Positions 1 through 64,000 of a stretch of DNA of 64,000 nucleotides are shown here, piece by piece. Origin of the DNA: Bdellovibrio sp. (GTDB lineage Bacteria; Bdellovibrionota; Bdellovibrionia; Bdellovibrionales; Bdellovibrionaceae). The notes below the pieces were generated by a model, which ran no database searches, was not told where the DNA came from, and saw only the letters and a list, made by a program, of their open reading frames with translations. The translations under genes and the position numbers were made by a program. The stretch covers positions 1-64,000 of the forward strand of contig JANYDD010000062.1 in NCBI GenBank assembly GCA_025359945.1, given 5' to 3'. Each line of letters starts with the position of its first letter. The stretch's first letter is position 1.

Positions 1-102
1 TGTCATTGGGCATCTTAAAAAATTTAAAATACTCAATACCAAGTATCGAAATCGACGCAAAAGATTTGCTCTCCGATTTAACCTAATCTGCGGGATCTAT
101 AA

Positions 103-351
103 CTACGAAAATCTAGAGGTAATGTGAAAGAGATCTAATAAAGCATCGGCTGGATTTCGAACCGCAGAAGTAAGCTCGTCAACTTTCAAGCCCTTTGCTT
201 TTTCCTCAAGCTGAACTCTCCAACTATAAACTTAAGTTGGTGTTGTCTCCAGCTCAGCGGCAACTTGCGGGGCTGACCGGCGGCATGAAACATAATCGGC
301 TACGGCCTTCATTTTGACTTCATAACTGAATTATCTTCTTGGCTTTCCCAT
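103..351 (-). pseudogene. Decayed IS3-type transposase orfA remnant
   Basis: Reading the minus strand from the ATG at 351 gives 83 in-frame codons that begin MGKPRR, then a stop at codon 7, then FSYEVKMKAVADYVS, then AAELETTPT, a second stop, and VYSWRVQLEEKAKGLKVDEL. This is the helix-turn-helix pattern of IS3/IS911-type OrfA proteins, which start the two-frame transposase and bind the element ends. Two in-frame stops and no orfB downstream show that the copy is dead. No terminal inverted repeats could be set with confidence. The family call comes from the protein pattern; the precise IS name is unknown. Confidence 0.7.
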
Positions 352-459
352 TTCTGACCCCTTTTAAATTGCTCTTTTCTAGAGCATCTTGGGTCAGCCT
401 GCCATCACTAATTCCTTAATAGGTTCGACTCCAGCTTTTCGCCCGCAGTCCAGTACAAA

Positions 460-1188
460 TCACAATTGTTGGGCGGGAGCCAATTCACACAATCCTTGAA
501 GAGACAGGACTGAGGAATTGAGCTTTATTGGGGTTGGGTCTTGTTCCTCGGTGGTCGGGCCATCCAAGGGCGAGGTGAAAAATAATTCAAGGCCAATATA
601 GTAAAGTGATTCATTAATTTTTTTCGACACGAGCTTGCCGGTATAGCCAAATCTAGCTTGGATGCCTTGCCGATTCTGTTTGACGTAAACGATGCTCGCC
701 ACATTGGATGAAGGCTGAGTTTCAATAAGAGCAAGAATTGATTCTAGACTTGGAAGATCCTTGAAATCTTGATAACCGCTCACTGTCCAAATTAATCCCC
801 AAGGGCTAGATTTAAAACGAAGGTTTCTCTCGTTGTCGGTCCCCACCAATCCACCGCTAGAATAACTAGGTTTGAACTTAGGCGCTACGGCTTGGGCCAA
901 GGATTCAGCCAGTGGCCAAACTGAATCGGTATTGGCAGGGCTAGATTCTCCAAATACGACCTGAATCGATTGAATCAAATTTGGGTTGCTGACCAAACCT
1001 GAAAGATTGAAAGTGAGCTCAGTTTTGCCTCGCACATTCCGTAAAGCATCTTCCACCGTACAAATCAGAGTTTTGCTGGAAATAATTTCGACGGGTCCAT
1101 GCTTTGCCATCGAAACGGAATAAGTGAACAGAACAAAAAATGCGCCCAAAAAGCTGAAAACGAAAGCGTCTTGAAATGGTTTTCTCAT
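460..1188 (-). CDS. Secreted orphan protein, 242 aa
   Basis: No family recognised. Residues 1-27 form a signal peptide: basic MRKPF start, hydrophobic core VFSFLGAFFVLFTYSV and a likely cut near SMA. The rest is soluble, with two cysteines, one near the start (TLICTVEDAL) and one near the end (LCELAPAQQL), which could pair. An AAAGGG box lies 6 bases before the ATG. It sits 50 bp behind the gene at 1239-1763, which has the same plan: signal peptide, early 'IC', late Cys. The two are probably co-transcribed and may be distant paralogues. Periplasmic or exported location is inferred from the signal peptide alone. Confidence 0.75.
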   Translation of the reverse strand: MRKPFQDAFVFSFLGAFFVLFTYSVSMAKHGPVEIISSKTLICTVEDALRNVRGKTELTFNLSGLVSNPNLIQSIQVVFGESSPANTDSVWPLAESLAQAVAPKFKPSYSSGGLVGTDNERNLRFKSSPWGLIWTVSGYQDFKDLPSLESILALIETQPSSNVASIVYVKQNRQGIQARFGYTGKLVSKKINESLYYIGLELFFTSPLDGPTTEEQDPTPIKLNSSVLSLQGLCELAPAQQL

Positions 1189-1238
1189 GTTTTTTCCCTT
1201 TGTTTATTGAAAGTTTAAGAGACCTGCGGAACCTGAGA

Positions 1239-1763
1239 TTAATTTATAGAACAAGCAAGTCGATACCATCGATTTGTGACGCCCCCATATTCAGCGGCGA
1301 CGGTGTATTGAATATAAAGGCTTCCTTTTGTCGTGTTCTTTGGGTCGACTTGGATGGCATAAATGGGTTTAACTCCCCACGTAGAGTCGGTCTCTTCTAG
1401 AATTAAATATTTTTCACCAGAGCTAATATACTGGTCTTGAAAGACATGTTGTTTTGAAGGATCAATCAGCGCGAATCTTTTGAAAAGTTCTTCGCCGCGA
1501 CTGATTTCGGTCAGAAGCTTTCCATTAACAGTCGCTTGAAAGATTTCCACTCCCTGCGATCGGTTTTTAAATTCGAACTGGATTTTGTTGTCGCCGTTTT
1601 CGTCAAGGGATCTGGCCTGCTTCATCAACGCAAACAAAGCATTTTTGACCACGTCGCCACTCGCAACCTCGGTTTTTTGATCGCAGATAATCGAGGTCAC
1701 GTTAGCCGCTGCTGTGGCACGGATAGTCATAACTGCGAACATCATTGTAAATAAAATCTTCAT
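1239..1763 (-). CDS. Secreted orphan protein, 174 aa
   Basis: No family recognised. The signal peptide is residues 1-19 (MKILFTMMFAVMTIRATAA), with a likely cut after ATAA or AAA. The mature part begins NVTSIICDQKTEV and ends YRLACSIN, so one early and one late cysteine could form a disulfide. A good AAGGAG ribosome site lies about 6 bases before the ATG. It leads a probable two-gene unit with the downstream secreted gene and is divergent from the TetR gene at 1919. The palindrome at 1839-1861 lies in the shared promoter region, so TetR control of this unit is likely. Function unknown. Confidence 0.78.
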   Translation of the reverse strand: MKILFTMMFAVMTIRATAAANVTSIICDQKTEVASGDVVKNALFALMKQARSLDENGDNKIQFEFKNRSQGVEIFQATVNGKLLTEISRGEELFKRFALIDPSKQHVFQDQYISSGEKYLILEETDSTWGVKPIYAIQVDPKNTTKGSLYIQYTVAAEYGGVTNRWYRLACSIN

Positions 1764-1838
1764 AAAAACTCCTTGGTAGGTTTGGTTTTGCAGGATCGCC
1801 GGTTTGTTGCAGTGGTTCAGATAAGGCAGAATTTAACT

Positions 1839-1861
1839 TTTGTAAAACTATTTTTTACAAA
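1839..1861. promoter_or_regulatory. Operator-like palindrome between divergent genes
   Basis: TTTGTAAAA, five bases (CTATT), TTTTACAAA: perfect 9-bp inverted half-sites in the 155-bp gap between the secreted pair (minus) and the TetR-type gene (plus). Dimeric TetR repressors usually bind such sites next to their own gene. Binding is inferred, not shown. Confidence 0.6.
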
Positions 1862-1918
1862 TATTCAGTAAATAATACGATGTGGTAAAATCCCAAGAAT
1901 TGCGGTAATGACAACAGT

Positions 1919-2557
1919 ATGCAGTTGGCGGCACTTCAAAATCCTAAGAAAAAAGTGGATTCAAACTCCCAATCCCGTACAAAAAAAGAAATCATTAAGT
2001 GGGCCGCGCTTCAATGTTTTTTGAAATTTGGTTTTCGTGGCACGACCATCGCCGAAGTCGCTCGTGTTTCAAAAACGTCTAAACCCCTGGTCCTGTACCA
2101 TTACAAGATCACCGATGAAATTCTGTTCGAGCTGATGAATGACTGGGCCACGTCAGGAAAAACAACAACGACCAACCTTTTGCACGATAAATTGGGTCAA
2201 TCTCCGGATGAGCTTATCTTAGCTATTTTAGATGCCACCATTCTGTGGATGCGCGAGCATTCGCAAATGGCCCAATTGACCCCCATTTTATTTCAAGCCA
2301 GCGCCGAAATACCCGATGTCAAAAACTTTCTTTTCGAAGTTTTTGAGTCCGGCCGAAAAAGGATTGAACTTTTGTTAGGCCAAATTCCTCATTTCTCAAA
2401 AATGTCGAAGAAAGATCTCAAGAGTGCAGCTCAAAGTATTCACTGTTTAATTTTTGGAACTTCTTTGTACGTATTGTCGCAGGGGACGGAATTGATGATG
2501 GACTCTACTCATGCTTTTAATCGACGGATGATTAAAAACTTTATCGCCAAAGCCTAG
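1919..2557 (+). CDS. TetR/AcrR family transcriptional regulator
   Basis: This is a 212-aa one-domain-plus-ligand-domain regulator. Residues 20-68 carry the TetR DNA-binding helices: KKEIIKWAALQCFLKFGFRG, then TTIAEVARVSKTSKPLVLYH, with the recognition helix around SKPLVLYHY and the usual 'F...G...TTI..VA..' pattern. The rest is the variable helical ligand and dimer domain; the ligand cannot be told from sequence. It is divergent from the secreted pair at 460-1763, with a perfect palindrome in between, so it probably represses that pair and itself. No clear ribosome site precedes the ATG. It converges with the next gene, 6 bp away. Confidence 0.88.
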   Translation: MQLAALQNPKKKVDSNSQSRTKKEIIKWAALQCFLKFGFRGTTIAEVARVSKTSKPLVLYHYKITDEILFELMNDWATSGKTTTTNLLHDKLGQSPDELILAILDATILWMREHSQMAQLTPILFQASAEIPDVKNFLFEVFESGRKRIELLLGQIPHFSKMSKKDLKSAAQSIHCLIFGTSLYVLSQGTELMMDSTHAFNRRMIKNFIAKA

Positions 2558-2563
2558 AAAGAC

Positions 2564-3547
2564 TTAACGCAAGATTTGCAGACCCATAAAGGTTAAGATT
2601 TCTAAAACTTTACCTTCGTAACTATTTTGAATGAAGGGTGGCGGGAAATACTTAAAAAGATTTTCGAAAGTCACGTACAGGATCACTTGTTTTTTTCCTA
2701 AGGTCGCTGGACCGTACTCTTGAACAAAAATTTCTTTTTCCCTTTTAGTTAATAAACCTAAAACACTTTCAACACCATTAGTTGTGTGAATGTAGGCCAA
2801 TCCATTTTTGAGACCTTTGAATTTCAAAAGTTCAGATGCAAATCCAAACATGAGGGGAACGGTTATATCGCCTTGGCCTTGCTCCTTTGCACCTCGTGTC
2901 AGTTGAACGATGGGTAAATTCTCATGCCGCCCTTTAAGTTGAAGTCCCGGAAACCTTCGCTCGATCTCAATCAAATGCCTTTCTAAATCAATGTCTGATT
3001 TTTCAACGGGTTTAGTCCCATCGAAGATCCCCATGGTGGCCCGGGGGCCACCGTCGTTTTCAAAGATAAAGAATGTATTTCTTTCAGGGGGAAGGTCTTT
3101 ATCGGCTTCGTCCACTTCTGCAATAAACTCTGGGGTCATTATTCGGTTTCTTTTTTCTCCCTCTTTTCTCCATATTTTTTGGTACAATTTTCGACCCGGT
3201 TCGGATCTCATGTAAGTATTAAAATATTCAGGAAAGCTTTCCGGTCCATTGAAATCCAGAACTCCGCTAAAATAATTCCATCGGATTTGGCAATGACCTA
3301 TTGGCTGTGAGATCGACCAAACCCATTGTGAACCCTGGGTCGTTGGCAAATAACCAAAACGTTGGATCCTGACGTGCGGACTGACCATTGCCACTACCTT
3401 CTCAGGCCCCTTGCAGATGGACGACGCCCGCGAGTACTGGGCCATCATCAAAGTTGTCGTCAAAAATAAATTGAACACGGTGGCTTTTACCAGATTGGTT
3501 GGATTTAATAAAACGAAAAACCATTTCGAGCTCTTTTGGGGGACCAA
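2564..3547 (-). CDS. Secreted orphan protein, up to 327 aa
   Basis: No family recognised. The longest frame opens with a TTG at 3547; its N-terminus (about residues 20-42, KATVFNLFLTTTLMMAQYSRAS) is a plausible signal peptide, so a GTG at codon 25 is an alternative start. The mature part has a cysteine just after the cut (SSICKGPEK), a Trp-rich stretch (GSQWVWSISQPIGHCQIRWN), and a middle part rich in charged residues. It looks soluble and periplasmic. It is convergent with the TetR gene (6-bp gap) with no evident terminator. The 158 bp upstream show no clear promoter. Confidence 0.65.
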   Translation of the reverse strand: MVPQKSSKWFFVLLNPTNLVKATVFNLFLTTTLMMAQYSRASSICKGPEKVVAMVSPHVRIQRFGYLPTTQGSQWVWSISQPIGHCQIRWNYFSGVLDFNGPESFPEYFNTYMRSEPGRKLYQKIWRKEGEKRNRIMTPEFIAEVDEADKDLPPERNTFFIFENDGGPRATMGIFDGTKPVEKSDIDLERHLIEIERRFPGLQLKGRHENLPIVQLTRGAKEQGQGDITVPLMFGFASELLKFKGLKNGLAYIHTTNGVESVLGLLTKREKEIFVQEYGPATLGKKQVILYVTFENLFKYFPPPFIQNSYEGKVLEILTFMGLQILR

Positions 3548-3705
3548 AAAACTTTGAAGCAGTTATATGGTACCGGCACATCGAATAAAAATGGTCAGCT
3601 GACCTGGGCGACCCACGTGCCGATTTTGAGTTTGCGGGTGCTTCTTTCTCCTTGCCCAAGTTGAAAAACAGGATTTCAATTAAATAAACAAAAAGGGGAT
3701 TACTT

Positions 3706-3960
3706 ATGAAATTAAATTTGATTGCGGAAATTTCGCTGTCCTTATTGATTGGTTTTGTTGGCGTTAACTACGCGGCGGCAGAGGGCGGCAAACCTGTTGT
3801 TCAAGAAAAAGCCGAAAACGAGTGTCATGGAGTTCATAAAGACGGAAAAAAATGTGATCATCATATAAAATCAATGTGCCAAGCTGGGATGAGCAAAAAA
3901 GACTGTCATAAAATGATGGAAAAAGAAAACCCTGAAAAGCACTCTGAAGAACACAAATAA
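3706..3960 (+). CDS. Small exported Cys/His-rich protein
   Basis: This 84-aa protein has a signal peptide (residues 1-26, MKLNLIAEISLSLLIGFVGV then NYAAAEGG). The 58-residue mature part has four cysteines and eight histidines in the order ECHGVHKDGKKCDHHIKSMC, then KDCHKMMEKE, ending HSEEHK. Spaced CH and CDHH pairs suggest metal binding in the periplasm, for example copper or nickel buffering, but no named family is recognised. The AAAAAGGGG ribosome site lies about 8 bases before the ATG. It stands alone, between two minus-strand genes. Confidence 0.72.
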   Translation: MKLNLIAEISLSLLIGFVGVNYAAAEGGKPVVQEKAENECHGVHKDGKKCDHHIKSMCQAGMSKKDCHKMMEKENPEKHSEEHK

Positions 3961-4014
3961 CTAAGGTACCCATATTGATCCTATCAAAGGATTATTTGGC
4001 CCATATTCAGTCAG

Positions 4015-5784
4015 TTAGTTTTTACTTCCGTGACGGGGACGATTTTTATTAAAAAAGTGTTCAAAAGAACTTTTGAACACTTGATTAAAAGCTTCTCCGC
4101 TTGTGCCCTTGTAAACGTAGATATCAAAAATTTCGCAATTTATGGTTTTACTGGGCGGACCAAAACGCTTGGGAATAAATTCGTGCATTTCATCGTGCTT
4201 TTGAGCGACAAAAAAATCATAAGGCCGCAGCTTGCCGGTGTTTTGATCTTTGTACCACTCCATATTATTGATCCAATATTCTAGTTCAAATCTTGGAGTC
4301 ACTTGATTGACTCTTACTTTCGAATGACTAAGTAATGACATGTATTTCGCCATCCAATACTCGCTTAGTCCTGATGTCAAATTTTCCTCTTGCACGGCTT
4401 GATCGAAGCATTGTTCCCAAGATCTGTATTCGTTACGCACTAATTGCGGCGGATAACTTAAACTGGGAAGAAAAAAGCCACCCAAACCAACCAAAGCTGC
4501 GCAAATAAAAAAATAATTCAGCCAATTTTTGTTTGATAGAAAACTTGTGAAAAATAAAATTCCTGCAGCCAAACCGATGATCGCAGTGGGCAGTAGGTAT
4601 CTAAAATTTCCCGGACCATGCCACATTTCCAATGCGGATATAAAAAACACCACCAAAATCACCTGAAAAAACAAAAATACCGACAAGGCACCAAACAAAG
4701 TTAAACGAGCTTTCAATTTCCAAAGATTCCACAAACCAGCAACGGTAACTAACGAGGGCACTAAAGAATATGCGGGGTTAGCTTTGAATTGTTCGCGCAA
4801 ATTTGATGTCACGTGATCCAGCTGATTTAAAAAACCATCCCACCACTTTGGCAAATCAATAAATTCAGGAGCAATCGCTGCTTGGGGTAAATGAAACCAT
4901 CCCAACGCTTCGATCGCCGGGGGTAAAAAATATCCTACTGAAGTTCCCAGCAAAACGGGAATGCCCCAAGTTTTTACAAAAAATTTCCAGCGATTTTTTT
5001 TGACTACAAAAAGATGGGTCAGAATTAAGGGACCCACAAACTGAAACGCAAACCACAGATCCGAAGCTGTGGCTAAAACACAGATCCAAAAAATCACCCA
5101 AGGCCTTCCTACCTATGCACATGACGCCAGCAAATTGGCCTTGTCGAATATTGTCGACTTGAATGCGCTCCAGTCGAACAAGACAGGTAGGTGGCGTCAT
5201 GTGCATACGTAAGAAGGCCTTCCCTGATTTTCGTGGTAAAAATCTCGAAGCCATAAAACCAAAAGGGGCAGACCCCAAAAAATCGTCAAAGTATGAATTG
5301 CCGGATCAAAGAGCGGAAGATCCCCGTAGCTGCCTTTCGATGACCAATGCGCCAACGGTAAGGACAAAACTAAACCAAAACTCAAAGTAGCTAAATATTT
5401 TTGAAATGCACAGAATTTACCCGCTTCAGGCAAGCTGACCAGTTGGTAAAATAAAAGCATATCAACAAACCAAATCGTCATCATAAAAAATTGGTGGGTC
5501 GATTTAAAATCAAAAGTTAGACTTCGAATTAAAAAGTACAATGGCCAATCCGGCAAAAAGGCTGGGGCTCGTAAAACCTGCCAGTCTTGAATTGAAATTC
5601 GGTCGACAAATAGATCCTGCCACAAGGCCTCGAGATACAAAATATCAGAGTTAATAAACCGCATCTGATTAATGCGACTGAAGATAAGCCAAGTCAGCAA
5701 GACCAAAGCCATCAACCCCAACAATACAACCAACTTTTGGATTAGATTTAAACTTAAAAAATCTTTGATGGGCGCAAATTTCAT
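4015..5784 (-). pseudogene. Polytopic membrane protein gene split by a 114-bp insertion
   Basis: Two minus-strand reading frames, 5784-5197 (195 codons) and 5099-4015, belong to one ancestral gene. The first reaches HENQGRP and then runs into inserted DNA and a TGA at 5197; the second resumes in the same frame with GRPWVIFW. Removing 114 bp (one copy of a 10-bp direct repeat plus the element) restores about 551 codons. The product would have many membrane segments in the N-terminal two thirds and a soluble C-terminal end (RSWEQCFDQAVQ to NKNRPRHGSKN). The plan resembles GT39/ArnT-like glycosyltransferases, but I see no sure catalytic motif. The C-terminal part could still be made from a GTG at 5097. 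Confidence 0.7.
5100..5223. mobile_element. Short palindromic insertion (MITE-like) with 10-bp direct repeats
   Basis: AAGGCCTTCC occurs at 5100-5109 and again at 5214-5223, bracketing 104 bp. The inner ends are 20-bp inverted repeats with one mismatch: 5110-5129 (TACCTATGCACATGACGCCA) and 5192-5211 (TGGCGTCATGTGCATACGTA). The centre contains a weaker GTCGACT/AGTCGAA stem. Flanking codons join in frame when one repeat and the element are removed, which supports insertion with target duplication. It carries no gene, so it fits a non-autonomous miniature element moved by a transposase elsewhere. The target core AAGGCCTT is itself palindromic. Confidence 0.75.
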
Positions 5785-5894
5785 AGCTCTACAGTATTAA
5801 GGATCATGCAGCCAAATCAAGGCAAACCGCCTCTAGCGTCTAACTAAAAATCAATGACAGGGCCTAAAAAAGGAACGAAGCTTTTGGGAAGTTT

Positions 5895-7166
5895 GTGAAA
5901 ATTTTTATTTTTTTATTTATTTTTGTATTAAAGTTTCCGGCTGCGCAGGCCGCCGGCGAATCGAAAACTGAATTTACTATTTTTGACTTAAGCTACCCTC
6001 GCGCCACTGGATTGCAATCCAATGTTGTTGGCTTTGATGCCCATTCTTTGCAAACGTGGAATTGGTCTTCGTCATTGGAATTGAACTTCGAGTTTGACGC
6101 AGATTTTCAGAATGTCACCGAGCCCAAGGATCGCGCACGATTCGATTTTTCTGAAACTCAATTTCGTTGGAAAATTCGCGGGTGGAAAATTCAAGTTGGC
6201 ATGATTCGTCCGCAGTGGACCAGCACCGATGGGCTTAACCCAATGAACTTGCTGAACGCGATCGATGCCACCGATTTACTTAGAACCAAAGATCTTGGGC
6301 AATTGGGGGCTTCGGTCTTCTGGGCGGGGTCACCCATCACTTTAGAATGGATTGTTGTTCCTTGGGCGCGACTGTCGCGACTGCCCGGGGCTTCGTCTTC
6401 GTGGTGGCCACAAGGTTCCGAGCTTTTAATTCTTAGCGAAAATCAAAGTGAGTTTCGCGTGCCTCAAAATATTAATTATCAAATCTTTGATGCCGAAGCC
6501 GTTGGAAAGGCGCAAAGCTGGAATTCAGCGGCTCAGGTCAAGGCGCAAACGGCAAGTTTTGATTTTGCTGTGGCCTATCACGATGGAGTAGACCCCACGC
6601 CTAATATACAAACCAATTTGCAAGCGAACTTGGTTCAAGTATCGCCGGTAGTTTTTGAATTGGCTTCACCGGTGCAATTGACGCCGATTTTTTATCGACG
6701 CCAAGCTCAAGCTTTCAGCGTTCAGTGGACAGGTGATTCTTCAAGTTTAAAAGCTTCGCATCGGCGCGCTCAATCTGTGCGTTCGCAAGTTTATTCTGTA
6801 TTAGGAATTGAACAACACTTCGGATCGGGTTTAAGTACCTGGGTTTTAGTTCTTGAAAAAGCATTTTCGCAATCCGGAATAAGCCCAACTGATTCTCTAG
6901 CGATTCTCAATCAAGCTTCTTTTTTCGAGCGCGCTTGGTTTTTTGGAATTCGCAAGTCCATCACTGAATCAAGTCTTTTGGGGGTCGACGCGGTTTATGA
7001 CAGCGAACAGAAAAATCAAATCTACCGCGCGCAAATAACTCATCGATGGTCTGAAAATCTATCGACCAACCTACTTTCGACTTGGCTCGAAGGCCCCAAA
7101 ACTTCGATCACAGGAATAGCCACAAATAAAGACCGCATTGATCTTTTAATGACTGCCGTATTTTAA
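5895..7166 (+). CDS. Outer-membrane beta-barrel protein (transport-associated)
   Basis: This 423-aa protein starts with a signal peptide (residues 1-19, MKIFIFLFIFVLKFPAAQA) and ends in phenylalanine after alternating hydrophobic strands (DRIDLLMTAVF), the usual outer-membrane assembly signal. Repeated amphipathic strands such as WSSSLELNFEFDADFQNV and FRWKIRGWKIQVGMIRPQW fit a barrel. The PQWTSTDGLNPMNLLNAID stretch recalls DUF1302-like porins that accompany RND/MMPL plus LolA-like genes. The fused RND-LolA gene starts 1.4 kb downstream, so a shared envelope lipid or hydrophobic-compound route is likely. It is convergent with the 7171 gene, 4 bp apart. Family call is moderate. Confidence 0.72.
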   Translation: MKIFIFLFIFVLKFPAAQAAGESKTEFTIFDLSYPRATGLQSNVVGFDAHSLQTWNWSSSLELNFEFDADFQNVTEPKDRARFDFSETQFRWKIRGWKIQVGMIRPQWTSTDGLNPMNLLNAIDATDLLRTKDLGQLGASVFWAGSPITLEWIVVPWARLSRLPGASSSWWPQGSELLILSENQSEFRVPQNINYQIFDAEAVGKAQSWNSAAQVKAQTASFDFAVAYHDGVDPTPNIQTNLQANLVQVSPVVFELASPVQLTPIFYRRQAQAFSVQWTGDSSSLKASHRRAQSVRSQVYSVLGIEQHFGSGLSTWVLVLEKAFSQSGISPTDSLAILNQASFFERAWFFGIRKSITESSLLGVDAVYDSEQKNQIYRAQITHRWSENLSTNLLSTWLEGPKTSITGIATNKDRIDLLMTAVF

Positions 7167-7170
7167 AAGT

Positions 7171-8598
7171 TTAAGGTTTGAGCGACAGTGGGATCAACAA
7201 CCAACCGCCATCTAGAACCAGCGGTCTTGGCGAATCGACAAAGACTTTTCCAAAGCTCACTTGAAAGTCTGGCAGGGGAAAAGTAAGCGATTGTGCCTTG
7301 TTCATTTGTTCTAAAGCATGGCTTAGAATTTTCCGCGAGAACTTGGGCGTTCCGAATTTTTTTTCGTACTCAATTCCCACTTGCCAACTGATTTCTTTAA
7401 GATCCATCAAGGTGTTTAGCACCAAGTTATTGCCGTTAAATTCAGGCGTCACATGTAAATCACCTTTAGCCTGAGCACCCAAATAATTCCAAAGCTTTCC
7501 CTTTCTTTCGGAAATGATCCAACCTCTTAAATCCACCCGAGCCTGTGCCACTCCATTTTTTCTCCAAATAAATTTTCTGGGGTCAGGCTGCTGGACTTGG
7601 GCTGTAAATTGCGCGCTCTTCGGATAATGCCACAAATCGGCCCAAGCCAACCACTGTCGAAACCGCGATCGCATCAGTTTTTGAAATTCGGAAAAATCAT
7701 TCAAGCGAAAACTTATCGTGCGTCCTTTCTTTTTTTGAATTTCAAAAAGGGTATTGGCTAATTCATCTTGGTGAACCAATATGCTGGGCTGATTCGATGG
7801 AAGTGAAATAGGATAAATATTTTCAGATATAATTTGGTCTTTTTGCCGCCACTCTAACAAAAATCCCTGGTTGTGGCGGTGCCAGCCGGTCATCTCGAAT
7901 AACAGATTTTGAATTTCAAAAGGGCGAACAGTGCGTGCCAAGAATTTTGTCCATTCACTTTGAGCCGCGGCCTGAATGATCTCGGCGACTTGAGATTTCC
8001 AACGACTGAGGTCCAAAAAATTCCTAGCGATCTGCTCGTGAATTAAATTGCCCAGGCCGGTCGGACCTTCGCAACTCCAATGTGGTAAGCTCCACGAATT
8101 TTCGGCCACTGTGATATCAGAAAGGTCGGTCAATGGTGTCAACTGACTGCCCAGAACTGCAGGCTTAAGCATTCCTTGCAGCCCCAAGTTTTGGGCTGTG
8201 ATCACGGCCGATGAACATTTGAAATCAATATGTAATGCGACCCGCCCGTCTGCGAATTCAACGTTTTGAGTTTGATGGACCTCAAATTCCGGCACTTTCA
8301 GCTGCAAAGAAATCTCGGAAACTTTAAAGCTAAAAACATTAGGCGAAGTCGCTAACCATTCCACCTTGGGGATCTGGACAGACAACGCCAAGGGGCCGAT
8401 AGGCACCTGATATCCTTGAAATGATACTCTATCCAGAACAATTTCTCGGTCAAACGACGTCGAAATCGCTAGTGAATTCAAACTTTCAGCCGCGAATTGA
8501 TCCGGAATAAACAGGGCCGATGGATTTCTGGTGCCGGGGCTCGCGGCATGGCTTAAGTTCCAGGCCAGTATGGCCGAAAGGGCAGCTATGAACAGCAT
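7171..8598 (-). CDS. Secreted protein of unknown function, 475 aa
   Basis: No family recognised. I place the start at the ATG at 8598, because an AAGGAG box lies 8 bases upstream and because this puts a clean signal peptide at the N-terminus (MLFIAALSAILAWNLSHA, cut after SHA). A longer frame opens at 8670 without those features. The mature part is mostly beta-rich with paired Cys (HIDFKCSSAV and LPHWSCEGP) and looks periplasmic or surface-bound. Its start lies within a few bases of the divergent RND start, so each promoter must sit inside the other gene. Its tail converges with the barrel gene. Position between barrel and transporter suggests a part in the same envelope system. Confidence 0.72.
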   Translation of the reverse strand: MLFIAALSAILAWNLSHAASPGTRNPSALFIPDQFAAESLNSLAISTSFDREIVLDRVSFQGYQVPIGPLALSVQIPKVEWLATSPNVFSFKVSEISLQLKVPEFEVHQTQNVEFADGRVALHIDFKCSSAVITAQNLGLQGMLKPAVLGSQLTPLTDLSDITVAENSWSLPHWSCEGPTGLGNLIHEQIARNFLDLSRWKSQVAEIIQAAAQSEWTKFLARTVRPFEIQNLLFEMTGWHRHNQGFLLEWRQKDQIISENIYPISLPSNQPSILVHQDELANTLFEIQKKKGRTISFRLNDFSEFQKLMRSRFRQWLAWADLWHYPKSAQFTAQVQQPDPRKFIWRKNGVAQARVDLRGWIISERKGKLWNYLGAQAKGDLHVTPEFNGNNLVLNTLMDLKEISWQVGIEYEKKFGTPKFSRKILSHALEQMNKAQSLTFPLPDFQVSFGKVFVDSPRPLVLDGGWLLIPLSLKP

Positions 8599-11500
8599 TA
8601 TGGATCTCCTTAAAACCCCTATCGGAAGCGGCTTTGCTAAACTTAAGTCGACAGTTTTTAGTCCAGCCAAATTGATCGCGGTGGTGCTTGGGGCTTTTTT
8701 TCTGCTGGGCCTACTATTAACTCTGTTTCAAATTCCAAAAATAAAATCGGTGTATTCAGTTGAGCAATTTTTTCCGCGTCACCATCCTGATATTGAAAGA
8801 ACTATTCAAAGGAGAAAAGATTTTGATCTTCCCAAATCTCAAAGTGTACTGGTCCAGCTAAAACTTTCATCAAACCAATCGTGGATAGAAAATAAAAATA
8901 TTTCGAAATTAAAAAAATTTCGAAATCAATTATTAAAGTTACCCCAAGTTATCCAGGTTCAATCACTTTTGGATTGGCAGGTCTTGTCCACCCAAAATCA
9001 AGAGATGCAAACGTTACCACTGCTCCAGCAGTCAAAGCGCCAGCAGCAGCAATATCTTTCCCATCCTAATTTGGCGGTGCCACAAGTTCTTAGTGTTGAT
9101 CAAAGATCGACAATTTTGATCGTTGATCTAAGACCCGAGAGTCTCACGCAGTTGACAGAAATCGAGTCTTTGCTTTTGAAAAAATTAAATTCTCTGAGTG
9201 CGCAGGAAATTCAAATCACCATCGGTGGCTTGCCCCTGATGCAGGCCCAGCTAGCTAAAAAAGTTCAAACAGAAGTAGGTCAATCGTTTGCTCTAAGTTT
9301 GCTGGCTATAAGTCTTTGTTTGCTATTGGTGTACCAAGGTTGGGCCACATCAATTTATTTTTTGATTGGCTTCTTGGTGATGAACGTCTTTGTTCTAGGA
9401 GCATTGGCATGGTTAAGAATTCCCTTGAATTTGCTATCGGCGACCCTTCCCATCATCGTCAGTCTAACGTTTACAAGTCTGGCCATTCATAGTCTGCACG
9501 AGTGGGCTAAAATCCTTGTCGACAGTCCACCAAAAAATTTCACCGCTCGAATTCAAGCGTCATTTCTAAATCTTAAAAATTTAGCGATCGGAAATTTTCT
9601 TGGCGCACTGACGACGGCAATTGGTTTTGCCTGCTTGATCTGGACGCCTATTCCGTTAATTCAATCCTTTGGCAAAGTTGTCAGTGTTTCAGTAATTTTA
9701 GTTTACTTTTTATCCCAAATTTATCTTTTTCTGGGACAACTGATCCTGCAGCCCCGACTTAGAAACTGGGTTAACTCACCCGCTGTGTGGCTTTGGAAAG
9801 TCTCGCGACGATCGCTTTTAGTGTTACCGCTTTCGTTGGGTTTGCTGACCGTTTTTCTGATTCATGCTAGGTCGATCAAATTAGAGGCTTCGCTTTTAGA
9901 TGATCTTTCGATGCAAAGCCATTCACTACAACGCGACCACGGCGGATTGTTGGAAGGGTACATTGTGATTTCACTTCCCCAGGGTAAGTCTTGGAAAAAT
10001 CAAAATGGTCTGAACTTACTAGACCGCGCGTTAACTGAAATCAGAAAATTAACTTTAGTTGGTTCAGCGCATTCAATCACGGATCTATTGGGATTGAACT
10101 GGCACAAGGTTGGGAATTTAAGCGAAGTTTTTTTTCTTTACAGTATGTCAGAAAAAAATCCACTTCCACATTTTTTGCGAGATCACGATCGCCAACTTCG
10201 CGTTGGGCTGAATTTTTATGACGGGCCCCCTCAAGATTTGAAACTTCAGAAAACACAAATTCTTTCGATCTTAAGCAAGTACTTTCCCCAAGCTCAACTG
10301 GAAACATCAGGTGTTGCTTTTTACGGGCCTGAAATTAATCGAACGGTCTCGAAAGATCTGGTCTTGGGTTTTTGGCAGTCGATTGCGGCAATTGGAATTT
10401 TACTGATTTTTGTTTTGCGTTCCGTGCGCTGGGCTTTAGTTGCATGTTTTGCAAATCTATTTCCGCCCATCGTGTTGATGGGTATTTTAAGCGCGACCCA
10501 GACGCCGGTGAAGCCAAGTCTTGCCTTGATTTTTTCGATCGCCATGGGCCTAGCCTTTAACAATACGGTTTATCTTTTAAGCCGACTTCGAAAAATTTCG
10601 GGTCCGGCTAATTTGGCGCTTCGAAAAACCGTGCTGTTGGAAGGGCATCCGTGCTCGACAGAATCTTTGGTGACGTTTATGGGTTTTTCAGTTTTTTTAA
10701 TTTCTTCCTTTTCAGTGAACCGCGATTTTGGATTGTACATGGTTATTGCTATCGTTGCTTCAGCCTTTTCAGATTTAGTTTTTCTACCCGCGCTGCTTCG
10801 AGAATTTCCAAAGCTAGCGAACCGAGATTTTTTTAACTTTCAGTGGAGGCGTCTTGTACCAAAAACGGTCAGCTTAAGTTCATGGATTTTTATTTTACTT
10901 TTTCTGTGTGTAGGAATTCAAGCGCAAGGTCAGACCCCACCCTGGACAGAAGAGAAAATTCTGGATCAACTGAAAAGGCAAAAAGATTTTCGGTCGGAAT
11001 CGGCGCAAGTGGAATTGAAAACTAGAGAAAAAAATGGTGATGTGACTGAAAGAAATTTTAAATTCGATTTTTTACGCACGCCTGGAAAATTATTTTCTAA
11101 AGCCAAAGTCAGCCGACCACTTGATGCTCGGGGGACAGCAATATTGGTGCAGCGTCAAGCGGGCCAGAATCAAGCTTGGATTTATCTGCCACAAACTAAA
11201 AAGGTCAGACGTTGGACTTCTGGTGGCAGTGCACAAGGCGGGCTGTTCGGGTCCGAGATTTCAATGGATGACGTGGAACTTTCTGTTCAAGATCTAAAAA
11301 ATTCTAAGTTCAAACAAATTAAAAATCGTTGGTGGTTGGTGTGCAGCAAAAAATCTAAGGACACCCAGAAGACCTGGATGGCCAGAATTCGTAGCGAGGA
11401 TCAGGTCATTGATGAAATTCAGCATTTCAAAAATGGAAAACTAGCCAAGACAGTTCAGTTTTTAGATTTTAAAAAAATGAATACAAGAATCCTGCGTCCG

Positions 11501-11620
11501 CAAAAAATGGTCGCCACAAATATCATTTCGGGACGAACCTCGACGATGATCTTTACCAGTCATCAGATCAACGTGCCGTTTTCAGACGCATACTTCCAGC
11601 CCGGTCAATTGGGCGATTAG
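8588..11620 (+). CDS. RND/MMPL transporter fused to LolA-like domain
   Basis: The product is about 1010 aa from the ATG at 8588 (GAAAGGG site 5 bases upstream; an ATG at 8600 is an alternative). It has the RND plan: one membrane segment near residue 30, a periplasmic loop, a block of about five segments (SLLAISLCLLLVYQGWATSI onward), then a second copy of the same order (FWQSIAAIGILLIFVLRSV and following). After the last block comes a signal-peptide-like segment (WIFILLFLCVGIQAQGQ) and a 230-residue domain with GTAILVQRQAGQNQAWIYLP, typical of LolA-like outer-membrane lipoprotein-sorting proteins. Such proteins are usually encoded separately next to RND genes, so this is a fusion. The likely role is moving lipids or hydrophobic molecules across the envelope. 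Confidence 0.85.
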   Translation: MNSIMDLLKTPIGSGFAKLKSTVFSPAKLIAVVLGAFFLLGLLLTLFQIPKIKSVYSVEQFFPRHHPDIERTIQRRKDFDLPKSQSVLVQLKLSSNQSWIENKNISKLKKFRNQLLKLPQVIQVQSLLDWQVLSTQNQEMQTLPLLQQSKRQQQQYLSHPNLAVPQVLSVDQRSTILIVDLRPESLTQLTEIESLLLKKLNSLSAQEIQITIGGLPLMQAQLAKKVQTEVGQSFALSLLAISLCLLLVYQGWATSIYFLIGFLVMNVFVLGALAWLRIPLNLLSATLPIIVSLTFTSLAIHSLHEWAKILVDSPPKNFTARIQASFLNLKNLAIGNFLGALTTAIGFACLIWTPIPLIQSFGKVVSVSVILVYFLSQIYLFLGQLILQPRLRNWVNSPAVWLWKVSRRSLLVLPLSLGLLTVFLIHARSIKLEASLLDDLSMQSHSLQRDHGGLLEGYIVISLPQGKSWKNQNGLNLLDRALTEIRKLTLVGSAHSITDLLGLNWHKVGNLSEVFFLYSMSEKNPLPHFLRDHDRQLRVGLNFYDGPPQDLKLQKTQILSILSKYFPQAQLETSGVAFYGPEINRTVSKDLVLGFWQSIAAIGILLIFVLRSVRWALVACFANLFPPIVLMGILSATQTPVKPSLALIFSIAMGLAFNNTVYLLSRLRKISGPANLALRKTVLLEGHPCSTESLVTFMGFSVFLISSFSVNRDFGLYMVIAIVASAFSDLVFLPALLREFPKLANRDFFNFQWRRLVPKTVSLSSWIFILLFLCVGIQAQGQTPPWTEEKILDQLKRQKDFRSESAQVELKTREKNGDVTERNFKFDFLRTPGKLFSKAKVSRPLDARGTAILVQRQAGQNQAWIYLPQTKKVRRWTSGGSAQGGLFGSEISMDDVELSVQDLKNSKFKQIKNRWWLVCSKKSKDTQKTWMARIRSEDQVIDEIQHFKNGKLAKTVQFLDFKKMNTRILRPQKMVATNIISGRTSTMIFTSHQINVPFSDAYFQPGQLGD

Positions 11621-11693
11621 TTTGGTGGGCCGACTTCAGGCCCAGGATAAAAGTACCGATAGAAAAGTAAGAATAAAAAAAGGAGACCACAAA

Positions 11694-11996
11694 ATGCCAA
11701 AATCATCACACGGACCTATTTCTCTCACCGATGCCATCGAACGAATGGAATCTGCAGGACAAAATAAAGTCCACGATTTTAAAAACCATATGGAAAAAGA
11801 ATACGAAGACCTTAAGCAAGTCTTAGAAAATATAAAACCCTACCTGGAAGATTTAAAATCGAAAGTTGAAACCGAGGCTAAAGCCGCCAAAAATCAGGTT
11901 GAAACTAAAGTGAAAGAAAATCCTTGGACGGCGCTAGGAATCATGGCCGTATTTTCGTTTTTTATAGGCTGGTTGATTGGCCATTCTAAAAAATAA
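11694..11996 (+). CDS. DUF883/ElaB-YqjD-like membrane-anchored protein
   Basis: The start is the ATG at 11694 with an AAGGAG box 8 bases upstream; a longer frame from 11622 lacks one. The 100-aa product has a helical, charged middle (MEKEYEDLKQVLENIKPYL, then SKVETEAKAAKNQVETK), a NPWTALGIMAVFSFFIGWLI membrane segment near the C-terminus and ends GHSKK. The pattern 'ENPW.A.g.a...G.llG' is that of DUF883 proteins (ElaB/YqjD), tail-anchored inner-membrane proteins tied to stationary-phase ribosomes in E. coli. The next gene, 2 bp away, encodes a YqjE/holin-like protein, as in the yqjD-yqjE pair. Role here is inferred. Confidence 0.75.
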   Translation: MPKSSHGPISLTDAIERMESAGQNKVHDFKNHMEKEYEDLKQVLENIKPYLEDLKSKVETEAKAAKNQVETKVKENPWTALGIMAVFSFFIGWLIGHSKK

Positions 11997-11998
11997 GA

Positions 11999-12364
11999 AT
12001 GAGCTGGATTTCAAAAATCATTTATTATTTTTTAAAAACGGCGGCTTTAAAGTCAGCTGTCGATTCTGCTAAAAAAAACGGAATTCTAATTTATTTGAAA
12101 GTGCTAAAAGTGGCGCGCCAAAGTTTGCTTGGGGCTTTTTTAGTGATCGTTGCAGTTCAAACGATGGTGCTTGGATTTTTCGGCACCGTTCTGACTTTGG
12201 TGTTCTTGGCGCCCTTGGAGCATCAAGAGAGATTGTATTTAGTGTTGGCTATTTGCGGAATTTTATTTCTGGCGCCTTTGGTTGTTTTCCTGATGGCGTT
12301 TTCAGAAAAACGCTGGCTGACGGCCTCGGGGGCTATCAAAATGATGGAAGAACTAGAAGGGTAA
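11999..12364 (+). CDS. YqjE/holin-superfamily-like inner-membrane protein
   Basis: This 121-aa protein has two long membrane segments, SLLGAFLVIVAVQTMVLGFF with its continuation (about residues 40-68) and LYLVLAICGILFLAPLVVFL (about 76-98), with an amphipathic N-terminal region and a short charged tail. That is the shape of the phage holin 3_6/YqjE superfamily, which usually follows a DUF883 gene. It starts 2 bp after that gene and ends just before a strong terminator at 12368-12393, so the pair is a short operon. Function unknown beyond the membrane location. Confidence 0.65.
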   Translation: MSWISKIIYYFLKTAALKSAVDSAKKNGILIYLKVLKVARQSLLGAFLVIVAVQTMVLGFFGTVLTLVFLAPLEHQERLYLVLAICGILFLAPLVVFLMAFSEKRWLTASGAIKMMEELEG

Positions 12365-12367
12365 AAA

Positions 12368-12393
12368 AAAACCGGCTAGTTACAGCCGGTTTT
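12368..12393. terminator. Intrinsic terminator, probably bidirectional
   Basis: AAAACCGGCT, loop AGTTAC, AGCCGGTTTT: a perfect 10-bp stem ending in T on both strands. It lies between the end of the DUF883/holin-like pair (plus) and the end of the RRM gene (minus) and can serve both. Confidence 0.85.
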
Positions 12394-12424
12394 AAGACTT
12401 CAATTAAAAAGTTTTCGGGACTGA

Positions 12425-12772
12425 TTAGTAAGATCGTCGAGATCCGCCGCCACCGCCACCGCCGCCGCGAGACCCACCACCAAATCCACCACCACCGCCG
12501 CCACCGCCACGATTATTTCGTGGTTCTTGTGGTTTAGCTTCAGAAATATTAAGCGCTCGGCCTAATAATTCTGTGCCATTCAATTTTTGAATAGCTGCTT
12601 GTGCTTCGCCGTCAGCAGACATTTCAACGAAAGCAAAACCTTTGCTTCGACCAGTGTCACGATCAGTGATGACGTTAGCAGAATCAACAGTTCCGAACTC
12701 AGAAAAAACTTCTGTGAGTTGAGTTGAATCAACGTTGAAAGACAGGTTACCTACGTACAATTTTTTTCCCAT
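12425..12772 (-). CDS. Glycine-rich RRM RNA-binding protein
   Basis: This 115-aa protein has one RNA-recognition motif, residues 4-80: RNP2 LYVGNLSF at 5-12 and RNP1 KGFAFVEM at 44-51. A short glycine/arginine tail follows (NNRGGGGGGGG, GGGSRGGGG, ending SRRSY). It matches the bacterial cold-inducible Rbp family, cytosolic single-stranded-RNA binders. The GGC/GCC-rich tail is a low-complexity run at the DNA level. The ATG is preceded by an AAGGAGG-type site. It is a single gene, ended by the shared terminator at 12368-12393. Confidence 0.93.
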   Translation of the reverse strand: MGKKLYVGNLSFNVDSTQLTEVFSEFGTVDSANVITDRDTGRSKGFAFVEMSADGEAQAAIQKLNGTELLGRALNISEAKPQEPRNNRGGGGGGGGFGGGSRGGGGGGGGSRRSY

Positions 12773-13064
12773 ATTTGCCTCCTTGAAAGCTTAGGGGGCC
12801 ATTCGCAGAAGACAAAAGGACATCTAATGATCTACTGAACGGACATGAACCTTGTGTAAATCACAGTTTAAACCAAAAAGACAATTCTTTTTTCAAAGCG
12901 GCCAGAATCCAAACGGCAGCCAGGACCTTGCGCGAACATGCCATTCAGAATGTGACCAAGACTTTAGTTGAAGCCGTAGAATTCGCCCAAAAGCGAGAAT
13001 CCTTAGGATTTCTCTGCTTTTGCGAGGCTTGGTGCTGCATCCAAGTAGGTTAAAGCCGTCAATT
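12773..13064. other. Gene-poor gap with a long hairpin
   Basis: No gene with a start codon is evident in these 292 bp. The plus strand has one stop-free frame running to a TAA near 13054 (for example KTLVEAVEFAQKRES), with no usable start; it may be a gene remnant or chance. A near-perfect hairpin lies at 12988-13022 (CAAAAGC-GAGAATCCT with its reverse), with almost no loop and no T-run, so it is not a standard terminator. Confidence 0.4.
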
Positions 13065-13391
13065 CTAACCGCGGGTGCCGGTTTTCAATAGGGATTTTTT
13101 TAGCGATTTCATTTTCATTTGTAGCAGGGCTTGTTCTGAAACGTAGATGATGTCGATGACTTCGTCGACGCTTGTGATTTTGTAGAGATCAATCAGTTTG
13201 TTCAATAGCGTTTCGGGTGGGCCCGCTTTTCCGGACTCGATATTCGAGATAAACTGTGGGGTTTTAAATCCAAAAGTTTCAGATACGTTTTTTTGGGTCA
13301 GGCCGGCTTCGATTCTTTTGTCTTTTAGATAGCAGCCCAGTTTTTCGAATTTAGTCATTTCGGATTTGGACGGCTTTGCTAAAGATTTCAC
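13065..13391 (-). CDS. XRE-family helix-turn-helix regulator
   Basis: The 108-aa product starts at a GTG at 13391 with a strong GGAGG site 7 bases upstream. Residues 17-72 form a Cro/CI-type HTH: LGCYLKDKRIEAGLTQKNVS, then ETFGFKTPQFISNIESGKAG. The C-terminal third is helical and charged (MKMKSLKKSLLKTGTRG). The GTG overlaps the TGA of the upstream gene (GTGA), so the two are translationally coupled. Such coupling suggests a partner relation, for example regulator with effector, but the partner has no known family. Confidence 0.88.
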   Translation of the reverse strand: MKSLAKPSKSEMTKFEKLGCYLKDKRIEAGLTQKNVSETFGFKTPQFISNIESGKAGPPETLLNKLIDLYKITSVDEVIDIIYVSEQALLQMKMKSLKKSLLKTGTRG

Positions 13392-14161
13392 TGTGGCCTC
13401 CTGAGAAACTCAATTTTTCCTGGAGAAGTTTCAGATTCTAAAAGCTTGGCTGATTGCGAGCAAACAAAACCAATACGTTCGCCCTCTTCCGAGAAAACAG
13501 TCGAACCTGATTTTACCTGTATTTCAAAAACTTTTTTGGCTTCTGAGTTTCGCTCTTTCATGAGATGCGGACCGGTTTTTGAAAAATAAAGTTCCTGCGA
13601 TTCCATCAGTAAATATTGAGCCTCTTGAATCAACTGGCCCGTAACTGTTGGCGAGCGTTCAAATAATTGCGGCCACTCTTCGATTTCAACTCGCAGTAGA
13701 TCGTAGCTGCAGGCCTCTAAAAAACGATGATTGCGAAACACTTGGCAGAAGTCAGCGTCGTAAATTTCGACGATATCGTCCTGCTGAACGCTTTCGATGA
13801 ACCCGGGTTGAAATTTAATTTTCCACTTTTGCGATAAATATTTTAACAGAGACTGCGTAGATCTCAGTGCTTCAGGATTGGTTTCAAGTACTTGCATCAG
13901 AAAAAAATATCGGGTTAGTTTATCCGCAACTTTGATTTGAGTGTGGACCGGAGCTTTTTTGAAGCTTTCCAAGCTTTCAAAACTAAAGGTCTTTAGGACT
14001 AAATTTTGAAAAATATCAAGAAGGCGAAGTTGTTCTAAATAATAAACCGCTGTTTCGATCGGATCTTGGAATTGCTTGCGACCCTTAAAGAACGGAGTCA
14101 AATTTTTTTCGCGCTCGATACCGTGAATATACGAATCGTATTTTTCGAGAAGTAAAGACAT
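13388..14161 (-). CDS. Protein of unknown function coupled to an XRE regulator
   Basis: No family recognised. I prefer the ATG at 14161 (AAGGTG close upstream); a GTG at 14167 is also possible. The 257-aa product has no signal peptide or membrane segment. It is rich in helix-forming residues (ETAVYYLEQLRLLDIFQNLV) and its last third has more beta character (KKVFEIQVKSGSTVFSEEGE). It overlaps the XRE gene by 4 bp. The 285-bp gap upstream contains an AT-rich near-palindrome (14354-14377) that the XRE protein might bind. A cytosolic role under control of its HTH partner is the most that can be said. Confidence 0.7.
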   Translation of the reverse strand: MSLLLEKYDSYIHGIEREKNLTPFFKGRKQFQDPIETAVYYLEQLRLLDIFQNLVLKTFSFESLESFKKAPVHTQIKVADKLTRYFFLMQVLETNPEALRSTQSLLKYLSQKWKIKFQPGFIESVQQDDIVEIYDADFCQVFRNHRFLEACSYDLLRVEIEEWPQLFERSPTVTGQLIQEAQYLLMESQELYFSKTGPHLMKERNSEAKKVFEIQVKSGSTVFSEEGERIGFVCSQSAKLLESETSPGKIEFLRRPQ

Positions 14162-14353
14162 AAACACCTTTTTATTTATATGCGTATACTCTAAAGGCTT
14201 ACTTTAGGTAAAGACAAATTTGGCCATCGATAGCGAGCGCGCTTTAATTTTAGGAGCGAGAAGTTTTTAAGCCCTGGCCATTGCAAGCTACTCCCAACTG
14301 CAAACAAGTTCGACACTTAACAAAACCAAAGCCTAATAAATATTGGGTTGGAA

Positions 14354-14377
14354 ATATAAATAAATTTATGTTTATAT
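14354..14377. promoter_or_regulatory. AT-rich near-palindrome in divergent intergenic gap
   Basis: ATATAAA, ten bases, TTTATAT, with an inner AAATTT core. It lies between the XRE/unknown pair (minus) and the acyltransferase-like cluster (plus), close to where promoters for 14453 should be. It could be an operator, but base composition alone can produce such symmetry. Confidence 0.3.
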
Positions 14378-14400
14378 ATAAATGGCTGTATATTTTGAAG

Positions 14401-14427
14401 GCCTTCACGGAATGGAAGGTTTTTTAG
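14401..14427 (+). terminator. Weak hairpin with T-run upstream of 14453
   Basis: CCTTC, a short loop (ACGGAATG), GAAGG, then TTTTTT. This has the form of an intrinsic terminator but lies about 30 bases before the 14453 start codon on the same strand, so it would act as an attenuator of the cluster. Stem is short; support is weak. Confidence 0.3.
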
Positions 14428-14452
14428 CCCCTACGTATAAAATTTCCAAGGA

Positions 14453-15175
14453 GTGGAGATGGACCTTGAGATCGTCGATCAAACCTTGTCCGCGAAGGTT
14501 TTTTTTCAGCCCTTTTCATTGCGAAATCGCCCAGAAGTAGACTCAGCGTACGGTTTGTGGAAAAAAAATTGGCAAAGTTTTTTCTTTGAAATTGGTCGCA
14601 CGGCCGAGCGTTTCGAGAGCGATAATTTTAGTCGGCAATCACATTTCCTGGGTCTTTATTCAGGTTCAAAATGTATCGCCTATGTGGGCTATCGTCTTTT
14701 AGATTTTAACTTTCACTACAGTATTGATGATTCTTACCTTGAGAATTGGCCCACGAACTTTGTCGAAAGCCTTAAGCCTTTGGGAAAGGTTTTGGTACTG
14801 AATGGATTTACGATCGACGCCGACTTGGGCTTGAAAATAAATGGCCTTCCACTGCTTTTGCTTTTTGGAAGTTTGACCATGAAGCATTTCCTAAACACTG
14901 GCGTCGAGACCATGATTTCCATTCTTAGAAATGACGTGGGAATGAATCACTTTTCCTATCGCTACGGCGCGGAACCGATTTTTGAAAACGCCGTTAAGTT
15001 TGGTCAGCCCGTGGATTTTTCGATTTTTAGAAAATCAAAAATCAATCCCTACCCTTACGAAAAAATCAAAACCAAACTTCAACCCATCGTTGAATCCATC
15101 CAATATTTTAACAACAAGGAGTTAAAACATGAACCAGCAGAAAATCACGAATCCCGCATTGTTTTCGATCTTTGA
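14453..15175 (+). CDS. GNAT-fold N-acyltransferase-like protein
   Basis: This 240-aa cytosolic protein has no signal peptide. The region HFLGLYSGSKCIAYVGYRLLDF (split here as HFLGLYSGSKCIAYVG and YRLLDF), followed by KVLVLNGFTIDADLGL and the helix LPLLLLFGSLTMKHFLNTG, fits the GNAT-type fold of FeeM/OlsB-like N-acyl transferases, which join a fatty acyl chain from acyl-ACP to an amine. NDVGMNHFSYRYGAEPIF recalls their C-terminal part. This is pattern-based and tentative. The start has a GGAG site (AAGGAGTGGAG). It overlaps the TenA-like gene by 47 bp, and a PlsC acyltransferase follows, which supports a lipid-making role. Confidence 0.55.
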   Translation: MEMDLEIVDQTLSAKVFFQPFSLRNRPEVDSAYGLWKKNWQSFFFEIGRTAERFESDNFSRQSHFLGLYSGSKCIAYVGYRLLDFNFHYSIDDSYLENWPTNFVESLKPLGKVLVLNGFTIDADLGLKINGLPLLLLFGSLTMKHFLNTGVETMISILRNDVGMNHFSYRYGAEPIFENAVKFGQPVDFSIFRKSKINPYPYEKIKTKLQPIVESIQYFNNKELKHEPAENHESRIVFDL

Positions 15176-15818
15176 AAACCAAGCCAAAATCGTAGGCGAT
15201 TTTTGTCGAGAATTGCCATGGGAAAATAAAACCTTTTACGGAATTTGGCTTTCGCAAATGCATTGTTTCTTAAAACACGCGACACCTATGTTGTCGTTGG
15301 CCGCATCCAAACTTCGCAACGAGGATTATTTTTTTCACGCCTATATGGTTAGGCACAATCTTGAAGAATTGGGTCACGAATTTCTTTGCGAAAAAGATCT
15401 TCAGCGCCTGGGTTTTTCGGCGACCAGCTTTCCTGAATTTATCGAGACCGCACAGCTTTACCAAAGCCAGTATTTCTTTATGAACGAAGAAGATCCCTTG
15501 GCGCTTTTAGGAAATATTTATTACTTAGAAGTTTTATCTTTGGTGGCAGGCCCTTACGTCGTCGAGAAATTAGTGATGGCCCATGGTGCAGAAAACTGCA
15601 AGCTTTTGCTTGAACACGTCAGTGGCGACAAAGCCCACGTGGACGATGTTTCTCATGTCATCGCCCGAGTCCCCGAATCTCGACTGCCTATCGTTTTGCG
15701 AAGTTTCGAGATCAGCCACGAATGCTATTTACGCATGCTGCATTCGTGTCGTGACTTGTATTTAAAAATCGAAGGCCCCCAGGCAGCGGTTGCTGTCGAA
15801 CACATGGACTTATTTTAG
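15129..15818 (+). CDS. TenA/heme-oxygenase-like iron-containing redox enzyme
   Basis: The 229-aa all-helical product fits the heme-oxygenase-like superfamily (TenA, PqqC, diiron HDO oxidases). Likely metal or active-site residues are seen in the EELGHE motif (E79, E80, H83, E84), in the conserved aromatic stretch YYLEVLSLVAGPYVVEKL, and in a later HVSGDKAHVDDVSHVI with three His and acidic residues. The HxxHVDD pattern favours a diiron HDO-type oxidase over thiaminase. The AAGGAG site lies inside the end of the upstream gene, so translation is coupled. It may oxidise or desaturate the lipid made by its neighbours; substrate unknown. Confidence 0.75.
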   Translation: MNQQKITNPALFSIFENQAKIVGDFCRELPWENKTFYGIWLSQMHCFLKHATPMLSLAASKLRNEDYFFHAYMVRHNLEELGHEFLCEKDLQRLGFSATSFPEFIETAQLYQSQYFFMNEEDPLALLGNIYYLEVLSLVAGPYVVEKLVMAHGAENCKLLLEHVSGDKAHVDDVSHVIARVPESRLPIVLRSFEISHECYLRMLHSCRDLYLKIEGPQAAVAVEHMDLF

Positions 15819-15876
15819 AGAGATTCTTAAAGTCCAAGTTGATTTGTCCAAAATTCTAAGAAAAGATCGAAGGACT

Positions 15877-16695
15877 ATGCCGATTTTGTTTAAGGTTTTT
15901 AGTCCCCTTATTTTTATTTACAAACTTTTCTGCTTTTTAGTGATCTTAGGTTCTTTGGTTATTTATTCTTTTTTGGGCCGCGGCTTTTACACTAGCCGGA
16001 AAGCTCGTCGACGGTTTCATTCAGTCACCGTTTCGTTTTTTTGCAGGCTTTTTTTTCGGGTCTGTTTTATGCGCCACAAAGTAAATCACGCGCCCACTGG
16101 TGATCAGCATTATCTGGTGATTAGTAATCACTTGGGATTGATTGATATTTTAGTGCATGCCGCCGTTCGCCCTTCGCTATTTATAACTTCAGTGGATATG
16201 CACGAGACGCCGGTGCTTGGGTTTTTAACAGAACTTGGTGCTTGTTTGTATGTCGAACGAAGAAACAGAAATAATATTCAAAACGAAATGCAAGATATCA
16301 AAGAAGCCCTTGAAGAAGGGTTTCAAGTGATCCTGTTCCCCGAAGCCACCTCGAATAACGGAGAAAAAGTTTATCCGTTTAAAAAAACCCTAATGACTTC
16401 GGCCGCCGGAACTGGAATTCCGCTGCTGCCTGCTGTGATCAATTATCTGCGGGTGAATGGCGAAGCCATGTCGCATAAGTGGCGCGATCATGTCTGCTGG
16501 TACGGCGATTCTACTTTCGTAACAGCTCTCATTAAAATTTTAAGCCTTGGGACTTTAGATGTGTCTTTGGATTATTTTGATCCCATAATGATACACACCG
16601 AGGAAGAGCGAAAAGAAGTGGCCGCTAGAATTCAAACCTTGGTAGAGTCCAAATACATTCCCATCACTTATCCAGGACTTGAAAACGCCCACTAA
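15877..16695 (+). CDS. plsC: 1-acyl-sn-glycerol-3-phosphate acyltransferase family (PlsC-like)
   Basis: The 272-aa inner-membrane protein is called from the ATG at 15877 (GAAGGA just upstream); a TTG at 15790 is less likely. N-terminal segments (LIFIYKLFCFLVILGSLVIY) anchor it. Block I is NHLGLID with H85 and D90 (HX4D), the catalytic pair; block III is FPEATS at 154-159. These define the PlsC/LPLAT family that transfers acyl chains to lysolipids. It may make phosphatidate, but as the last gene of the GNAT-like/TenA-like cluster it more likely O-acylates the specialised lipid made there, as OlsA does after OlsB in ornithine lipid synthesis. That last point is inference. Confidence 0.88.
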   Translation: MPILFKVFSPLIFIYKLFCFLVILGSLVIYSFLGRGFYTSRKARRRFHSVTVSFFCRLFFRVCFMRHKVNHAPTGDQHYLVISNHLGLIDILVHAAVRPSLFITSVDMHETPVLGFLTELGACLYVERRNRNNIQNEMQDIKEALEEGFQVILFPEATSNNGEKVYPFKKTLMTSAAGTGIPLLPAVINYLRVNGEAMSHKWRDHVCWYGDSTFVTALIKILSLGTLDVSLDYFDPIMIHTEEERKEVAARIQTLVESKYIPITYPGLENAH

Positions 16696-16712
16696 AACAG
16701 GCATAATATAGT

Positions 16713-17240
16713 ATGTCTGAATGGTCAGAAAAACTTAAAATCGCGCGAAAGCGTGCTGGATTCTCGCAGCCACAGTTGGCAGTGAAAGCCGGTTTGGGCG
16801 TGGCCACGGTTCAAAATATTGAGCTCAAAAAGGGCAATCCCAGCATCGAAACTTTGCGACAGATTTTAAATGTTCTTGGCCTTGAAATGCAAATCTCCGT
16901 TAAGCCTATCGACTGGAGCACCCTTTCGGCACTGGGCGTTCCATTGATGACCAAATTATCGGGCAAGGGCTTTGGCCATCAGGGACCTACATTTAGACCG
17001 ACTGTAGAAATTTTGAAATGCACGCTTGTGGAATTGGTACAAGCTGTTGAAATCATTCCTTCTGATTCAAGGGAGCAGATCGCACTTATTTCTTTTTTGT
17101 TAGCCTTGATGGACCACTATCCTCAATTTTGGGCCCGTCATGGCCAAGGTTTAAATTTTTGGATGAATCCGTCAAGAAAAGACAAAGGCTCTATAAAGCT
17201 AAGGCGAATTGCCTTAGCTCACTTGGCCGGTTATTTGTGA
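16713..17240 (+). CDS. HTH antitoxin-like regulator of a nucleotidyltransferase pair
   Basis: This 175-aa protein has a canonical XRE HTH at residues 6-60 (KLKIARKRAGFSQPQLAVKA, then GLGVATVQNIELKKGNPSIE). A C-terminal domain of about 110 residues follows, ending PSRKDKGSIKLRRIALAHL. Its TGA overlaps the GTG of the nucleotidyltransferase gene by 4 bp. HTH plus MNT/AbiEii-like nucleotidyltransferase in one coupled pair is the plan of type IV-like toxin-antitoxin modules. TAATAT at 16703 may be a -10 element close to the ATG. Whether it neutralises a toxin is not shown. Confidence 0.75.
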   Translation: MSEWSEKLKIARKRAGFSQPQLAVKAGLGVATVQNIELKKGNPSIETLRQILNVLGLEMQISVKPIDWSTLSALGVPLMTKLSGKGFGHQGPTFRPTVEILKCTLVELVQAVEIIPSDSREQIALISFLLALMDHYPQFWARHGQGLNFWMNPSRKDKGSIKLRRIALAHLAGYL

Positions 17241-17764
17241 AAGAACTCAACCCTGCGCTGTTAAAAAAATTTTTGGCCTTGGCCTCGAATTCACTTTCAG
17301 GAGAATGGGTTCTTATTGGCGGAACACTTCTTCCGGCCTTGGGAATCCACTTACGCTCGACGGTCGATATTGATTTAGTTGGTCTGTCGAAATTAGAAAA
17401 CCAACAGACTTTGGAACTGATGGGAATTTCAGAATCCCTAGGCTTGAGTGTTGAAACAATCAATCAAGCCGCGGGATATTTCTTGAATAAAATTAAACCG
17501 GCGAAATCAGAATTTATCGTTTTAAAAAAAGGTAAGTCCGCTACGATTTACCGGCCGTCATTGGAACTTTTTTGGAAGTTAAAAATTCCGCGCCTCTCAG
17601 AAGCGGATTTAGTGGATTGTGAGAGTTACTTTCACTACTGTGTGAAAAACAAAGACAAATTTAATTCAGCAAGACTGATTGCGGTTATTAAATCTCAAAA
17701 GCCAACTACGCATGAGAAGTCTGCGCGTTTAAAGCATTTATTGAATCTTGCTAAATCTGGTTGA
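17237..17764 (+). CDS. Nucleotidyltransferase-fold toxin-like protein (AbiEii/MNT type)
   Basis: The start is the GTG at 17237, which overlaps the upstream stop as GTGA; a longer frame from 17129 would overlap the HTH gene by over 100 bp. In the 175-aa product, GG at 28-29 (EWVLIGGTLLPALG) and R40-STVDID with D44 and D46 match the GG...RxTxDxD core of DNA-polymerase-beta-like nucleotidyltransferases that bind NTP and metal. Toxins of the AbiEii class use this core to add nucleotides to tRNA or other targets. The pair at 55900-57015 has the same logic with different sequences. Confidence 0.72.
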   Translation: MKELNPALLKKFLALASNSLSGEWVLIGGTLLPALGIHLRSTVDIDLVGLSKLENQQTLELMGISESLGLSVETINQAAGYFLNKIKPAKSEFIVLKKGKSATIYRPSLELFWKLKIPRLSEADLVDCESYFHYCVKNKDKFNSARLIAVIKSQKPTTHEKSARLKHLLNLAKSG

Positions 17765-19067
17765 TCAGCAGTTCGTAGTAGCCCATGACCCTTTTGACAA
17801 AGGCGATGGGTTCGCGACCGCGGGCTTGGCCGTACTGCAAATCTTCGAAGTAAGCGGCTTGTGACAGCAGCGGAAGAATTTCCTGCAGGTCTTTCCACGA
17901 ATAGGGACTAACACCTTTTTTAATCGCCAACTTTTGAGCATCTTGCAAGTGACCGCGGCCGATATTGTACGAGGTCAGCGCCAGCACTAGCTGATTTCGC
18001 GAAGTTAAAAACCTGGGCTGTTCACGAATTAATTGCTGCAGGTACTTGCTGCCTCCCCACAAACTTTGCTCAAGGCTAGAACGATCTTTGATTCCCAAAA
18101 AATTTGCAGTTTGGCGGGTTAGCATCATAAAACCCAGGACTCCTGTGGGACTAACGGCATTTTCATCCCAATGGGATTCTTGGTACGACACCGCCGCGAT
18201 CAATTGCCAGGGCAGTTGAAACTCGGTTTCCATTTTTAAAAAACTCGGTTTTAGTTTTTTCAAATCTTCGGAAGTTTTTTTATAAAAAGCCAAGCGCTCG
18301 AAGGGGTCAAGATTTCTTGAAAAATCAAAATGAAGTTCTTTAAGTTGGATTAGCCTTTGATGTCGCAAATATTTTTGGAACCAAAACTGAAAAGCCTTTT
18401 GGAGTTCTGGGTTTTTTCCAGAAATTAAAAAGCCAACCGGGATCGAATCAAGAACGGTTTGATTTTTTTGCGTCACTTTAAAATCGACTACAAAAGAATC
18501 TGCCTGGCGCTTTTCTAGAATCACGCACGAAGAATTATTTCGAAAGGCTTTTTTAAAAAGCTCGGCAGACGAGATTTGATCCATCACCCTGATATTTGCA
18601 ATTTTCGCATGCAATGCTTTTAGTGTTGCGGGAGTACCGTCTTTTTTCAAAATGTAGTTGGCGGACGCCGAATTTGTTCCAGCTGCGAATGCCGGGCAAA
18701 TTTGTTTCAACGAGGTTTCTTCAACGACAGGTCCTAATAGCAATCCTTGAGTCTCGAGCGACCAATTGGTGTTAAGCCTGCCCATCCCGATTTGCAGCCG
18801 ACCCTGTTTTAAGTCTGCCATCAAATCTGTCGCACTTTTGAACGGTACCCATTCCAGTTGTAAATTCATGTCTTGGGCAAAATGGAAGGTCAGGTCTTTT
18901 TCAAGACTTGCAAAAGTTAATACCCGCGGCGAGGGCGCGTGAAGGTAGCCGATCTTTATTTTTTGATCGCTAATTTTGGTTTCGAAAGGCAAATGAAGCA
19001 GGCCTTCGCAAGCGTTTAAGCAAAGAAATCCAAGCAGCAAAAGTTTATTTTTTAGGCAATGAAACAT
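17751..19067 (-). CDS. mltF: Membrane-bound lytic murein transglycosylase F-like
   Basis: I use the ATG at 19067: it gives a lipoprotein signal (MFHCLKNKLLLLGFLCLNAC, acylated Cys at 20) and avoids overlap with the dciA-like gene; a longer frame reaches 19217. The 438-aa protein has a solute-binding-protein-type domain (about 30-245, with IKIGYLHAPSPRV) and a C-terminal SLT lysozyme-like domain with the ESHW motif at 297-300 (catalytic Glu297), then GVLGFMMLT and YNIGRGH. This is the MltF plan. It cleaves peptidoglycan to 1,6-anhydro products at the outer membrane. Its last codons overlap the end of the NTase gene by 14 bp. Confidence 0.88.
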   Translation of the reverse strand: MFHCLKNKLLLLGFLCLNACEGLLHLPFETKISDQKIKIGYLHAPSPRVLTFASLEKDLTFHFAQDMNLQLEWVPFKSATDLMADLKQGRLQIGMGRLNTNWSLETQGLLLGPVVEETSLKQICPAFAAGTNSASANYILKKDGTPATLKALHAKIANIRVMDQISSAELFKKAFRNNSSCVILEKRQADSFVVDFKVTQKNQTVLDSIPVGFLISGKNPELQKAFQFWFQKYLRHQRLIQLKELHFDFSRNLDPFERLAFYKKTSEDLKKLKPSFLKMETEFQLPWQLIAAVSYQESHWDENAVSPTGVLGFMMLTRQTANFLGIKDRSSLEQSLWGGSKYLQQLIREQPRFLTSRNQLVLALTSYNIGRGHLQDAQKLAIKKGVSPYSWKDLQEILPLLSQAAYFEDLQYGQARGREPIAFVKRVMGYYELLINQI

Positions 19068-19245
19068 AATGAAGATTGAGTTAAGCAGCGGCTTATTTTT
19101 TAAGCAATAGTAGGGGTAGGTATCTGTAATTATTACTTTAATTTCGCGGTTTATTTGGCTGTCTGAAGCGTTCATCCGACAAATCATTCGTGTCCGCAAT
19201 TCGAATAGCTTGGACAACTTCCGGATGTGGAACTTGAATGGAGAA

Positions 19246-19683
19246 ATGTCAGACCGAGATTTAAGAAAGAGAAAAAGTCAGCCTCAGCTGGGTTCAGAAG
19301 TGATTCACAAAATTTTTGATGGCGGACGCGATCCTCTAAGCCAACAATTTTTGCGCTGGAAACTTTGGAAAAGGTGGGAAGACTACGTCGGTAGCAGCAT
19401 TTCGAAAGTTAGTGAACCCGTAGGTTATCGCAATGGGCTTTTATATGTCTGGGTTAAAAATTCGACGTGGATGCAGCAGATGGTTTTTATGGTCAATCCG
19501 ATCAAAGAAAAAATAAACCAAATGCTGGGGTTTCCTTATGTGCGGGGAATTCATCTGACCTTCGATCGCAAATCAGTGCCTCAAAGTGCTGAAGAAGTAG
19601 AATCGCTGCGACGAAGCCTTGAGCAATTTTTTTCCGAGACTCAAGAGCTTGAGAAATCAAAAGACGCTAAAGCGACTGAATAA
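19246..19683 (+). CDS. DciA-like DUF721 protein
   Basis: The 145-aa product (start taken at the ATG at 19246; ATG 19225 and TTG 19210 are alternatives) has the DUF721 core at about 25-105: LRWKLWKRWEDYVGSSISKV, then GLLYVWVKNSTWMQQM. The 'W..VG..i......G.L.V.v.ss.W.qql' pattern marks DciA, the helicase-loading partner of replicative helicase DnaB in most bacteria that lack DnaC. A charged C-terminal tail follows. It is divergent from the mltF-like gene with about 180 bp between the chosen starts. Confidence 0.78.
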   Translation: MSDRDLRKRKSQPQLGSEVIHKIFDGGRDPLSQQFLRWKLWKRWEDYVGSSISKVSEPVGYRNGLLYVWVKNSTWMQQMVFMVNPIKEKINQMLGFPYVRGIHLTFDRKSVPQSAEEVESLRRSLEQFFSETQELEKSKDAKATE

Positions 19684-19706
19684 GCTCTGGCAGTGCCTGA
19701 ATAAAA

Positions 19707-19727
19707 GCAGCGAAAGTAAACCGAGGT
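19707..19727 (+). repeat. Short intergenic repeat, copy 1
   Basis: GCAGCGAAAGTAAACCGAGG plus T is nearly the same as 41642-41661 (GCAGCAAAGTAGACCGAGGT): one base gap and one change. Both copies lie between convergent or tandem gene ends in the plus orientation. It may be part of a dispersed intergenic repeat family. Confidence 0.4.
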
Positions 19728-19777
19728 TTAGCCCGGACGAAAGTCAGGATGAAGCGAAACGGCCAAAATTCTAAACT

Positions 19778-20572
19778 CTATTCATTCTCGTTGATGGTTG
19801 ATCGCATAAGGCTTTTCAAGCTTTGTTTTTTGGCGTTGCTGCCCAAGAGAGATTTAAGTTGTTCGTGAAGACTTGGGTCGTTGATCAGCGCGCCTAGGGT
19901 GCCTTCGCCGCGGTCGATTTTGCTTAGGATTTGATTTAGTTTTTTTGCTGATTCTTGGACGTCCTTGGGGGTGCCGGCTTTTAGGCTGGCCATCATCTCT
20001 CGGGCGTCTTGAGACATCAGTTTCAAGCTTTGAGTTGTTTCGCTTAAATTGTTCAGCATCTTAAGCGATCGGTTGTCTTCGTTAAGGATTTTTGTAAATT
20101 TATAAACTTCGTTGATAATATCGAAAACTTTTGCGGCCTCGGCGCCCTTTTCGGCGATCATTCCAAAAATGTCCGAACTTTTCACCGATGGAATGGGCAG
20201 AATAGGATCCAAAGGCGCGTCACCGGGATTTCCTGCCGTGATATATAGAAATTTATCTCCTAAAGCTCCTTGAGTGCGAATATCGATTGTGGAATTTTTG
20301 CTGATTTGATTTTTAAATTTTTCGTTGACCTTGAAAGTGACTACCAGCTTTTGATCTTTGAACTCCATCGTGCGAACGTTTCCGACACTTAGTCCCGAAA
20401 GCGAAACCACGCTTCCGATGTTCAGTCCCGTCACCTGGTCAAGCTCGGTCCTGTATAAAATGTGCGAGGTAAACATCAGTTTTTCACCTCCTAAAAATAA
20501 AATCACCAGACACAAAGAAACAATTCCCAACGACAGAAAGACGCCAACGCGAAATTGGTTTTTATTTTCCAT
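19778..20572 (-). CDS. mlaD: MCE/MlaD-family lipid transport protein
   Basis: This 264-aa protein is anchored by one N-terminal membrane segment (RVGVFLSLGIVSLCLVILFL) and has one MCE domain at about 38-120: LYRTELDQVTGLNIGSVVSL, SGLSVGNV, then TQGALGDKFLYITAG. The tail is helical (LSETTQSLKLMSQDAREMMA). MlaD forms a hexameric ring that binds the MlaFE transporter and carries phospholipids through the periplasm. It starts 19 bp after mlaF and is the last gene of the minus-strand operon lipoprotein-mlaE-mlaF-mlaD. No mlaB or mlaC is next to it. Confidence 0.9.
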   Translation of the reverse strand: MENKNQFRVGVFLSLGIVSLCLVILFLGGEKLMFTSHILYRTELDQVTGLNIGSVVSLSGLSVGNVRTMEFKDQKLVVTFKVNEKFKNQISKNSTIDIRTQGALGDKFLYITAGNPGDAPLDPILPIPSVKSSDIFGMIAEKGAEAAKVFDIINEVYKFTKILNEDNRSLKMLNNLSETTQSLKLMSQDAREMMASLKAGTPKDVQESAKKLNQILSKIDRGEGTLGALINDPSLHEQLKSLLGSNAKKQSLKSLMRSTINENE

Positions 20573-20590
20573 GGGACAGTCCTTTCAGGA

Positions 20591-21322
20591 TCATGGGATT
20601 TCTCCCTGTGAAAATTGATGCAGTAAACCCTTTTCTTGGCGAAGATCTTTTTTGTCGATGACTTCGGCGATGTAGCCCTCTTTTAAAAAAGCGATACGAT
20701 CGCAAACTTGAAAGGCCACCGGCATATCATGAGTGACTAAAACGGAAGTCGTTCCCTTTTTTTTCAGGCCTTGAATCATGTCTTCAATTTTTCTTGTGTT
20801 AAACGGGTCCAAACCTGCGGTGGGTTCATCGTACAAAATAACTTCGGGGCCAAGAATAATACTTCTAGCTAGTCCCACCCGCTTTTGCATTCCGCCCGAC
20901 AAACTAGACGGCAGCAAGGCTTCGTTTCCGGCCAACCCAAATTCTTGAAGCAGATCTAAAATCTTTTTTTCGATTTCGGGTTCAGTCAGCTGCGTGTGGT
21001 TGCGCAAGGGATACGCTAAGTTTTCAAAGACCGACATCGAATCAAATAAAGCTCCACCCTGAAAAACGTACGCAATTTTTTTTCGCACGGGAATAAAAGC
21101 TTCCTCATTGAAATTAGAAATATTTTGCCCTTGAAAAAAGAGTTCGCCTTCATCGGGTTTTTCAAGACCAATCAATGACCTCAGCAATACAGATTTTCCG
21201 GATCCGGATCCGCCGATCAGCCCAAGGCATTCGCCCTTCTGCAGCTGAAAAGAAATATCACGGTGAACCTGTTTGGTGCCGAATTTCTTTTTAAAATGTC
21301 TTACTTCTAGTAATACATCCAC
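20591..21322 (-). CDS. mlaF: Mla-type ABC transporter ATPase
   Basis: The 243-aa ATPase is called from the GTG at 21322, with GGGTGA upstream; a TTG at 21337 is the longer choice. Walker A GGSGSGKS is at 37-44, the signature LSGGMQ at 141-146 and Walker B ILYDEP at 162-167. The GGMQ(K)RV form is typical of MlaF. It overlaps the end of mlaE by 16 bp, showing tight coupling. It drives phospholipid movement through MlaE at the inner membrane. Confidence 0.93.
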   Translation of the reverse strand: MDVLLEVRHFKKKFGTKQVHRDISFQLQKGECLGLIGGSGSGKSVLLRSLIGLEKPDEGELFFQGQNISNFNEEAFIPVRKKIAYVFQGGALFDSMSVFENLAYPLRNHTQLTEPEIEKKILDLLQEFGLAGNEALLPSSLSGGMQKRVGLARSIILGPEVILYDEPTAGLDPFNTRKIEDMIQGLKKKGTTSVLVTHDMPVAFQVCDRIAFLKEGYIAEVIDKKDLRQEKGLLHQFSQGEIP

Positions 21323-22080
21323 TGTTCGATCACCCAAAATAGTTTAGTTAAAAAATAATCCCCAATAAAAATTCCAATCGATGATGCTACCACGGCTTTT
21401 GTCGTCGCCAAACCCACACCACGAGTTCCTTCTTTGACCTGCAATCCCAAATAGCAAGATACTATTGCGATAATGAAAGCGAAAAAAAATGTTTTAAAAA
21501 AACCGGCAGAAAAATCGCGAAGGTCATTTTCAAGAACTTTGTTCATAAAAAAATAAGGATCTAAATTCAGTTCGGTGATTCCGACAATCATGGCGCCAAA
21601 GATTCCAACACAATTCGCAAACACGGCTAAAATAGGCACGGTAATCACGCAGGCAAGAATTCGGGGCAACACAATTTTTTGAATGGGCGAAGTGCCTAAA
21701 GCCCGAATGGCGTCGATTTGCTGAGTGACAACCATGGACCCAATTTCTGAAGCTATACCCGCACCTACTCGAGCTGCGACCATCAGACTGGCAAACACTG
21801 GGCCCAATTCACGCAAGATGGATAGGGTCACAATTTTTGCGACGTAGGGTTTTCCGCCGAATTTTTCTAAACCAATTCCGAACTGAAGACTCATCACCAT
21901 ACCGGTGCTTACTGCGGTGACAATAACTAGCGGAAGCGACCGTGCACCGATTTGGTAGATTTGCTCAAACAGCAGATCGCGATCGATTTTTTTCAATGAC
22001 AGATGCGAAAAAAATTCTTGGCAAAGTGAACCAACCCCGCCCAGAAAATAAACAAAAGTCTGAAGCTGCGACGAATACAT
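21307..22080 (-). CDS. mlaE: Mla-type ABC transporter permease
   Basis: This 257-aa MlaE/permease has the family pattern: an N-terminal amphipathic region, then LPLVIVTAVSTGMVMSLQFG, LRELGPVFASLMVAARVGAG and EIGSMVVTQQIDAIRALGTS with the conserved E-(I/L)-G-(S/T)-M. Five to six membrane segments are evident. It starts 2 bp after the lipoprotein gene stop and overlaps mlaF, so all four genes are one unit. It transports phospholipids between the inner membrane and the MlaD ring. Confidence 0.94.
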   Translation of the reverse strand: MYSSQLQTFVYFLGGVGSLCQEFFSHLSLKKIDRDLLFEQIYQIGARSLPLVIVTAVSTGMVMSLQFGIGLEKFGGKPYVAKIVTLSILRELGPVFASLMVAARVGAGIASEIGSMVVTQQIDAIRALGTSPIQKIVLPRILACVITVPILAVFANCVGIFGAMIVGITELNLDPYFFMNKVLENDLRDFSAGFFKTFFFAFIIAIVSCYLGLQVKEGTRGVGLATTKAVVASSIGIFIGDYFLTKLFWVIEQWMYY

Positions 22081-22082
22081 AA

Positions 22083-22610
22083 CTAGGGCGCCCTGAAATT
22101 GCGTTTGAATTTTTCAAAGTGTTCGAACTCGGATTCAAAATTTTTGCTGCGACCCACGTAGGATAACGTGAACTGACAGCCATTTTTTTTGAAAAACAAA
22201 AAAGCCATCTTGATTTCAACGCCGTCGAGTTTGGCTTCGGCCAAAGTTTCAAGGCTGCCACGCTGGTTAAATGTAGATTCTTTTGAAGAAATTAATTTTG
22301 TATCCTGATTCACGTTCAGAGTTTCAGCTTCCATTGCAGTCAGGGAAGGTTCTGTAGCCGTTTTACATTCGCTTAAATACGCTATCGAATTTCCCGTGGA
22401 TTTAGATTGCCAAACGCGATCGAAGCCCTCTTTCTGGATTTTGCTAAATGGCTTTGCGGGATCTGTGTAACTGAGTTCCTGTGCTTTTTCAGCTGGCTTC
22501 CCGCCGACATTCATCGAGATACAACCAGCCAGGGACGCAGAAATCGCGATCAGAATCAGCGACAGAAAAAGAAAGGATCGAGAACTAAAAGATTTGGTGG
22601 TGGGTTTCAT
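22083..22610 (-). CDS. Lipoprotein leading the Mla operon
   Basis: This 175-aa protein has a lipoprotein signal (FLFLSLILIAISASLAGC, lipobox LAGC). The mature part carries Cys pairs and ends ENFRAP-like (KFKRNFRAP). No named family is recognised. It starts the unit followed 2 bp later by mlaE, so it probably acts as an outer- or inner-membrane lipoprotein partner of the transporter, in the place where mlaA or an auxiliary lipoprotein is found in other systems. That role is by position only. Confidence 0.75.
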   Translation of the reverse strand: MKPTTKSFSSRSFLFLSLILIAISASLAGCISMNVGGKPAEKAQELSYTDPAKPFSKIQKEGFDRVWQSKSTGNSIAYLSECKTATEPSLTAMEAETLNVNQDTKLISSKESTFNQRGSLETLAEAKLDGVEIKMAFLFFKKNGCQFTLSYVGRSKNFESEFEHFEKFKRNFRAP

Positions 22611-22812
22611 ACGTCCATGTATCGGAATTGCCTTGAATATTTTAAATAAAATTTTTGCCTCAACAGACCTTAGACCAAGCCTAACCTTTTAGGCAACAAC
22701 GTCCGTCAAAAAAATGTCTTTTCAAAAGTGCAAAGTCTTCGAAAATGACTCGACCAATGTCAGAAAAAGCCAAACTACAGAATAAAACCTATCGTCGGAC
22801 CCTTAAAAATTC

Positions 22813-22827
22813 TGGCATCAAATCTGC
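22813..22827 (+). promoter_or_regulatory. Candidate sigma-54 promoter of the flgB operon
   Basis: TGGCATCAAATCTGC has GG and GC at the exact -24/-12 spacing of sigma-54 promoters (TGGCAC-N5-TTGC) with two mismatches. It lies 47 bases before the TTG of the AMIN/TPR gene that precedes flgB. No activator site was identified. Confidence 0.5.
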
Positions 22828-22873
22828 TTTATAAAAAGAAAGTAGGTGGTTCTTTTTTTTCGGGAGCTGGATC

Positions 22874-25684
22874 TTGGTCGAAGATTTTTTCAACTTGTTC
22901 AAAAATTTTTTTGCGGGCCTGGCGCTTTTGCTGGTTTCCGCGGCACACGGTTTTGAAATTCAGTCGCAGCAAGATACGCTTCATTTTGAGTTTCCGGGAT
23001 TGTCATCGTGGGACTATCAAATAAAAAAAACCAAAGATAAAAACTCGGAATTGCTGATCTTAGTGGTTCCCGCCTTGACGCAGGAACAAATTTATCAGGT
23101 AAAACAAATACAATCCCCATTAGTGAAACTTTTGAGGGTCAATCCACTTGGGCCTGATGGAAAAATTCAAATTGATTTTCAGGTCATCGCTAAGGATTTA
23201 GAAGTTTTTGATTATTTTACCGACGAACCCAAGCGTTTGATCGTGGACATCTATAAAAATTCTGCCAGCCCATCTCGTCCAAAAAGTTTTGGTCCAGAGA
23301 AAGCTATGGGTAAGATGGCTCGGCCCGCGCTTCGGTCCTCTGTTGTTGCAGATTTCGGTCCGATGAATGCTTTGCCGAAAAAAAAGAGCACTCAAAAAAA
23401 ACGTACGCCCGCGTCTGATGGTGAACAACTTATTTTTGAACAAAAAGGTGAATTCACTGCTGGCAGTGAAAATCCTAAAAAGGGAATTTTTGACGGCAGC
23501 GATCCGGATTTTTTAAGATTTCAAATTTCTGATTTCGATATTAAAGAAGAAGCCATCATTAAAAGCACGCATGGATCTTACATCGATTTTCCGATGCTCA
23601 AGTTGGCCTCGGACCTTCTAGAACAATTCATTTCAGAACCTGTTGTTTACGAAATCAAGGGACCTGCCACCGACGAAGTTAAAATGGCTCAACTGTTGAA
23701 AACTCTTTTTGACAATAAAAGATATCAAGTTTTTTTAAAAACCGTAGATTGGTTTTACGAGAAATATCCCAAGAGCGAATATGATGAAACGATTAAATTA
23801 ATGTGGGGCGACGCCTTGTTTGCGCTGTGGAATGAGACCGGAGACGCCAAATATTTTGAATTGGCTCAATTGCGATACACCCAATTTCTGGACCATTTTC
23901 CGAATCATCGATTGGCCGAGCGTACTTCATTGTTGTTAGGTTTTGCCTCGATGGATCGCGGCGATATCTTAAGCGGCCTTCAGCAATTTACACGATTTTT
24001 GGACAAGTACCCGCAATCGAAGTACCGAGATCGAGCTTTAATGGCGCAATCTGATTCCTATTTAAAACTGAACAAGTTCGCCGAAGCCCGAAAAATTTTA
24101 GAGGAGCTTGAAGCCAAAGCCACGATCCCAGAGCTAAAAATAAAAGCGACATTTGTTAAACCCGACGTCATGTTTCTCCAAAAAAAATATAATGAAGCCA
24201 TTTTTGAATACCAAAAAGCAATTGAAAAATATCCCGCTGAAAGCTCCAAGGATTTTCCGAACGCGTATTACAATACGGCGTTGGCGCAGTTTCATCTGAA
24301 AGATTACAAACAGAGTTTAAAAAGCTACATTCAATTTCTCAAAAAATTTCCTAGTCACGAGAATGCCGGGTATTCGATGACCCGAATCGGGGAAATTTTA
24401 GAAATCTTGGGCGCGCCAAAAAAGCAAGTCTTAGGTGCTTACCTTGAAACATTTTTCAGATACGGTGAAACTCAAAATTCACTCGTAGCACGACTAAGAA
24501 TTCTGGGCGAGCAAATGAGTAAAATGAAACCCGTCGAAGTCGAAAAAACACTTAAAGAACTAAGACAGCTGGTTGAAAAATCGAACCTGCCGGAAATTAA
24601 GGAGTTTTCGACGCTGATGTTTGCCGATGGTTTTTCAGGACAAAAAAATTATGATCAAGCGATCGATCTTTTGGTCAAATTCTATCAAAAGAATCCGACC
24701 TCCAGTCAAATTCCCAAGATCACTCAGAAAATCGTTGGTAATATTAATTTAAAAATTGAAGACCTGGTTCAAAAAGGCCAATTTATTGACGCCTTAAAAT
24801 TTCACAATCAGTACGCAAATACTTGGCTTAAGAATTCTGACCGCATCGACACACAATTTAATATTGGAAAAGCTTTCGAGCAGGCAGGTCTTTTTGATTC
24901 GGCTCAAAAATATTTTGAAGAAACGGTCAATCGTCTTTTTGCGCTGAAGGGTCAGGATGCGGAAAAAGAGCGCCGGCTTTTTGAAAATTTGCCGACCAGA
25001 GATCAGGCTCACCTTAGATTGTCGCAAGTTCTTCTTCAACAAAAGCAATTTTCGAAAGCCTACGATGCCATGAAAGAAATCCAAGACCCTTTGAAAATGA
25101 CCGAACTCGAGCAAATCGAGCGCATTCAACTAGGTGCAATTCTTTTGGATAAAAAAGGTGATACCGAAACCGCCGTTCGATTTATCGTCGATTTGATAAA
25201 AGAGTGGAAAGGTATTCCGGCGCTGGCAGCTGAACCGTTTTTTCTTTTGGGCCAGTACGAACTTAAACAAAATAAAACAAAGGAAGCGCTGAAATCCTTT
25301 TTAAAAATTGATCAACTTGTCAAGGATTCGACAACGACGGCTACGGCATCGCCAGTTTCTGCAGACACTCACGCGGGCGCATTGGAAAAAGTCGCACAAA
25401 TTTATCTAGAACAAAATCAAATCATTGAAGCTCAAAAAACAATTCAACAGCTGTTGAACACTTTTGATGGAAAGCGCCCTTTGGCTTCGTGGCGCTATCA
25501 GCTGGGTGAGCTTTACTTCAAACAAGGTGAAACTCAGAAAGCCACCGAAATTTGGAAGGCGTTGGACCAACCGCAAAGTCAATTTTGGAATAAGCTAGCC
25601 ATGGAGCAATTGCAAAACACGAAATGGGCCGATGACAATAAAAAATATTTGCAGCGGTCCCCGGCCAGCGCAAAAAAGGAGTAA
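22874..25684 (+). CDS. AMIN/TPR periplasmic protein heading the flagellar operon
   Basis: The 936-aa product starts at a TTG with GGGAG 8 bases upstream. Residues 10-26 are a signal peptide (FFAGLALLLVSAAHG). An AMIN-like beta domain follows (about 27-135, closing EPKRLIVDIYKN), a fold that binds peptidoglycan or helps localise machines. A low-complexity linker comes next, then from about residue 230 to the end a series of TPR repeats (for example FNIGKAFEQAGLFDSAQKYF and AYYNTALAQFHLKDYKQSLK). The stop is 3 bp before flgB, so it belongs to the flagellar operon. It may guide assembly of the flagellum through the cell wall; this is inferred from position and domains. Confidence 0.85.
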   Translation: MVEDFFNLFKNFFAGLALLLVSAAHGFEIQSQQDTLHFEFPGLSSWDYQIKKTKDKNSELLILVVPALTQEQIYQVKQIQSPLVKLLRVNPLGPDGKIQIDFQVIAKDLEVFDYFTDEPKRLIVDIYKNSASPSRPKSFGPEKAMGKMARPALRSSVVADFGPMNALPKKKSTQKKRTPASDGEQLIFEQKGEFTAGSENPKKGIFDGSDPDFLRFQISDFDIKEEAIIKSTHGSYIDFPMLKLASDLLEQFISEPVVYEIKGPATDEVKMAQLLKTLFDNKRYQVFLKTVDWFYEKYPKSEYDETIKLMWGDALFALWNETGDAKYFELAQLRYTQFLDHFPNHRLAERTSLLLGFASMDRGDILSGLQQFTRFLDKYPQSKYRDRALMAQSDSYLKLNKFAEARKILEELEAKATIPELKIKATFVKPDVMFLQKKYNEAIFEYQKAIEKYPAESSKDFPNAYYNTALAQFHLKDYKQSLKSYIQFLKKFPSHENAGYSMTRIGEILEILGAPKKQVLGAYLETFFRYGETQNSLVARLRILGEQMSKMKPVEVEKTLKELRQLVEKSNLPEIKEFSTLMFADGFSGQKNYDQAIDLLVKFYQKNPTSSQIPKITQKIVGNINLKIEDLVQKGQFIDALKFHNQYANTWLKNSDRIDTQFNIGKAFEQAGLFDSAQKYFEETVNRLFALKGQDAEKERRLFENLPTRDQAHLRLSQVLLQQKQFSKAYDAMKEIQDPLKMTELEQIERIQLGAILLDKKGDTETAVRFIVDLIKEWKGIPALAAEPFFLLGQYELKQNKTKEALKSFLKIDQLVKDSTTTATASPVSADTHAGALEKVAQIYLEQNQIIEAQKTIQQLLNTFDGKRPLASWRYQLGELYFKQGETQKATEIWKALDQPQSQFWNKLAMEQLQNTKWADDNKKYLQRSPASAKKE

Positions 25685-25687
25685 GCG

Positions 25688-26098
25688 ATGAGCGATCTTT
25701 TTGACAAAACGTCCTCGGCACTGAAGACCGCCATCAATATGCGGCAATTAAAACACGGTTTGATTTCATCGAATATTGCCAACGCCGACACGCCGGAATT
25801 CCACGCAAAAAAAATGGATTTCGAAGACGCCCTATCCAGAGCGCTTGATCTTGATGGAATGCGTTCGATGACCACTTCCAATGAAAGCCATTTCTCGGTG
25901 GGCGGCGGTTCGTTAGCCAACACCAAGCCTGATATTTATGAAAATCCCGAAGGCGCAGTTTCCCAAGATGGAAACACGGTCGACTTAGAAAAAGAAATGG
26001 CAGGCTTGGCTGAAAATACGATCATGTATCGAGCCGCCTTACAGTTAATCAATAAAAAATTAGCCGCGCTGAAATATGCCGCCGGCGACGGAAGGTAA
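25688..26098 (+). CDS. flgB: Flagellar basal-body rod protein FlgB
   Basis: This 136-aa proximal rod protein has the N-terminal rod/hook motif at 20-45 (LKHGLISSNIANADTPEFHA) and the C-terminal helix EKEMAGLAENTIMYRAALQL used for axial packing. Length is typical. GGAG lies 7 bases before the ATG. It is exported by the flagellar type III system and joins FliE and the MS ring to the rod. flgC follows after 5 bp. Confidence 0.96.
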   Translation: MSDLFDKTSSALKTAINMRQLKHGLISSNIANADTPEFHAKKMDFEDALSRALDLDGMRSMTTSNESHFSVGGGSLANTKPDIYENPEGAVSQDGNTVDLEKEMAGLAENTIMYRAALQLINKKLAALKYAAGDGR

Positions 26099-26103
26099 TT
26101 ACG

Positions 26104-26547
26104 ATGGCAGATTTTATGTCTGGGCTTAGGCTAAGCTCGAGCGGGATGACTGCGCAGCGAATGCGCATGAACACGATTTCTAGCAATATCGCTAATGTGA
26201 ATACGACCAGAACTCCCGAAGGTGGTCCCTATCGAAGAAAAGATATTGTGTTCGAGGCCATGCCCGACGCTAAAAACTTTGGCGAAATTCTTGGGGTAAA
26301 TTCTCCCGAAGAGCAATTGCAGAGGGTTCAGGTGACCGACGTGCAGTCTGATTTAAAACCCCCACTGTTGAAGTATGAACCAGACCACCCCGACGCAAAT
26401 CAAGATGGATATGTTGCTTACCCTAACATCAACATGATGGAAGAAATGACCAATATGATTCAAGCAACACGGGCGTACGAGGCCAACGTCTCGGCGTTGC
26501 AGTCGGCAAAAGATATGGCGCTTTCTTCCCTGGAGATCGGACGCTAA
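26104..26547 (+). CDS. flgC: Flagellar basal-body rod protein FlgC
   Basis: This 147-aa proximal rod protein starts with SGLRLSSSGMTAQRMRMNTI and SSNIANVNTTRTPEGGPYRR, the flg_bb_rod motif. It ends with the FlgC/FlgE-type C-terminal helix (MMEEMTNMIQATRAYEANVS). GGAAGG in the end of flgB is its ribosome site. It packs with FlgB, FlgF and FlgG in the rod; flgF and flgG are not in this window. Confidence 0.96.
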   Translation: MADFMSGLRLSSSGMTAQRMRMNTISSNIANVNTTRTPEGGPYRRKDIVFEAMPDAKNFGEILGVNSPEEQLQRVQVTDVQSDLKPPLLKYEPDHPDANQDGYVAYPNINMMEEMTNMIQATRAYEANVSALQSAKDMALSSLEIGR

Positions 26548-26631
26548 AAGCGCGTCTAGGAAAGGCTTTGAAGACAGATAGGTAGTGGATAGTTTGAATT
26601 TTTTTTTATAGAATAAAACAAAGGTGGATCC

Positions 26632-26973
26632 ATGGATGGATTAACAGTTAAAGCGGCGCAAAATTTCTTAGAGACTGGTCGAATGCAAATCGGCGGAACC
26701 TCACAATCGGAATCAAAAACCAGCGGGGCTTCCCAAAACCCGGCCGCCAACGGAGTGTCTTTCGCGCAGACATTAGAAAATGCCGTGCATTCGGTCAATG
26801 ACCTACAAAAAAATGCCAACCGAGCCATGGAAAATCTGGCGGCTGGAAAAACTGATAATATTGCAGATGTTATGATTGCCACTGAAAAAGCAGACATCGC
26901 TTTGAAGTTGATGGTGCAGGTTCGCAATAAAATGATCGATGCCTATCAAGAAGTGATGAGAATGCAGGTTTGA
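26632..26973 (+). CDS. fliE: Flagellar hook-basal body protein FliE
   Basis: This 113-aa protein joins the MS ring to the rod and opens the export path. The N-terminal half is polar and Ser/Ala-rich; the C-terminal 65 residues hold the FliE helices: FAQTLENAVHSVNDLQKNAN and DVMIATEKADIALKLMVQVR, ending YQEVMRMQV. AAAGGTGG lies 5 bases before the ATG. It sits 84 bp after flgC and 29 bp before fliF, in the usual flgB-flgC-fliE-fliF order. Confidence 0.95.
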   Translation: MDGLTVKAAQNFLETGRMQIGGTSQSESKTSGASQNPAANGVSFAQTLENAVHSVNDLQKNANRAMENLAAGKTDNIADVMIATEKADIALKLMVQVRNKMIDAYQEVMRMQV

Positions 26974-27002
26974 TTTTTTAGGAAATTTTTGGGGAGGGTG
27001 TT

Positions 27003-28652
27003 TTGAGTAAACTGTTTAGCGGCCTGGTGATTCAATTTCGAGATTTTTACAAAAATCTGGGGCCGAATAAAAAAATATCGATAATGATTGCGACCGGAAT
27101 TTCGATCGTCGCAGTTTTTGTGGTTATTTTTATGGTCAGCGGTAAAGCCTACGCGCCTTTGTTCACAAACATTCCGGCCGACCAGGTTCCAATGTTAGTT
27201 GAAAAATTAAAACAGAAAAACGTCTCTTTTACTATTTCCGAAGACGGAAAATCAATTTTGGTTCCGAAAGAACTTTTACATTCCACTCAGATGGCGATGA
27301 TGTCAGAAATTGGGTCCAGCAAAGTCGGAAATATCGGGCTTGAGATTTTTGAAAAACAAGACTTTGGAATGAATTCCTACGCTCAGAAAATAAATTATCA
27401 ACGGGCGTTGCAGGGCGAGTTGATGCGCGCGATTAATACTTTGACTGCGGTCAAACAATCTAAAGTGATTCTTTCTTTACCCAATAAAAAAACTTTTCTT
27501 GAAGAGGGCGGAAAACCAACCGCTTCAGTCGTCGTTGAACTATTTCCAGGAAAAATTTTGTCCCCCGAGCAAGTTCGCGGCATTCAGTATTTAATTGCCA
27601 GCAGCACGGAAGGCTTGGATGCTGAACGAGTTGCTGTTTTGGACGACCGAGGAAAGATGTTGAATCGCCCGGGTGATACAGCTTCGTCGGGATCGTCAGA
27701 TCTTTTAGATCTTAAGCAGAAAATAGAAACTGATCTAGAAGCTAGGATCGAATCGATTTTGTCGAAAGTCGTTGGCAACAGTAAAGTGATCGCTAGAGTC
27801 GACGCTTCGTTGAATCACAAAATCGTAAGCTCTGTGGAAGAAGCTGTGGATCCCGAGAAAACCGCGATCCGTAGTCAGCAAACTGAGGAAGAATTTTTAA
27901 ATGGCTCGCGCGTGAACCCCGCCGGAGTACCCGGTGCTCGTTCGAATTTACCCGGCGCCGAAGATGCTGGTCAGGTGGGTTTTAAGCAAGATGTCAAAAA
28001 AGAATTAAAAACCCTGAACTATGACGTTCCCAAGACGGTGCGCAACGTGCGAGAGAGCGCTGGAAATTTAGAACGCTTGAGTGTCGCTGTGTTGGTGGAT
28101 GGCGTACCAGAAAAAGTAAAAGGCGAAAACGGTGCGGAAACAATAAAATGGCGCCCCAGATCCGCTGAAGAAATTGCGAAATATGAATCCTTAGTTAGAA
28201 ACTCAATTGGCTTTAACAATACCCGCGGTGACACGATTAAAATTGAAAGCATCGAATTTATCCCCGAGGATTTTTCAGATTCAGAAAAACTTCTAACCTC
28301 GCTGGAGCGAAAAAAACTTCTCTATGCTCTTTTTCGATGGGCGTTGCTTGGGTTTAGTCTGGCGCTGTTTTTCTTTATCGTGGTCCGACCCTTCATGCAG
28401 TGGATTACCGACAGCTTTCAAGACAGCGTCGACGATATGCTTCCGCGCACCCTTGAAGAGTTAGAGCAATTGCAAGCCGTCGATCACACCCTGCCAGGAA
28501 TGTCCGCGGCACTGCCGGTGATGGAAGAATTGATCGACCCAGACAAGGCGGAAAGCGAACTGCTGAAAGATCGAATCATGAGTTTAATGACCAACGACGA
28601 AGAAAAAGTCGGCAACGCATTTGGTATGTGGCTGATTCGTCGCGATCAGTAA
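27003..28652 (+). CDS. fliF: Flagellar MS-ring protein FliF
   Basis: This 549-aa inner-membrane protein starts at a TTG behind GGGGAGGG. The first membrane segment is at about 25-47 (IMIATGISIVAVFVVIFMVS). The YscJ/FliF ring-building domain follows (YAPLFTNIPADQVPMLVEKL, then GNIGLEIFEKQDFGMNSYAQ). The second membrane segment is at about 437-462 (LFRWALLGFSLALFFFIVVR), and a cytosolic tail binds FliG (VGNAFGMWLIRRDQ at the end). It forms the ring on which the motor and export gate are built. fliG follows after 33 bp. Confidence 0.97.
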   Translation: MSKLFSGLVIQFRDFYKNLGPNKKISIMIATGISIVAVFVVIFMVSGKAYAPLFTNIPADQVPMLVEKLKQKNVSFTISEDGKSILVPKELLHSTQMAMMSEIGSSKVGNIGLEIFEKQDFGMNSYAQKINYQRALQGELMRAINTLTAVKQSKVILSLPNKKTFLEEGGKPTASVVVELFPGKILSPEQVRGIQYLIASSTEGLDAERVAVLDDRGKMLNRPGDTASSGSSDLLDLKQKIETDLEARIESILSKVVGNSKVIARVDASLNHKIVSSVEEAVDPEKTAIRSQQTEEEFLNGSRVNPAGVPGARSNLPGAEDAGQVGFKQDVKKELKTLNYDVPKTVRNVRESAGNLERLSVAVLVDGVPEKVKGENGAETIKWRPRSAEEIAKYESLVRNSIGFNNTRGDTIKIESIEFIPEDFSDSEKLLTSLERKKLLYALFRWALLGFSLALFFFIVVRPFMQWITDSFQDSVDDMLPRTLEELEQLQAVDHTLPGMSAALPVMEELIDPDKAESELLKDRIMSLMTNDEEKVGNAFGMWLIRRDQ

Positions 28653-28685
28653 AATGGATTTTATAAAAAAGGGGACTACGGGCTA

Positions 28686-29720
28686 ATGAAACTTTTTAAA
28701 ATGGAAAATATCAGTTACGAAAGTCTCAAAGGCTTTGAGAAAGCCGCGATACTTTGTAATTACTTGGGCCAGGACGCCTTGCGAATTTTGATCAAACAGT
28801 TGGATGACGGCGATATTCGAAAACTTCTGAACGTGATGCAAAAATACCGTGTGGCCCCGGTCAACGTCACAAAAAAAGTTTTAGAAGAGTTCTACGAGCT
28901 GATCAGCGAGACCGAAGATTATATTTTCTCTGAAAAATCCTCTAGCAAAGACGCGATTATCAACGCCGTCGGTGAAGAGAGAGCTAGGGCGATTCTTGGG
29001 GGCGTTAACATGGCCTCGGGCGCCGGAAGAAATCTGGAAAGTCTTGAGATGGTTGATGCGAAATCCCTTTCTACTTTTTTGGTCAACGAACATCCACAAA
29101 CGGTGGCAGTGATCTTGGCGCATTTAGAGCCCGAGAAAAAAGGCGAGGTCTTGAAACGTTTGCCCGAAACCTTGCAATCCGAGGTTGTGCTTCGAATGGC
29201 CAATCTGGACAATGTCGCTCCAGAATTAATCGCAGAAGTGGATCTAGTTTTGAAAAAAGAATTGGCTTCGATGGCTACGGTCGAACAAGGAACCCTGGGC
29301 GGAGTGCAACCCGTCGCCGAAATGTTGAACGTGATGGACAAAGCGACCGAGTCTTCAATTATGTCCAGATTGGAAGAAAAAGATCCGTTGTTGGCCGAAG
29401 AGATTCGCAAACTGATGTTTGTTTTCGAAGACATTAGTAAAATCGATGATCGCGGAATTCAAGCACTTCTTAAGGAAATTCCAAATGATAAATTGTTGCT
29501 GGCCTTAAAAACTGCCAACGAGGACATCAAAAATAAATTCTTTAAAAATATCTCTCAGCGTGCGGCCGAAATGCTTCGAGAGGATTTGGCCAGCATGGGT
29601 CCGTCGCGATTGTCAGACGTTGAACAAGCTCAGCAGGAGATAGTCAACGTGGCTCGACGGTTAGAGGGCGAAGGTAAGATTATTATTGCTCGCGGAGGTT
29701 CAGAAGATGCCCTCGTCTAA
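28686..29720 (+). CDS. fliG: Flagellar motor switch protein FliG
   Basis: This 344-aa protein has the three FliG domains: N-terminal FliF-binding (ESLKGFEKAAILCNYLGQDA), middle with the EHPQT motif (VNEHPQTVAVILAHLEPEKK), and C-terminal torque domain with the charged helix DDRGIQALLKEIPNDKLLLA. The start is the ATG at 28686; an ATG at 28701 is possible. It transmits stator force and switches direction with FliM and FliN. The end overlaps nothing, but the fliH ribosome site GGAGG lies within it. Confidence 0.97.
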   Translation: MKLFKMENISYESLKGFEKAAILCNYLGQDALRILIKQLDDGDIRKLLNVMQKYRVAPVNVTKKVLEEFYELISETEDYIFSEKSSSKDAIINAVGEERARAILGGVNMASGAGRNLESLEMVDAKSLSTFLVNEHPQTVAVILAHLEPEKKGEVLKRLPETLQSEVVLRMANLDNVAPELIAEVDLVLKKELASMATVEQGTLGGVQPVAEMLNVMDKATESSIMSRLEEKDPLLAEEIRKLMFVFEDISKIDDRGIQALLKEIPNDKLLLALKTANEDIKNKFFKNISQRAAEMLREDLASMGPSRLSDVEQAQQEIVNVARRLEGEGKIIIARGGSEDALV

Positions 29721-30510
29721 TCCTGAAGAAAAAAAATTCACTAGTCGAATCTTACGTGATGATGCCCAACTGAAACGAATCTTGGATTTTAACCAGCCTA
29801 AATTGCAGGCTGGCGCGTCCGAGGTGGCTGAAACTTTTTTAGAAAAGCAAAAGCTTTCAACCAGTGATTTTAAGCTAAGTGAAATCACCAAATCCCAAAG
29901 CGGCATCAAGCAGATGGAAGCTTCGATTCTGCAACGAGAAATAGAGAAGCGGACTTTAGATCAGCTGAAAACAATTCAAGAAGAAGCCTATCAAGAAGCC
30001 TACAACCTTGGACTTCTAGAGGGTAAACGTGAAGCCTTTCAAGCGGCCAGCAAAGATATTCAAGACCGTCTAAAATTAATCGATGATCTGGTCGGCAATA
30101 TGCAAAAAATTAAATTTGAATTAATGAAACAAAATGAAACTCATTTTGTGAAGTTGGTTTTAAAAATCGCTTCGCGAATCGCTCACCGAGAAGTTCAGGT
30201 CAACCAAGACACGGTGATCGAAATTATTAAATCCACACTTGAAATGTCCCAGGGCGATGAAAAAATCATCGTCCATGTTTCTGTCGATCATTTGGATTTC
30301 TTTGTAGAGCTTCAAAAATCAGATAACTACAATTTAGATTTTTTAAAAAAAATAAAATTTGTTCCGCACGACCAGGTGACGGCCGGTGGCTGCATTATCG
30401 AAACCAATTATGGCGAAGTTGATTCGCGTATTGAAACTCGACTGCAAAAACTGTGGGAGAACTTCGAAAAAGCACTTTACCCAGTTAAAGATATCGTGAG
30501 CGCGGCATAA
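29707..30510 (+). CDS. fliH: Flagellar export ATPase regulator FliH
   Basis: The start is the ATG at 29707 with GGAGG 8 bases upstream; a longer frame from 29686 is less likely. The 267-aa product has a long coiled-coil N-terminal half with glycine-spaced helix (AYQEAYNLGLLEGKREAFQA) and a C-terminal domain (LVLKIASRIAHREVQVNQDT, then IVHVSVDHLDFF) typical of FliH/YscL. It dimerises and holds FliI at the C-ring and export gate. The TAA overlaps the fliI ATG by one base. Confidence 0.92.
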   Translation: MPSSNPEEKKFTSRILRDDAQLKRILDFNQPKLQAGASEVAETFLEKQKLSTSDFKLSEITKSQSGIKQMEASILQREIEKRTLDQLKTIQEEAYQEAYNLGLLEGKREAFQAASKDIQDRLKLIDDLVGNMQKIKFELMKQNETHFVKLVLKIASRIAHREVQVNQDTVIEIIKSTLEMSQGDEKIIVHVSVDHLDFFVELQKSDNYNLDFLKKIKFVPHDQVTAGGCIIETNYGEVDSRIETRLQKLWENFEKALYPVKDIVSAA

Positions 30511-31823
30511 TGGAATTTTCGATCGAGTTTGAAAAGTACTACGACATTCTTCGAAACAATCGCTTCACTAATGATATTGGAAAGGTCACAGAAGTCAGCG
30601 GCTTGTTGATCAAGGGGTTTTTGCCAGGCGCTGTTTTGGGTTCCTTGTGCGAAATCCACTCGTTTGAACAAAAAACGTATGCCGAGGTCGTTGGTTTTAC
30701 CGAGCGCCATGTTTTATTGATGGCGCTACAAGAATTCCACGGACTGCGCGCTGGTGCTAAAATTACCGTGGCCCAATCACAGACCACAGTTCGCATCAGC
30801 GATGCCATTTTGGGTCGAGTCGTCAATGGATTAGGAGAACCCCTCGATGGCAAGGGCGCCTTCGAGGGTGGCGTTGAAATTCCAATCTACCGTGCAATTC
30901 GAAATCCTTTGAAGAGAAAACCTATCGAGGCCTCGTTGGATTTAGGAATTCGCGCCATGAATGGCGTGTTGACTGTGGGGCGTGGCCAACGCGTGGGAAT
31001 TATCGCAGGATCGGGCGTTGGAAAATCCGTACTGTTGGGAATGATGGCCCGCTACACCGAAGCCGATGTCAACGTTATCGCGCTGATCGGAGAGCGTGGT
31101 CGCGAGGTTCGAGAATTTATCGAGCAAGATTTAGGCGCTGAAAGCATGAAAAGATCAGTCGTCGTTGCAGTGACCGGAGATCAAAGCCCATTGCTGCGAA
31201 TGCGGGGAGCTTTTATTGCGACAGCCATCGCCGAATATTTTTCGAAACAAGGAAAAAATGTTTTATTGATGATGGATTCTGTAACCCGATTTGCTATGGC
31301 TCAAAGGGAAATTGGATTAGCAGTTGGCGAGCCCCCGGCCACCAAGGGGTACACGCCAAGTGTTTTTTCTCAGTTGCCAAAACTCTTAGAACGCGCGGGT
31401 TCTTTTGAAAATGAAGGAAGTATCACGGGTCTCTATACCGTGCTGGTGGAAAGCGATGACATGGATGATCCCATCGGGGATTCAGTGCGTTCGATCGTGG
31501 ACGGCCATATTGTTTTGTCTAGAAAATTAGCGCAGAAAGGCCATTTTCCGTCGATCGATATTTTGCAAAGTACTTCCAGAGTGATGCGAAACGTGACTAG
31601 TTCGCAGCATCAGCAACTGGCGCAAAAACTTCGTGAAAATATGGCAGTCTATCGCGAGGCCGAAGACTTGATCAATATTGGGGCTTACAAAGCTGGTGCA
31701 AATCCTAAAATTGATTTAGCGGTCAAGTTGAATGATCCCATTCAAGATTTTCTGCGGCAAAAAGTCAGTGACCCTACGACGATGACCGGTACGTTGATGG
31801 AACTTCAAAAAATATTCGTTTAA
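30510..31823 (+). CDS. fliI: Flagellar export ATPase FliI
   Basis: This 437-aa F1-beta-like ATPase has Walker A GSGVGKS at 167-173, GERGREVREFIEQDLG after it, Walker B VLLMMDSVTRFAMAQREIGL, and the motif EPPATKGYTPSVFSQLPKL. These are the marks of FliI/YscN. It unfolds and feeds substrates to the export gate with FliH and FliJ. It is coupled to fliH by a one-base overlap and fliJ follows after 17 bp. Confidence 0.98.
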   Translation: MEFSIEFEKYYDILRNNRFTNDIGKVTEVSGLLIKGFLPGAVLGSLCEIHSFEQKTYAEVVGFTERHVLLMALQEFHGLRAGAKITVAQSQTTVRISDAILGRVVNGLGEPLDGKGAFEGGVEIPIYRAIRNPLKRKPIEASLDLGIRAMNGVLTVGRGQRVGIIAGSGVGKSVLLGMMARYTEADVNVIALIGERGREVREFIEQDLGAESMKRSVVVAVTGDQSPLLRMRGAFIATAIAEYFSKQGKNVLLMMDSVTRFAMAQREIGLAVGEPPATKGYTPSVFSQLPKLLERAGSFENEGSITGLYTVLVESDDMDDPIGDSVRSIVDGHIVLSRKLAQKGHFPSIDILQSTSRVMRNVTSSQHQQLAQKLRENMAVYREAEDLINIGAYKAGANPKIDLAVKLNDPIQDFLRQKVSDPTTMTGTLMELQKIFV

Positions 31824-31840
31824 TTTAACGAAGGTGAAAA

Positions 31841-32287
31841 ATGAATTTTCGATTTTCACTACAAACAGTTTTAAGGCACAGAAAAAATATCGAGAATTTG
31901 GCTGTCAAAGATTTTAAAGAAAAACTTTTCGAAGTTCATCAGGCCGAAGAATCGCTTATCGTCTTGGAAAACCAAGTGAAAGAGGCTCACCAAAAGGCCT
32001 TCGAAATTCAAAGCCAAGGCGGGTCAGCAGGACCGGCCTTGGGTCAAGTCGATGAATTTATGAAAGGTCAGGCCCTTCGGATTGAAAGACAAAAAGAACG
32101 CATCCAAGGTCTGCAGGCTCAAGTCGAGAAATTGCGGGAGATTTTGCGATTAAAGGCAATTGATTATAAAATTATAGATAAGCTTCGCGAGAATAAAAAA
32201 GAGGATTTTAGAAAACAGCAAAACAAAATTGAACAAAAAACCCTAGATGAAATGAACGTGATGCGATTTAAAAAGAAAGTGCTTTGA
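31841..32287 (+). CDS. fliJ: Flagellar export chaperone FliJ
   Basis: This 148-aa protein is almost wholly coiled coil. It starts FRFSLQTVLRHRKNIENLAV, the FliJ family opening, and ends LDEMNVMRFKKKVL. FliJ links FliI to FlhA and recycles export chaperones in the cytosol. Its family is weakly conserved, but the position directly after fliI and before a MotE-like gene fits. The GAAGGTG ribosome site lies close to the ATG. Confidence 0.9.
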   Translation: MNFRFSLQTVLRHRKNIENLAVKDFKEKLFEVHQAEESLIVLENQVKEAHQKAFEIQSQGGSAGPALGQVDEFMKGQALRIERQKERIQGLQAQVEKLREILRLKAIDYKIIDKLRENKKEDFRKQQNKIEQKTLDEMNVMRFKKKVL

Positions 32288-32288
32288 A

Positions 32289-33176
32289 ATGAAAAATGGC
32301 TACGAAAAATTTTTTAGTGAAGCCCAAAAAGAAGCCCAGAAAAAGGGTCAAAAAGGCCAACCTGTGAAGTTGTCTTCAAATCCAAGTGCCGAAAAAAAAA
32401 TAACTTTAGCTAGCGCCGCTGAGACCGACAAAATGACTCAGATCCTGCGTGAGCGTCTGAAGAAAAATCAAACTCAGAAGAAACCAAAGAAAAAATCTTG
32501 GAAGTTAGCCGGGTTTTCATTTTTAGGAATTTTGATCGCGTCTTTTGGGCTTTACCAGTTAGAAAATTTAGAGAAATTTTTAAAAAAAGTAGAGTTTCAA
32601 TTTTTAGGCGCAACTTGGGCCGAGGACGCTCCGGAAAAACAGAAAGAAAAATCTGCTGAAAAACCTAATGAAAAAGCAGCCGAAAAGGCTAGTGAAAAAC
32701 GGGGGCCTGAGGAAAAATCAGCGGCGCTGTCCGAGGAAGAAATCAATCACTTTAAAAAATTTCGGGACCGAGAAAAAGAATTGAATAGCCGCGAAGAAGA
32801 ATTGCAAGCGGCCGACAAAGAAATTCAGGCACAGAAAGTAGCTCTTGAAAAAAGAATGGCAGAACTTGAAAGCAAACGAAAAGAAATTTCAAGCCTGCTG
32901 AATGAACGAGTGAAAGTAGACGAAGAAAAAGTCGAACAACTGACGCAAATGTATTCCAGCATGAAGCCCCAGCAGGCGGCCAAAGTTTTTGAATCAATGG
33001 ATGAGGACCTGGCGGTTAATATTTTGGGGCGCATGAAGAAAAAAAGTGCGGCCGAAATTATGAATCTAATGAAAGCAGAAAAGGCCAAGGTTTTTTCCGA
33101 ACGCTATGCGGGTTATAAACGAGATATTAGTAGCACGAATAACAACTCAACCAAGGAAGGAGGGAAATCTGATTGA
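32289..33176 (+). CDS. MotE-like flagellar protein with MgtE-N-type domain
   Basis: The 295-aa product has a basic N-terminal tail (KERLKKNQTQKKPKKKSWK), one membrane segment at about 75-95 (LAGFSFLGILIASFGLYQLE), an EK-rich stretch with repeated AEKPNEKAAEKASEK units, a coiled coil at about 155-215, and a C-terminal MgtE-N-type helical domain (YSSMKPQQAAKVFESMDEDL, then VNILGRMKKKSAAEIMNLM). This is the plan of MotE/YlxF, which in alpha-proteobacteria chaperones MotC. It is 1 bp after fliJ and overlaps fliK by 4 bp. Confidence 0.8.
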   Translation: MKNGYEKFFSEAQKEAQKKGQKGQPVKLSSNPSAEKKITLASAAETDKMTQILRERLKKNQTQKKPKKKSWKLAGFSFLGILIASFGLYQLENLEKFLKKVEFQFLGATWAEDAPEKQKEKSAEKPNEKAAEKASEKRGPEEKSAALSEEEINHFKKFRDREKELNSREEELQAADKEIQAQKVALEKRMAELESKRKEISSLLNERVKVDEEKVEQLTQMYSSMKPQQAAKVFESMDEDLAVNILGRMKKKSAAEIMNLMKAEKAKVFSERYAGYKRDISSTNNNSTKEGGKSD

Positions 33177-35161
33177 TCACAGGACGACTGGGCATAAGTC
33201 CATCGTTGGATCGACCAATTGATAGCGCCAACAGCAAGAGGGGTAAACCTTTTGATTCAGAGTTTGGGGCTCAATTAGATAAAAAGAAGTTGAACAACGA
33301 GGATGTTCGCCAAAACGCGACCACCAAAGTACCTGTGAAAAAAATTGATGAAAGAGCCAACCGAAGGCCCGAAGAATTTGCAAACGCGAAAAGCACAAGC
33401 AAATTAGGCGGTAAACCTGAACGGTCAGCCGAAGCTGAAAAGTTAGCTGAAAAGTCAGCTCAAAAAGTAGCCCAAAAAGAAGACCAACCCGGGGATCAGC
33501 GGCCAAGCGAAAAGCCGGCTGAAAAATTCACTGCGAAGTCTTCCGAAAAGGCAACTGAAAGAGCGACTGAAAGAGCGACTGAAAGAGCTCCGGATCGGAC
33601 TCAAAAATTAGCCACGGTTGCAGGAAAACCGCAAAGCGCAGACCGAGCAGACCAAGCTAAAAAGTCCGACCAACAAGATAATGCTGAAGAGGTTTTGGAC
33701 GTTCAAGAGAAATTAGCCAACTTGCCTGAAAAGGTGGAAGTTGAAAAAAAATCTTCTCTCGAGTTTTTTCCAAAGGTCGAAGGCAGGGGCTTAGCAGGGG
33801 CATCGAAGATAAATTCGAAGGAACTTACAAAACGGGAAAAAGTAATATCCAAATTCATGGACTCCATGGAGAGTGAATTGGGTGTGCCCCCTCAAGAAAT
33901 CATGGGGGCGATGACACAAATCCCGAAAGAAGAACTTTCGAAATCTCCGGAAGAAACGGCTCATCAATTAATTTCACAGTTAGAATTAAATCAAGAAGAC
34001 CAGGAAAGGGCCGCGGCCCTTTACCTTGGTATGCTGCAGGACCTTAGGCCTTTGCCTCCGCCCGCAATTGCGGAGCCCGAGAAAGGTGCGCGAATGCTTA
34101 ACACAGCAACGTCGCCTGCCGCAGGGGGTGCGCAAGCCACAGCGGCGCTGGCACTTTCTTCGCAAGAGAAAAAAGCTTTGCTGAATCAGTCTTTGGACAA
34201 GATGAACCAGAAATTTTTTGTCAATCCGCGAGCGGATGTTGCCAATCAAATTCAGGAACCTCATCTGGCCCAAATAGATTTGTCGCAGAAGTTAGCGGCT
34301 TTAGGAATGGCAACGCAAGGTTTGCAGGATTCTAGCAGTGCACTTGAGAAATACCAGGATATGTCAGGGCAATCATCATCGGCTACCCCAATGATTGGGA
34401 TGAACAGTGGTTTTGTTCAAGGCATGTCAGGGGATTCCGATTCAGGACTGGCAGATGAATTTTCAAATGATGATTCAAAATCACGAGACAATTTATCTCA
34501 AGGTCCTGCAACGCCAGGTTTGTCACTTCAATCGCATCAACTCAACGAAGGTAAATCCTTTTTTGCTCAGAAAATGGCGGGATCGGCCGATGCGGCTGCA
34601 GCCAATTCCACGTCCCTAGCGGGTACGAAAGAGCAGAACATTCAGGAGATCATGTCACAGGCAAAATACATGATTAAGAAAGGCGGTGGCGAGGCCAACG
34701 TCAAACTTTATCCAGAAGGCATGGGCGAGCTGCATTTGAAAGTGAAAGTGATGGACGGAAAGGTCAATATCGAAATGTCGGCCGAAACTAACGAGGCCAA
34801 AAAACTTTTAGAGAGTTCGCTTTCTGATTTAAAATCGCATTTAGCGCACAATAAATTAGGGGTTGAGTCTATAAAAGTCGATGTTGGAAACCAATCGTCT
34901 TTGGAATCCCAAAACCAAAATCAAAATCGAGAATTTCGATTTGATCAGAACCGCGAACAAGCCAGACAGTTTTTAAATGACTTCCGCGAGCAAAACGCTT
35001 TTAGTCGAGGTTCTTACGACGAGATGCCTGATCTAAAGGCCTATAATTCGCAGTCAAAAAAAGCTGTGACGCCTCTGCAACCCGAACAGACTACCAGTAA
35101 GGCTAGAGATAGTCGGTATGCAGGAACTGGACGTGGAAGCGGATTAAATTTAGTGGCATAA
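33173..35161 (+). CDS. fliK: Flagellar hook-length control protein FliK
   Basis: This 662-aa protein starts with TTG within the end of the MotE-like gene. The N-terminal two thirds are low-complexity and charged (AEKLAEKSAQKVAQKEDQPG and a tandem ATER repeat). The C-terminal Flg_hook domain is at about 510-585 (GGGEANVKLYPEGMGELHLK, then SSLSDLKSHLAHNKLGVESI). FliK is secreted during hook growth as a ruler and then switches FlhB specificity. It is longer than the usual 400-450 residues because of the charged linker. A perfect hairpin lies 14 bases after the stop. Confidence 0.9.
   Translation: MITGRLGISPSLDRPIDSANSKRGKPFDSEFGAQLDKKKLNNEDVRQNATTKVPVKKIDERANRRPEEFANAKSTSKLGGKPERSAEAEKLAEKSAQKVAQKEDQPGDQRPSEKPAEKFTAKSSEKATERATERATERAPDRTQKLATVAGKPQSADRADQAKKSDQQDNAEEVLDVQEKLANLPEKVEVEKKSSLEFFPKVEGRGLAGASKINSKELTKREKVISKFMDSMESELGVPPQEIMGAMTQIPKEELSKSPEETAHQLISQLELNQEDQERAAALYLGMLQDLRPLPPPAIAEPEKGARMLNTATSPAAGGAQATAALALSSQEKKALLNQSLDKMNQKFFVNPRADVANQIQEPHLAQIDLSQKLAALGMATQGLQDSSSALEKYQDMSGQSSSATPMIGMNSGFVQGMSGDSDSGLADEFSNDDSKSRDNLSQGPATPGLSLQSHQLNEGKSFFAQKMAGSADAAAANSTSLAGTKEQNIQEIMSQAKYMIKKGGGEANVKLYPEGMGELHLKVKVMDGKVNIEMSAETNEAKKLLESSLSDLKSHLAHNKLGVESIKVDVGNQSSLESQNQNQNREFRFDQNREQARQFLNDFREQNAFSRGSYDEMPDLKAYNSQSKKAVTPLQPEQTTSKARDSRYAGTGRGSGLNLVA
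33551..33586 (+). repeat. Three tandem 12-bp repeats inside fliK
   Basis: GCAACTGAAAGA then GCGACTGAAAGA twice, coding for ATER ATER ATER in the charged linker. Being a multiple of three, copy changes would keep the frame and alter linker length. Confidence 0.85.
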
Positions 35162-35174
35162 TTAAATAATGACA

Positions 35175-35203
35175 GCAAGAGGGCTTTTGAAAAGCCCTCT
35201 TGC
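35175..35203. other. Perfect intercistronic hairpin between fliK and flgD
   Basis: GCAAGAGGGCTTTT, one G, AAAAGCCCTCTTGC: a 14-bp perfect inverted repeat. No T-run follows on either strand outside the stem, so it is not a standard intrinsic terminator. It may limit read-through, be an RNase processing site, or stabilise upstream mRNA. Confidence 0.6.
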
Positions 35204-35229
35204 AGATAAAGACAAAAAGGAATTTGTAA

Positions 35230-36372
35230 ATGGGCATGATAGGCGTCAAAACCGGAACTAAAACGTGGAATGAAAAGCCACGCGATATTATTCAAAAAAG
35301 TTCTGGCGTCGAAAATATTTCTGCGACAGACAAAGATAAACTGAACGGACAAAACGTCGGCGACGTTTTAAATCAGATTTCTGACCCCAACTATGTCGAC
35401 CCTTCTAAAAAAATGCGCACCGTCGGAAACGACAAATTAGATAAAGATGCTTTTATGAAACTGATGCTGGCGCAAATGCGAAATCAAGATCCTACTAATC
35501 CGTTGAAGTCTCACGAGATGGCCGCGCAATTGGCGCAGTTCTCGTCGGTGGAACAAATGATGAATATGAACACCACTTTGACTGATATGAAAAATGGCCA
35601 AAAGCCAGCCGAAAGTTTCCAAGCTTTAAATTTTATTGGCAAAGCCGTCAGCGGAGATTCGGCAAAACTATTCCGCGTGAAGGGCGATATCAATCACGAT
35701 GTGGGATATCAGTTGGCTCAGGACGCAGAATCTTTAACTGTGAAAGTTCGAAACCAAGACGGCGATATCATAAGAACGCAAGAAATGAAAAATCTTCGCG
35801 CGGGCCCGAACTCTTGGCGTTGGAATGGCGCTACTGATCGTGGTAACCAAGCACCCGTTGGCGAATACTCTTTTATTATTGAAGGAAAAAATAAAGACGG
35901 AAAAAAACTGGCCGTCAAAACAGATTTCCAAGGCTTGATCTCTGGGGTCACATACTCTAGCGAAGGACCAGTCTTGATGGTTGGGTCTCAAAGAGTTAAA
36001 CTGAAAGATGTTAAAAAAATCGAAGACCCAAGTTTGCTTAAAGAAAATCAAAAAATGAATGCGCCACCCACCGCGGTTCCGCAAGTTGCTGATCAAGCGG
36101 CAGCGGACGAATCTCAAGGCGCGCAAGAAGCGCCGGTGGAAAAGGGCGCTTCTCAGATTTTTAATCAGGTTGGGCTTTCGCGCGAACTGATGAGCAAATT
36201 GGAAAAAGAAACTAAACCTGACTCCAAAGAAAACTCACCCGCAGAAGCAAATCAATTGGCTGCAATAAACTCAAGTAGTAATTATGAGGAAGGAACTCTT
36301 CGAAAAGTTCTGGTTCAACCCCAGGCGCCAGCACCATCTGTGTCCGGCGAAGGTGACGGAGTTAAAAAATAG
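35230..36372 (+). CDS. flgD: Flagellar hook cap protein FlgD, extended
   Basis: The N-terminal FlgD motif is at about 75-120 (LDKDAFMKLMLAQMRNQDPT, then NPLKSHEMAAQLAQFSSVEQ), followed by the FlgD Ig-like and tudor-like domains (VRNQDGDIIRTQEMKNLRAG, SWRWNGATDRGNQAPVGEYS). The protein is 380 aa against the usual 220-240: it has a 60-residue leader and a Pro/Ala/Glu-rich tail of about 125 residues (PPTAVPQVADQAAADESQGA). FlgD caps the growing hook and is then lost. AAGGAA lies 8 bases before the ATG. The next gene starts 4 bp after the stop. Confidence 0.93.
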   Translation: MGMIGVKTGTKTWNEKPRDIIQKSSGVENISATDKDKLNGQNVGDVLNQISDPNYVDPSKKMRTVGNDKLDKDAFMKLMLAQMRNQDPTNPLKSHEMAAQLAQFSSVEQMMNMNTTLTDMKNGQKPAESFQALNFIGKAVSGDSAKLFRVKGDINHDVGYQLAQDAESLTVKVRNQDGDIIRTQEMKNLRAGPNSWRWNGATDRGNQAPVGEYSFIIEGKNKDGKKLAVKTDFQGLISGVTYSSEGPVLMVGSQRVKLKDVKKIEDPSLLKENQKMNAPPTAVPQVADQAAADESQGAQEAPVEKGASQIFNQVGLSRELMSKLEKETKPDSKENSPAEANQLAAINSSSNYEEGTLRKVLVQPQAPAPSVSGEGDGVKK

Positions 36373-36376
36373 TTAG

Positions 36377-36799
36377 ATGGATATTAAAAAAATACAGCCT
36401 CAAACTAACCCCGAATCTATAAACCCAAGCGGTGCTTTGGGTAAAAAAGATTCTTTAGCAGGTCCAAGTTTCGGAGAGACTTTGCAGAAAGTGGGTGCCA
36501 CGCCAGCGCCTGAAACTACGATTGCAATATCGGCGAAAAATATTGACCCGGTTAAGTTTTCAAATCACGCGTTGGAAAGAATGGTTCATCGCGGGATTAA
36601 GTTTTCTCCGCAAGAACTGGGTCGTTTGAACGACGCCGTCCAAAGAGCCCAATCCAAGGGATCGAAAAATTCGCTGATTTTGATGAATGATAATGCGCTG
36701 ATTGTCAGTGTGAAAAATAATACCGTCGTAACTGTAGTCGATAAGAATTCTTTAAAAGAAAACGTATTTACAAATATTGATAGTACAATCGTGATGTGA
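36377..36799 (+). CDS. Flagellar operon protein of the TIGR02530 type
   Basis: This 140-aa protein has a polar N-terminal half and a conserved C-terminal half: KFSNHALERMVHRGIKFSPQ, then ELGRLNDAVQRAQSKGSKNS and LILMNDNALIVSVKNNTVVT. This matches the small 'flagellar operon protein' family (TIGR02530) found between flgD and flgE in many flagellar loci; its exact role is not established. It begins 4 bp after flgD and is 154 bp before flgE. Confidence 0.85.
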   Translation: MDIKKIQPQTNPESINPSGALGKKDSLAGPSFGETLQKVGATPAPETTIAISAKNIDPVKFSNHALERMVHRGIKFSPQELGRLNDAVQRAQSKGSKNSLILMNDNALIVSVKNNTVVTVVDKNSLKENVFTNIDSTIVM

Positions 36800-36953
36800 T
36801 TTTTAAATAATGAGGTGTTTTAAGATCGAAATTAAATTTTAGTTTTAAGAAACTAAGTTAGTAAAAAAACAAATGGGAGCTGGTCCTCTTCGAGGAAGCT
36901 CTCCTTAACAAGTTCCGACCATCGATAGGTCAGAATTTATGACAGGAGGTCAT

Positions 36954-38237
36954 ATGGGTATTCTCTCTTCTCTTTACACCGGCGTGTCCGGTCTCTCTGC
37001 ACACGGCGAAGCCTTAAGCGTGGTCGCAGACAACATCGCAAATAATAGCACCACGGGCTTTAAGGCCAGCCGTGCCGAATTCCAAGACGTGATCGCCAAG
37101 CAGCTGAAAGGCGTCTTGGGCGGAAACCAAATTGGTCGCGGGGTAAAAGTGGGCGCCGTCAATCCTATCTTGACCCAAGGTAACGTGGATCCAACTGAAA
37201 AAGTGACTGACCTTGCGATCGCAGGTGATGGTTACTTTAAATTGAAAGGATCCGACGGAGATTCTTTCACGCGGGATGGATCTTTCCACTTCGATCGTGA
37301 GGGGTTCTTAGTCACCAATGACAATCAACGTGTTCAAGGTTTTCAGGCCGATGAAAGCGGAAAAATTCTAAATAAAACAGGCGATATTCAATTTCCAAGG
37401 GCGCTGGTTCCTGCAAAGGCCACGAAGGAAGTGAAGTTGGATCTGAATTTGGATTCACGTGTCGAGCCCAATAAAAAATTCTCGTTGAAAGATCCCTACA
37501 CGACTTCGCACTATTCAACAGGGTTGGAGATGTATGATTCTCAAGGGAATAAGCATTTGGTCACGATGTTCTTTAATAAGACAAAGGATCGCGAATGGAG
37601 TTTCAACGGCTTGGTCGAAGGAAAGTCAATCACCGGTGGAAAAGAAGGCGAGCTGGCCGAAGTCTGCAAGGGCAAACTGACGTTCACCGCCGATGGAAAA
37701 TTGAACTCGCAAGAACTTAACGATAGCAAATTCAACTTTAAAGGCGGAGCTCAGCAGAACCAAAAAATTAAATTTATTTTTGGTGACGCGATCGCCGAAG
37801 GTGGAAAAGGAATCGAAGGTTCAAAACAATACGGAAAAGACTCGGATCTGATTTCTTGGCGACAAGACGGAGCCGCCGCAGGAACAATCTCGGGCCTTTC
37901 GTTCAACGATGACGGAGCTCTGACTGCGCTTTACACTAACGGTGAAGCGCGCGATCTTTCGCAGATTGCTCTTTCAAAATTTGAAAACCCCGAAGCACTT
38001 TATAAAGTCGGTAACAACCGACTAAAAGAATCTCGGGATTCCGGAGTTCCGGCACTTGGAAAACCAAATGCTGGTGGTCGCGGAAAGATTTTTGCTAAAT
38101 CCTTAGAGCGATCCACTGTCGACATCGCCAGCGAGTTCGTGAATTTAATTTCGAATCAGCGGGGTTTCCAGGCCAACGCTAAGACGATCACTACGACCGA
38201 TGAGCTTTTGAATGAAGTGATTCAATTGAAGAGATAA
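36954..38237 (+). CDS. flgE: Flagellar hook protein FlgE
   Basis: The start is the ATG at 36954, with a strong AGGAGGT site 4 bases upstream; a frame from 36939 contains that site and is rejected. The 427-aa protein has the N-terminal rod/hook motif (SLYTGVSGLSAHGEALSVVA, then DNIANNSTTGFKASRAEFQD), the FlgE beta domains (HFDREGFLVTNDNQRVQGFQ) and the C-terminal axial helix (EFVNLISNQRGFQANAKTIT). It builds the hook. Two hairpin-forming stretches lie in the 154 bp upstream (CCTCTTCGAGG near 36882). Confidence 0.97.
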   Translation: MGILSSLYTGVSGLSAHGEALSVVADNIANNSTTGFKASRAEFQDVIAKQLKGVLGGNQIGRGVKVGAVNPILTQGNVDPTEKVTDLAIAGDGYFKLKGSDGDSFTRDGSFHFDREGFLVTNDNQRVQGFQADESGKILNKTGDIQFPRALVPAKATKEVKLDLNLDSRVEPNKKFSLKDPYTTSHYSTGLEMYDSQGNKHLVTMFFNKTKDREWSFNGLVEGKSITGGKEGELAEVCKGKLTFTADGKLNSQELNDSKFNFKGGAQQNQKIKFIFGDAIAEGGKGIEGSKQYGKDSDLISWRQDGAAAGTISGLSFNDDGALTALYTNGEARDLSQIALSKFENPEALYKVGNNRLKESRDSGVPALGKPNAGGRGKIFAKSLERSTVDIASEFVNLISNQRGFQANAKTITTTDELLNEVIQLKR

Positions 38238-38271
38238 TAGTTGAGGGGGGGGAGTGCACAGCACGCTCCCC

Positions 38272-38391
38272 GTTCTCTGAAAACGGAAGCGGAATTTTGG
38301 GGTCTCTAAAAGCCTCAGACAGTCCTCGGGCAGGAGCCCTGTGGAACTCGGTTTTAGATATCCCAAAATTCCGCTTCCGTTTTCAGAGAAC
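38272..38391. repeat. 30-bp perfect inverted repeat after flgE
   Basis: Arms 38272-38301 and 38362-38391 are perfect reverse complements over 30 bp (core AACGGAAGCGGAATTTTGGG), with a 60-base centre. GTCCTCGGGCA occurs in the centre (38322-38332) and again at 38411-38421. The core is related to AACAGAAGCGGAACTTTGG at 41592-41610. It lies between flgE and the 573-codon gene. It would fold as a long RNA stem and may end or protect flgE mRNA, or be a dispersed repeat. Confidence 0.85.
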
Positions 38392-38446
38392 TTGCCCGTA
38401 GAAATTTTGGGTCCTCGGGCATGGACGGTTTTGTTCCGGTCTATGG

Positions 38447-40168
38447 ATGGGATGGAGTTCCTTGTTTTTTAAAGTTGGTTTTTTATTTTTTCTTAGTTGG
38501 TTTTTTAGTTTGGTGGCGGGGGCTGAAGGGGTTTCTTTTGGGTTTGGCAATGCGGCTGCTGTTGCCGCTTTTGGCGTATATACACCCGTTCAGAAGCTTG
38601 AGAGTTTAGATTTTACTTTGGTGACTGGCGTTCCTTTTTCTGAAGATAGGATTTCTTCCTTCATTGGGAAATTGCGGGAAGCTGGGCAATTGCAAAAGGA
38701 AATGGCCGTATATCAAGATCAGGTGATGTACAAATTGCCTCAAGAGATGGCTTTGCAGAAAATCACGGTGGCCGATGAAAAAAGGGTGGTTCAAGCTAAG
38801 ATTGATAAAATGACTGAGGAGGAGTTGAAGTTAGCATTTCCTAGCTATCAAGATTTTGTGGATCACCTTCGATTTGAATTTATGGGCGCAAGGGCTGCTA
38901 AAAATTTTCAGTGTCTGCCGGGCCCTACTCCCGCGGACTACAGTACCGCGTCGATCACCTTTGTTGGCGACGGCAAGCAGTTTGTCACAAAGCTTGCTCA
39001 TGATGGAAAGTCTGGATTTAAAATGCAGTTGAATTCTTCTGATGGAAAATCACTGTTTGTTAAGACCGGGTTGCCCGGGGATTCCAAAATCATGCTGAAG
39101 TCTCGCGCTACCTTGTTTGATTATGTTCCTAAGGAGTTTCAGTTTTGTGAAAACAACCGGTGCAAAACTTCGTCGCTTTCTGATGGTCGATTTGAACTTG
39201 AAAAAATTTTGGCTAAAACAGACGTTCTAACCGATGCAGAAGTGGCTTTGATTCGAAAACTGACAGGACCGGCGCTGCTTGAGAGCAAGAAAAAACTAAA
39301 ACAACAGAAGGATCATGATCAGACTTTTATGGCGACTTTTCGCGAAGCCGCCAGTCAGCTGCAAGCCCTTTCCACCAGGTATTTGGCCGAGCTTCCTTAT
39401 CAAGCCAAGCAGAAAAATTTGTCGGGCGAACGCCCCGCTTTTGCTGATGAGTTTCAGATTCTTTCTATGGAGTGTTTAAGAAAAAACGAAAACCGGATTA
39501 ATGTGAAAAAATATTTTCCCAACGTGAGACTGGATTTATTGTGCGATTTTGTTTACCGGAATCGCCAAGAATTTAAAACTAGACCGATTGAAGACCTTTT
39601 TAAAAATGATTCTTTACCCCAATTTAAGGGAAAAATCTTGGTGGGAGACGAGGCCCATTTCGAAAATATTTTAAAATTCGATTTCAAAACGGCGCAGTCT
39701 TTATTTGAAAATGCAGGCGATTCGTTAGCGCAACTTTTGGCCGCAGCAGACGTTAGGATAGCCGATTGTGAATTTGACCAAATCACTTGGCTTTTGGATC
39801 GATATTTACTTCCGGATGCGTCGGCCCAGTTTCAGGATCTGATTTTTTCAATTCCGCAAAAAAATCGATTCGTATTTCAAGATCAATTTTGTCGAAAGCT
39901 TCAGTCTTACCAAAAAGACTTTGTGACCCAACCGAAGGCCAATAAATTTAATACGGCTGATCTTCATCAAGCACTTGATAAAATTGGCGCTGATTTCGCC
40001 CAGATTCCAAAATTTGATTCCCTGGCTTCGATGATGCAGTTCCAGATGGCTTTGACCGAAAGCCTGGCCACGTGCTGCCGTTTTAAACTATGTGAGCAAG
40101 CGATGAGAGATGCTTTGCGGGCTGAGGTAAAGACGATTAAGTTGCGCGATCTTGGTGGGGCAAATTAA
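38447..40168 (+). CDS. Secreted orphan protein between flagellar operons, 573 aa
   Basis: No family recognised. The signal peptide is at residues 5-25 (LFFKVGFLFFLSWFFSLVAG). The mature protein is long and mixed, with a helical front part (LREAGQLQKEMAVYQDQVMY), a central beta part (STASITFVGDGKQFVTKLAH) and a helical rear with several Cys (CCRFKLCEQAM, QFCENNRC). It looks periplasmic or exported. It follows flgE by 209 bp with the long inverted repeat between, and converges on the 397-codon gene. A link to the flagellum is suggested by place only. Confidence 0.75.
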   Translation: MGWSSLFFKVGFLFFLSWFFSLVAGAEGVSFGFGNAAAVAAFGVYTPVQKLESLDFTLVTGVPFSEDRISSFIGKLREAGQLQKEMAVYQDQVMYKLPQEMALQKITVADEKRVVQAKIDKMTEEELKLAFPSYQDFVDHLRFEFMGARAAKNFQCLPGPTPADYSTASITFVGDGKQFVTKLAHDGKSGFKMQLNSSDGKSLFVKTGLPGDSKIMLKSRATLFDYVPKEFQFCENNRCKTSSLSDGRFELEKILAKTDVLTDAEVALIRKLTGPALLESKKKLKQQKDHDQTFMATFREAASQLQALSTRYLAELPYQAKQKNLSGERPAFADEFQILSMECLRKNENRINVKKYFPNVRLDLLCDFVYRNRQEFKTRPIEDLFKNDSLPQFKGKILVGDEAHFENILKFDFKTAQSLFENAGDSLAQLLAAADVRIADCEFDQITWLLDRYLLPDASAQFQDLIFSIPQKNRFVFQDQFCRKLQSYQKDFVTQPKANKFNTADLHQALDKIGADFAQIPKFDSLASMMQFQMALTESLATCCRFKLCEQAMRDALRAEVKTIKLRDLGGAN

Positions 40169-40261
40169 CCCGCTTTGGGTCATCTGAAAAAAAATTTGTG
40201 CTGGGGTTTTTTGGGTTGGATTCTGGCGGCGGTGATTTGGCTGGCCGATGCACCCGTTTAC

Positions 40262-41455
40262 TTAGTTTTGTATTAGCGTGCCGGATAAATTGACGAACGT
40301 GGATGAGATTTGGCTAAAATTATCTTTGGCACCTGGGCAGCGGATTTCGCTGTTGCCGCCGCACGTGGCAGAGGGTTCGCTAGCCACTTGTCTTTGAGGC
40401 TCTAACTTTCCCGACGCCTGTAAATTTTTATAAGTTTCTGACGCTTTTAATTTTTCCATCGTGAAAAAAGGTTTTGGTGCCGGTGGTGCGCTAGGTTTGA
40501 AAACTTCAGGCGCAACGGCGATCGCCTCTGCCGGAGCTGGTGTTGAGGCCGCAGCTAAAGTCGCAGGATTGGTTGGCTGAAACTTAGCGCCGGGGCATCG
40601 ACTGTCATTGGGATTGGACTGGCAAACACAACTTAACAAGGAGGGATTATCTTTGCAGATCTGTTCGTCAGTCGAAGCGACTGAAGTATTTTTCGCGCAA
40701 TTATTTGCCATTTTTTTCTGTGCCCTGGTGACCATAATTGAAATTCCCATAGTGGCGAGTTTAAGTTTGTATCCAGTGCAAGCCGATGTCAGTGCTTGTG
40801 CGGTTGTAGTTGCGGGAACAACAGTCGGTGCTACAATGGCACCCCATGTAGCTGTCGTCGAAGTTAATTCTGTAACTGCCTGACCGCAGGAGAGGTTGCA
40901 GGCCAAAGTGGCTCCCCCGCACGCGGCATTGTACGCAATCAATGCTTTCTCAACGACGCCTGCGATTTTTCCGGCTTTTGAACAAACGGCACTTTGTCCG
41001 CTCAGTCCTTTGATCGCAGTAATTCCGCCAAGCACGACCGAAGAAGCTTGCGCAATAATAGGACTAATAACGGTCAGGCACGCCATTCTTGTCGCATTCG
41101 CCATTTGCACGCAGCGAGCACCCGCCGTAGGACTTGCCGTCACTAAATTCGCCCCACCACTAGTTAAAGCCACTCCAATATGATCCATGCAATCCATACC
41201 CAAAGTGCCACAAAAAAAACTGGCCTTGCCAGCTGCACTAGTAGCCGACTGTGCGGTAGTACTTGCGGCGCTGGATGCTGGAGTAGCGATTGGGGTGGCT
41301 GGATCGGCGAACCCACTACCAACTGGGTATGAGGTTGCGGCTGGTGATGTGGCGGTTATTCCTCCAGTATAACCTGGGGTTGGGGCTGCCGTGCCCAATT
41401 GCCCAAAGCAATTCGCGCCCAACGCGAAAACAAAAATAGCCAGCAATAAACGCAT
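40262..41455 (-). CDS. Secreted Ala/Thr/Cys-rich orphan protein, 397 aa
   Basis: No family recognised. The signal peptide is MRLLLAIFVFALGANCFG. The mature protein is very rich in Ala, Thr, Ser, Pro and Gly in its first third, then has a cysteine-dense middle (FFCGTLGMDCMDHIG, ACGGATLACNLSCGQAV, CKDNPSLLSCVCQSNPNDSR), suggesting a disulfide-held surface or exported protein. Its antisense strand also has long open frames, a side effect of the composition. GGGGGACCT lies before the ATG. A sigma-54-type element lies 90 bases upstream (41545-41560), so it may be expressed with flagellar genes. Confidence 0.75.
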   Translation of the reverse strand: MRLLLAIFVFALGANCFGQLGTAAPTPGYTGGITATSPAATSYPVGSGFADPATPIATPASSAASTTAQSATSAAGKASFFCGTLGMDCMDHIGVALTSGGANLVTASPTAGARCVQMANATRMACLTVISPIIAQASSVVLGGITAIKGLSGQSAVCSKAGKIAGVVEKALIAYNAACGGATLACNLSCGQAVTELTSTTATWGAIVAPTVVPATTTAQALTSACTGYKLKLATMGISIMVTRAQKKMANNCAKNTSVASTDEQICKDNPSLLSCVCQSNPNDSRCPGAKFQPTNPATLAAASTPAPAEAIAVAPEVFKPSAPPAPKPFFTMEKLKASETYKNLQASGKLEPQRQVASEPSATCGGNSEIRCPGAKDNFSQISSTFVNLSGTLIQN

Positions 41456-41544
41456 AGGTCCCCCTGACTACAATTCTGAATCAGCCAACAAATAATTGAA
41501 ACACAAAACCAAAAAAGGTCTCAACATGGGACACATGAGAGAAA

Positions 41545-41560
41545 TGCACCAACTGTGCCG
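41545..41560 (-). promoter_or_regulatory. Candidate sigma-54 promoter of the 397-codon gene
   Basis: On the minus strand, CGGCACAGTTGGTGCA: GGCAC and TGCA with exact -24/-12 spacing. It is 90 bases before the ATG at 41455. One mismatch in each half against TGGCAC-N5-TTGC. Confidence 0.5.
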
Positions 41561-41591
41561 CCATTGGCAGAGTTAAAGAGTCGGCTTCGAC

Positions 41592-41610
41592 AACAGAAGC
41601 GGAACTTTGG
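41592..41610 (+). repeat. Third copy of the flgE-downstream repeat core
   Basis: AACAGAAGCGGAACTTTGG differs at two of 19 positions from the arm core at 38282-38300. It lies in the 220-bp gap between the 397-codon gene and fliA, 32 bases before repeat copy 2 at 41642. Confidence 0.45.
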
Positions 41611-41641
41611 TTTACCAATCCATCAGCGCGTTCAGCTAGCA

Positions 41642-41661
41642 GCAGCAAAGTAGACCGAGGT
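41642..41661 (+). repeat. Short intergenic repeat, copy 2
   Basis: GCAGCAAAGTAGACCGAGGT, near-identical to 19707-19727, just beyond the fliA stop. Shared sequence at two unrelated gene ends suggests a dispersed element. Confidence 0.4.
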
Positions 41662-41675
41662 AACTAGGCAGTTAT

Positions 41676-42476
41676 TTAAGTATCGATTTCGTTGGATTGA
41701 AGAGTGTCACTGAGCTTGCTTCGCAGTCGTGACACAGCCTGTGCGTGCAACTGAGAAACGCGGGACTCGGTCACGCGCAAAACGTCGCCGATCTCTTTTA
41801 AGTTTAAATCCTCGTAATAGTACAAAGACAAAACCAAGCGTTGGCGTTCGGGCAGTTCTTCGATGGCTTGGGTCACCACTGATTTGATGGTCTTGATGCT
41901 CAGTTGTGTGAAAGGGTTGTTCAGCTTTGTACCCTCGAGCAAATTCATAATCGATTTTTTATCGACTTGGCTAAATGTCTGCGTGTCATCGATCGATAGT
42001 AAACTGACCGGCCGAACTTGATTCAAAAGATCGTGATATTCTTCAGAAGACATATCCAAAGCTTTACCGATTTCTTCTTCAGTCGGGATGCGACCCAGTT
42101 CGGATTCTAGCTGTACCAAGGTTTTATCAAGTAGCTTAGCTTTGTCGCGAATACTTCGCGGCACCCAGTCTTGCGATCGCAGTTCATCAAGGATCGCGCC
42201 GCGAATGCGAAATTCAGCGTAGGTTTTAAATTTGTTGTCGCGCGACGGATCGTATTTATCGATGGCGTCCATCAAACCGATCACACCACTTGAGATCAAA
42301 TCATCAAGTTCGATATTTGCGGGAAGCCTTGATGCTATTCTTTGCGCGATAAATTTAATCAGCGGGGAATATTCAACGATCAGCTGGTCCTTTTCTTTGG
42401 AACTGAGGGTCTTTGGATCCTGAATTTTTCGCGGATCATCTTTGTATTTTTTCAGAGCTTGAAAATTTTTAGACAT
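41676..42476 (-). CDS. fliA: Flagellar sigma factor FliA (sigma-28)
   Basis: This 266-aa sigma-70-family protein lacks region 1.1. Region 2 is LIVEYSPLIKFIAQRIASRL to FKTYAEFRIRGAILDELRSQ with DWVPRSIRDKAK, the FliA/WhiG mark. Region 3 is GRIPTEEEIGKALDMSSEEY and region 4 AIEELPERQRLVLSLYYYED with HTH LKEIGDVLRVTESRVSQLHA. It directs RNA polymerase to late flagellar promoters (filament, chemotaxis). It is the last gene of the minus-strand operon, 101 bp after flhG. The anti-sigma FlgM is not in this window. Confidence 0.96.
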   Translation of the reverse strand: MSKNFQALKKYKDDPRKIQDPKTLSSKEKDQLIVEYSPLIKFIAQRIASRLPANIELDDLISSGVIGLMDAIDKYDPSRDNKFKTYAEFRIRGAILDELRSQDWVPRSIRDKAKLLDKTLVQLESELGRIPTEEEIGKALDMSSEEYHDLLNQVRPVSLLSIDDTQTFSQVDKKSIMNLLEGTKLNNPFTQLSIKTIKSVVTQAIEELPERQRLVLSLYYYEDLNLKEIGDVLRVTESRVSQLHAQAVSRLRSKLSDTLQSNEIDT

Positions 42477-42577
42477 AATCTTTAGCTGCCCCCAACATCT
42501 TTAGTGTAACAAAATTCTAAAATCCGCCCACAGAAATAAAAAAAATTGGACTAATGGACCCCAAGCCCAAATTGTGT

Positions 42578-43411
42578 TTATGCGGCCCCAACCACTTGTT
42601 CCCAAAAAAATTGCAGTCCAGTTTTTTGAATTGTTCTAAAATGAGAATTCTGCAAATTGACTTGCATTTTATGGCTAATTTTAACCAAAGCCTGTGAAGT
42701 AGCGCACAAACCATCGTGCTTTAAAATTAATTTTTGCTGCTGGTTTAATTTTCTAAACTGGGTGTCTTGGGGGATGGCGCCCCAGTAGTCTAGGCTAACA
42801 TTCATAAATCGACTGACCACTTCGCTAAACTTTGAAAACAAAGTTTGGCCGTCAACGTCGTCTTTCACTTGATTGCAGATGATCGAAAAGCGATTTTCTT
42901 GATATTGTTGGTGCAGGACCTTGATCAGGGCGTAGGAATCTGCAATCGACGAAGGATCTGAATTGATCACAACCGCAGAAATTTCGCTGGCAGAATTTAA
43001 ATATAAAACATTGTCTGAAATTCCCGGGGCAGTATCGATCAGTAGGTAATCATATTGGCAATCCAACGACGACAGCGAATCAATCATGTTTCGACGCTCA
43101 AAAGAACTTAAACGGTTCAGCTCGACGATGCCGCTACCGCCCGAGATCAGGTCAATATTTTCGTGTAATTGAAATAAAATTTCATCAATATTTTTTTCGC
43201 CGTTCAGAACATCCAGCAAATGTAATGGGGCTCGAGTTCCAAAAAATAAATCGACATTGGCCATTCCCAGATCGCCATCCAGGATCAGAATTCTTTTTCC
43301 TTGCAGCGCCAATGCATAAGCTAGGTTTGAAAGAATCGATGTCTTACCAACTCCGCCCTTTCCAGAAGTAATGCTGATGGTTCTTGTCTTTAGAGAAAAA
43401 TCTGAATTCAT
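42578..43411 (-). CDS. flhG: Flagellar number regulator FlhG (MinD-like ATPase)
   Basis: This 277-aa ParA/MinD-type ATPase has the deviant Walker A KGGVGKTS at 18-25, switch I DGDLGMANVDLFFG at about 46-59, and switch II LIDTAPGISDNVL. The C-terminal part (LQNSHFRTIQKTGLQFFWEQ) could form the membrane-targeting helix. It lacks the N-terminal DQAxxLR helix that activates FlhF GTPase in other FlhG proteins: the Walker A begins only 17 residues in, and the start is fixed by AAAGGA in the flhF tail 3 bp away. It limits the number of flagella per pole. Confidence 0.95.
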   Translation of the reverse strand: MNSDFSLKTRTISITSGKGGVGKTSILSNLAYALALQGKRILILDGDLGMANVDLFFGTRAPLHLLDVLNGEKNIDEILFQLHENIDLISGGSGIVELNRLSSFERRNMIDSLSSLDCQYDYLLIDTAPGISDNVLYLNSASEISAVVINSDPSSIADSYALIKVLHQQYQENRFSIICNQVKDDVDGQTLFSKFSEVVSRFMNVSLDYWGAIPQDTQFRKLNQQQKLILKHDGLCATSQALVKISHKMQVNLQNSHFRTIQKTGLQFFWEQVVGAA

Positions 43412-43414
43412 GGG

Positions 43415-44860
43415 CTATCCTTTGGGTTTCATTTTGGTTAATTTAAAAATCAAGTCCAAGACACGTTCGCTAGTGGATCGTTCAAAGTCTTCGGGGATTC
43501 GCGGGCCAATGCCAAAGGAATGCAAAGGCAGTTTAGATTTTCTCATAATGTTGTATAAGTTGCCGTGCTGAAACGATTCATCCAAACGCGAGAAAATCAA
43601 ATCTGTCGGGTGGATCACTAGGTAACGTCGAACCAGTTCCATCAGGTCAGCGTCCTTGGCCGTTGCTGGTAACACCAAATGCAGTGCATGGCCCACGGTT
43701 GTTTGCGGGATCATTTTTTTTAGCAAACTGATCTCGTCCAGGTTTTTTAAATTCAATGATGGAAAATCGCATAGGACGGCATCGAACTGCCCCAGCTGAG
43801 AAGTCAGTGCCACCCAGTCTTGTTGGCTTCGGATCACTCCGAACGGAACATTCAAGATTTGTGTGTAAATTTTCATTTGATCGACAGCGCCCACTTTGGT
43901 GGTGTCCGCTGAAAGGATTGCGATTTTTTTATTTTGTTCGATGCTCAGGTGACTGGCCATTTTAATCAGCATCGAAGTTTTTCCTGCGCCCGACGGGCCC
44001 ACGAAAAAATGCAGCTTCGATACTTTCGAATCGGGCACAATTTCGGTGGTCTTTAAAATAGACTGTGCTACCCAGCCCTCGATCAGCGCTTTGTTTTTTA
44101 ATTTCGCAGCAGGAATCAGTTTTAGTCCTTCTTTAAGAATTTCAGTGATCAGTTCCTCGTCGATGCCGGCCTCGCGAAGTTTTTCAAAGATAAAACTGGT
44201 TTCGTACGGAAGTCCCGCCGAGGATCCCGGATAGCTGGGCGCCATTAAATTTTGTGGAACCTTTTGAAACTGCGCTAAAACTTTTTTCAAATCCGAAAGC
44301 TCTGATTTCAACGCAACAATTTGCAATTTTTCTTCACGCACTTCTGGCGGGGCCATCGCCGCTGTTAGTGCAGGCTGAGGCGCCGATTCGATTTGATGTT
44401 GCATGGCGCTCCAGGCTCTTTGAGCCGCATTTTTTATGCGCTCGCCGGCCGATGCAGACTCGGTCACGCTTGCTAGTGCCGGCACATTGAGGGCAGCAGC
44501 TGTGGGCTCATCATGAATGTCGATATAGCGTCGGGGCTTGGCGTCTCTGGCCGCAGTCATCGCCGCATTTTGGCTTAAGTATTTGTTCACCATGGAATCA
44601 ATCACGTTTTTTTGCGCACGTGCTGGGGAATTTTGAATGCGTTCTTTTTGTGCGGGCATCAATCGGGACTCTACAAATTTTTTCTTTTGCATGGCTTCGT
44701 CAGAAATCGCGGCGGTGACTTCAACGCTTTTTTCTCCGGCCAATCCAAATCGTCGCGACAAATCTTTTGCGCTCAGAATGACAGCGTCGGGTCCCAACTG
44801 AATTTTGACCATCTCTAAGGCTTCGCGCATGGTGCGTGCTTCAAATTTTCTAACCTGCAT
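43415..44860 (-). CDS. flhF: Flagellar placement SRP-like protein FlhF, degenerate GTPase motifs
   Basis: This 481-aa protein has the FlhF N-terminal start (MQVRKFEARTMREALEMVKI with LGPDAVILSAK), a long linker, an N domain, and an NG domain. G1 is GPSGAGKTS at 288-296 and G2 DTTKVGA at 319-325, where FlhF usually has DTYRIGA. G3 is DFPSLN at 365-370 in place of DTAGRS, and G4 is SRLD at 424-427 in place of TKLD. P-loop and overall length are normal. It marks the pole for flagellum assembly; its GTP hydrolysis may be lost. It overlaps flhA by 11 bp. Confidence 0.93.
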   Translation of the reverse strand: MQVRKFEARTMREALEMVKIQLGPDAVILSAKDLSRRFGLAGEKSVEVTAAISDEAMQKKKFVESRLMPAQKERIQNSPARAQKNVIDSMVNKYLSQNAAMTAARDAKPRRYIDIHDEPTAAALNVPALASVTESASAGERIKNAAQRAWSAMQHQIESAPQPALTAAMAPPEVREEKLQIVALKSELSDLKKVLAQFQKVPQNLMAPSYPGSSAGLPYETSFIFEKLREAGIDEELITEILKEGLKLIPAAKLKNKALIEGWVAQSILKTTEIVPDSKVSKLHFFVGPSGAGKTSMLIKMASHLSIEQNKKIAILSADTTKVGAVDQMKIYTQILNVPFGVIRSQQDWVALTSQLGQFDAVLCDFPSLNLKNLDEISLLKKMIPQTTVGHALHLVLPATAKDADLMELVRRYLVIHPTDLIFSRLDESFQHGNLYNIMRKSKLPLHSFGIGPRIPEDFERSTSERVLDLIFKLTKMKPKG

Positions 44861-46949
44861 AATTCATCTCCACGGTTCCCACTGATTTCACCTGCGCTTC
44901 TGGTGTGATTTCATTGTGTGAAAGCACAATCAGCTGCGGAATAAATCGATGCGTCAGTTTAAATAAATGGCGTCGCGAAGTGGGGCTGGTCAGCAAGACC
45001 GGCTGGCTGGCAATTTCGGGGTGCTTTTCGATCGTGCTTGCAATCTGAGTAATCATTTTTTGTGCTGACTGAGGGTCCATCACCAACTGCACCCCTTGCT
45101 CGGTCTGCAGCAGCGAATTCGCTAACATTTCTTCTAATGCCGGATGCAAAGTCATCACCTGAACGGTTCCCGTGTCATTCATATGCTTTTGGGTGATCGT
45201 TCTTGAAAGTGCTTTTCGAACATTTTCAGTCAGCACTTCGATGTCTTTATTTCTAGTGGCTTCGTCGGCCAAAGTTTCAAAGATACTTCGCAAGTCGCGA
45301 ATGGATACTTGTTCTTTTAACAAATTTTGCAACACGCGAACGACGCCCCCCAAAGACAAATGTTCTGGAATTAAATCTTCGACCACTTTGGGGTGAGTTT
45401 TTTTCAAGTTTTCGACAAGTCCTGTGGCCTCTTGTCTGCCGATCAATTCAAAAGCATGAGTTCGTATAATTTCTGTCAAATGCGTCGCCATCACAGTTGG
45501 TAAATCGACCACTGTGTATCCAGCGGTTTCGGCCGCATCTTTTAAAGCGGGTGTGATCCAAAGCGCATCTAGTCCAAACGCAGGTTCTTTCGTAGGTGAT
45601 CCATCAATAGGGTCACTGACGTTACCTGGATCCATCGCTAATAAAGATTCTGGACGAAGAATTCCGCCACCCACTTTATTTCCCTTAATTAAAACGCGGT
45701 ACTCGCCCGACGCTAGCTGAAGATTATCCCTGATGTGAATACTTGGAACAATAATTCCCAAATCCAAAGCGAACTGCTTTCGGATGCTAACGATACGCTC
45801 TAACAGATCACCACTTTGATCACTTTCGACGACGTTGATAAGCCCAAAGCCCACTTCAAGCTCTACCATATCCAAGGGAAGAAGATTTTCGATATTTTCT
45901 TTTTTCGTCCCTTGCGCAGCCTCTTCAGCTTTTTTACGATCAACTCCTTCTTTTTCTTTTTTATATTTTGTAGTGACCCAAGAAATGAAACCCAGGATTG
46001 AACCCATGATCAGAAACGGAAAAGTCGGTAATCCCGGAACCATCGCCAAAATCACTAGCACAGCACCAGTGACTGCCACCGCCCTGGGATTGAAAAACAA
46101 CTGATTGACAATTTCTTGGCCCATATGTTTTCCGGAATTCGAAGCTCTTGTCACTACAGTACCGGCCGCGGTTGAAATAATCAGCGCGGGAATTTGCGAA
46201 ACAAGTCCATCTCCAATCGTCAGCATCGTGTAGTACTGCGCGGCTGTCGACAGATCTAAATTCTTTTGAAAGACGCCAATCAAAAGACCACCAATAATAT
46301 TTACTAAAGTGATGATGATGCCGGCGATGGCATCTCCGCGTACAAACTTGCTGGCTCCGTCCATGGCTCCGTAGAAATCCGCTTCGGACTCGATTTCTTT
46401 TCTTCGCGCGCGGGCCTCCTGCTCGTTGATAAGTCCGGCGTTTAAATCCGCGTCGATGGACATTTGTTTTCCGGGCATGGCGTCCAACGTAAATCGGGCA
46501 GCGACCTCGGCTACGCGCCCAGAACCTTTGGTGATAACGATAAAGTTTATGACCACCAAAATAATAAAGACAATCAGTCCGATGACGTAGTTATTGCCCA
46601 CAACGAAATTTCCAAACGCGGAAATCACATCGCCGGCAGCCAAGGGACCTTCGTGTCCGTGAGTCAAAATCAATCGGGTCGTCGCCACGTTTAAAGCCAA
46701 ACGAAACAAAGTAGTGATTAAAAGTAGCGTTGGGAAAACACTAAATTCTAAAGCTTTGCTGATATAAATCGAAACCAAAAGTATCAACATACTTAGCGCT
46801 ATCGACATCGTAAGCGCTAAATCCAGTATGATCGGTGGCAGTGGTATAATCATCACGCCCAAGATCATAATCATTGCGACGGCGATCAGTAGATCTGTGT
46901 TTTTGGCGTATTTATCAAAACGTTTAAGAAAAACAAAAAGTGAATCCAT
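44850..46949 (-). CDS. flhA: Flagellar export gate protein FlhA
   Basis: This 699-aa protein has eight membrane segments in the first half (LIAVAMIMILGVMIIPLPPI, SIALSMLILLVSIYISKALE) and the FHIPEP-type loop (VSIYISKALEFSVFPTLLLI, then TLDAMPGKQMSIDADLNAGL with the conserved Asp residues). The C-terminal cytosolic half forms the nonameric ring that docks chaperones and FliJ. Length is typical. It starts directly at the base after the flhB stop, with AAAAGGGG as ribosome site. Confidence 0.97.
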   Translation of the reverse strand: MDSLFVFLKRFDKYAKNTDLLIAVAMIMILGVMIIPLPPIILDLALTMSIALSMLILLVSIYISKALEFSVFPTLLLITTLFRLALNVATTRLILTHGHEGPLAAGDVISAFGNFVVGNNYVIGLIVFIILVVINFIVITKGSGRVAEVAARFTLDAMPGKQMSIDADLNAGLINEQEARARRKEIESEADFYGAMDGASKFVRGDAIAGIIITLVNIIGGLLIGVFQKNLDLSTAAQYYTMLTIGDGLVSQIPALIISTAAGTVVTRASNSGKHMGQEIVNQLFFNPRAVAVTGAVLVILAMVPGLPTFPFLIMGSILGFISWVTTKYKKEKEGVDRKKAEEAAQGTKKENIENLLPLDMVELEVGFGLINVVESDQSGDLLERIVSIRKQFALDLGIIVPSIHIRDNLQLASGEYRVLIKGNKVGGGILRPESLLAMDPGNVSDPIDGSPTKEPAFGLDALWITPALKDAAETAGYTVVDLPTVMATHLTEIIRTHAFELIGRQEATGLVENLKKTHPKVVEDLIPEHLSLGGVVRVLQNLLKEQVSIRDLRSIFETLADEATRNKDIEVLTENVRKALSRTITQKHMNDTGTVQVMTLHPALEEMLANSLLQTEQGVQLVMDPQSAQKMITQIASTIEKHPEIASQPVLLTSPTSRRHLFKLTHRFIPQLIVLSHNEITPEAQVKSVGTVEMNYAG

Positions 46950-48023
46950 CTAGATGGCCCCTTTTCTTTTTTTTTTCAATTTGAAAACATAAGACAAAAC
47001 TTCAGCCACAGCGACAAAAAGCTCGCGAGGAATCACTTGGCCAAGTTTCATTGTCTTGTAAATAGTCCTAGCTAAAGGCTTGTTTTCGATGATCGGGATT
47101 TTATGTTCCCGGGCTAAGTTTCTAATCTTTTCAGCCATCAGATCAGCGCCTTTAGCTATCAGTTGAGGCGCTGGCAAATTGGCGTCGTATTTTAAAGCAA
47201 CTGCAATGTGTGTTGGGTTGGTGATAATCACGTCGGCTTGCGGGACCTTATCCATCATTCGGCGATTGGACATTTCTTTTTGAATTTTTCGAATGCGGGC
47301 TTTGATCATCGGGTCCCCTTCCCGAGATTTATTTTCCTCTTTGACTTCTTGTTTGGTCATTCGCATTTTCTTTTCTAAATCCCAACGCAAAAATAAAAAA
47401 TCAGCAATCGCCAATGCAATCATGGTCAATGCGATACCACCAAAAAGTTTGCCGATGGCAGTACCCAAATATTTTAGAATTTCTTCCACATTTCCCTGCA
47501 TCAGGTGGGGAATCACCAGCATATCTTTGCGAAACAAAAAATACAGAATCGAAGAAATAAAAACTAATTTCAGAATTGATTTCACAGCCTCGGACAGGTT
47601 CCTAAGGCTGAAAACTCGTTTGACGCCTTCCCAGGGGTTTATTTTGTTCAAGTTTAAAGAAAAAGCATCTTCCACCTGAACAAAACCAACTTGCAAAAAA
47701 GTGGACGCAAGACCGATAAAAAAAGTAATTCCAAATACAGGCAGAATAACCATGGCGGCTTTTTCAGAAGCCAAGCGAAGCGCTGGAAATAAATCCTGGT
47801 TGCGAATTTGCGAAACTAAATCAGGCCCCAGTGAAAACTTAAAAACGTCGCCAATCTGTTGGTAGAAATAGCGGCTCATCATGAAGACAATTCCGACGGC
47901 CAAAAGCAAATAGAGAGCGCTGGCAAGTTCTTTGGTTTGCACCACTTGTCCGCGTTTTCTAAAATCTTCTCTGCGGGTCTGCGTCGCTTCTTCCGACCGC
48001 TCGCCAACATCGTCCTCGGCCAT
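46950..48023 (-). CDS. flhB: Flagellar export switch protein FlhB
   Basis: This 357-aa protein has four membrane segments and a cytosolic domain with the autocleavage motif NPTH (DVIITNPTHIAVALKYD), cut between Asn and Pro. The N-terminus is charged (GERSEEATQTRREDFRKRGQ), typical. Cleavage and FliK signal the change from hook to filament export. It abuts fliR upstream and flhA downstream with no gap. Confidence 0.97.
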   Translation of the reverse strand: MAEDDVGERSEEATQTRREDFRKRGQVVQTKELASALYLLLAVGIVFMMSRYFYQQIGDVFKFSLGPDLVSQIRNQDLFPALRLASEKAAMVILPVFGITFFIGLASTFLQVGFVQVEDAFSLNLNKINPWEGVKRVFSLRNLSEAVKSILKLVFISSILYFLFRKDMLVIPHLMQGNVEEILKYLGTAIGKLFGGIALTMIALAIADFLFLRWDLEKKMRMTKQEVKEENKSREGDPMIKARIRKIQKEMSNRRMMDKVPQADVIITNPTHIAVALKYDANLPAPQLIAKGADLMAEKIRNLAREHKIPIIENKPLARTIYKTMKLGQVIPRELFVAVAEVLSYVFKLKKKRKGAI

Positions 48024-48806
48024 TTAAATCACCTTCATCACTTGAAAAAGTCTTTGCGAAACTTGGGTTAAATCCAGCTCAAGCTGTTCTAATAAAAACG
48101 GCAGAGTTAAAATCATTATGAAAATTCCCAAAATGATCGTCAGCTGCATGCTAAGTACAAAAACATTCAATTGCGGAATTGTTCGGCCTAAAACTCCCAA
48201 GGCTAGGTTGGCCAAAAGTAGAGACACTACGATCGGAGCAGCCATCTTAAACCCCATCACAAATATTTCAGACATCATCAGGCTTACGCTTGAAAAAACT
48301 TGCGAATTCAAGGTGATCGAAGTCACCGGAACTAGGTCGAAACTAGATGCTAAACCTTGGATAAACATATGGTGGCCATTCATTGCCAAAAGAAAAAGTG
48401 TGGCGATCAGTAATTGAAAATTTTCTAGAACGTTGGTCTGGGATCCCAGGCTTGGGTTAAAAATTTGCGCGCTGGAAAGCCCCGTGGAAAGTCCAATAAT
48501 TTCGCCGGCGATATTCACCGAATAAAAAAACATGCGAAGTAAAAATCCTAAAAAAAGGCCAACAAAAATTTCACGGATACAAATTAAGTACAGTTGATCT
48601 GAAAATTTGATCAGATCGAAATTTTCCAGATGGGCTTGTGGAAAAAAAAGCATAGATAGAATTATGGCAAAAAGGATTTTCATCGGCATCGGTACCGAAT
48701 TCACACCAAAGACAGGCCAAGCAATCAGAAACGCAAAGATACGCAAAAAGATCAGTCCGAAAGCTACAATTTGTCCCTCTGGTAAATACTGTAAGCCCGG
48801 AAACAC
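48024..48806 (-). CDS. fliR: Flagellar export gate protein FliR
   Basis: This 260-aa protein has several membrane segments (QIVAFGLIFLRIFAFLIAWP, LYLICIREIFVGLFLGFLLR) and the family patterns of FliR/YscT. With FliP and FliQ it forms the helical export gate in the MS ring. It follows fliQ by 2 bp and abuts flhB, in the usual P-Q-R-flhB-flhA order. Confidence 0.96.
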   Translation of the reverse strand: MFPGLQYLPEGQIVAFGLIFLRIFAFLIAWPVFGVNSVPMPMKILFAIILSMLFFPQAHLENFDLIKFSDQLYLICIREIFVGLFLGFLLRMFFYSVNIAGEIIGLSTGLSSAQIFNPSLGSQTNVLENFQLLIATLFLLAMNGHHMFIQGLASSFDLVPVTSITLNSQVFSSVSLMMSEIFVMGFKMAAPIVVSLLLANLALGVLGRTIPQLNVFVLSMQLTIILGIFIMILTLPFLLEQLELDLTQVSQRLFQVMKVI

Positions 48807-48808
48807 GT

Positions 48809-49081
48809 TTACTCCCTGACCATCGTGGCCAAATTTTCAAACAAATGAATGGTGTAAGTCGACATTACGTCCAACATCCAGTGACCCGCTAAAACTAAAA
48901 TCAGCGCAGCCACAATCATCTTTGGAATAAAAGTTAACGAAGCTTCGTTGATTTGGGTCAGTGCTTGGAAAACGCTGACCAACAGACCAACGACTAAAGT
49001 CGCGACCAAGATCGGTCCGGCCAGCATGGCAGAAGTTCTTAGTGCGTCTTGTCCTAGTTTCATTATTAGTTCTTCGTTCAT
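48809..49081 (-). CDS. fliQ: Flagellar export gate protein FliQ
   Basis: The 90-aa protein has two membrane helices: LAGPILVATLVVGLLVSVFQ and FIPKMIVAALILVLAGHWML, joined by ALTQINEASLT, the FliQ hallmark. Length is exactly typical. Four copies join FliP5-FliR1 in the gate. It lies 24 bp after fliP. Confidence 0.97.
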   Translation of the reverse strand: MNEELIMKLGQDALRTSAMLAGPILVATLVVGLLVSVFQALTQINEASLTFIPKMIVAALILVLAGHWMLDVMSTYTIHLFENLATMVRE

Positions 49082-49105
49082 TTTTCTAATTCCCGTTTTT
49101 CAAAA

Positions 49106-49843
49106 TCAACCAAAGCTGTTCACCATTGATCCAACAATCAATGACCAACCATCCACCAGGACAAACAGCATTATTTTTAAGGGCAAAGAAATAATAATTG
49201 GCGGTAACATCATCATCCCCATCGCCATCAAGATGGAAGCCGCCACCATGTCGATCACCAAGAATGGCAGAAAAATAATAAATCCAATTTGAAATGCGGT
49301 TTTTAGCTCGGACACCACGAAGGAAGGGATCAAAACTAAAGTAGGAACTTCGGCCAAATTTTTGGGGGTTTCCATTTTCGAAAGACGCACAAACAAGGAC
49401 AAATCTGCGGGCCGAGTTTGAGTGAACATAAATTTTCTTAAGGGCGCCAGAGTTTCTTCTAGAGCTTTTTCCTGCGAAATTTTTCCAGTGATATAGGGTT
49501 GAATCCCGTTCGTGTTCATTTCTTTAAACGCGGGTCCCATAATAAAAAAGGTCAAAAACAGTGACAATCCTACCAACAGTTGGTTAGGGGGCATCTGCTG
49601 AACACCCATCGCCTGTCGTAAGAATGAAAGTACAATCACCAACCTAGTAAAGCTGGTCATCATAATTAGAATGGAAGGCGCGAGGGTCAGGACGGTTAAA
49701 ACTAAAATGATCTTGACGACATTAACGACTTCCAAAGGATCTTGAGTCGACTTAAATCCTAAATTGACGCTGGGTAAAGTCATCTGTGCAAACACTGGGG
49801 CCGCCAACAACGTCAGAAAAAAAACTAGAAAAACTTTTTTCAA
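49106..49843 (-). CDS. fliP: Flagellar export gate protein FliP
   Basis: This 245-aa protein has a cleavable-type signal (MKKVFLVFFLTLLAAPVFAQ) and the FliP patterns LAPSILIMMTSFTRLVIVLS, FLRQAMGVQQMPPNQLLVGL and VDMVAASILMAMGMMMLPPI. Five copies form the core of the gate. The start overlaps the fliO stop by 4 bp. Confidence 0.97.
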   Translation of the reverse strand: MKKVFLVFFLTLLAAPVFAQMTLPSVNLGFKSTQDPLEVVNVVKIILVLTVLTLAPSILIMMTSFTRLVIVLSFLRQAMGVQQMPPNQLLVGLSLFLTFFIMGPAFKEMNTNGIQPYITGKISQEKALEETLAPLRKFMFTQTRPADLSLFVRLSKMETPKNLAEVPTLVLIPSFVVSELKTAFQIGFIIFLPFLVIDMVAASILMAMGMMMLPPIIISLPLKIMLFVLVDGWSLIVGSMVNSFG

Positions 49844-50496
49844 TCTAGCGACCTCATGTTTTTAAGTTTTTCTGAAACAAAAGTTTGGATTCCGGTCAGC
49901 GAGAAATTTTTTTCCTCTAAAATATCCTCTTCGATTGCAACCTTCGTTTTTTTCAAAATTGGTGCCGATGTCGCATCATCGGCCTCGAACAAAGGTCCAA
50001 AGTGCGTCGGAGTTTCCGTGGGGATATCCTCGTCTAGCAAGCTCAGGGTTTTAATATGGCTGATGTGATGATCAGTGATTCCGACGACTATGGATTCGCC
50101 GGCGACGCGAATGATGGCCAAAGATTTTTTTGGTCCTAAATAGTGTTGGGTTAGGATTTTAAGCTCGGGTGCATTTTTTCTTTTGATACCGGCCAGCTTT
50201 GATTTTCTAATCAGAAAAAAACTTCCTGTCGCAAGAACTCCAATCAATCCAACGATTAAAATCCATCTCGTAATCGGAGTCTCGGCGTTGCCTTTGGTTT
50301 TTTGCGAATCAAGTTTTACGGGAATTTGCGCTTCGTCTTTGGACAAATCAGGCGCCAAGGCCGGCAAGGACTGGGCCTTCATCGTGTCGCTGATTTCGGT
50401 TGCTTGTTCTGCATGAGCCAAATGCAAGGCAAATAAAAAGAAAGCGGCGACCACGAAGAAAAAGGGGCGTTTATTTTTAGCATTTGATCTCAGCAT
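49840..50496 (-). CDS. fliO: Flagellar export assembly protein FliO
   Basis: I use the ATG at 50496 (AAGGA 8 bases upstream); a longer frame starts at 50523. The 218-aa protein has a signal-like segment (RPFFFVVAAFFLFALHLAHA), a periplasmic part, one membrane segment (WILIVGLIGVLATGSFFLIR) and a cytosolic domain with LKILTQHYLGPKKSLAIIRV and GESIVVGITDHHI, the FliO mark. It helps FliP oligomerise. The 85-residue periplasmic part and long tail make it larger than the E. coli form, as in many other phyla. Confidence 0.88.
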   Translation of the reverse strand: MLRSNAKNKRPFFFVVAAFFLFALHLAHAEQATEISDTMKAQSLPALAPDLSKDEAQIPVKLDSQKTKGNAETPITRWILIVGLIGVLATGSFFLIRKSKLAGIKRKNAPELKILTQHYLGPKKSLAIIRVAGESIVVGITDHHISHIKTLSLLDEDIPTETPTHFGPLFEADDATSAPILKKTKVAIEEDILEEKNFSLTGIQTFVSEKLKNMRSLD

Positions 50497-50532
50497 TTGT
50501 TCATCCTTGAACGAAGGTTGCATTTCCGCGAA

Positions 50533-50886
50533 TTACTTCAACTGTTCGACGCGTTCTTTTTTCGAGATAATATCAGTCAAACGCACTCCGAACTTTTCGT
50601 TGACGACGACGGCTTCTCCTCGCGCGATCAGCTTGTCGTTGACAAAAACTTCCATGGGCTCGCCGGCTAATTTACTCAGCTCGACGACACTGCCTTGGCC
50701 TAAATTCAGCAGTTCGCTGACGGCCATTTTGGCTCGACCTAATTCAACCGTGACCCTCAGCGGGATATCTAAAATAAGTTGTAAGTTTTTGGCGTGCACA
50801 TCTTGTGGCGCGCTTTGAGTTGATTGCACATCCGGTGATTGCGCATCCTGAACTAACTTTTCCGCAAGACTATCGTTGTCCGCCAT
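50533..50886 (-). CDS. fliN: Flagellar motor switch protein FliN
   Basis: This 117-aa protein has a polar N-terminal 30 residues and a SpoA (FliMN_C) domain: LILDIPLRVTVELGRAKMAV, SELLNLGQGSVVELSKLAGE, PMEVFVNDKLIARGEAVVVN. FliN forms the base of the C-ring and binds FliH. It overlaps the end of fliM by 17 bp, with AAGGGGG as ribosome site, and fliO follows. Confidence 0.96.
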   Translation of the reverse strand: MADNDSLAEKLVQDAQSPDVQSTQSAPQDVHAKNLQLILDIPLRVTVELGRAKMAVSELLNLGQGSVVELSKLAGEPMEVFVNDKLIARGEAVVVNEKFGVRLTDIISKKERVEQLK

Positions 50887-51937
50887 CGAGTCCCCCTTTT
50901 TTTTCTATAATTCGTGTAATTTGAGCCGCGATCGAACCGTGATGGACGCCGCTAAAGCATTTAAATTTTTTGACACCTTCGATTTGTAAATCCAATTCGC
51001 CCGAAGCATCTTGATCCAATGGAATCACATCCCCAATTTTTAAATTCATCAGGTCTTCCATCATGATTTCAGTTTCGCCAAAATTAATTTTTAAATTAAG
51101 ATCCGTGCTGGAAAGTTGTTCGTGGATAATTGATGTCCATAATTTTTTATCTGTTTGATCGGATTCAACTTGGAATCCGCTGGAAAGTTTTTGCTTGATA
51201 GGCTCGATCGTTGAATACGGAATCACAATCGTAATCGTACCGTTGGCATTTTCAAGCTCGACATCAAAAGTCGATGCTATGACGACGTCCGTGGGTGGAA
51301 CGATTCCCACAAACTGCGGGTTGACTTCGGTACGAACAAACGAGCATCCGATTTTTTCGACGGATTCCCAAGCGGCTTCCATATCATCAATCGCAAGGTC
51401 GACGACTTTGCGAATAATTGAAAGTTCGATTTGGGTGAAGTCCTTACCCTCGATCTTGGTGTAAGGTCGATCTGCGCCGCCAAAAAAACTGTCGACCAGT
51501 GCGTAGGCTAGTTTGCTTTCGATCACTAACAATGAAGATCCGCGCAAATTATTGAAGCGTAAAACACTCATACAAGTGGGCATCGGCAAAGTGTTGATAA
51601 ACTCGCCGAATTTTAAAAAATCAGTACTGGCTAAAGTTAATGACGCGATTTTTCGAAGAGCAGAAGAAAGTGAAACTCGAAATGACCGCATAAATTTTTC
51701 GTAGATTACTTCTAATTGCGGAAGTCGGCCGCGGATAATTCGATCTTGGCTGGTCAGATCATAGTTCACAACAACGCGGTCGTCTTTCGTATTTACATTT
51801 CCATTGCCTGTGACAGCACCACCAGCAACACTAACGGCCCCAGAACCACCACCAGCAGCGGCACCGCCCGAGTCTCCGCCTTCGGAAACCGCGGCCAGCA
51901 GGGCATCGACTTCGCTTTGTGATAGAACCTGATTCAT
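50870..51937 (-). CDS. fliM: Flagellar motor switch protein FliM
   Basis: This 355-aa protein starts MNQVLSQSEVDALLAAV, the CheY-P binding peptide. A Gly/Ala-rich linker follows (GGDSGGAAAGGGSGAVSVAG), then the CheC-like middle domain with GG pair (DSFFGGADRPYTKIEGKDFT) and the C-terminal SpoA domain (MNLKIGDVIPLDQDASGELD). The linker is longer and more glycine-rich than usual. AGGTGAG precedes the ATG. It is 15 bp after fliL. Confidence 0.97.
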   Translation of the reverse strand: MNQVLSQSEVDALLAAVSEGGDSGGAAAGGGSGAVSVAGGAVTGNGNVNTKDDRVVVNYDLTSQDRIIRGRLPQLEVIYEKFMRSFRVSLSSALRKIASLTLASTDFLKFGEFINTLPMPTCMSVLRFNNLRGSSLLVIESKLAYALVDSFFGGADRPYTKIEGKDFTQIELSIIRKVVDLAIDDMEAAWESVEKIGCSFVRTEVNPQFVGIVPPTDVVIASTFDVELENANGTITIVIPYSTIEPIKQKLSSGFQVESDQTDKKLWTSIIHEQLSSTDLNLKINFGETEIMMEDLMNLKIGDVIPLDQDASGELDLQIEGVKKFKCFSGVHHGSIAAQITRIIEKKGGLDGGQR

Positions 51938-51952
51938 AATCTCACCTGTTCG

Positions 51953-52492
51953 CTAGTTATAAATAAACTCGGTAAAGTAGACTTGCTCAATGCGTCCCTT
52001 GGTTAAAAAATTGTTAACTGTGTCTTTGATTTCTGCTCGCAAGCCCTCTTTACCTTCTTTGGTCGAGACCTCATCGTAAGTTTTTCCGGAAATAAGAATT
52101 ATTATGATGTCCCGGATCTGAGCCTTGCGCTGATCGAATTCGTTAGTGATTTCTTTGCCGTTCACTTGCAGCTCGATATTGACCTTGGCAATTCGGCGAC
52201 CTTTGCTGCCCGATAGATTCACAATAAAAGTTTCAAGCGGAATAATATTTCCAACAAATGGATTAACCTCTTTATGATCTTCTTCCTGAGCTTCTTTTTC
52301 GCCCTGGATAACGTGTTCGATTTTAGGAGCACTGGCCTCTTTTTTCTTGGCTTGCCAAACCATTAGGCCAACACCCAAGACGACCAACATATTGACGACA
52401 GCTAAAATAATTAAAAGAAATGGTTGTTTCCCAGACGGAGGTGCGGGGGGTGGCGCCGCGGCTTCGCTTGCGGGCGCTTTCTGTTCAGCCAT
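51953..52492 (-). CDS. fliL: Flagellar basal-body-associated protein FliL
   Basis: This 179-aa protein has a Pro/Ala-rich cytosolic N-terminus (SEAAAPPPAPPSGKQ), one membrane segment at about 24-45 (PFLLIILAVVNMLVVLGVGL), and the periplasmic stomatin-like FliL domain (NIIPLETFIVNLSGSKGRRI, then QIRDIIIILISGKTYDEV) ending in YFTEFIYN. It supports stator function. It is the first gene of the 12-gene minus operon; a near-perfect sigma-54 element lies 37 bases upstream. Confidence 0.95.
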   Translation of the reverse strand: MAEQKAPASEAAAPPPAPPSGKQPFLLIILAVVNMLVVLGVGLMVWQAKKKEASAPKIEHVIQGEKEAQEEDHKEVNPFVGNIIPLETFIVNLSGSKGRRIAKVNIELQVNGKEITNEFDQRKAQIRDIIIILISGKTYDEVSTKEGKEGLRAEIKDTVNNFLTKGRIEQVYFTEFIYN

Positions 52493-52528
52493 GAATCACT
52501 CCTTTGAAGTTTCCTCAAAAGAAAATAG

Positions 52529-52545
52529 AGCAACTCAAGTGCCAA
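52529..52545 (-). promoter_or_regulatory. Sigma-54 promoter of the fliL-fliA operon
   Basis: Minus strand reads TTGGCACTTGAGTTGCT, an exact match to TTGGCAC-N5-TTGC(A/T) with correct -24/-12 spacing. It lies 37 bases before the fliL ATG, in the 202-bp gap after the DUF4143-type gene. This gap holds no gene. Confidence 0.8.
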
Positions 52546-52694
52546 CCGATGCAATCCTAAAAAAACAAAACTTAGGTAAGGGATTTGAAAGCAAATTGAT
52601 AGCAAACTGGACTAAAGCAAAGCCACGAGACCAAGATTTTTTGACTGTTTATGATTTGTTTCGCGTTAAGAAAGTCATAATTTTGACTAAAAAA

Positions 52695-53870
52695 TTAAAG
52701 TTTGCCCAGCCAATCGCGCATTTTAGAATAATGAATACAATCGATACCACTTTGCTGTCTTTTCAAGGGATCTTGCGAAATCAAAACTTTTGGTGAAACC
52801 TTTCCTTGGGCCTGATCCAGGACTTCACCCAAATTTTTTAAGCTTTTTAAATCCGTTTCTAAAATTTTATTTGCAGATTTAATTTCAACTAATAGAGGTG
52901 AGTTTTTGGGTCTTGAAATAACCAAATCGATCTCTGCGCCTTCTTTCGTGCCAAGATAGCTCATCGACCAGTCTAGCCTATGATATTCAATAAATTTTTT
53001 AAACTCCATCGCTATAAAAGTCTCGAAAAGGCCTCCGTGGTACGAGGTGTGTTCGACCATAGGCACAGACAAAGTTTTGTCTAAAGCACGGACGATGCCT
53101 GTATCTATAAAGTAAAACTTTTCTGCAAGGCGAACTTGCTTTCGAATAGAGGTTTCATAACCGGGTAAGCGAAAACCCAATAAAGTATCTTCTAAAATTT
53201 CATAGTACGATTCAATCGTCGAGGATTCTACGCCAACTTGTTTTGCAATATTCGACTTGTTAATGATTTTAGAATTCATCTGTGCAGCTATTTGTAAGAA
53301 TTTTCGAAACGGTTGAATTTTTCGCACCCACTGTTCTTGCTGAATTTCTTTTTCAATATAGGTAAGGACATTAGCCTTTAGAAATTCGTTTGATTCTAGT
53401 TCCGATGAGGCAAGATAAGAATCAGGAAGCAGGCCTCTTTCCAAAGACTTATTGATCAGAAATTCTGTTCCCAGTTCAGTCATAGAGAAAGGGTAAAGAA
53501 AATAAACAGAAGCTCTGCCCGCCAGAAGATTGACGCCTTTTTGTTTCATCTTGCGTGCACTAGATCCAGAAAGGACAAAAATTCTTTTCGAGCGTGAAAT
53601 TTTGTCATGGATGACGTCCAACAGAGCAGGAACTCTTTGAACTTCGTCAACCACAACGACTTTTTTCAAGTTTTCTGGCGAATGAACGACATCTTCAAAA
53701 GTTTTTGGATTTAGCAAAAAAGCTTAATACAGTTGCGGGTCGAGCAAATTCAAAAAAAGAGTCTCGGAATTCTCAAATTGGCTTCTAAGCCAAGTGCTTT
53801 TGCCGCAGCCTCGCGCACCAAAAATAAAAAAACTTCGTGTTTTCAGTGGTTTGAATTCTCTATTGACCAT
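52695..53870 (-). pseudogene. AAA/DUF4143-type ATPase gene with an internal stop
   Basis: From the ATG at 53870 the frame reads MVNREFKPLKTRSFFIFGAR then GCGKST (Walker A G18-T26), LLDPQLY, and a TAA at codon 49 (53724-53726). It continues in the same frame as AFLLNPKTFEDVV to the stop at 52695, about 390 codons in total. Walker B VVVVDEVQ, sensor LSGSSARK and the C-terminal DUF4143 nuclease-like part (EIDLVISRPKNSPLLVEIKS) are intact. A single substitution of a sense codon explains the break. A TTG just after the stop could start a fragment without Walker A, which would not bind ATP normally. It starts within a 23-bp palindrome. Confidence 0.8.
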
Positions 53871-53910
53871 ACACTGAAAATATCCGCTATTTTCAGTGTA
53901 TGGTCAATAG
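53860..53910. promoter_or_regulatory. 23-bp perfect palindrome across the ATPase start codon
   Basis: Arms 53860-53882 and 53888-53910 are exact reverse complements, with five bases (TCCGC) between. The left arm contains the ATG (53868-53870) of the ATPase pseudogene on the minus strand. It also faces the 3' end of the suhB-like gene. It could be an autoregulatory operator, a start-blocking RNA hairpin, or a terminator for other transcripts. Confidence 0.8.
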
Positions 53911-53919
53911 TACCTTGGA

Positions 53920-54744
53920 CTAGCGTTTTGCCGGTGTGATCGCCGACAGAATTTCGGCGACCATTCTGGGGTTTCCAGCGACTAAAGTTTTATCGTAAGG
54001 GGTGTATGGGTTTCCCTCGTAATTAGTCAGCACTCCGCCGGCCTCTTCAACAATTAATTTTCCGGCCGCGGAATCCCAGGGTTTTAACCCGCGCTCCCAG
54101 TAGGCATCAAAAACCCCCTTGGCCACTAAACAAAGGTCATAGGCAGCAGCTCCGGCCCGGCGAATTCCTCTGGATCTTTGAGTCAACCCAGAAAATATTT
54201 TCATCTGTTCTTGTAGCTTGGGCAAATCATCGCCATAAAATCCAGTAGCCAAAAACGAGTTTTCGATAATGGAAGTTTCGCTGACACTTAAGCGTCGCCC
54301 ATTCACAAAAGCACCTTGGCCGCGAACGGCGGTGTAAACTTCTCCCATCATTGGAACGTCGATGATCCCCACTTGAATTTGCTTGTCGATTTCAAAACCC
54401 ATGCTGATGCAAAAAACTGGAAACTGGTGGATGTAGTTGGTGGTTCCATCCAAGGGGTCCAAGATCCATCGGCCTTTGGGATTGCTGCTGGGACCGTTCA
54501 TCCAATCGGCGGGGTTTGCGGATTCCTCGGCCAAGTAGTCTGCATCGGGGTCTAGCTTTTTAAGCTCAGATATAATTAATTTTTCGGACTCTTTATCGGC
54601 CTCGCTGACCAAGCCGGCTTGAAATTTGGTTTCAATATTTTTTAATTTACCTAAATAATCCAGTAAAAGTTCGCGGCCTTTTCGTGCGGCTAAAATTCCT
54701 TGGTACAGTCTAGTCGTGGCGGTTGTTTCTTGAGTTTGCATCAC
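53920..54744 (-). CDS. suhB: Inositol-monophosphatase family phosphatase (SuhB-like)
   Basis: This 274-aa cytosolic protein has the metal-binding motifs of the family: E73-E74 (DYLAEES), DPLDGTT at 96-102 and WDSAAG at 223-228. It hydrolyses inositol 1-phosphate or related sugar phosphates with Mg2+. Possible substrates also include 3'-phosphoadenosine phosphate; the sequence does not decide. It begins MMQTQ, so either of two ATGs may be used. It stands alone, divergent from the SPOR gene. Confidence 0.9.
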   Translation of the reverse strand: MMQTQETTATTRLYQGILAARKGRELLLDYLGKLKNIETKFQAGLVSEADKESEKLIISELKKLDPDADYLAEESANPADWMNGPSSNPKGRWILDPLDGTTNYIHQFPVFCISMGFEIDKQIQVGIIDVPMMGEVYTAVRGQGAFVNGRRLSVSETSIIENSFLATGFYGDDLPKLQEQMKIFSGLTQRSRGIRRAGAAAYDLCLVAKGVFDAYWERGLKPWDSAAGKLIVEEAGGVLTNYEGNPYTPYDKTLVAGNPRMVAEILSAITPAKR

Positions 54745-54843
54745 CAGACTTTACTCTAGGCCAGTCAAGGGTCTCAAGGCTTTTGCTCTAAAATTTGACG
54801 ATTTCTGATTTCACAAGCTAACATAAAACGTGGGGGTTCGTTC

Positions 54844-55647
54844 ATGGCACAGAATCAGTCGTCGAAGTTAGATGTGGTTGTTAAAGTAGTTTTAGTTTTT
54901 TTTGTTTCGCTTTTGTCATTTTCCATCGGAACATTTGTCGGGAAAAAATTTAGCGATAATCAATATCAATTGGCTAAATATGAGCCAAGCACTGGAACCG
55001 CGGCACCTGCGGCTGAAGAAAAATCAGAAGGCGCTGAACGCGAAACAGCCTCGGTCCCCACTCAGGCGCCAGAAGTGAAACCAAACACCGACGAAGCGCT
55101 TGCCGCTGCAAGTGCACACCTATCAAAAGAGTTTGAAAATAATGAAAGCGGTGCACGTGCCCCAATCAAAGAAGAATTTTTGATGGATAAAAACAATCAC
55201 TCGGTTCAAGAGGTCAAAAAAATCGAACCCATAGCCGAAAAGAAAACGGCAGTCAGCGCTCAAGCGCATCCGCTAGATCCCGCGGCTCGGGTTGCGTTAG
55301 GACAGGCACCAGATATTCATATTCCTGATCCAGCAGAAAGTATTCCGTCTTCTTTGCCCAGACAAATTGCCGCGTCTCCGATTGGGAAATTTACTGTTCA
55401 AGTTGGATCTTATAAATCAGAAATTGAAGCGCAAGCCAAAGCGTCAGAGCTAAAAAGTTCTGGATTTGATGCATTCTTTAACAAGGCCAACGTGCGAGAT
55501 CGAAAACCAAGTTCTCAGGATTCGATTTGGTACCGTGTGAATATCGGACTGTTCGCGACCAGCGACGAAGCCAAAAAATTTCGCGACAATTTAGATCAAA
55601 AAAATAAAATCAAAGGTTTCGTTCAGGGTTTTTCGACTAACCCTTAG
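54844..55647 (+). CDS. SPOR-domain cell-envelope protein
   Basis: This 267-aa inner-membrane protein has a short cytosolic tail, one membrane segment at about 11-32 (VVKVVLVFFVSLLSFSIGTF), a Glu/Ala/Pro-rich periplasmic linker, and a C-terminal SPOR domain (about 190-265: KFTVQVGSYKSEIEAQAKAS, then ELKSSGFDAFFNKA, WYRVNIGLFAT). SPOR domains bind septal, stem-free peptidoglycan, so a role in division or wall remodelling is likely. GGGGG lies about 8 bases before the ATG. A weak terminator follows at 55657-55676. Confidence 0.9.
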   Translation: MAQNQSSKLDVVVKVVLVFFVSLLSFSIGTFVGKKFSDNQYQLAKYEPSTGTAAPAAEEKSEGAERETASVPTQAPEVKPNTDEALAAASAHLSKEFENNESGARAPIKEEFLMDKNNHSVQEVKKIEPIAEKKTAVSAQAHPLDPAARVALGQAPDIHIPDPAESIPSSLPRQIAASPIGKFTVQVGSYKSEIEAQAKASELKSSGFDAFFNKANVRDRKPSSQDSIWYRVNIGLFATSDEAKKFRDNLDQKNKIKGFVQGFSTNP

Positions 55648-55656
55648 TTTTTTAAG

Positions 55657-55717
55657 ACAACTAGGATTGTTGTTTTAGGGCCTGCCCAAGAAGTGCTGCG
55701 CCTGAGGAATTGGGCAG
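55657..55717 (+). terminator. Weak terminator and second hairpin after the SPOR gene
   Basis: ACAAC, seven-base loop, GTTGT, then TTTT at 55657-55676 is a short intrinsic terminator shape. A second stem CTGCCCAA/TTGGGCAG follows at 55682-55717 with a 20-base loop and no T-run. The rest of the 252-bp gap up to the HTH promoter has no evident gene. Confidence 0.35.
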
Positions 55718-55861
55718 ATCCACAGGCTCAGTCAGGGCCGCCGGCGCTTTGCCTTTCAGCTATGAAGTGCCAAAAAACTTCGTCGCCGACCTCTAGCTGG
55801 TTGACGGTAAACGCATTTCGCAGCTGAATTTGCGAACTTTCGGCGTTGGCGCTTCAACCCA

Positions 55862-55890
55862 TTGACAAAGGTACATTATAATAATATAAT
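55862..55890 (+). promoter_or_regulatory. Perfect-consensus sigma-70 promoter of the second HTH-NTase pair
   Basis: TTGACA at 55862-55867, 17 bases, TATAAT at 55885-55890: exact consensus with the ideal spacer. The start point should be near 55897, so an ATG at 55900 would give an almost leaderless message, while the ATG at 55942 would leave about 45 bases of leader. Repeated ATAAT units around the -10 could serve as operator. Confidence 0.85.
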
Positions 55891-55899
55891 ATACACAAT

Positions 55900-56490
55900 A
55901 TGAATAATAAATTATACATATATTTTTCATGGTCTAACTATATGAAAAGTTTGAATTTATCTGAGGTTGCTGGCGCATTAAAAGCTGGGATTTCCAGGAT
56001 TACGTGGAGGTCGGTCACCTGTGGCAGCAAAGTTGTAAAAGTAGACAGTCTTTTGGCCGTGGCCAATGCCCTTGAATTGGACGTCACAATATTGGGCAAT
56101 TCCCGTGCGACTTCTGCCAATTTTGCAGCTGACTGTTCGACTATTGGAGTTTCTTATCTAGTTCTGCGCGATGGAAATTCTTCTTGGAAAATCCACTATA
56201 TGAATTTGGTGGACGAGTTTCGGCGGACCCTGGATCCCAGACTGATTTTATTACCACCGCCCGCCGAATTGAGCGTGGATTTAAAAGCAATGTTGGCCGG
56301 AATTGTTCAGTCACTTTGCGACGAACTTGCAATCGATTCACCACCGTGGTCGCTTCGGCGATATGATTTAGAAAAGCCCTGGTTTGTCTCAGAGACAGAA
56401 AGTCTAAAAGCTTCGGCAATTCTTGAAAGTCCACTGGCCTTTAGGCGCAATCAAATTTTTGTGGGCTCTAATTTTTTGCAACGAATGTGA
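55900..56490 (+). CDS. HTH antitoxin-like protein of the second NTase pair
   Basis: This 196-aa protein (ATG at 55900, or 55942 giving 182 aa) has a shortened XRE-like HTH: MKSLNLSEVAGALKAGISRI, then KVDSLLAVANALELDVTILG. The middle of the HTH is atypical. The C-terminal end KPWFVSETESLKASAILESP with FRRNQIFVGSNFLQRM is the pattern seen in HTH proteins coded next to DUF6036-type nucleotidyltransferases. The NTase gene follows after 9 bp. I infer the antitoxin/regulator half of a type IV-like pair. Confidence 0.7.
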   Translation: MNNKLYIYFSWSNYMKSLNLSEVAGALKAGISRITWRSVTCGSKVVKVDSLLAVANALELDVTILGNSRATSANFAADCSTIGVSYLVLRDGNSSWKIHYMNLVDEFRRTLDPRLILLPPPAELSVDLKAMLAGIVQSLCDELAIDSPPWSLRRYDLEKPWFVSETESLKASAILESPLAFRRNQIFVGSNFLQRM

Positions 56491-56499
56491 GGTGGTTCT

Positions 56500-57015
56500 G
56501 TGTTAACTACAAAAAAAATCACCGCCTTATTTGAGGAACTCAATATGTCGCTCGCAAAGCGGTCAGAAGTTGGCGAAGTGGGAATCGTTGGCGGCGCCGT
56601 CATGTGCCTGGTCTTTAATGCCCGAGCTGCCACACGGGATGTAGATGCCATTTTTCAACCAGCCGATTTGATCCGAAAATTGGCCGCCCAAATTGGCGAA
56701 AAAAGAAATTTACCACTAGATTGGCTGAATGATGCTGCCAAAGGCTTTATTCAGGGCAATTTTAATCGCGAGGATGTTTTAAATCTTTCAAACTTAAGAG
56801 TTTGGGCACCCGAAGCCAAATACATGCTTGCCATGAAGTGCATCAGCGCCCGTTGGGACACCTACGATCGCGATGACGTGAAATTTTTAATTCGCCATCT
56901 TAGGCTTAGCGACAGCCAATCGGTTTTTAAAATCATCGAACACTACTATCCAAAAAAACAAATCCCCACCAAAACGCAATTCTTCATCGATGAGGTCTTC
57001 GAACAGGGGTTGTGA
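56500..57015 (+). CDS. DUF6036-type nucleotidyltransferase (toxin-like)
   Basis: The 171-aa product starts at a GTG with GAGGTGG upstream. Residues GG 31-32 (EVGIVGGAVMCLVFNARAAT) and T45-RDVD with D47 and D49 form the nucleotidyltransferase core GG...TRDxD. The rest is helical (APEAKYMLAMKCISARWDTY, DRDDVKFLIRHL), as in DUF6036 proteins. In type IV-like modules such enzymes modify RNA or nucleotides and are held back by the HTH partner. Activity here is not shown. Confidence 0.78.
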   Translation: MLTTKKITALFEELNMSLAKRSEVGEVGIVGGAVMCLVFNARAATRDVDAIFQPADLIRKLAAQIGEKRNLPLDWLNDAAKGFIQGNFNREDVLNLSNLRVWAPEAKYMLAMKCISARWDTYDRDDVKFLIRHLRLSDSQSVFKIIEHYYPKKQIPTKTQFFIDEVFEQGL

Positions 57016-57155
57016 TTCCGCGAACAAAAAAAAGCGCACAAACTGATGCGGTTAAATCACATTTTGTTTTTTTATCTTATGTCGCGGCGTTGCCCGGCCT
57101 TTGTTCATGTGGGATCAAAGTAGATTTTGAATTATCCTAAATCCCTGGAGGTCCT

Positions 57156-57758
57156 ATGAAAAAAATTTTTTTCGCAATGTGTTTTGCGTCTGGCGCTTTT
57201 TTATTGGCGTCTTGCTCAAGTAATCCCAACAAAGCCGAACGGATTAACACCGAGATCGACAAAAAAGAAAGTTTGTCGTCAGAAACTTCGGTTGGAGTTA
57301 AGGACGGAAATATGGTCGTGCAAAGAAAAGTAATGATGGTCGAAGAACTTCGAAAATTGCAAAACGAAGTTTATTCTCAGGAAGATCGGGTCTATGGAAA
57401 TCGCCAATATGGAAGCTTAGGATTGTACGGAGTTCTAAAAACCTGCCGGTTGGAATTGGCTGATAAGAAAAATGGCGGTGATGGAAAATTGATTTGGACC
57501 GAGCCCATAGAGCGCGTCACTGAAAAAGAAAAAGACGAAGCTTTAAAAATGGGTTTTGATGAAAAAAATAAACTGGTCGGAGTTTCCGAAGAATACCTAA
57601 AAGATCGCATCGATCGTTTTCGGCAGTACCGAAATGTTTTAGAAAAACGCCAAGACGAATACGAAGAAAAGCTGACCATTTGCCAAGCGGATCTTAAAAG
57701 TCGGCAATACGATAGAGTGAAAACCTCAAAAGATAATTCCGAAAATAAAGGAGAATGA
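57156..57758 (+). CDS. Helical lipoprotein, 200 aa
   Basis: No family recognised. The lipoprotein signal is MKKIFFAMCFASGAFLLASC (lipobox LASC). The mature part is helical and charged, with coiled-coil-like stretches (MMVEELRKLQNEVYSQEDRV and YLKDRIDRFRQYRNVLEKRQ) and two further Cys. GGAGGTCCT lies before the ATG. It probably sits in the periplasmic leaflet of the outer membrane. Its last 33 bases overlap the opposite barrel gene. Confidence 0.82.
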   Translation: MKKIFFAMCFASGAFLLASCSSNPNKAERINTEIDKKESLSSETSVGVKDGNMVVQRKVMMVEELRKLQNEVYSQEDRVYGNRQYGSLGLYGVLKTCRLELADKKNGGDGKLIWTEPIERVTEKEKDEALKMGFDEKNKLVGVSEEYLKDRIDRFRQYRNVLEKRQDEYEEKLTICQADLKSRQYDRVKTSKDNSENKGE

Positions 57759-58253
57759 CAGCACTGGCGACGAGGTCGTCTGGAAAAACTGATAACTGAC
57801 CTGCGGAGCTGCGGAGAAAGTACTAAAGAAGATAAACTGAATTCCAACCCCTGGGCGCCAATACATTTCAGGAGCATTCTTAAAAGTTTGCTCCTGCCCA
57901 GAAAGCACAGTTCTTAAAGTTTGAGTTCTTTGCCCAGCTCCCAAAAGTAAATAAGGGCGAACGCCTAGCAATCCAAAAATATCATAGCTAATGCCACCTT
58001 CGAAAGATTCCGAGTTTTTGATTGTGCTTAAGCTTGCCGATTTTTCGGTCCATTGTGCGGTTTGGTAACTAAGGTAAAAACCAAAATCAGTGGGTTTAAA
58101 AAAGATATTTGCACTTGATGGCGAGTACCAAATCTGACTTTGAGTTTCCAGTTCTTGCGTGACCGCCGCACCAATCATGACATCTGCTTGGGACGGATTT
58201 CCGAAAAGAATCCAACCGATCAGCAAAACAGAATGAATTATTTTAATTTTCAT
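57726..58253 (-). CDS. Small outer-membrane beta-barrel-like protein
   Basis: The 175-aa product (ATG 58253; a GTG at 58268 is possible) has a signal peptide (MKIKIIHSVLLIGWILFGNP, then SQA). Alternating strands (DFGFYLSYQTAQWTEKSASL, GGISYDIFGLLGVRPYLLLG) lead to a C-terminal phenylalanine (FSFIFGIIF), the barrel assembly mark. It fits an eight-strand OmpA/OmpW-like barrel; no specific family is named. It converges on the lipoprotein gene with a 33-bp overlap. Confidence 0.72.
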   Translation of the reverse strand: MKIKIIHSVLLIGWILFGNPSQADVMIGAAVTQELETQSQIWYSPSSANIFFKPTDFGFYLSYQTAQWTEKSASLSTIKNSESFEGGISYDIFGLLGVRPYLLLGAGQRTQTLRTVLSGQEQTFKNAPEMYWRPGVGIQFIFFSTFSAAPQVSYQFFQTTSSPVLSFSFIFGIIF

Positions 58254-58331
58254 ATCTTTATCTACCACTTCTTCAGTTTAATTCGTTCAAAACTCATTGC
58301 AAGGCCCACCGCAAAGGCCGGACTACTCTTC

Positions 58332-59483
58332 TTAGAGAAAATTCAGCTCTTCCTCGAGGCGTTTCAAATCTAAAAAAGTGGATTGTTGCTGGGTCAAAAT
58401 CGGACTCGATTGGGCTTGAAACAAAGCAAATAATTTTTTAGAAATTTCGACCGAAGAGTATTTTTTGGATTGGATCTTCCAATAGATTCTTCGTGCCCAC
58501 AGGTTTGAAGTTTCGTGGATAAAACCCGATCGACGGCCTAAGGCCTCTTCTCTAAAAAAACTTTCTTGCAGAGCCAATTGATCTACGGCCGCGAGCTGTC
58601 CAGGTTGCTCCACACCATCCAGTTCGCGCCCCTTCTGATGGGGGTAAGACTTTTGAAAAAAATGCGGGTCGCCGGAGTAATTAAATCCCCAAAGATCCGC
58701 GATGGCTTCTTCCAAGGATTCTAAAACAGCTTCGTTAAATTGGCATTCGGCGGTTTTTAACTTTTGCGGAAGGTTTCCAAAGTTACTTACATCGATCAGA
58801 AAATGGAAAAACTCGTGACCAACAACACCTGGATTAAGTGTTTGCGGCAGTTGATCTGCCGAATAGGGATAAAAAATAAAAGCTCTTTGGGACGAAACAT
58901 ACTGGGCTTGGTTTTGATGATCACCAACAACGATCTCTGCTTTACGCGAGTCCATGTAATTAACAAAAACAGATATTTTTTTGCCATCAGCAAGTACTCC
59001 CAATGATTGTGCTTTGACTGAAAGCTCTTCAAGGTATGCGAAGATAGAAAGAATCTTAGTGGAAGGTTCGTCAGTCGGAATAAAAACTCCCTCACGATCA
59101 AAGAAAAGTTTAAGTTGTGGTGTAAATAAATATCTGTCACTCAGTGAGCCTCTGAACCTAAAAAACTGGATTTGTTCAGAGCTCAAGCGCTTTAAATCTT
59201 GCGCAAAGTTTAAAGTCTTTGTTTGAAAAGTGTAGGCGTCTTTCGATCGATCATACCAGGGGACTTTGACTTGCCACCCTGGCTTTTGCGAATCAATTTC
59301 TCGTGGAGCGCACGAAGGCAGAAAAAATAACGCAACGACGGGTGCCGCAAAAAGAATCAGCAATCCAAAGAAGATTTTCGATGCCTTGAGAAAGCGGAAG
59401 AAAATATTTTGAATTTTGTCGAGATCAATAAAAATTTTAATCACCTTTCCCAAATGGATTTCCAAAGGAAATGACATTGCCAT
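58332..59483 (-). CDS. Membrane-anchored gluzincin-like metallopeptidase
   Basis: The frame extends upstream to a TTG at 59552; I take the ATG at 59483 (another at 59525). A membrane or lipoprotein segment follows (FFGLLILFAAPVVALFFLPS, lipobox-like LPSC). The peptidase motif is HEFFH (NPGVVGHEFFHFLIDVS) with a downstream EAIADLWGFN, where the Glu is the third zinc ligand of gluzincins; this gives HExxH plus (N/E)xxxD. It likely acts in the periplasm. Its substrate is unknown. Confidence 0.75.
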   Translation of the reverse strand: MAMSFPLEIHLGKVIKIFIDLDKIQNIFFRFLKASKIFFGLLILFAAPVVALFFLPSCAPREIDSQKPGWQVKVPWYDRSKDAYTFQTKTLNFAQDLKRLSSEQIQFFRFRGSLSDRYLFTPQLKLFFDREGVFIPTDEPSTKILSIFAYLEELSVKAQSLGVLADGKKISVFVNYMDSRKAEIVVGDHQNQAQYVSSQRAFIFYPYSADQLPQTLNPGVVGHEFFHFLIDVSNFGNLPQKLKTAECQFNEAVLESLEEAIADLWGFNYSGDPHFFQKSYPHQKGRELDGVEQPGQLAAVDQLALQESFFREEALGRRSGFIHETSNLWARRIYWKIQSKKYSSVEISKKLFALFQAQSSPILTQQQSTFLDLKRLEEELNFL

Positions 59484-59573
59484 TGACCTGGACGAAATTT
59501 CACCTAAACTGGCCCGGAACATCGTCACCAAACCCCGATCAGGGTCTAACAAATAATAACGCTGTGAGGCAAG

Positions 59574-61904
59574 TTGTCCTTAGGTAACTCCAAAGAAAAC
59601 TCTAAAGAAAACTCTAAAGTAGATTCTGAAATGTCATCTGAAAATCCAATGAATAAATTTTTAGCTGGTTTAAACGATCCCCAAAGGCAGGCGGTCACCC
59701 AAGTTGAGGGTCCATTGCTGGTTTTGGCGGGTGCGGGGTCGGGAAAGACCCGGGTGCTGACCCACCGGGTGGCTCACATTATAGCTTCTCGAAAAGCGGG
59801 GCCTGATGAAATTTTGGCTGTTACTTTTACAAATAAAGCGGCCAAAGAAATGGAGCATCGGATTTCGAAGCTGCTTTTTGAGATGGGTTATTCAGCCACC
59901 GAGCCCCTGTGGATTTCAACCTTTCATAGTTTCTGCAACCGCATCCTGCGCGGAAATATCCATCTTTTAGAATATAAATCGTCGTTTAGTATTTACGACG
60001 ATTCAGATCAGCTTTCACAAATCAAAAAGGTTTGTCTGGCGCTGAACATTAGCGAGAAAACTGATCCCGCAAAAAATTTTCGAACGCGAATAAATACCGC
60101 CAAGATGCACGGGCTGGACCCCGAGCGCGTGCAGAAATCCCAATTGTATTTTATGGATGATCGTTCGATCGAAGTTTACAAGCTCTACGAACAAGAAATG
60201 AAAAAAGCCAACGCTCTGGATTTTGGCGATTTACTTTTAAAAGTCTACGAGTTGTTTCGAATGTATCCAGACGTTTTGGAAATGTACCAAAATAAATTTA
60301 AATATATTTTAGTCGACGAGTATCAAGACACCAACCGAATCCAATATTTATTGATTAAACTTCTGTCCAGCAAGCATCGAAATCTTTGTGTGGTGGGCGA
60401 CGAAGATCAAAGTATTTACAGCTGGCGGGGCGCTGACATTCAAAATATTTTGGATTTCGAAAAAGATTTTCCCGAAGCTCAAACCGTCAAGCTTGAAGAA
60501 AACTACCGTTCGACTAAAAATATCGTCGAAGCAGCAACCCATTTAATTAAAAATAATATCCAAAGAAAAAATAAAACTCTTTTCACCCAAAACCAAACGG
60601 GTGATTTAATCACTATTCACGAGGACAAGAACGAATACGACGAAGCCCGATGGGTTTCCAAAAAAATTCTTGATTTACTTTCGCAAAGCGAAGGCAACTA
60701 CGCTGACTACGCCGTATTTTATCGAACCAATGCGCAGTCTCGTGTGCTGGAAGAACAGTTTCGTTTAAATTCTATTCCGTACCAAATCGTCGGCGGAATG
60801 CGATTCTTTGATCGCTTAGAGATCAAAGATATTTTGTGTTACCTAAAGCTGATTCAAAACGAATCCGACGACATGGCCCTCAAGCGGATTATCAATGTTC
60901 CCACGCGAGGAATTGGCAAGACTACTTTTGAACAACTTGAACAATACGGACTTCAACATAAAATTTCGGTCTGGCAATCGATTCGGTATTTGGTCGATTA
61001 TAAATATTTTAATTCTGGAATCACTTCGAAGCTTCGAAATTTTCAAGCGCTGATCGACGAACTTAAAAAAGACGCCGCTGAATTAAATTTGCTTGAGCTT
61101 TACACTCAAGTTTTAGAAAAAACTCAGTACATTCAAAAACTAAAAGTAGAAGAATCCCCTGAAACCGAAACCCGAGTTCAGAACTTAGAAGAACTTAGCA
61201 ACGCCATTGCCGAGTTTTGTCGCGAGCGCACAGACGGCACTTTACAAAACTTTTTGGAAGAAATGGCACTAGTATCAGGGCTAGACCAAGTTAAAAACGA
61301 CCAAGTGTGTGTCACCATGATGACGATGCACGTGTCAAAGGGACTAGAGTACCCGTATGTATTTATCGTCGGATGCGAAGAAAACTTATTCCCTTCCGCG
61401 CAAGCCAGTTACGATGAATCCGAAGATTCGTCGTTAGAAGAAGAACGCCGCCTAGCCTACGTAGGAATGACCCGCGCCCGAGAAAAATTATTTTTAACCC
61501 ACACTCGCAGCCGCAAAGTTTGGGGGCAAGAACAGTTTAATCCGCCGTCCAGATTCTTAAACGAAATTCCAGCCGAGTTGGTGCAAAAAACTACGGCTTT
61601 TCTCATGCCTAGTTTCTTGAACCGCTTTCAGACCCAATACGGAAATTTGGCCGCCGCAGGCCCAAGCCCATCCCACCCAGGCGGACCAACAACAGCGGAT
61701 CACGGTGCCGACGAGGACTTTCAAGAGTTCGCCGACGAAAGTGTCAGTTACATCAAAGGAACCCGGGTCAAGCACCCCACTTTTGGAATAGGATCTGTGT
61801 TTCAAACCGAAGGCTTTGGCGATAACTTAAAAATCAGCGTATTGTTCCACGATCAATCGATTAAAAAATTCGTCGCCAAATACGCTCGTCTTAAAAGGCT
61901 TTAA
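59574..61904 (+). CDS. pcrA: UvrD/PcrA-type superfamily 1 DNA helicase
   Basis: The 776-aa product starts at a TTG with GAGG 4 bases upstream; ATGs at codons 20 and 26 are possible. Motif I GAGSGKT is at 53-59, motif Ia VTFTNKAAKEM, motif II DEYQDTN near residue 247, motif III VGDEDQSIYSWRGA, motif IV LEENYRST, and V/VI MTMHVSKGLEYPYVF and VGMTRAREKLFL. The C-terminal tudor-like RNAP-binding region ends SVLFHDQSIKKFVAKYARLK. It unwinds DNA in repair and clears replication barriers. The first 19 codons contain a NSKE repeat. Confidence 0.95.
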   Translation: MSLGNSKENSKENSKVDSEMSSENPMNKFLAGLNDPQRQAVTQVEGPLLVLAGAGSGKTRVLTHRVAHIIASRKAGPDEILAVTFTNKAAKEMEHRISKLLFEMGYSATEPLWISTFHSFCNRILRGNIHLLEYKSSFSIYDDSDQLSQIKKVCLALNISEKTDPAKNFRTRINTAKMHGLDPERVQKSQLYFMDDRSIEVYKLYEQEMKKANALDFGDLLLKVYELFRMYPDVLEMYQNKFKYILVDEYQDTNRIQYLLIKLLSSKHRNLCVVGDEDQSIYSWRGADIQNILDFEKDFPEAQTVKLEENYRSTKNIVEAATHLIKNNIQRKNKTLFTQNQTGDLITIHEDKNEYDEARWVSKKILDLLSQSEGNYADYAVFYRTNAQSRVLEEQFRLNSIPYQIVGGMRFFDRLEIKDILCYLKLIQNESDDMALKRIINVPTRGIGKTTFEQLEQYGLQHKISVWQSIRYLVDYKYFNSGITSKLRNFQALIDELKKDAAELNLLELYTQVLEKTQYIQKLKVEESPETETRVQNLEELSNAIAEFCRERTDGTLQNFLEEMALVSGLDQVKNDQVCVTMMTMHVSKGLEYPYVFIVGCEENLFPSAQASYDESEDSSLEEERRLAYVGMTRAREKLFLTHTRSRKVWGQEQFNPPSRFLNEIPAELVQKTTAFLMPSFLNRFQTQYGNLAAAGPSPSHPGGPTTADHGADEDFQEFADESVSYIKGTRVKHPTFGIGSVFQTEGFGDNLKISVLFHDQSIKKFVAKYARLKRL

Positions 61905-62201
61905 AAAGTTTAAAAACTTTCTTCTGAAACAAGCTTTGGTTCGTTCATCAAAACTAAAAGTTAAAAGTACATCGGTTTTGGCAGTGTCTTGATATTGCGA
62001 TGAATAATTCTCAAGGCTAGCCGCTTCTAAAATTTCCGCGTAGTTGATTTTTAAATCCAGTCTGTCCTGAACTTCTTGAATCGAACTTGGGTCTATTTTC
62101 CATCCGAGACCGTTCTTAATTTCTTTGAGAAAAATCGGCCGTCCCAGCTTTTTTTGCAGATCAGAAGGAATCAACGGCGTTACAGAGTTAACCTTGCTCA
62201 A
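61827..62201 (-). CDS. Hypothetical protein, 124 aa, doubtful
   Basis: No family recognised. The product looks soluble (LKEIKNGLGWKIDPSSIQEV, QDRLDLKINYAEILEAASL). Its last 26 codons lie antisense to the helicase end, which is unusual, so the C-terminal part may be noncoding. No strong ribosome site is seen. It lies just behind the 62203 frame and could be the end of a frameshifted gene. Confidence 0.35.
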   Translation of the reverse strand: MSKVNSVTPLIPSDLQKKLGRPIFLKEIKNGLGWKIDPSSIQEVQDRLDLKINYAEILEAASLENYSSQYQDTAKTDVLLTFSFDERTKACFRRKFLNFLKPFKTSVFGDEFFNRLIVEQYADF

Positions 62202-62202
62202 T

Positions 62203-62529
62203 CTAAAAATTACTCCACAGAGTTAATTTTTTAGAATTGGTCATTAAAAACTTCCGTTTAATTTTGGGTGAACTCATTTTTGACTTAGGCCGAAAAAAAA
62301 GCGGCAATACGTCGGTGCCAAAGGTCCAAAGAACATCGAAAGATGGGTTACTATCATTTTCGGTGAATCTTTTTTTGGTCTCCTTCCAGCAGGAGAATTT
62401 CCATACATCCAAGTATTTATTGTCTTGATTGAGATCGACTGTCTTGACCCAAACTAGCTGACCGCCAACTCGTTTTCTATAAGCGAGCGGCTTAGGGCGC
62501 GGGATCAAAATAGCTGGCGGTGATTCCAT
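62203..62529 (-). CDS. Hypothetical protein downstream of KamA-like gene, doubtful
   Basis: No family recognised. The frame overlaps the KamA-like gene end; the ATG at 62529 gives 108 aa (a longer frame reaches 62601). Composition is protein-like from YRKRVGGQLVWVKTVDLNQD to SFDVLWTFGTDVLPLFF and then basic (RPKSKMSSPKIKRKF). Together with the 61827 frame, one base behind, it may be remains of one gene. Real coding status is open. Confidence 0.3.
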   Translation of the reverse strand: MESPPAILIPRPKPLAYRKRVGGQLVWVKTVDLNQDNKYLDVWKFSCWKETKKRFTENDSNPSFDVLWTFGTDVLPLFFRPKSKMSSPKIKRKFLMTNSKKLTLWSNF

Positions 62530-63628
62530 CAAAGCCGCAATAGGTTCGCGATTTTTCATCGCGCGCGATTTCGAAGTTGGGAACGATCGAAATTTTTCCA
62601 CCGCCTTGAGGGATATCCAACGAAAAATTAGGCATGCCTAAACCTGAAAGACTTCCCCATAATTTTTTTTGAATGGCTTCGGCCTCTGCTAACGGAACCT
62701 TCAGGTGGTTGGTTCCGCGCACGGGATCGCAAATAAATAAATAATAAGGCTTCACCCGAAGGTACAATAGCTTTCGCGACAGCAACCGCAAAATTTCTGG
62801 GTCGTTATTGACCTCTTTCAACAGGACGGATTGGTTAAAAACGGGGATGCCGTGATCGACAAAAAGACTAAGCGCCTCTGCGGCTTCGAAGCTGAGCTCA
62901 TCCGGATGATTAAAGTGGGTCATCAAAAAAACAGGTCCATACTTTCTTAAGGTTTTCACAAGCTCGATATCAATTCTTTGCGGGCAGACCACCGGCATCC
63001 GGCTTCCGATGCGAATGATTTCGATGTGTTCAATTTGGCGAAGTCGAAAAAGCACTTGTTCTAGCTGTGCGGTTCCAAGGGTCAGCGGGTCGCCGCCTGA
63101 GAGAATCACTTCGCGAATTTCCGTGTGCTGCTGAAAATAATCTAAGGCCTGGATCAAGTCGCTTTCGCTTAAGAAAGCTTGATCTCGCCCGGTGAAATGT
63201 TTGCGCGTGCAGTAGCGGCAGTAAACCGAACAAAAGTCGGTCACTAGTAATAAAGCGCGATCCGGATATCGATGGATCACACGCGGGACCGGATTATTTT
63301 CTTTTTCTAAAAGCGGGTCGCTGAGGCTTTGCCAGCCCGTTTGATATTCTTGTATTTTTGGCACCACGATCGTTCGAATGGCTTCGCAGTTTTGTGCCAG
63401 ACTTGCGTAGTAAGGCGTGCAGCGAAATTTAAAAAGTTTCTCAATCGAGTTAAGATTTTGTCTGCCAGATTCTTCATCGAAGGCCAAGGTCTCGCTATCA
63501 GAAAGAGAAAAATATTTTTCGAAGTCAGACTTCGTTTTCAAAGAATGACGCATCTGCCAAGCAGAGCTATTCCAATCGCTGGTTTGAATCGTTGACGAGC
63601 CTAAAGTTTTCTTAAATTCTATTCGCAT
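62492..63628 (-). CDS. kamA: Lysine 2,3-aminomutase family radical SAM enzyme
   Basis: This 378-aa protein binds a 4Fe-4S cluster through C133, C137 and C140 (DFCSVYCRYCTRKHF). VILSGGDPLTL, RIGSRMPVVCPQRID and LYLRVKPYYLFICDPVRGTN match the KamA/EpmB family, as does the front WQMRHSLKTKSDFEKYF. The end FSLDIPQGGGKISIVPNF with ARDEKSRTYCGFDGI fits KamA more than the shorter EpmB. It converts L-lysine to beta-lysine, free or on EF-P. No EF-P or EpmA gene is adjacent, so the exact substrate is not set. Confidence 0.9.
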   Translation of the reverse strand: MRIEFKKTLGSSTIQTSDWNSSAWQMRHSLKTKSDFEKYFSLSDSETLAFDEESGRQNLNSIEKLFKFRCTPYYASLAQNCEAIRTIVVPKIQEYQTGWQSLSDPLLEKENNPVPRVIHRYPDRALLLVTDFCSVYCRYCTRKHFTGRDQAFLSESDLIQALDYFQQHTEIREVILSGGDPLTLGTAQLEQVLFRLRQIEHIEIIRIGSRMPVVCPQRIDIELVKTLRKYGPVFLMTHFNHPDELSFEAAEALSLFVDHGIPVFNQSVLLKEVNNDPEILRLLSRKLLYLRVKPYYLFICDPVRGTNHLKVPLAEAEAIQKKLWGSLSGLGMPNFSLDIPQGGGKISIVPNFEIARDEKSRTYCGFDGITASYFDPAP

Positions 63629-63667
63629 TTAGATTTGTTCAAGTAACTTTTTCTCTAAGCTCACGCA

Positions 63668-63717
63668 AATAAAAACCAGGCCGAAGATGGACTATTTTTT
63701 TCGGCAATCGCCTGGTT
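63668..63717. other. Long nested hairpin upstream of kamA-like gene
   Basis: AACCAGGC and GCCTGGTT enclose an inner GCCGAA/TTCGGC pair, with a T-rich centre. It lies 40 bases before the kamA-like start on the minus strand and 140 bases before the right-edge gene. It may be a leader regulatory structure or a terminator of neither neighbour; no ligand motif is known. The 227-bp gap holds no other feature. Confidence 0.4.
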
Positions 63718-63855
63718 AATAATTCAGCAGACCTTCATCGTCAGGGCCATCGCGAAACTCTTTTGCCTGGCTATTGACTCAGAACTTTACAAAAAAATTT
63801 CTATTGGCAAGTTTTTTTCTCTCGGATATTCCAAGTTTTGGGACGGGGGTCGCCA

Positions 63856-64000
63856 GTGCGGGTATCAGCAAGTTTAGCATTCTTATTTGTTTTTGGAATT
63901 CAGCATTTTTTTCCTAGTTTCGTCATCGCCGCTTCCAATGCCGATGTGGTTCAGAAAGCTTATTTCTTAAGTCAGCAGTCAAAAGTTTCAGCGGTCGATG
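63856..64000 (+). CDS. Start of an exported protein, cut by window edge
   Basis: From the GTG at 63856 the frame reads a signal peptide (MRVSASLAFLFVFGIQHFFP, SFVIAA) and then SNADVVQKAYFLSQQSKVSA up to the window end, 48 codons with no stop. GGGGGT lies 6 bases upstream. Function cannot be told from this fragment. Confidence 0.6.
   Translation, partial: MRVSASLAFLFVFGIQHFFPSFVIAASNADVVQKAYFLSQQSKVSAVD

Follow-up and report, generated by a model that had tools for sequence, protein, structure and literature searches.

A recently active MITE with IS1595-type ends interrupts a membrane-protein gene in a Bdellovibrio sp. genome

The DNA analysed here (the window, 64,000 nucleotides) lies on contig C94 of the Bdellovibrio sp. 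genome G000 (2.74 Mb, 106 contigs). It contains a gene for a 551-residue membrane protein, read on the minus strand, which is split by a short palindromic element, a MITE (Table 1). The product is truncated at residue 195: after the residues GRP the element supplies SYVCT and then a TGA stop codon (5199-5197, minus strand) located inside the terminal repeat. The first-pass annotation had stated that the reading frames before and after the insertion rejoin exactly (GRP-WVIFW), and they do so on the minus strand to give 551 aa. A Pfam search of the joined 551-aa frame yielded no domain. An empty site in relatives had been proposed as a check; a search of 90 relatives gave no uninterrupted ortholog of the gene. 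Two intact paralogs located at C54 (27-30% identity), however, span the junction in the alignment, and at C42 another copy of the MITE interrupts a third paralog.

Table 1. Features of the interrupted locus (window coordinates)
Feature	Position	Strand	Remark
MITE copy	5108..5213	+	106 bp, copy alignment
Left terminal inverted repeat CCTACCTATGCACATGACGCCA	5108..5129	+	
Right terminal inverted repeat CTTACGTATGCACATGACGCCA	5192..5213	-	2 mismatches to left repeat
Target duplication, left copy AAGGCCTT	5100..5107	+	8 bp
Target duplication, right copy AAGGCCTT	5214..5221	+	8 bp
Open frame of the element	5108..5212	-	from the element's second base; LRMHMTPPTCLVRLERIQVDNIRQGQFAGVMCIGR in window copy
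5' part of broken gene	5197..5784	-	residues to GRP, then SYVCT + TGA from element
3' part of broken gene	4015..5107	-	listed open frame starts at GTG, 5097

The boundaries of the element were set by alignment of 44 copies. The leading CC was present in 43 of the 44 copies and the trailing AAG in nearly all, independently of the flanking sequence. Because both are conserved across copies they belong to the element, and the target duplication is therefore 8 bp long. The palindromic element and the duplicated target recognised in the first-pass annotation are both present in the sequence, but they had been measured as 104 and 10 bp. A 10-bp duplication is ruled out by the conservation of the leading CC: the CC at the end of the presumed duplication consists of the left end of the element and a chance CC in the flank. 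The net insertion amounts to 114 bp whether it is counted as 106 + 8 or 104 + 10, and the statement that it brings in a stop holds. The terminal inverted repeats, previously given as 20 bp with one mismatch, are 22 bp long with two. The window copy deviates from the 44-copy consensus at two positions (G30 and A74), and four other copies in the genome are identical with it. The 106-mer has a fold z-score of -6 to -8. It carries no transposase gene, the longest open frame being 35 codons.

Search matches and fetched stretches of G000 revealed about 46 copies of the MITE (40 scored matches plus six partial or interrupted copies). Most are 96-100% identical; differences from the consensus number 0-4 in most copies, and mostly 0-2. 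These few differences, together with the five copies (that of the window included) that are identical to each other, indicate a recent burst. Perfect 8-bp duplications were found around 35 of the 41 full-length aligned copies, i.e. around the window copy and 34 others. The chance of a perfect 8-bp flanking repeat is about 1.5e-5 per copy, so 35 of 41 is far beyond chance, and the proposed test for many copies with common ends and duplicated targets was passed strongly. Among the remaining six copies one has a duplication with one mismatch, one (C69:50306) has a 7-bp duplication and four (C25, C26 twice, C96) have no matching flanks. The C96 copy adjoins an IS630-type element. Two flanks of the C26 copies pair with copies on other contigs (GAGATTTC shared by C26 and C63, CAATCCTT by C26 and C57; copies at G000:C26:213-318, C26:15307-15412, the end of C63 and C57:7947), which reflects either recombination between MITE copies or wrong assembly joins. 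The target sites lean to a palindrome, approximately ttaaC-nAAATTTn-G, and the palindromic target of the window copy fits this tendency. No copies were found in the phages, plasmids and viral contigs searched.

Three insertions could be compared with an empty site, which for two of them is a repeat within G000 and for the third lies in the DNA of a relative. The repeat that harbours the C43 copy occurs uninterrupted at C13:3012-3090 and C34:1-76, with 100% identity and a single AAGTCTTC. For the C91 copy an uninterrupted repeat of 120 bp with 89% identity lies on the same contig (L129:1026-1145). The third insertion, on the sister-lineage contig L104, has an uninterrupted counterpart in G047 that matches at 109 of 128 bases and contains a single TTCGCCCA; the G047 DNA is 86-88% identical with L104 on both sides of the insertion. 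Proteins of about 20 relatives also match both sides of the L104 insert and lack the insert itself.

An insertion sequence with ends like those of the MITE is present, intact, in the related MAG UBA2316 (L109:111-1062). Its ends, CCTACCTATGCAC(C/T)TGACGCCGGTAAA, agree with the MITE end CCTACCTATGCACATGACGCCAGCAAA at 26 of 29 bases (90%), including the outermost bases. It encodes a 291-aa protein that matches NF033547 with 118.8 bits (cut-off 75) and both PF12762 and PF12760 above their cut-offs; on these profile matches the protein is an IS1595-family transposase. No clear 8-bp duplication surrounds this intact copy. In G000 itself, contigs C20, C34, C47 and C69 break off within an IS that has the ends CCAACCTATGCACTTGACGCAAGT, and the sequences just inside these ends give translations resembling the N and C termini of an IS1595 transposase. 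A search for the interior of this IS in the G000 assembly brought up no more than a decayed fragment at C40, which is what a collapsed repeat would lead one to expect. A MITE copy (377-482) is situated a few hundred bases away from this remnant of an IS1595 transposase (L078:720-938). Members of the IS1595 family usually generate 8-bp duplications (PMC8101967; PMC12561309). The matching ends and the 8-bp duplications thus assign the MITE to the IS1595 transposase family. The first-pass annotation had suggested a possibly new family; searches of other collections did not find the sequence of the MITE, whereas its ends and duplications place it with IS1595. Beyond about 29 bp from the end the interior of the MITE is unrelated to the known IS, so that its descent from the IS by internal deletion is a conjecture.

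Taken together, the sequence evidence makes it very probable that the element in the window belongs to a gene-less MITE that is present in high copy number, has been active recently and is mobilised by an IS1595-family transposase encoded elsewhere. The earlier description as a small non-autonomous element, a MITE, was correct, being supported by the copies, ends, duplications and empty sites. We strongly infer movement in trans by the IS1595 transposase, the IS of the own genome being seen from its ends alone. An IS1595-family transposase (ISXO2-like, zinc ribbon plus DDE) would bind the ends of the MITE, move it and join it to staggered cuts, giving rise to the 8-bp target duplication. In the window the element has entered the membrane-protein gene in such a frame that translation runs into a stop codon after five residues, and the 551-aa frame is split. 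Insertion in one orientation and one frame leaves a host gene readable with a 38-residue insert.

The strong hairpin and the high copy number would also suit a REP/ERIC-like structural or regulatory repeat, or an RNA gene, that had not arisen by transposition. Such an origin, already disfavoured by the empty sites, is hardly credible in view of these sites, the target duplications and the approximately 17 copies inside genes. No Rfam family matched at its curated score; the sole match, to a miRNA, reached 36 bits against a cut-off of 99, and an RNA gene was rejected. Duplications of around 8 bp are produced by several IS families, and the MITE might belong to another of these, its interior not being IS-derived and the resemblance of its ends to the IS1595 element being coincidental or secondary. 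We consider this very unlikely, since the agreement with the intact IS1595 element extends to the outermost bases and a single genome contains ends of both the MITE and the IS type. IS630, the only other family whose ends were recovered near the copies, inserts at TA and has different ends.

Four MITE copies (C20, C57, C41, C96) have the IS630-family element of G000 (ends TAGTAGGTAACATGGGATAGTTAG, 337-aa transposase; L079, G000:C100:11500-13700) within them or at their edge, in three cases at the same TA of the MITE. What looked like a longer, 'autonomous' version of the MITE at these four places was rejected, as these are MITEs with the IS630-family element inserted at TA. In another genome, G010, a different element of 98 bp with related ends (CCAACATATGCACATGA.../CCAGCATATGCACTTGA...) lies between two copies of TAAATTAT (L098:1451-1548) and may be a further MITE of this IS group. 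G010 also has a lone IS1595-type end, CCTACCTATGCACTTGACGCCGGTAAT, at L108:6390-6409, for which no partner end was found on the 7.4-kb stretch analysed.

Both the MITE and the IS were also detected in three contigs (L104, L105, L107) binned as G132 (MAG JANXMF01), which belongs to another family. The uvrA gene beside the IS on one of these contigs is 93% identical with uvrA of G000 and at most 70% identical with that of any other relative, and an acyl-CoA dehydrogenase-like gene on another has its closest counterparts in family f1. Both genes point to misbinning, and a transfer of the MITE between families f1 and f4, which these contigs had suggested, was rejected; from the affinity of uvrA to G000 the contigs are taken as misbinned DNA of a sister lineage.

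Element plus duplication correspond to 38 codons, and one of the six frames of the MITE is open throughout; its peptide, read on the minus strand from the second base, is LRMHMTPPTCRVRLERIQVDNIRQGEFAGVMCIGR. Insertion in that orientation and frame thus leaves the host gene readable. The window gene reads the MITE in another frame, and other copies use the open one. Of the 17 copies located within frames of 150 aa or more, six (C85, C61 twice, C18, C88, C58) were read through, each adding 38 residues, and 11, that of the window included, broke the gene. At C69, one of these 11, in what we take by eye to be a type II NADH dehydrogenase gene, the 7-bp duplication shifts the frame. The sister-lineage L104 copy is read through in a conserved protein (AFAH-insert-FAHII), whose flanks are 86-91% identical with the protein of a relative despite the insert. 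The in-frame C88 protein (L139) matches Pfam DUF4423 in two stretches, the first of which ends at the insert.

The excess of in-frame insertions over the chance expectation of 1/6 is only suggestive (6/17, p = 0.05; 7/18, p = 0.02; stricter set 5/15, p = 0.09). It raises the question whether the MITE is a protein-inserting palindrome selected to stay translatable, as proposed for the Rickettsia palindromic elements (RPE), with gene disruption as a failed outcome; such selection would add to the MITE reading. In its favour are the length of 38 codons with one frame open, the read-through in six of the 17 gene insertions and in L104, the conserved flanks of the L104 protein, and the C58 copy, the most diverged of the in-frame copies, which is still open after four changes. 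On the other hand, one insertion in six is expected in frame by chance, one open frame of 35 codons among six is nothing unusual, and in-frame copies would become enriched simply because harmful insertions are lost. Given that the majority of gene insertions are disruptive, we regard selection for translatability as possible but rather improbable.

MITEs tied to IS1595 elements are already on record in the data of PMC3852290. According to Table 4 of that paper, the MITE linked to ISHwa6 (IS1595 family) in Haloquadratum walsbyi is 165 bp long and has seven copies, 25-bp repeats and 8-bp duplications. Like the present MITE it is short and gene-less, with IS1595-type ends and duplications of 8 bp; it differs in its archaeal host, greater length and fewer copies, and where PMC3852290 treats it no in-frame insertion is described. 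IS1595-family insertion sequences (ISXO2-like, with the intact example in L109) have the ends and the duplication length of the present MITE, which lacks a transposase gene and agrees with them over only about 29 terminal bases. MITEPye1 of Paracoccus yeei is likewise a bacterial MITE for which movement in trans is assumed; its hairpin fold has a comparable energy (-47.9 kcal/mol), but it has IS1182-type ends, is present in 1-3 chromosomal copies and is mostly intergenic (PMC11578231). RPE (Ogata 2000, 2002) are, in the account reviewed in PMC10969869, short palindromes inserted in frame that add peptide. In-frame palindrome insertions in protein genes are common to RPE and the present MITE (6/17 and L104 here). 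Unlike RPE, the present MITE resides in another host, can be assigned to a transposase family, shows clear 8-bp duplications and disrupts most of the genes it enters (11/17).

In the literature searched, no paper was found that pairs Bdellovibrio with the term MITE. What is described here is a clean burst of recent MITE activity in the Bdellovibrionales, an order of predatory bacteria, together with the likely transposase. Were an IS1595-driven MITE outside Rickettsia selected to be translatable and its 38-residue peptide tolerated, which we think doubtful, it would amount to an RPE-like system whose transposase family is known. With gene-breaking and read-through insertions side by side, the genome lets one ask how a mobile palindrome adds peptide segments outside Rickettsia.
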